Shown: piece after piece, positions 1 through 6,848 of the stretch
Position numbering within the stretch: the stretch's first letter is position 1
Layout: every line of letters begins with the position of its first letter
From: JALXCG01 sp026991065 [NCBI: Gemmatimonadota bacterium]
GTDB taxonomy: Bacteria > GCA-2686955
Assembly: GCA_026991065.1 (NCBI GenBank)
Contig: JALXCG010000263.1
Coordinates: forward strand, 1 to 6,848
Length of the DNA: 6,848 nt
Direction of reading: 5' to 3'
Made by a program: the position numbers and the translations under genes
Notes under the pieces: generated by a model
Databases searched by the model: none
What the model was told of the DNA's origin: nothing
What the model saw: the letters and a program-made list of their open reading frames with translations, nothing else

Positions 1-697
1 GGTGTGGATTGACGATGTCCAGGGCCAGCGGACTCCACCCATCCCGAGTACCGGACACCAATTCTGTGGGGTTCGGGGGAACCCACAAAGCGTCGAAAAA
101 GTCAAATGCGCCGGCCTGCCCCTGCTCCTCCCCTTCCGGAGTGACCCCGAACAGGTCGTCGACCAACGACTCTTCAAGCTCCTTCAACACCGTCGTAGCA
201 TAGCTTCTGCAGAGCCCACGGAGCGCGGAACCGGGAAGATAGGGCACGCCGTAGGTGTGGTGCAACAAGACGCTGTTCTCGGTGACGGTGGCGCTGGTGG
301 CCGGGTGCAGCCAGACCCGATCCAGCGCCTCAACCTTCAATGTCCTGCGATAATAGCCGGCGGGGACCGCGTGCTCCGCGGTCCACCTTTTCCACGCGGC
401 GTAGCGCTGGCGATAGACCTGCAGCGCGGGCGTCGGCTCCGATGACAAGCGCAGTGCCCCCACCGCAGCGGCGTACAGATCCTGTCGACCCGGCTGGGAT
501 TGAGACGGATCGTTCTCCCCAGTCCCGCCACGAGCGAACACAGGCAGCTCATTCAGGCAGCGATCCAGCCACAAACCCACATGAGCCGGCAACGGGTCCG
601 GGACCTCGGCCGCCACGCTCGAACGCTCCCCGCCCCGGTATGCCGGAGGCCACTCGGTTAGCGGCACCCGGACCTCATTCCGCAGATTCGCGCTCAT
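1..697 (-). CDS. cmr6: Cmr6, type III-B CRISPR RAMP subunit (3' end off the window)
   Basis: RAMP (RRM-fold) protein that sits next to Cmr1 at the head of the Cmr complex, at the crRNA 3' end, and helps bind target RNA in the cytoplasm. The frame is open for 232 codons and runs off the left edge without a stop. Visible family marks are the segment around residues 140-165 (HHTYGVPYLPGSALRGLCRS), matching the RAMP pattern 'yG.PyiPGSsLkGalR'; 'LFG' at 182-184; 'GAFDFFDALW' at 196-205; and 'LALDIVNPH' at 224-232, matching the Cmr6 'DimtpHh' motif just before the cut. Usual family length is roughly 250-320 residues, so probably only the C-terminal quarter or less is missing. The ATG at 697 was chosen because AAGGAG lies 9 nt upstream; a GTG two codons earlier is too close to that site. 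The start lies 23 nt inside the end of cmr5, so coupled translation is likely. The Cmr6 assignment rests on motifs plus its place after cmr5. Confidence 0.95.
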   Translation of the reverse strand, partial: MSANLRNEVRVPLTEWPPAYRGGERSSVAAEVPDPLPAHVGLWLDRCLNELPVFARGGTGENDPSQSQPGRQDLYAAAVGALRLSSEPTPALQVYRQRYAAWKRWTAEHAVPAGYYRRTLKVEALDRVWLHPATSATVTENSVLLHHTYGVPYLPGSALRGLCRSYATTVLKELEESLVDDLFGVTPEGEEQGQAGAFDFFDALWVPPNPTELVSGTRDGWSPLALDIVNPH

Positions 698-1088
698 GCT
701 CACCAGCTCCTTCTGAGTTCTTGCCATCCTCTTTCATTGCCTTCAGCAACCGCGACAACAGCACCGCCGCTTGCAAAGCCAGGCGCTCCACCATCCAATA
801 CTGCTCCACCGGCAATTTGGCCAACTTTTCGGCACGCAAGGTCTCTCCCAGGAGTCCTTCGGTGCAGCGACTCAACGCCTGCAGCAGCCGCCGGTCGGCT
901 TCATCCTTGCGCTCCAGGAACAGTACGGTTTGCAACAACCCACTGCGTCGCAGTAGATCGGGTAGCCTCTCGTACTTGCGCTCTGCGTCTACGTCTCCAG
1001 AGCTATTGGCCGCCTCCGGCAGCAAGATCTCCACCATCCGCTGGGCAAGCGTCTGTTCGTTCAGGGGCGTCCTGTCTTGCGATTTCAT
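675..1088 (-). CDS. cmr5: Cmr5, type III-B small subunit
   Basis: Small all-alpha subunit of the Cmr complex. In this family several copies stack along the Cmr4 filament, line the target-RNA channel and do not cut RNA themselves. The 137-residue length is normal. The conserved core is 'KYERLPDLLRRSGLLQTVLFL' (about residues 38-58), corresponding to the family pattern 'Y.s.a.klP.lIr.nGLlqalaFl', followed by a helical half with 'EQYWMVERLALQAAVLLSRL' around 95-114. The last 17 or so residues (KNSEGAGEHERESAE) are polar, acidic and probably disordered. The ATG overlaps the cmr4 stop as ATGA, and GGAG sits 8 nt upstream inside the last codons of cmr4. Its 3' end overlaps the start of cmr6 by 23 nt. 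The assignment is supported by core motif, size and operon position. Confidence 0.95.
   Translation of the reverse strand: MKSQDRTPLNEQTLAQRMVEILLPEAANSSGDVDAERKYERLPDLLRRSGLLQTVLFLERKDEADRRLLQALSRCTEGLLGETLRAEKLAKLPVEQYWMVERLALQAAVLLSRLLKAMKEDGKNSEGAGEHERESAE
707..712 (-). promoter_or_regulatory. Shine-Dalgarno for cmr6 (decides start at 697)
   Basis: AAGGAG lies 9 nt upstream of the ATG at 697 and only 3 nt from the alternative in-frame GTG at 703. This favours the ATG. The site is inside the cmr5 coding region. Confidence 0.7.
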
Positions 1089-2119
1089 TGACTCATCTCC
1101 ACCCGGGCGCGCCCCAGCCCAATCGAAGACTTGCCCCCAAACCGAAGCACATCTCCCCCCTTCAAGCTCTTCTGCAACACCTGTAGATTCTTCTTCGCTG
1201 GAGAGACAATGCGGTTGTTGGACCGCTCCTCCTCTTCAGCGTCCGCCGCGCCCAGTTCCTCCGGAGTGCGGGAAAGCTCGGAACGGCGCGCCCAGATCGC
1301 GCCGTATAGCAAGGTCTCCGTGGGCAGGTGCTCCTCCGTCCAGGAGCCACTGGCAGCCGCAGTGCCCGAGTCGCCATCAATCTTCACCCGGGCTCGAACC
1401 TCCAGAGCGGTTTCCGCCAGGTGTCGCATCGTGGTGTCACTGACCAGCACAAAACGCTCCACGAAAAACTTCCGGCTGGTTTCGTCGTTGGGCCATACCG
1501 CCTTGGCGATCCACTCCGCCCACTTGTCCATCCGCGGGTTGGACTCTGCGTCCAGCAGCATCTCCTCCAGAAAAATGCGCCCCTGCACTGCCGCTGTCTG
1601 CGCACCCTTCTGTTCAGGATTCCGCTTCGCCCATAGCACGGATGGCGTATTCTGAGTCACGCAGTTTATTCCGCCCGCCATCTTCGGAACCGGCGGAACT
1701 GCGGCAATGGCACTCTGCGCACCGCGCGCCAGTTCCACATCCCGGGTCAGTCGCAACAACATGTAGGGCGATGCCACCCAGGCAAACATGCCCACCAGAG
1801 AACGAACCGGAAGCGCCAGAAGGTGGGCATCCCCCACCACCAGGCCGCCTCTTCCGGCACTGGCTTGTTCCGTGTCCGGACCGAACGCGCGCCAAACCGG
1901 ATCCTCCACGTTTTTTTTCGCGTCGGAGGTCTCGTTGTCCTCGGCAAGACTCCGCAAGACTCCCTTGATGGAAGATCCCGGTAGAAACGGCAATCCTGTC
2001 GCCACCTCCCGTGCCGTGGGGAGATTGATCTCCCCCACCCCTTCGCCAGTTCCCGCGTGCAGCGGCGTGAGCGCGTGAAAGAACAGAACTCGCCCGAGTA
2101 ACGGGGATTCATTGCTCAT
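1085..2119 (-). CDS. cmr4: Cmr4, backbone RAMP subunit with Asn at the slicing-Asp position
   Basis: Repeated backbone subunit of the Cmr filament (Cas7 group). In characterised systems it cuts target RNA every 6 nt using one aspartate. This copy has 344 residues. Residues 14-56 show the family signature: 'FHALTPLHAGTG' (14-25), 'LPTAREVATGLPFLPGSSIK' (33-52) and 'GVLRSL' (53-58). The glycine-rich 'LRFGGKSSIGLGRARV' near the C-terminus (325-340) is the usual RAMP G-loop. As I recall it, P. furiosus Cmr4 reads LTPTHPGSG...VVDQPIQRE. The alignment is ungapped, placing H21 on H15 and N32 (codon AAT, 2026-2024) on catalytic D26. That predicts little or no target slicing. The start is ATG at 2119, which forms ATGA with the cmr3 stop and has AGGAG 8 nt upstream; the longer frame back to 2266 only adds shadow sequence from cmr3. 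An A8 run encodes K68-K69-N70. Function is certain as backbone; loss of catalysis is inferred. Confidence 0.96.
   Translation of the reverse strand: MSNESPLLGRVLFFHALTPLHAGTGEGVGEINLPTAREVATGLPFLPGSSIKGVLRSLAEDNETSDAKKNVEDPVWRAFGPDTEQASAGRGGLVVGDAHLLALPVRSLVGMFAWVASPYMLLRLTRDVELARGAQSAIAAVPPVPKMAGGINCVTQNTPSVLWAKRNPEQKGAQTAAVQGRIFLEEMLLDAESNPRMDKWAEWIAKAVWPNDETSRKFFVERFVLVSDTTMRHLAETALEVRARVKIDGDSGTAAASGSWTEEHLPTETLLYGAIWARRSELSRTPEELGAADAEEEERSNNRIVSPAKKNLQVLQKSLKGGDVLRFGGKSSIGLGRARVEMSQ
1097..1100 (-). promoter_or_regulatory. Shine-Dalgarno for cmr5
   Basis: GGAG lies 8 nt upstream of the ATG at 1088, within the last codons of cmr4. The arrangement of GAGATG, two bases apart in sequence, then TCAATGA is nearly the same as at the cmr3/cmr4 junction. 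Confidence 0.65.
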
Positions 2120-3489
2120 TGATCCATCTCCTGTGCAGGGGCTTCTTGCCAAAAACCGGGCAGAGCCAATCCATAGCCATCGTGGGCAGGGGCAGCGAGC
2201 ATCTGCTGCAGATCGGACGGAGAGTCGGTGGCACACAGAGAGCGCAACCAGTGAGCCTGGCACCACGACACCAACTCTTCCGGGCTTGGGTTTCCCTCGG
2301 GTTTGAAATAGTAGACCGTTCCCGGGGGTACCAATCTTCGGATTCGCCGCGGCCGCTGCCGCGCCAGATCCCAGCCGGAGACAATCTGGGGAGCTTCCGG
2401 CAAGGCAACCGCCACCAGCCGCAGCGGCAATCCCGGAGCCAGTGGCGAAGCCGATCCCGACCAGGGGAAGACCGCCCCCTGTACCGAGCCTTGGTTGCCG
2501 GCGCCGCCACCGAAATAGCCTGGCGTGAGCAACTGCAACCGCAACCCCAGCCTCCCTTTCAGTTCTTCCGAGGCTTTGCGATAGGCACCCTCATAAACAG
2601 CAAACCGCGGCAGCCCACTGCCCGCCTTGACACGACAATGGCTGGTGCGCGATCGGGCTCCCAGCGTCAGCATCATGGCTTGGCCGGGCATTGCCGGAGG
2701 TTTCAGTTGCAACCCTTCCGGCACATTGACGTCGACGCCAATCTCAAAGCGACGGTCGTAACGTTGCCCGGGAGTCGAAAAGAGAAAGCCGGGACGCGCA
2801 GTGTGGGAAGCGGAATCCAATGCGACATGAACCCGCGGTTCCGCACGCACCGGTTTCTCTTTCACATCGGTGTTGGCCGCCGGCACCGCTCCCGGCTGAT
2901 GTAACGCGCATTTGGCCAGCGCATCCACGTCGGCTATGGCCGCCGCCACTGTCCCCCGCTGGTACAACGCCCATTCAACCAGCGCATCAAACCGCCACAG
3001 ATGACCGCCAGCTTTCTCCACGCGAGCGTTCGCTTGGCGCGGATAGTGGACCGGGCGGAGTCGCTGCGACCCAGCCCAGCGCGGCCACAATATGCTGCGG
3101 CCCTCCGCCTCCGTACCCACGGTTGCAGAGTTCAGCGGGAGGTCCGAGCGGTCGGATTCCTCCTCCCGCACAGGAGAGAAACACACCGCGTCGAAGGGGC
3201 CGGGAAAAAGCAGCGAGGTACGGACCTCCTCGGCTGGCCGACAATCGATCAACCAGGGCCCTTGCACCTCAATCTTCAGCAGTTTCCTGGCCAGATCCGC
3301 TTCAGTTCCGGGCGCTTGAGCGCGATTGGCGAAGAAGTAAGCGGTTCGCACCGCCCCCGCCATGGTGCTGCAAGGCGGCAAAGGATCCTGCTCAAAGCGC
3401 ACAAACGCAAACAAGGGGACCCCACCCTGCCCCCAGACCAAAGGATCCTGAGGAGCGATGCACCAGTGTTGAGAACTGTTGCTACTCAT
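2116..3489 (-). CDS. cmr3: Cmr3, type III-B Cas5-like subunit
   Basis: Cas5-group RAMP protein that pairs with Cmr2 at the foot of the complex and grips the crRNA 5' handle. It has 457 residues, somewhat long for the family. The N-terminus 'WCIAPQDPLVWGQGG' (9-23) with 'LPPCSTMAGAVRTAYFFANR' (37-56) matches the Cmr3 pattern 'i.P.DPL.f..grPf...LP.pstlaGavRt'. Later marks are 'RPGFLFSTPGQRYDRRFEIG' (232-251), a glycine loop 'TPGYFGGG' (322-329), 'VSGWDLARQRPRRIRRLVPP' (370-389) with 'GTVYYF' (390-395), and 'GYGLALPGFW' (438-447). The ATG at 3489 overlaps the cmr2 stop by 8 nt and has GGAGG 6 nt upstream; an ATG eight codons earlier has no such support. Residues 168-209 are a tandem duplication of 21 residues, described separately. 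The last codons carry the ribosome binding site for cmr4. Confidence 0.95.
   Translation of the reverse strand: MSSNSSQHWCIAPQDPLVWGQGGVPLFAFVRFEQDPLPPCSTMAGAVRTAYFFANRAQAPGTEADLARKLLKIEVQGPWLIDCRPAEEVRTSLLFPGPFDAVCFSPVREEESDRSDLPLNSATVGTEAEGRSILWPRWAGSQRLRPVHYPRQANARVEKAGGHLWRFDALVEWALYQRGTVAAAIADVDALAKCALHQPGAVPAANTDVKEKPVRAEPRVHVALDSASHTARPGFLFSTPGQRYDRRFEIGVDVNVPEGLQLKPPAMPGQAMMLTLGARSRTSHCRVKAGSGLPRFAVYEGAYRKASEELKGRLGLRLQLLTPGYFGGGAGNQGSVQGAVFPWSGSASPLAPGLPLRLVAVALPEAPQIVSGWDLARQRPRRIRRLVPPGTVYYFKPEGNPSPEELVSWCQAHWLRSLCATDSPSDLQQMLAAPAHDGYGLALPGFWQEAPAQEMDQ
2128..2132 (-). promoter_or_regulatory. Shine-Dalgarno for cmr4 (decides start at 2119)
   Basis: AGGAG lies 8 nt upstream of the ATG at 2119, within the last codons of cmr3. 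Together with the ATGA overlap it fixes the start and rules out the 49-residue N-terminal extension that is open back to 2266. Confidence 0.75.
2863..2988 (-). repeat. Two-copy 63-bp tandem duplication inside cmr3
   Basis: Copies at 2863-2925 and 2926-2988 abut directly, have the same length with no gap, and match at 47 of 63 bases by my count. Because 63 is a multiple of 3, the frame is kept. The copies encode Cmr3 residues 168-188 and 189-209, each starting with DAL and ending with DV (ALYQRGTVAAAIADV versus ALHQPGAVPAANTDV), identical at 12 of 21 positions. The block sits between 'HLWRF' (163-167) and the 'RPGFLFST' motif (232-239), so it probably lengthens a surface loop or helical insertion. 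Confidence 0.85.
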
Positions 3490-5461
3490 GGACGACCTCC
3501 ACCGCTGAAGCAAATTCCACTGCCGGGGCCGCGAGGCGATGCGCCAGCAGCAACTCGTTCACATAATTCTCAACCTGCGACCACTCTTTCCAGTCCGCAA
3601 CCCGGCGGACAACCTCGTCCGGCAACTTTCTTTCCCGCCGGCTGAACGCCTGCCGCACGCGGGCCCGCGCCAACAACACCGTTTTCTCCCCGGCGGCACC
3701 ATACTGCTGGTAGAGCGCCTGCAGGTTGTGCGCCAATGTCAAGCCCAGCTCGCGTTCCGCCAGCCCACCTGCCCAGGTTCTTTGATCCGCTACGAACGCC
3801 CGCAGCGGCCCAGCACACACCCGGTCGCTGCCGGCGCGCGGCATCTCGCGCACCTCCACCCAGCCCTCGGCCGGCTGGCCCTTCAGGCAGGCCGCCTGGC
3901 GTTGTTCCTTGGCAGAGTCCAGCGCCTGCCCCGCCATCCGCCGCACAGAGCGCAGATCAAATTTCACGTGGGTCACCGCCACACCGATTGAAAGAGAAGT
4001 CGGCAGGTCCGGCAGCAACTGCGCAAGCGGCTCCGCAACCTCTTTCCGGTACAGATTGCTCAACCGCTCAATCGCTGTCAGCAGACGATCCAGCGGCAGG
4101 TAGGCCAGCCCCTCATCGCCCCCTACATAGAATGCGCAGCCCCGCACCTCCCCCGAGAAGAGCAGTTCCGCCGCCCGGTCCGCGAACCGGTTCAGGTTCT
4201 TTTGCGCATCCTGGAACCCCTTGCGTGGCAGTCTCTCCAGCACAGACCCCAACCGGTCCCCATCGAACATCAACAGCGCGTAATAGGGCGAAGGCACACC
4301 AAAGCCGCTATGAAGGCGGTGAAGCAAACCTCTCAGCGCCCTGATCGTTCCCCAAGGCACCTCACTCCTTCCAATCCGGCGAACGCCGAACTCGGTTACC
4401 AGCGCATCCAAGCCGCCATCAAAGAGCAGCGAAGCATCAAACGGAAACAACGAACTCCCCGGCCCATCCCACTCATCCCAGGCCGGGGTGGCCAGGATCG
4501 CACTGGACCAGGAAGAAGCATCCTCGTGCGCCGCGCGCCTTAGCCGATCCGAAATCTGCTTCAGGCAGTTGAAACCATGCTTACTGGTGGCCACTCGGCG
4601 CAGCCAGGGGTCAGCGGTCACTCGGGCCAGCGGCGGGAACGGCAGCCGAGGGAGACTGGTTCCGCTTCTTTTTGAGAACAGGGCCAGACGGCGCGCCAGG
4701 CCGATCGCGTCCAACTGCTCGCCACGTCGCACCCCCGCCCGCATCCGCCAGAGTTCAAACTGCCGCCGGGCCTGCGCCTGCAACGCCTGGGGGTCCCGGA
4801 ACACCGAATCACGCCCCGGATCCAGGTGACTTTTTGGGCGGCCGTCTACGCTGAACCCCGCGTCACAAAAGAGACGTGTGTTCTTGCTCGCCGCCAGCAG
4901 CGCACGCGCCCGGCCCAGCCACTGCTCATGCGATTCTCCCGGCTCGGCGCGACACCAGACGGCATAGAATTCAACAAAATCTCCGCTGCGGACCGCGGCC
5001 AACTGGCGCTTCAGCGCGTCGGGGTCAACAAACGACTGGAATCCCTCCGACGTGAGCGTTCTTGCGTTCTCCTCCAGCCGCTCCGCGAACCACTCACACG
5101 CTGTCTTCCGCGCCGATTCCAGCAACTCCCGTACTTGGGCTTCCGTTCCCGCCACCTCGGCCAACACCTTGTTGGGACAGGCGGCCACATACCGCTCCGG
5201 ACGCGCCGCCTCCCCCGCCGCCGGGGATCCCGCACGCGCCCCCCGTCTCCATCGATCAGGCAGTGGCTGCAGCAACTCAACTCCCGGCAGGGTCTGGGCC
5301 CCCTTGCTAAGGTGCTCGGCCACCACTTCGGTCACTCCTGACAGCCACTGGGATCCCCACCACAGATCCCTGCTGCGCCGTCCCGCACCAATGAAGACCT
5401 GTACCGGCCCCAGAGAAACAGCCACCAGATAGCGTTCCGAAACACGCTCAGCAACACTCAC
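3482..5461 (-). CDS. cmr2: Cmr2 (Cas10), HD-less signalling subunit with a GGDE palm motif
   Basis: Large subunit of the Cmr complex; in this family the palm domain makes cyclic oligoadenylate when target RNA is bound. It has 659 residues against about 870 for the HD-containing P. furiosus protein. It begins directly with 'YLVAVSLGPVQVFIGAGRRS' (11-30) and 'RDLWWGSQWLS' (31-41), the 'GPVQ.FI..aR..rDLW.gS..lS' segment. No HD motif precedes it. 'SKNTRLF' (192-198) and 'RPKSHLDPGRDSVF' (208-221) follow; no CxxC zinc pair is seen. Palm motifs are 'MFDGDRLG' (398-405) and 'FYVGGDEGLAYLP' (444-456), with 'SIGVAVTHVK' (491-500) and 'AKEQR' (517-521). The usual GGDD reads GGDE; the acidic pair is kept, so synthesis is plausible but unproven. 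The start is GTG, forming GTGA with the cmr1 stop and preceded by AGGAGG; the next in-frame Met is only at residue 240. The C-terminal D4-like helical part (about 550-645) looks complete. Confidence 0.96.
   Translation of the reverse strand: MSVAERVSERYLVAVSLGPVQVFIGAGRRSRDLWWGSQWLSGVTEVVAEHLSKGAQTLPGVELLQPLPDRWRRGARAGSPAAGEAARPERYVAACPNKVLAEVAGTEAQVRELLESARKTACEWFAERLEENARTLTSEGFQSFVDPDALKRQLAAVRSGDFVEFYAVWCRAEPGESHEQWLGRARALLAASKNTRLFCDAGFSVDGRPKSHLDPGRDSVFRDPQALQAQARRQFELWRMRAGVRRGEQLDAIGLARRLALFSKRSGTSLPRLPFPPLARVTADPWLRRVATSKHGFNCLKQISDRLRRAAHEDASSWSSAILATPAWDEWDGPGSSLFPFDASLLFDGGLDALVTEFGVRRIGRSEVPWGTIRALRGLLHRLHSGFGVPSPYYALLMFDGDRLGSVLERLPRKGFQDAQKNLNRFADRAAELLFSGEVRGCAFYVGGDEGLAYLPLDRLLTAIERLSNLYRKEVAEPLAQLLPDLPTSLSIGVAVTHVKFDLRSVRRMAGQALDSAKEQRQAACLKGQPAEGWVEVREMPRAGSDRVCAGPLRAFVADQRTWAGGLAERELGLTLAHNLQALYQQYGAAGEKTVLLARARVRQAFSRRERKLPDEVVRRVADWKEWSQVENYVNELLLAHRLAAPAVEFASAVEVVHE
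3496..3500 (-). promoter_or_regulatory. Shine-Dalgarno for cmr3 (decides start at 3489)
   Basis: GGAGG lies 6 nt upstream of the ATG at 3489, inside the end of cmr2. The upstream in-frame ATG at 3513 has no comparable site, so 3489 is preferred. Confidence 0.75.
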
Positions 5462-6848
5462 CGCCCTCCTCCCTTCTGGCCACCTCGCGGTTTCCGTTGG
5501 GAAACAAAACCGTTTCGATCCAGGAAGGCAGCAATCGCATTCTTGTACCTTCCGGAACTCGTCTCAGCCCCCGACGCACTCTGTTGGTACGCCACCTCCG
5601 CCACCGCCCGGCCGTCCTTCCCGCCGGCTGGTGCATCCAATACCATGCACGCCTCCTGAGGAACCGAGTTCCAGAACACCAGCGCGGTGGCCCGCACATC
5701 CCGCCCCCCCTCACCAAACGCCATCGGCCGCAGAATCAGCGGTGATGGCAGCCGCTGGCGTAGCTTCACCTTTCCGCCACAGCCCCCATCCAACTCCTTG
5801 GGGACAACCTTGCCGTTGGCTCTGGAGTCATTCCGATCGGCATGCTTGAACTTGATCAGCAGCGGCATACCAAACGCCGCGCGGGGAGTCCGCAGCGGCG
5901 GGGCGAACTCGGCGGGCAATGGATGATCATATCGCCTCGCACCACGCAGCCACTTGAAAGAGTTGGGCTCCGGCCAGCGGCTCACACCGGGGTGTGCGCC
6001 TTTCCCCAGGCGCGCCGACCGTTGCCGAAAATCGGCCAGCGCATCCAGAGAGTTGCCCAGCGCCTCCTCGCCGCTGGGCATCGGTCGTGTCTGCCAAAAA
6101 AACGCATTCTTCTCCAGTCGGGGCCAGGCCACTTCAACCGACGACTTCGTCCTGCCATCCAGCTCGTCAAGCCGATCAAGCCAGTCAAGCAGCTCTTCCG
6201 GTGAGTCAAACCCCTCAAGGGCCGCTTCGTCGACCGGCAACCCCTCGGGCCAGATCACTCGCTCGATCCGCCCATCCAGCGCCAAGGCGCCGAAGCCGCG
6301 CCGGGTTCGGGCCCCCACACCGCCGAAGTTGACCCACAGAAGGAGCGCATGGATAACCCGGGCGAACTCCTTGTGTTGCTCGTAGCCGACCGGTGGCCGC
6401 TCTCCCTTCTTATCAGCGGGCCGGGGATTCAGCATGAGTTCCACCTGAAACCGCAGGCCACTTCTTAGCGACGCTGTTTCCAACTGTCGGCGACCCATCT
6501 GCGCCGCCCGCCGCAACTCCTCCTGGCTTCGCTGCAGTGGAAACAGCCCGTAGCCCACCTTCCGCCCAAGCGTCCAAACAGGTACCCCGCTCAACCTGCC
6601 GCTGCGTCCCTGCTTATGCGTGCCGGCCGGAGCCAGCCGCCCGGGGTCAATCACCGTGACCCGTTGCCGAACCATGCCCGCCAGCGGCGATGGCCCATTG
6701 TCGTCTTTACCCTTCTCCCCCCGAGGCTCGCTCTTCCCGCCAGCATCGCTCACCTTGTCCGCCTCGCTCACGCCCCCCCACACAAACCGTTCCAGGCGCC
6801 GCAGGACCATCGGATCCGTGATATGCGGCGCCTGGAACGGTTTGTGTG
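5458..6848 (-). CDS. cmr1: Cmr1, type III-B RAMP subunit (5' end missing)
   Basis: Double-RAMP head subunit of the Cmr complex that binds near the crRNA 3' end and helps capture target RNA. An ATG at 6810 would give 450 residues, but the frame stays open to the last base. The N-terminal family motif 'lTP.f..G.d......RpssirG.lRfWWRa' is absent. The reading begins at what matches the next block, 'RRLERFVWGGVSEADK' (4-19, compare '.eeE..lwGs'). I infer that about 50-80 residues are lost beyond the edge and that the ATG at 6810 is internal (residue numbers here count from it). Supporting motifs are 'NFGGVGARTRRGFGAL' (161-176, the Cmr1 'GGlGaRsRRGfGsl' signature), 'RTPRAAFGMPLLIKF' (307-321) and 'RQRLPSPLILRPM' (351-363). 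Residues 21-42 are a polar, Lys/Glu/Gly-rich linker. The C-terminus is basic and glycine-rich (QRKPRGGQKGGGR). The stop overlaps the cmr2 GTG. The outermost 25 bases are part of a fold-back and may not be genuine coding sequence. Confidence 0.93.
   Translation of the reverse strand, partial: HKPFQAPHITDPMVLRRLERFVWGGVSEADKVSDAGGKSEPRGEKGKDDNGPSPLAGMVRQRVTVIDPGRLAPAGTHKQGRSGRLSGVPVWTLGRKVGYGLFPLQRSQEELRRAAQMGRRQLETASLRSGLRFQVELMLNPRPADKKGERPPVGYEQHKEFARVIHALLLWVNFGGVGARTRRGFGALALDGRIERVIWPEGLPVDEAALEGFDSPEELLDWLDRLDELDGRTKSSVEVAWPRLEKNAFFWQTRPMPSGEEALGNSLDALADFRQRSARLGKGAHPGVSRWPEPNSFKWLRGARRYDHPLPAEFAPPLRTPRAAFGMPLLIKFKHADRNDSRANGKVVPKELDGGCGGKVKLRQRLPSPLILRPMAFGEGGRDVRATALVFWNSVPQEACMVLDAPAGGKDGRAVAEVAYQQSASGAETSSGRYKNAIAAFLDRNGFVSQRKPRGGQKGGGR
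5465..5475 (-). promoter_or_regulatory. Shine-Dalgarno for cmr2 (supports GTG start)
   Basis: The run AAGGGAGGAGG lies in the last codons of cmr1 and ends 3 nt before the GTG at 5461; its inner GGGAGG gives a 6-nt spacing. This is the strongest purine run at any junction here. It supports the GTG start, which has no nearby ATG alternative. Confidence 0.75.
6779..6848. repeat. Perfect 25-bp inverted repeat ending at the last base
   Basis: Arms at 6779-6803 and 6824-6848 are exact reverse complements over 25 bases, with a 20-base spacer (6804-6823) containing GGATCC. The structure lies inside the open cmr1 frame rather than between genes, and its outer arm ends precisely at the window end. A hairpin exactly at a sequence end, in place of the expected Cmr1 N-terminal motif, is best read as a fold-back artefact of assembly or amplification. 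A natural hairpin or an invertible or recombined end is the alternative. Confidence 0.9.

Follow-up and report, generated by a model that had tools for sequence, protein, structure and literature searches.

In the window, the whole 6848-base stretch of DNA analysed here, a type III-B Cmr4 backbone protein carries Asn32 in the column of Asp26, the target-slicing residue of P. furiosus Cmr4. Judged by analogy with published mutants, we favour, at a probability of roughly 55 %, a III-B operon whose backbone would be unable or nearly unable to slice, with RNA recognition and signalling proceeding without slicing.

Operon and register of the Cmr4 block

The window is the entire contig C263 of one MAG (4.14 Mb, 902 contigs, 83.8 % complete), whose phylum is represented by two genomes in the collection searched. 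Its minus strand holds a nearly complete type III-B operon, arranged as cmr1, cas10, cmr3, cmr4, cmr5, cmr6 (Table 1). The window contains cmr genes only, and the contig terminates on both sides of the operon. The six frames, which make up the type III-B gene set of cas10 with cmr1, cmr3, cmr4, cmr5 and cmr6, form one overlapping run with no internal stop or frameshift, and the cmr3/cmr4 and cmr4/cmr5 overlaps both read ATGA. The NCBIfam cut-offs were passed by Cmr4 and Cas10 only; Cmr3, Cmr5 and Cmr6 scored below them and Cmr1 gave no NCBIfam match, but all four were matched by both PADLOC and Pfam, the latter recognising Cmr1 and Cmr6 only as RAMPs. The cmr1 frame runs open up to the end of the contig; the gene therefore probably lacks its 5′ part, and its true start is probably not the ATG at 6810. 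At this contig end, two 25-nt arms separated by 20 nt (6779–6803 and 6824–6848) form a perfect inverted repeat, a fold-back that is probably an assembly fault spoiling the 5′ end of cmr1. Within cmr3, a 63-nt in-frame tandem duplication with 75 % identical copies was observed at 2863–2988.

Table 1. Features of the window and, below them, Cmr4 genes of other loci lacking the slicing Asp (positions within the respective record).
Feature	Position	Strand	Remark
cmr1	5458..6810	-	PADLOC Cmr1 1.2e-8; frame open to 6846
cas10/cmr2, 659 aa	3482..5461	-	TIGR02577 83.4 bits, cut-off 79.4; Pfam Cmr2_N 12-124, Cas10-Cmr2_palm2 393-521
cmr3 (Cas5-like subunit), 457 aa	2116..3489	-	Pfam Cas_Cmr3 6.8e-31
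cmr4 (Cas7 backbone subunit), 344 aa, complete	1085..2119	-	TIGR02580 198.4 bits, cut-off 87; Pfam RAMPs 5.7e-24
His21 codon, conserved His of the block	2057..2059	-	position computed from start 2119
Asn32 codon AAT, column of P. furiosus Cmr4 Asp26	2024..2026	-	target-slicing residue
cmr5 (Cas11 subunit), 137 aa	675..1088	-	PADLOC Cmr5 4.4e-8; Pfam Cas_Cmr5 1e-4
cmr6, 3′ end cut by contig end	2..727	-	PADLOC Cmr6 1.9e-14; frame open at base 2
Cmr4, L199	413-1198		cyanobacterium
Cmr4, L200	392-1168		cyanobacterium
Cmr4, L201	398-1210		cyanobacterium
Cmr4, L202	386-1165		cyanobacterium
Cmr4, L204	410-1207		cyanobacterium
Cmr4, L206	365-1282		cyanobacterium
Cmr4, L023	7962-8954		Glu at slicing column; Thermogemmatispora group
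Cmr4, L091, L092, L099, L102, L108			Glu at slicing column; Thermogemmatispora group
Cmr4, L043, L155			Glu at slicing column; unrelated single cases

The cmr4 frame begins with an ATG overlapping the cmr3 stop, and its product belongs to the Cmr4 family by its match to TIGR02580, which spans profile positions 2–283 of 283. In phmmer, HAGTGEGVGEINLPTARE of the window and HPGSGTELGVVDQPIQRE of P. furiosus Cmr4 (4w8w, 4wnz, 4rdp) align without a gap and place Asn32 on Asp26; the block from His21 over Asn32 to Arg37 and Glu38 is also gapless against the Cmr4 of 3x1l and 9x25. Both the exchange and the gapless register proposed by the sequence-only reading were thus confirmed, and by its slicing column this Cmr4 falls outside the Asp-bearing RNases. 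Misalignment is not a reasonable source of Asn32. An AlphaFold2 model of Cmr4 from a 5-sequence alignment (mean pLDDT 43.7, residues 1–111 below 50) was too poor and was left unused. The remainder of the gene is, as that reading had described it, intact and rich in motifs, with His21, Arg37, Glu38 and Glu263 all retained.

The slicing column across Cmr4 proteins

The Cmr4-like ORFs compared here come from three sources: whole genomes recovered with TIGR02580, genome contigs, and plasmids (14 of 36 records). There were 206 matches above 75 bits; after removal of four in copies of the window and of identical or contained ORFs, 171 distinct ones remained. The MAFFT alignment of these with the query and a P. 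furiosus fragment has 173 rows, of which three are fragments without the block; L149 contributes two rows because its gene is broken into two ORFs, and one of these rows lacks the block. Four further places over the cut-off stand outside the count (G853:C70, G789:C2, G811:C466 and G071:C115, the last two being fragments without the block). The alignment includes a divergent group of 25 rows, which we take to be III-C-like.

The sequence-only reading had expected Asp at this place, and across many Cmr4s this is what the column of P. furiosus D26 holds: Asp in 153 of the 170 rows with the block, Glu in eight, a deletion in seven and Asn in two. Asn within a canonical block is found in the window only (1/170), the second Asn row, L016, having a divergent block (GNLNLIFRDP) of unsure register. 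His occupies the His21 column in 166 of the 169 rows that have a residue there, and the Arg37 and Glu263 columns are conserved in 170/170 and 169/169 rows.

Searches for a second canonical Asn gave none in about 1,070 whole genomes (a number that overlaps between searches, with the Cmr4 family profile), none among four relatives of the window Cmr4 in genome contigs, none in two genomes of its own phylum and none in the 14 plasmid records read of 36 matching. Viral contigs yielded none (alignment query A2) and phages gave no match. Among the titles and abstracts listed by searches of the open-licence PMC literature, none mentions a natural Asn at the Cmr4 slicing site.

A quick tree of 145 rows places the query in a group of 32 (SH-aLRT 96) and, with weak support (80), next to L044, L007, L147, L070 and L083. 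The best near-full-length match, L147, is 43 % identical over 288 positions and has Asp at the slicing column; among the eleven closest rows, two short fragments included, Asp occurs ten times and Glu once. As the window is a lone MAG contig with a best near-full-length match of 43 %, there is no sign that Asn is selected.

A single G-to-A transition is enough to turn GAT into AAT, and a one-base sequencing, assembly or strain-mixture error could have produced it in a MAG of 902 contigs and 84 % completeness with a fold-back at the contig end. However, that repeat is more than 4.7 kb distant, a neighbouring block position is also off-family (Thr35, 3/170), and a second active-site change lies more than 2 kb away in Cas10, where the palm motif reads GGDE. 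With Thr35 and GGDE the divergence of the window therefore exceeds one base, and we regard such an error as improbable.

Expected effect on slicing and known systems without the Asp

A slicing-defective backbone is the best reading of Asn32, because the identical change in the same column, P. furiosus Cmr4 D26N, is reported to abolish target RNA cleavage in vitro with DNase activity remaining (PMC7192623); slicing by the window complex is probably absent or very slow. Similarly, D26A is described as inactive in the Vibrio metoecus complex VmeCmr, which is slow even in its native form (PMC8682760). In B. fragilis, Cmr4 carrying D27A is reported to retain target cutting at a lower speed (PMC10600005), and "dead" may therefore mean "slow". 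The lost slicing predicted from the sequence alone is thus backed by the first two mutants and softened by the third.

The B. fragilis result also speaks for residual or rerouted cleavage, in which the site is slow or metal binding passes to Glu30, located two residues upstream. An acid at this position is indeed rare, with Glu in two (the query and one other) and Asp in one of the 170 rows with a letter there. However, the other two rows with an acid, L101 and L110, keep the slicing Asp, so an acid at position 30 is not tied to Asp loss and Glu30 as a substitute is not supported. P. furiosus D26N, reported without target RNase activity (PMC7192623), speaks against this explanation as well, and we consider either variant rather improbable.

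The P. furiosus mutation was engineered, in a complex whose Cas10 has an HD domain and GGDD, whereas the Asn of the window is natural and stands beside a GGDE Cas10 in which no HD domain was found: no HD family matched, and the Cmr2_N match begins at residue 12 (Pfam). P. furiosus complexes with an intact palm motif produce cOA, and the D26N strain is reported as obtainable only with HD and Csx1 also inactivated, for which the authors suspect lethal over-activity (PMC7192623). VmeCmr, found with NucC, also has an HD-less Cas10; it keeps the slicing Asp and cuts slowly, whereas the window has Asn. Its authors report slicing so slow that they expect long-lived cyclase activity (PMC8682760). The plasmid-borne III-B system of Thermus thermophilus, whose Cmr4 is 38.4 % identical, likewise has an HD-less Cas10 in HB8 according to the published description, and TtCmr cleaves target RNA (PMC8376896). 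The HC11 block, GAIDLPIAREK, contains the Asp, in contrast to the Asn of the window.

The slicing Asp is also absent from cyanobacterial III-B Cmr4s, by a one-residue deletion rather than by substitution. These are the proteins of Synechocystis 6803 and 7338, Nostoc C052 and 7524, Picosynechococcus 7002 and Microcystis NIES-2481, which together with L009 make up the seven deletion rows. The sequence HTGGTTQEGNLLGIARE is shared by five of the six, while Microcystis has the similar HTGGSADEGNLMGIARE, one residue short; when phmmer aligns the Synechocystis 6803 protein to P. furiosus Cmr4, a gap of one residue falls next to the P. furiosus Asp. The four cyanobacterial Cas10s read (L210–L213) all have GGDD, and three of them an N-terminal HD string. 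A Microcystis paper, on a strain outside the sequences compared, supposes in its published account that Asp residues are responsible for cutting by Cmr4 (PMC11855584). A Thermogemmatispora III-B group is also non-Asp at this column, but its Glu keeps the acid.

L023 and L179, both with a non-Asp Cmr4, have a GGDD Cas10 as opposed to the GGDE of the window. A general pairing of Asp loss with a changed cyclase was considered and rejected for the cases read, as L023, L179 and the four cyanobacteria keep GGDD. For types III-G and III-H, the catalytic Asp of Cas7 is reported as not conserved (PMC12669027), and together with the changed Cas10 palm reported for them this resembles the window. These types are, however, described with an HD domain, an inactivated cyclase and predicted DNA cleavage, whereas the window has six III-B cmr genes and an HD domain was not found in its Cas10. 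With the gene set cmr1–6, the operon does not belong to III-G or III-H. Given the cyanobacteria, the Thermogemmatispora group and, as reported, III-G/H, Asp loss is therefore not unique to the window. Judged by alignment, III-B backbones lacking the slicing Asp also occur in well-known organisms, whereas the window stands apart as one case that arose by substitution.

On the current view, target slicing sets the duration of the type III response, because it ends the activation of Cas10. The natural Asp-less complexes, i.e. the window, the cyanobacterial group and the Glu group, would be evolution-kept systems for asking what slicing does in the cell, and ready-made non-slicing RNA sensors.

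Cas10 divergence, decay and signalling

The palm motif of the window Cas10, residues 447–450, is GGDE. Its last position is Asp in 22 of 22 other Cas10s (relatives, or neighbours of non-Asp Cmr4s), and positions 158, 257, 282 and 450 are all altered where these 22 are identical. GGDE is among the motifs listed in PMC11229360 for loci whose effectors are known, a list of variants that are probably active.

Deviation at conserved columns was compared for five subunits. Cas10 deviates at 29/89 columns (rank 1 of 21; next 19/85) and Cmr3 at 19/52 (rank 1 of 21; next 16/50). Cmr4 is moderately deviant (9/55, rank 3 of 24; L024 7/56; median 0.073), and Cmr1 (14/47, rank 4 of 22) and Cmr6 (4/29, rank 5 of 22) are not top outliers. 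By region, Cas10 deviates at 3/20 columns in residues 1–150, inside the range of 0–8 of other Cas10s, at 8/21 in residues 151–385, at 12/39 in palm2, where the next most deviant protein (L022) has 10/40, and at 6/9 in the C-terminal part. The divergence excess of Cas10 extends beyond the cyclase.

These numbers bear on the possibility that the complex is relaxed or decaying, the Asp-to-Asn exchange in Cmr4 and the GGDD-to-GGDE exchange in Cas10 being stages of that decay. Decay would then be too recent to have closed the reading frames, and other III-B loci would serve the host. The first ranks of Cas10 and Cmr3 and the four changed Cas10 positions fit this view, as does the Cmr4 end branch of 1.5 against a median of 0.52 in the 145-row tree. 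The same MAG also holds further III-B pieces: C527 (L027) encodes a Cas10 with GGDD, Cmr3 and a Cmr4 with Asp, C822 (L028) a Cmr4 end and Cmr6, and C619 (L029) a Cmr4-like end, Cmr5 and Cmr6, followed by a melibiase-like gene. Against decay stand the six overlapping genes free of stops and frameshifts, the moderate deviation of Cmr4, and L044 and L007, which retain Asp at end branches of 1.27 within the same weakly supported group. Further, Cas10 residues 1–150 lie within the range of the others and palm2 is close to that of L022. We see decay as possible, but clearly less probable than the slicing-defective operon. The sequence-only statement that this is "not simple decay" keeps the open frame and preserved motifs of Cmr4 on its side; with GGDE and the most deviant Cas10 of 21, it is now held less firmly.

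If the slicing-defective reading is correct, the complex would retain crRNA and target RNA binding, and bound target would remain uncut, or nearly so, at the 6-nt steps. Cas10 might then stay on as long as the target stays bound, because slicing is one of the ways in which such complexes switch Cas10 off. Without an HD nuclease, the complex would act through a nucleotide signal, presumably synthesised by the GGDE palm domain and sensed by effectors whose genes lie elsewhere. Here we infer an active GGDE cyclase and a prolonged signal, the step from no slicing to a longer signal drawing on published work. A backbone that binds target RNA without destroying it, as proposed from the sequence alone, is supported as to the loss of slicing; that proposal left out the expected effect, longer Cas10 signalling.

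A more far-reaching suggestion, which we consider doubtful, is a natural sensor-only III-B system combining D to N, an absent HD domain and GGDE, in which loss of the off-switch would be balanced by a weaker or different signal. If true, this balance would explain how the host can live with an exchange that P. furiosus, with HD and Csx1 intact, apparently cannot bear.

As to possible readers of a signal, the Csx1_CARF profile gave no match in the MAG, a result that is weak at 84 % completeness. Among ten flanking ORFs from seven related loci, three are signalling-linked, namely SAVED (L175), Csx3-AAA (L174) and CorA (L177); the other seven are not, five having no match, one being an AAA ATPase and one Cas1. 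PMC10600005 connects CorA with SAM-AMP signalling in III-B systems. The CorA-like gene (L177, 6912–8990) adjoins the III-B operon of G100, which groups with the window Cmr4.
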